NCBI GenBank assembly: GCA_012961645.1
Contig: DTYY01000073.1
Span: 1-5,111, forward strand
DNA: 5,111 bases
DNA from: Methanosarcinales archaeon
GTDB taxonomy: Archaea; Halobacteriota; Methanosarcinia; Methanosarcinales; Methanogasteraceae
Reading direction: 5' to 3'
Each line of letters starts with the position of its first letter. The first letter of the stretch is position 1. Of the stretch, positions 1 through 5,111 are shown in pieces. The position numbers and the translations under genes are program-made. Under the pieces are notes generated by a model that saw only the letters and a list, made by a program, of their open reading frames with translations, searched no databases and was not told the DNA's origin.

Positions 1-1377
1 ATCCGCCCTTCCAACGAAGAGGAAGTAACCATCTTCATGCTGCACCGCCCGGTCGCCTGTGAGATACCAGCCGTCCATGAAGTATTCCTGATACTTTGCA
101 GGATTCTTCCATATCTCGAGCATCAGCGACGGAAAATCCGGCACAAGTGCGAGATTTCCTTCGACGCCGTGTGAAACTTCCTTTCCATCGTCATCGACGA
201 TCGCAGCAGTGATCCCTGGTATCGGCTTTCCCATCCAGCCAGGTTTTATCGGCATCGACGGATAATTGGCGATCAGGATACCTCCGGTCTCGGTCTGCCA
301 GAAGTTGTCATGAATCGGCAGTCCGAACGATCTAATTCCCCAGTGGACGATCTCGGCGTTCAGCGGCTCGCCGACACTACAGATGTGCCTGAGGCTCCCG
401 AGATCGTGTTTTTTGTAGATGTCGCCAGCTCGCGCAAGCATCCTGAATGCGGTGGGTGCGCTGTACCAGACGGTCACACGGTACCGCTCAACAATTGAGT
501 ACCAGACATCAGGATCGAATCTGCCATCATGGACCACGGCCGATGCGCCACACGAGAACGGACCGAGTATGCCATAGGAGATCCCTGTGACCCAGCCAGG
601 GTCTGCAGTGCACCAGTAGATGTCTTCGTCGTGGAGGTCCAGCACCCATTCGGTGGTCAGGTGCTGCTGCGCGATCGCAAGATGCCTGTGAACCACGCCT
701 TTCGGCTTCCCAGTGGTTCCGGATGTGTACAGCATGAATGCGGGATCGTCCGGCAACATCCTTGCAACATCGAACGTATCGGACGCTTCTTTCATTGCTT
801 CCGGGTAACTGACCTCGTCCTCCAAAACATCAGTTTCATCCACCAGTATAATCCGTTCAAGATCAGGGAGTTTCTCTCTTATCTCGTATACCCGCCTTTT
901 CAGCGCTGAATTGGTGATCAGGTATCGTGCGCCGCTGTCATGCAGGCGGTCATACAGTCCTTCAGGTCCGAATGCCGAGAACATGGTGCCTGCGATCGCA
1001 CCGACTTTCAGGACGCCGAGAAAACTTACATACAGTTGCGGGATCCGCGGCAGGAAGATGAATACGCGGTCGCGCTTCTCGATTCCAAGCTCTGTTAAGA
1101 CGCTGGCAAATCTGTTTGAAAGTCTTGAGAGTTCGAGAAATGTGTATTTCTCGTCCCGATCGCTTCCCTGCCAGTACAGCGCAACCTTGTGCTTCCTTGA
1201 CGATCTGGCATGCCGATCCACCGCGCTCTCTGCCGCATTCAACCTGCCAAAGTCGTCCCATTCGATCCGGTCGTATGCGCTCTCCCACTCAAACGTTCTG
1301 CAGGTCTCATCATAGTCCTGCAGGTTCGGGCGCGGGACAATTATTTCCGGTTTTTCGATTATATTCTCCACAATCAT
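1..1377 (-). CDS. acsA: Acetyl-CoA synthetase (AMP-forming), 3' end cut by window edge
   Basis: This gene encodes an adenylate-forming enzyme that converts acetate, ATP and CoA to acetyl-CoA, AMP and PPi in the cytoplasm. The 459 visible codons start at an ATG preceded by a G-run (AGGGGG) four bases upstream, and are open to base 1. The phosphate-binding loop YTSGTTGKPKGVVH lies at residues 217-230. WCTADPGWVTG at 255-265 and WYSAPTAFRML at 304-314 are typical of the AcsA subgroup. DNFWQTETGG at 357-366 keeps the Trp that limits the acyl pocket to short acids in characterised Acs enzymes. WYLTGD at 437-442 supplies the ribose-binding Asp. The reading stops at FVGRAD, just before the hinge, so the C-terminal domain with the catalytic lysine (roughly 100 residues in the family) lies outside the window. 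Propionate or another short acid is an alternative substrate. It is transcribed divergently from the oxidoreductase and corrin genes. Confidence 0.93.
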   Translation of the reverse strand, partial: MIVENIIEKPEIIVPRPNLQDYDETCRTFEWESAYDRIEWDDFGRLNAAESAVDRHARSSRKHKVALYWQGSDRDEKYTFLELSRLSNRFASVLTELGIEKRDRVFIFLPRIPQLYVSFLGVLKVGAIAGTMFSAFGPEGLYDRLHDSGARYLITNSALKRRVYEIREKLPDLERIILVDETDVLEDEVSYPEAMKEASDTFDVARMLPDDPAFMLYTSGTTGKPKGVVHRHLAIAQQHLTTEWVLDLHDEDIYWCTADPGWVTGISYGILGPFSCGASAVVHDGRFDPDVWYSIVERYRVTVWYSAPTAFRMLARAGDIYKKHDLGSLRHICSVGEPLNAEIVHWGIRSFGLPIHDNFWQTETGGILIANYPSMPIKPGWMGKPIPGITAAIVDDDGKEVSHGVEGNLALVPDFPSLMLEIWKNPAKYQEYFMDGWYLTGDRAVQHEDGYFLFVGRAD

Positions 1378-1426
1378 TCGCCCCCTATTTCTGTAGAGGT
1401 GTATCAGTCTGTATCGCTGTGATTCC

Positions 1427-1440
1427 CTAAATCAATTTCG
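1427..1440 (-). promoter_or_regulatory. Candidate archaeal promoter for the acetyl-CoA synthetase gene
   Basis: Read on the minus strand this is CGAAATTGATTTAG, a purine-containing BRE-like element followed by an AT-rich TATA-like stretch. A start site about 25 bases downstream would give a leader of roughly 30 bases before the ATG at 1377. The match to the TATA consensus is weak. GATAAAGTA further out (about 1454-1462) and the box at 1507-1516 are alternatives. Confidence 0.25.
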
Positions 1441-1506
1441 CCCATCAAGTTGTTACTTTATCCCTCTCTGAATCGACACTCGTGTGTCTGCTTATCCTCT
1501 GCGAAT

Positions 1507-1516
1507 CCTTTATAGC
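1507..1516. promoter_or_regulatory. TATA-like box usable in either direction
   Basis: The sequence is CCTTTATAGC on the plus strand and GCTATAAAGG on the minus strand, so either orientation resembles an archaeal TATA box. On the plus strand it would place transcription start near 1540, giving a leader of about 95 bases. On the minus strand it would give a leader of about 105 bases for the acetyl-CoA synthetase. Orientation cannot be settled from sequence. Confidence 0.3.
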
Positions 1517-1545
1517 TGCGTCCGATCCGGGTAAAGCGATGATAG

Positions 1546-1570
1546 GAAACGTTTAAATGTTTGTATATAC
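1546..1570 (+). promoter_or_regulatory. Candidate archaeal promoter for the oxidoreductase gene
   Basis: A purine-rich GGAAAC (BRE-like) is followed by GTTTAAATG and then TTGTATATAC, two overlapping TATA candidates in the most AT-rich part of the intergenic region. Start sites 22-27 bases downstream would fall near 1580-1595, giving a leader of 40-55 bases to the ATG at 1635. The same promoter could serve the downstream corrin genes, since no terminator-like T-run is visible between them. Confidence 0.45.
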
Positions 1571-1623
1571 CGTATCAGTACAGAAACTCCAGTGCCCAAA
1601 CGAGCATTGTTGAATGAGTAAGC

Positions 1624-1629
1624 GAGGGT
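1624..1629 (+). promoter_or_regulatory. Shine-Dalgarno site that favours the ATG at 1635
   Basis: GAGGGT lies five bases before the ATG at 1635. The earlier in-frame ATG at 1614 has no purine-rich site in front of it (GCATTGTTGA). The later start removes seven residues that are not part of the family's conserved core. Confidence 0.5.
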
Positions 1630-1634
1630 ATGAA

Positions 1635-2480
1635 ATGATAAACAATGGAAAGTATCCATCACTCTCTTCAAAGCAGACCCTTAATCATATCACGCTTCCG
1701 AATAGGATCGTGTTTCCGCCGTTGAATGTGAACTATGCAAATACCGATGGAACGGTCTCGGATAAACTCATGAAATTCTATACCGATCTTGCGGACGGAG
1801 GCTGCGGGCTGATCATCACAGGCGCGGCGGCGGTATCGTATGACAGCATTGCATCTGACCGGGGCATGCGGATAGATCATGATGGATGTGTGCCAGGGCT
1901 TAAACGTCTCTTCAGCGGGATATCAAGGCGCGGAAGCATACCAGGCATACAGTTGATACATTGTGGAAGGCAGGCAGCAAACAGTGCCACAGGGTATGAT
2001 CTGCTTGCGCCAAGTGCAATCCCATGTCCTGTGATGTCCAGGTTGGATCCCGCGTACGGGGTAAGGGAGATGACACCGGATGACATCAGAATGGTGCGAA
2101 GTGATTTTATCGATGCTGCTTTAAGGGCAGCGGACAGCGGAGCCGGTGTTGTGGAAATGCATGCCGCTCATGGATATCTGTTAAACGAGTTCCTCTCCCC
2201 GTATTCGAACCACCGCAGCGATGGATACGGGGGAGATGCATACAACCGTGCCAGACTGGTCACAGAGATCATCGAGGGCATCCGCGATGATATCAGCCGG
2301 ATTGCGATCAGCGTGAGGGTCAGCGGAGATGAGTTCGTGGATGGGGGGCTGACGCCACCAGACTTTGAGGAGATCATCCCGCTCTTTGAAGATGCCGGAA
2401 TGGATATGCTGAATGTATCGGCAGGAGTATACGAATCGTTCCACCACGATCGCTTGGAGAGATGCCGCATATCGGCATAG
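1635..2480 (+). CDS. OYE-family FMN oxidoreductase, N-terminal part (frame broken at 3' end)
   Basis: This is the first six or so strands of an Old Yellow Enzyme TIM barrel, an FMN enzyme reducing activated C=C bonds or related substrates, of the FadH/TMADH/BaiCD branch. Numbering from the alternative ATG at 1614: LTLPNRIVFPPLN-like strand 1 is at about 25-40, IQLIHCGRQA at 112-121, and VEMHAAHGYLLNEFLSP at 180-196. The latter contains the paired active-site histidines H183 and H186 and Y188. NHRSDGYGGD is at 199-208 and the FMN-contacting Arg in SVRVSGDEF at 233-241. Homology continues to NVSAGVYESFHH, then the frame runs into unrelated residues (DRLERCRISA) and a TAG. The missing barrel strands 7-8 lie in the next open frame, overlapping by 19 bases, so the two pieces are best read as one gene with a frameshift. 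The start at 1635 is preferred over 1614 because of the upstream GAGGGT. The natural substrate is unknown. Confidence 0.85.
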   Translation: MINNGKYPSLSSKQTLNHITLPNRIVFPPLNVNYANTDGTVSDKLMKFYTDLADGGCGLIITGAAAVSYDSIASDRGMRIDHDGCVPGLKRLFSGISRRGSIPGIQLIHCGRQAANSATGYDLLAPSAIPCPVMSRLDPAYGVREMTPDDIRMVRSDFIDAALRAADSGAGVVEMHAAHGYLLNEFLSPYSNHRSDGYGGDAYNRARLVTEIIEGIRDDISRIAISVRVSGDEFVDGGLTPPDFEEIIPLFEDAGMDMLNVSAGVYESFHHDRLERCRISA

Positions 2481-3298
2481 CCGCGGAGTTGAAGAGGTTT
2501 GCAACCGTGCCGGTATGTGCTGTCGGTAGCATATTCTCGATCGATCAAGCAGAATCGATCATATCATCAGGAAAATCCGATCTTGTTGCGATGGGCAGGG
2601 CGCAGGTGGCAGATCCTGAGATCGTGAAGAAATCGCTCGCAGGGCATGAATCAGATATCATGGAATGTACAGGATGCAACGACTGCGTGTTCTGGACAAC
2701 CGGCGATTCGCAGATGTACTGCAGTGTCAACCCGGCATTGAGAAAGAGAGACGAAGGGATAGTAAATGATGAATTATATGAATTATATAGAGCAATCACT
2801 GAGATTGATGTTTTTTCTCCGCCCAGGGTTTATATCGAAGAGTTGTTGAAGGTGATATGTGACAATCTCAAGTATCGTTTTGGCACTGTAATCGAGGTGG
2901 ACGATCATGGGAAAGGGTGGCTGATCGCATCATACAATGCACCAGAAAATTATATCGAGCAGGTGCATCGAGTGACAGCACCGGTCCTTTCGAGTCCGTC
3001 AGGAGAAGCCATCGAACTTCGCAGGATTGTTGTGGTGCGTAATGCTTTATCAGATCCACGTCTTGCGCCCTGGTGTGGGATCGTCCGATCTTATAACCTA
3101 AAAACCATCATCTGGATGCCGCTTTTTGGCAGAAATCGTGTATATGGAACTTACGTTTTATATGACACGCGGATACGCGACACATCAGAAGAAGAGTTGC
3201 AGTTCCTTGAGAGGATTAGAGTGATGATATCAATCGCACTTACGAGTAATCAATATCTTGATCGACTGATCCGGAAAAGAAGAGAACTCGAAGGGTGA
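2462..3298 (+). CDS. OYE C-terminal part with 4Fe-4S motif fused to a GAF-like domain
   Basis: Residues 1-66 complete the OYE barrel: VPVCAVGSI (16-24) is strand 7 and DLVAMGRAQVADPE (40-53) is the FMN-phosphate loop with GR at 45-46. Four cysteines follow, C69-x2-C72-x2-C75-x11-C87, then SVNPAL. This matches the 4Fe-4S site of trimethylamine dehydrogenase and dienoyl-CoA reductase. Those relatives then continue into an FAD/NAD(P) module. Here the frame goes through a charged linker (93-118) into a GAF-like domain at about 119-270, recognised by DPRLAPW, IIWMPLFGRNRVYGTYVLYDTR, the EEELQFLERI helix and a final helix ending RKRRELEG. The ligand is unknown; C205 is the only cysteine in the second half of the domain. 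The ATG at 2462 has GGAG only two bases upstream, so it is a poor independent start. The segment is probably the 3' portion of the preceding gene after a one-base loss. Confidence 0.8.
   Translation: MPHIGIAAELKRFATVPVCAVGSIFSIDQAESIISSGKSDLVAMGRAQVADPEIVKKSLAGHESDIMECTGCNDCVFWTTGDSQMYCSVNPALRKRDEGIVNDELYELYRAITEIDVFSPPRVYIEELLKVICDNLKYRFGTVIEVDDHGKGWLIASYNAPENYIEQVHRVTAPVLSSPSGEAIELRRIVVVRNALSDPRLAPWCGIVRSYNLKTIIWMPLFGRNRVYGTYVLYDTRIRDTSEEELQFLERIRVMISIALTSNQYLDRLIRKRRELEG
2771..2788 (+). repeat. Tandem 9-base repeat at the OYE/GAF junction
   Basis: GAATTATAT occurs twice in direct succession and encodes ELYELY in the linker between the cluster-binding end of the OYE part and the GAF-like domain. 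The second copy with the following AG also resembles an archaeal TATA element (AATTATATAG). Use as an internal promoter is possible but unsupported otherwise. Confidence 0.6.
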
Positions 3299-3369
3299 TA
3301 TTCTCGAGCGAGCCTGAAACAGTGAACGTAAAAGAGATGAAGAACCTTGCTGATATGTTGATGAAGTAG
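3295..3369 (+). CDS. Possible 24-codon ORF or displaced C-terminal tail of the OYE-GAF protein
   Basis: A GTG overlapping the TGA of the OYE-GAF frame opens a 24-codon frame ending in TAG four bases before cbiL. It encodes a short charged peptide starting VIFSSEPETVNVKEM and ending in an amphipathic helix-like NLADMLMK. I recognise no family. No clear Shine-Dalgarno site precedes the GTG. The frame is open only back to 3262, so it cannot be a long gene. Three readings are possible: a tiny translated ORF coupled to its neighbours, the true C-terminus of the GAF protein displaced by a second one-base loss near 3262-3296, or chance. The composition looks coding but the length is too small to judge. 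Confidence 0.25.
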   Translation: MIFSSEPETVNVKEMKNLADMLMK

Positions 3370-3373
3370 GAAA

Positions 3374-3982
3374 ATGGTGCTGATCGGACTTGGACTTGGA
3401 CCCGGCGACCCGGAACTACTGACGCTTAAGGCGATAAGGATACTCGATGAGAGCGATAAGGTCTTTGTCCCGGGAAAACTCGCTCTGGAACTGGTTCTGC
3501 CGTATACGGATGCAGAGATACTCGATTTTCCGATGACGCACGATAAAAGCATACTGGAAAGAACCATCGACCATAACGCGGAGGTCGTCGCAGCCGAAGC
3601 CGTGCACAAACTGGTGGCATTCGGACTGATCGGGGATCCAAACTTCTTTTCAACATTTATCCGGCTTAAAAATCGGATACATGAAAAATATCCGGATATT
3701 ATCATCGAAACAGTCCCTGGAATCAGTTCGATAACAGCGTTTGCATCGAGAATCGATGTAAGCATCGATCGTTCGTTTGTGGTGAGCGATGGCTCGCAAG
3801 TTGGCTCAAAAATCGTGTTGAAGGCACGGACGCCAAAAAAAATTAGAGATGGTCTGATTGAGGAGGGTTACATAGATTTCATCTTTGCTGAGAAACTATT
3901 CACTGAAGATGAGCGGGTAACCGATGAGATTCCTAATAAGGGAGATTATTTCAGCATATTATACGCAAGTAAGAAAGAGTAG
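3374..3982 (+). CDS. cbiL: Cobalt-factor II / cobalt-precorrin-2 C20-methyltransferase
   Basis: This SAM-dependent tetrapyrrole methylase adds a methyl group to C20 of the cobalt-isobacteriochlorin intermediate in the anaerobic cobalamin pathway. The 202 residues match the compact archaeal CbiL length. The N-terminal GLGLGPGDPELLTLKA (5-20) is the tetrapyrrole-methylase signature. FPMTHD (52-57) is characteristic of the CbiL/CobI group. IGDPNFFSTF (86-95) and ETVPGISSITAFASR (112-126) are the SAM and substrate loops, and the ending EDERVTDEIPNKGDYFSIL (178-196) is also CbiL-like. The ATG at 3374 is the only sensible start because the signature begins at residue 5; GTAGGA just upstream is a weak ribosome binding site. 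It starts 75 bases after the OYE-GAF frame and seven bases before cbiF. It contains an A-run of eight (3835-3842), but the frame is intact. Confidence 0.93.
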   Translation: MVLIGLGLGPGDPELLTLKAIRILDESDKVFVPGKLALELVLPYTDAEILDFPMTHDKSILERTIDHNAEVVAAEAVHKLVAFGLIGDPNFFSTFIRLKNRIHEKYPDIIIETVPGISSITAFASRIDVSIDRSFVVSDGSQVGSKIVLKARTPKKIRDGLIEEGYIDFIFAEKLFTEDERVTDEIPNKGDYFSILYASKKE

Positions 3983-3989
3983 ATGAATC

Positions 3990-4706
3990 ATGTCAGAGAA
4001 GGTCTATTTTGTCGGAGCAGGACCAGGCGACCCGAAGCTGATCACACTTCGCGGAAAGGAACTGCTCGAAGAAGCCGATCTCGTGATCTACACCGGTTCG
4101 CTCGTTGACCCGGCGGTCGCCGCATTCGGTGGAGGGGCGGTCATCAACAGCCACGGGCTCACCCTCGATGAGCTTACCGATCTCATGGTGGGTGCAATCA
4201 GCGACGGAAAAAAAGTTGTCAGGCTGCACACAGGGGACCCATCGCTCTATGGCGCGATATGCGAGCAGATTGCGGCGCTCAAAAGGCACAACATCGATTT
4301 TGAGATCATTCCGGGCGTATCATCCGTCTTTGCTGCATCAGCTGCTCTCAAGACACAGCTCACGCTCTCAGGAATTACTGAGACCCTGATCATCACCCGC
4401 CCGGCTGGTGAGACGCTCGAGGCAGACTCGATACGGGAACTTTCAAGGCACGGCGCAACGATGGCGATATTTCTGGGCGCAAGCAAGATCGCGAGGATCA
4501 TGGAAGAGGTCGAGTACCCTCCAGCGACACCTGTTGCTGTTGTCTACAGGGCATCGTGGCAGGATGAGCAGATCATCAGGGGCACGGTCGCAGATATTGC
4601 AGAGAAGGTCGAATCAGCCGGAATAGAGAGATCGGCAATGATCCTGATCGGCGATGTCGTGCATCCAAAAAGTTTCGGGAGGTCACACCTATACGGATCG
4701 CAGTGA
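3990..4706 (+). CDS. cbiF: Cobalt-precorrin-4 C11-methyltransferase
   Basis: A second tetrapyrrole methylase, transferring a methyl group from SAM to C11 of cobalt-precorrin-4 and giving cobalt-precorrin-5A. VYFVGAGPGDPKLITLRG (5-22) is the N-terminal signature. ADLVIYTGSLVDP (29-41) and the HGLTLDEL stretch (55-62) are CbiF/CobM-specific. VRLHTGDPSLYGA (77-89) is the best-known CbiF loop. IIPGVSSVFAASAAL (106-120), TLIITRPAGETL (132-143) and AIFLGASKI (159-167) complete the fold, and the protein ends RSHLYGSQ as usual for the family. The length of 238 residues is close to the normal 250. The start lies seven bases after cbiL with no strong Shine-Dalgarno site; the preceding ATG at 3983 is out of frame. 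Its stop overlaps the downstream CbiG-like gene, implying translational coupling. Confidence 0.95.
   Translation: MSEKVYFVGAGPGDPKLITLRGKELLEEADLVIYTGSLVDPAVAAFGGGAVINSHGLTLDELTDLMVGAISDGKKVVRLHTGDPSLYGAICEQIAALKRHNIDFEIIPGVSSVFAASAALKTQLTLSGITETLIITRPAGETLEADSIRELSRHGATMAIFLGASKIARIMEEVEYPPATPVAVVYRASWQDEQIIRGTVADIAEKVESAGIERSAMILIGDVVHPKSFGRSHLYGSQ
4678..4683 (+). promoter_or_regulatory. Strong Shine-Dalgarno GGAGGT inside the end of cbiF
   Basis: GGAGGT is a full match to the archaeal anti-Shine-Dalgarno sequence and is the best ribosome binding site in the window. It lies seven bases before an ATA codon at 4691 but 19 bases before the GTG at 4703. It therefore bears directly on where the CbiG-like protein begins. 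Confidence 0.55.
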
Positions 4707-5044
4707 TATCTTTCAAGCGAAACCATGCGGTTGCAGAGCGCGTCACAGATCTAGTTGGCGGCGAGGTGATCTGGTACTCTGAATCTGCGTTTGAGGGTGC
4801 GTTTTCCAAGGATTCCGGGTACGATGCGATCATCGCGATCATGTCCTGCGGGATTGCTGTTCGGAAGATTGCGCCACTTCTGCGGAGTAAATGGACCGAT
4901 CCTGCTGTTGTGGTGGTCGATTGTGCGCTTCGGCACGCGATTGCGGTCGTTGGTGGGCATCATGGTGCAAACGAGGTCGCAAGAAGGCTCGAGGTTCTGG
5001 GTGCAGGTCCAGTGATCACGAATGTAAGCGAGGTTGTGAAGTGA
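4703..5044 (+). CDS. cbiG: Short CbiG-like protein (cobalt-precorrin-5A hydrolase N-terminal domain)
   Basis: CbiG opens the delta-lactone of cobalt-precorrin-5A and releases acetaldehyde. The 113 residues carry the conserved N-terminal domain: IAIMSCGIAVRKIAPLLRSK (44-63), TDPAVVVVD (65-73) and GGHHGANEVARRL (84-96), then PVITNVSEVVK and a TGA. Typical CbiG is about 300 or more residues with a central and a C-terminal domain; neither is seen here, and the 67 bases downstream do not encode them in any single clear frame. It is either a stand-alone N-terminal domain with a partner elsewhere or a truncated gene. The GTG at 4703 overlaps the cbiF stop (GTGA). An ATA at 4691 would add the four residues (M)RIA, giving RIAVISF, a more complete first beta-strand, and is better placed behind GGAGGT. 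The CbiG homology is firm; catalytic competence is uncertain. Confidence 0.85.
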   Translation: MISFKRNHAVAERVTDLVGGEVIWYSESAFEGAFSKDSGYDAIIAIMSCGIAVRKIAPLLRSKWTDPAVVVVDCALRHAIAVVGGHHGANEVARRLEVLGAGPVITNVSEVVK

Positions 5045-5111
5045 GTGGGATGGATCTTCTTCCAAAGGTATAACTGGAAAGGCTCAACACATCGTTTACA
5101 TTTTGTGGAGA
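5045..5111 (+). other. Gene-less tail, probable leader of the next gene
   Basis: After the TGA of the CbiG-like frame there is no convincing coding start. A GTG at 5041 and an ATG at 5050 share a frame that stops at 5073. The remaining plus frame is open to the edge from 5043, but its residues match no CbiG or CbiH motif I know. The window ends in GGAGA (5107-5111), a plausible ribosome binding site for a gene starting just beyond the edge. Confidence 0.3.

Follow-up and report, generated by a model that had tools for sequence, protein, structure and literature searches.

The window, by which we mean the whole 5111-base stretch of DNA analysed here, carries a split copy of a gene fusion that joins an Old Yellow Enzyme (OYE), bearing a predicted [4Fe-4S] site, to a GAF domain. 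The reading that we favour, with modest confidence, is that the GAF domain reads a signal which the OYE produces, uses up or passes on. As judged from sequence comparison, the fusion is a conserved enzyme/sensor gene pair that was joined and lost its output, and not a domain replacement, because most relatives have two genes, and in these the GAF domain is constant while the outputs vary. The enzyme and the sensor are likely to work together, since OYE and GAF are neighbouring separate genes in most relatives examined. Linkage, co-inheritance and fusion suggested that the enzyme feeds the GAF domain. No published description of an OYE/GAF pair was found in the literature searched, most subscription papers lying outside it; the single article retrieved for an OYE together with a GAF domain, PMC2781859, concerns phototaxis.

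The window corresponds to C73, one of the 362 contigs of a genome of 1.66 Mb that is 82% complete. The N-terminal 272 codons of the OYE barrel were located at positions 1614-2430 of the forward strand (PF00724, 1.4e-48, residues 23-269). This assignment was consistent with the alignment to the gene of a sister genome (G001) and with the N-terminus of a metagenomic protein, P0002, the start point of which corresponds to an in-frame Met at position 1635. The C-terminal part of the barrel was located at 2432-2665 on the same strand (PF00724, residues 9-58 of frame 2462; G001 alignment). The first 272 codons lie in another frame (1614-2480, running out of frame at its end) because 13 bases that are present in G001 are missing near position 2430. 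DNA alignment placed the site of the missing bases, which shifts the frame, at 2430-2431, and its exact position is ambiguous owing to a short repeat there. At the matching place, the G001 DNA carries the eight bases ACGGATCG twice, 13 bases apart, so that a slippage deletion is the likely origin of the loss. An assembly error could also be the source of the gap. In the initial annotation, frame 2462-3298 was taken as one stretch running from the end of the barrel through four cysteines into a GAF domain. The frame is open over 278 residues and has this order, but no protein begins at 2462, where the ATG encodes an internal barrel Met (GEMPH) and is not a gene start. Because of the 13-base gap, the window encodes no uninterrupted OYE-4Fe4S-GAF protein. 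Its own fused copy is probably inactive.

An intact copy was found in G001, which belongs to the same genus. It is an OYE-4Fe4S-GAF protein of 571 residues on an 8001-base contig (locus L034), the translation of which is identical to that of JAUWHQ010000115.1, "Methanosarcinales archaeon isolate CSMAG_2272". Among the 120 proteins listed in a protein search, 86 had OYE alone, 25 had GAF without OYE, six had OYE and FAD/NAD(P) domains, and three combined PF00724 with GAF. The three were P0003 (564 aa), which is on a contig of 8001 bases and thus is G001's own, and the JGI proteins P0002 and P0004. P0004 was 88% identical over the region and its N-terminus was missing, and P0002 was without residues 174-217, which hold HAAHGYLL. 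Four fused copies are known, and only that of G001 was seen whole, the window copy being frame-shifted and P0002 and P0004 incomplete. Thus, the architecture first described from the window recurred in G001 and in the metagenomic proteins P0002 and P0004, although the window copy itself is interrupted. The fusion was not matched in G002-G004 and was present in two of the five genus genomes searched (completeness 72-87%).

The junction was examined by comparing the ends of separate OYEs with the starts of separate GAF proteins. The linker KRDEGIV at 2744-2764 (forward strand) corresponded to the former gene boundary. The separate OYE P0028 ends in SVNPALKREVR and the separate GAF protein P0005 begins with MDELYELHK, and both are on equal-sized contigs. 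The fused junction reads SVNPALKKRGGGRAKDEVYELYR in G001 and SVNPALRKRDEGIVNDELYELYR in the window. The start codon of the separate GAF gene aligned with the junction, which indicated that the GAF domain derives from the next gene. We infer that the two genes were joined via loss of the intervening stop and start. A one-genome assembly slip was ruled out as the source of the junction, since G001, P0002 and P0004 have it in common, the latter two being from JGI.

Both barrel pieces of the window exceeded the PF00724 cut-off of 27 bits: 1614-2477 scored 166.4 bits and frame 2462 scored 28.5 bits. The HAAHGYLL segment was found in the window and in G001. FMN binding and ene-reduction by the OYE are predicted. 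The putative [4Fe-4S] site, C-x2-C-x2-C-x11-C, is located at 2666-2722 on the forward strand. The initial assignment of C69, C72, C75 and C87 as a TMADH-type set was borne out, as the equivalent residues of G001 aligned with the cysteines of the cluster in trimethylamine dehydrogenase (TMADH) and 2-naphthoyl-CoA reductase (NCR). The four cysteines correspond to the motif of Fe-S OYEs, and a [4Fe-4S] cluster is therefore predicted. No FAD/ADP or NAD(P) domain was detected by Pfam after the cluster in the window frame, where GAF alone follows, or in P0001-P0004. The OYE part of the fused model was mostly confident, and its fold matched YqjM-type OYEs, NCR, DCR, histamine dehydrogenase and TMADH. 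Where 97% or more of the 86 proteins share an OYE residue, the window differed at 1 of 66 positions (F81S), G001 at 0 of 69 and P0004 at 0 of 62.

The GAF domain was assigned to 2765-3295 on the forward strand (PF13185, 9.3e-13; PF01590, 3e-11), with the Pfam core at 2837-3241. The matches covered residues 126-260 of frame 2462 and gave 49 bits for GAF_2 (PF13185; cut-off 28.6) and 44.4 bits for GAF (PF01590; cut-off 22.4), in agreement with the initial suggestion of a GAF-like domain. No output domain was found between the GAF domain and the stop at 3296-3298, and HisKA and HATPase_c were absent by Pfam from the window frame and from P0002-P0004. The G001 GAF domain folded alone gave a pLDDT of 88, and solved GAF domains were its top Foldseek matches; by sequence, no solved relative was found at E 0.001 or better. 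In the whole-fusion model, the pLDDT of the GAF half was under 50. At 25 positions conserved across 50 separate-gene GAF domains, G001 deviated at two, and P0004 and the window at one each. The Cys of the LCD/ITC stretch was missing in 6 of 33 alignment rows, so that the idea of a cofactor depending on a GAF cysteine as its ligand was rejected.

To place the fusion among its relatives, 33 stretches (L034-L066) were fetched with a query holding both the OYE and GAF parts. They contained 26 distinct OYE loci, 24 of which had the cysteine motif. Among these 24 short OYE loci, one was fused, 20 had a GAF-headed gene directly downstream, and three had no GAF (L053, L057 and L058). In the two-gene loci, the GAF match began 9-60 bases past the OYE stop. 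The fusion as a general form did not hold, since a stop separated the cluster from the GAF domain in 20 of 24 homologous loci, and the fusion is therefore a local event. Since L034-L066 came from a two-part query, a second search was performed with the OYE alone against 392 genomes of the phylum. Besides the window, seven loci were found at 43% identity or more, and six of them adjoin a GAF gene, which is downstream in G000:C295, G292, G024 and G025 and divergent in G350 and G199. The seventh, in G144, had no adjacent GAF. In the remaining genomes, all OYEs were more distant; of these genomes, G203 was the one that had a GAF match as well, more than 6 kb away. L074 carried a divergent GAF beside an OYE truncated by the contig end. 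GAF domains of the pair type were found without an OYE in the fetched stretches L061-L066 (6 of 6) and in L073, L075, L076 and L077, some of these last four being cut by contig ends. The window's genome itself holds an unfused second copy (L035 1189-6047, G000:C295), with an OYE and two GAF-PAS-kinase genes in a row.

Comparison by eye of 86 OYE-only proteins with 50 GAF proteins gave ten OYE/GAF pairs with longest contigs of equal size, one of them being the pair of Desulfallas thermosapovorans (P0068 and P0016). For these pairs, a shared contig was deduced from size and adjacency was not seen. The GAF kinase alone was seen for Sporotomaculum syntrophicum and Desulfofarcimen acetoxidans. The sources of the GAF kinase also include a Methanosarcinaceae archaeon and, for the second type, Candidatus Methanoperedens. 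PF00724 was found in none of the 120 matches listed, out of 136, to the Methanoperedens-type kinase GAF. The OYE and GAF trees were correlated over 24 loci (r 0.97, 0 of 5000 permutations as high) and within the 19 second-type loci (r 0.86). Within the five first-type loci, no correlation was observed (r -0.16, 3116 of 5000 permutations as high). First-type pairs occurred in families f1, f2 and f10. Since f2 and f10 hold the second type too, OYE and GAF gene appear to be passed on as a pair.

The GAF domain came first in each of the ten partner proteins scanned. The continuation was HisKA and HATPase in seven, one of which is the second GAF kinase of C295, STAS in one (G011), PAS plus HTH_5 in one (G082) and PAS only in one (G199). 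In the G350 partner, of 271 residues, GAF was the sole match. The enzyme and the GAF domain are thus constant and the output domain varies (kinase, STAS or HTH), with no output domain in the fused forms. In L038 (G011:C190, 5063-7113) and L007, the OYE was followed by a GAF-STAS protein, with an RsbU_N/kinase protein nearby. Further on, small ORFs resembled, by eye, a STAS protein and an RsbW-like ATPase. These surroundings look like a partner-switching style of output. The GRAS domain is best known from plants; in L042 of G090, a GRAS match (10452-11582; PF03514, 1.8e-41) was found two genes downstream of an OYE/GAF-kinase pair.

These arrangements bear on the origin of the fusion. The initial annotation had placed the GAF domain in the position of an FAD/NAD(P) module. 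This did not survive the comparison, because the 86 OYE-only proteins (321-397 aa) lack the module without any fusion, and replacement of an FAD/NAD(P) domain by GAF was ruled out on this ground. The six proteins with OYE and FAD/NAD(P) domains (518-667 aa) were the weakest matches among the 120 listed.

In the mechanism that we propose, the OYE would be an externally fed FMN/[4Fe-4S] reductase, both cofactors being predicted. An outside electron supply is suggested by the lack of an FAD/NAD(P) domain after the cluster, and electrons would enter singly from ferredoxin or a small flavoprotein. The FMN of the OYE would then reduce an activated double bond. The GAF domain would bind the substrate or product of the OYE, or would sense the redox state of the enzyme through contact. 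In the two-gene systems, an output of the kinase, STAS or HTH kind would be set by GAF. Once fused and without an output, GAF would feed back on the OYE or would be in the course of being lost. An external donor is plausible and was hinted at by a flavoprotein gene directly upstream of the OYE in seven loci. In these loci, all of family f5, the OYE ORF is preceded at a distance of 3-87 bases by a gene that belongs to the same sequence cluster throughout and carries C-x2-C-x2-C-x6-C. Two of the seven upstream genes were scanned, and both were FMN_red (PF03358). L058 is one of the seven flavoprotein-type loci, yet it has no GAF.

If the enzyme feeds the sensor, the pair would be a new kind of signalling input in anaerobes (several archaeal families and Desulfallas), and the natural fusion would name which two parts belong together. 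The cultured Desulfallas thermosapovorans, which has both proteins, makes the pair testable. A tentative further step is that the [4Fe-4S] OYE and a dedicated GAF domain might form an input module, a flavoenzyme-coupled sensor in which the OYE acts as the receptor or generates the signal; we regard this as possible rather than likely. In that case, methane-oxidising archaea and sulfate-reducing Desulfotomaculia would wire the redox state of an electron carrier, or an unsaturated metabolite, into signalling. The targets would be kinases, STAS partner-switching or HTH regulators, and one archaeal genus would have condensed the module into one protein.

Selection on the fused gene was estimated by comparing the window with G001. 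The dN/dS values were 0.33 for the OYE N part, 0.22 for the C part and 0.38 for the linker and GAF; those of neighbouring genes were 0.12 (cbiL), 0.11 (cbiF), 0.15 (cbiG) and 0.09 (acs). Departure from neutrality was found for the OYE N part (Fisher, 3e-5) and for GAF (2e-4), both with approximate site counts. The fused gene is, on these estimates, constrained after fusion, because dN/dS was below 1 and the N part and GAF were non-neutral, and it is less constrained than its neighbours, because its dN/dS was above theirs. These values bear on another explanation, according to which the fusion is a decaying relic: the stop between co-transcribed genes was lost, the kinase part is gone, and the joined gene is eroding without function. 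The broken frame of the window, the P0002 protein without its active-site segment, the dN/dS of 0.22-0.38 compared with 0.09-0.15 in the acs and cbi genes and the presence in only two of the five genus genomes are consistent with decay. Of the three fused copies, the window also had the most residue changes of its own (C part and GAF: 23 compared with 17 and 11; N part: 11 compared with 7 and 0). However, dN/dS stayed below 1 for both OYE and GAF, the strongly conserved OYE positions were almost unchanged in the window and unchanged in G001, and the G001 copy is intact. Erosion without function is, on balance, a rather unlikely account.

A low dS also pointed to movement of the fused gene. The dS was 0.17-0.29 for the fused gene and 0.44-0.58 for the neighbours. 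A block at 1524-3278 (forward strand) was 89.6% identical to the G001 contig by blastn (G001:C237, L036). The window flanks are acs and cbiL-cbiF-cbiG. The surroundings differ in G001, where acs is on C46, the cbi genes are on C56 and the fusion is on C237. The low dS, the sharp block and the different surroundings suggested that a cassette was probably transferred between close species after their split. At 4703-5044 of the window, the cbiG ORF comprises the N-terminal part only (113 aa, matching positions 7-113 of a 290-position model). G001 has a stretch matching the window cbiG and a second partial copy nearby.

Regulators often adjoin the genes they control, and regulator/target pairs are often divergent. 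The linkage could accordingly mean that the OYE operon is transcribed under the control of the GAF kinase in response to some cellular signal, with no direct talk between the two proteins and an accidental fusion. The two divergent pairs (G350 and G199) would suit such an arrangement. However, 20 of the 24 loci have a co-directional GAF gene that begins only tens of bases after the OYE stop, a DNA-binding domain was found in one scanned partner only, and the fusion retains GAF and drops the output. We consider transcriptional control of this kind improbable. It is very doubtful that GAF in the fused protein gates the passage of electrons through the cluster in response to a ligand. In favour of such a gate, only a short linker separates GAF from the cluster, and the protein has no other domain for electron entry. 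Against it, 20 of 24 loci encode GAF in a protein of its own that continues into further sequence, and a two-domain arrangement was not obtained from the fused model, given its poorly modelled GAF half.

The reading of an enzyme that supplies its own sensor was compared with known systems. As in TMADH, histamine dehydrogenase, 2,4-dienoyl-CoA reductase and NCR, an OYE barrel is followed by a four-Cys cluster site. Unlike the TMADH/NCR group, there are no FAD/ADP and NAD(P) domains past the cluster, and the fused form has GAF. YqjM-type (thermophilic-like) OYEs were the best barrel matches by sequence and fold, but the solved ones stop before the cluster site and have neither the cysteine set nor GAF. 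The GAF domain is homologous to that of GAF-headed archaeal and bacterial histidine kinases, with up to 71% identity over the GAF region (P0005). In contrast to these kinases, PAS, HisKA and HATPase are all absent from the fused protein. A ferredoxin-type donor has been proposed for NCR (PMC6502838, Nat Commun 2019). In the report on bilirubin reductase, short-form BilR is an OYE without C-terminal flavin and NADP(H) domains that works with a separate flavodoxin-like protein, BilS, and the operon partners given are BilS and the MarR regulator BilQ (PMC10769871, Nat Microbiol 2024). The fused and short OYEs resemble short BilR in having no flavin and NADP(H) domains, and the f5 upstream flavoprotein resembles BilS. 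The pair differs from the reported BilR operon in having a GAF signalling protein as the partner. The window pieces gave 103.2 and 64.7 bits (64.7 for the C part) with NCBIfam bili_reduct_N, far under the cut-off of 425 bits.

A variant of the cluster site was observed among the OYE-only proteins. In 11 of the 86, the second cluster cysteine was replaced with Asp (C-x2-D-x2-C; P0054, P0060, P0063, P0081, P0082, P0083, P0089, P0098, P0106, P0108 and P0111), and P0038 had Gly at this position. Asp-ligated, labile clusters occur in some ferredoxins, and on this basis the Asp-type OYE cluster may be a redox-sensing cluster.
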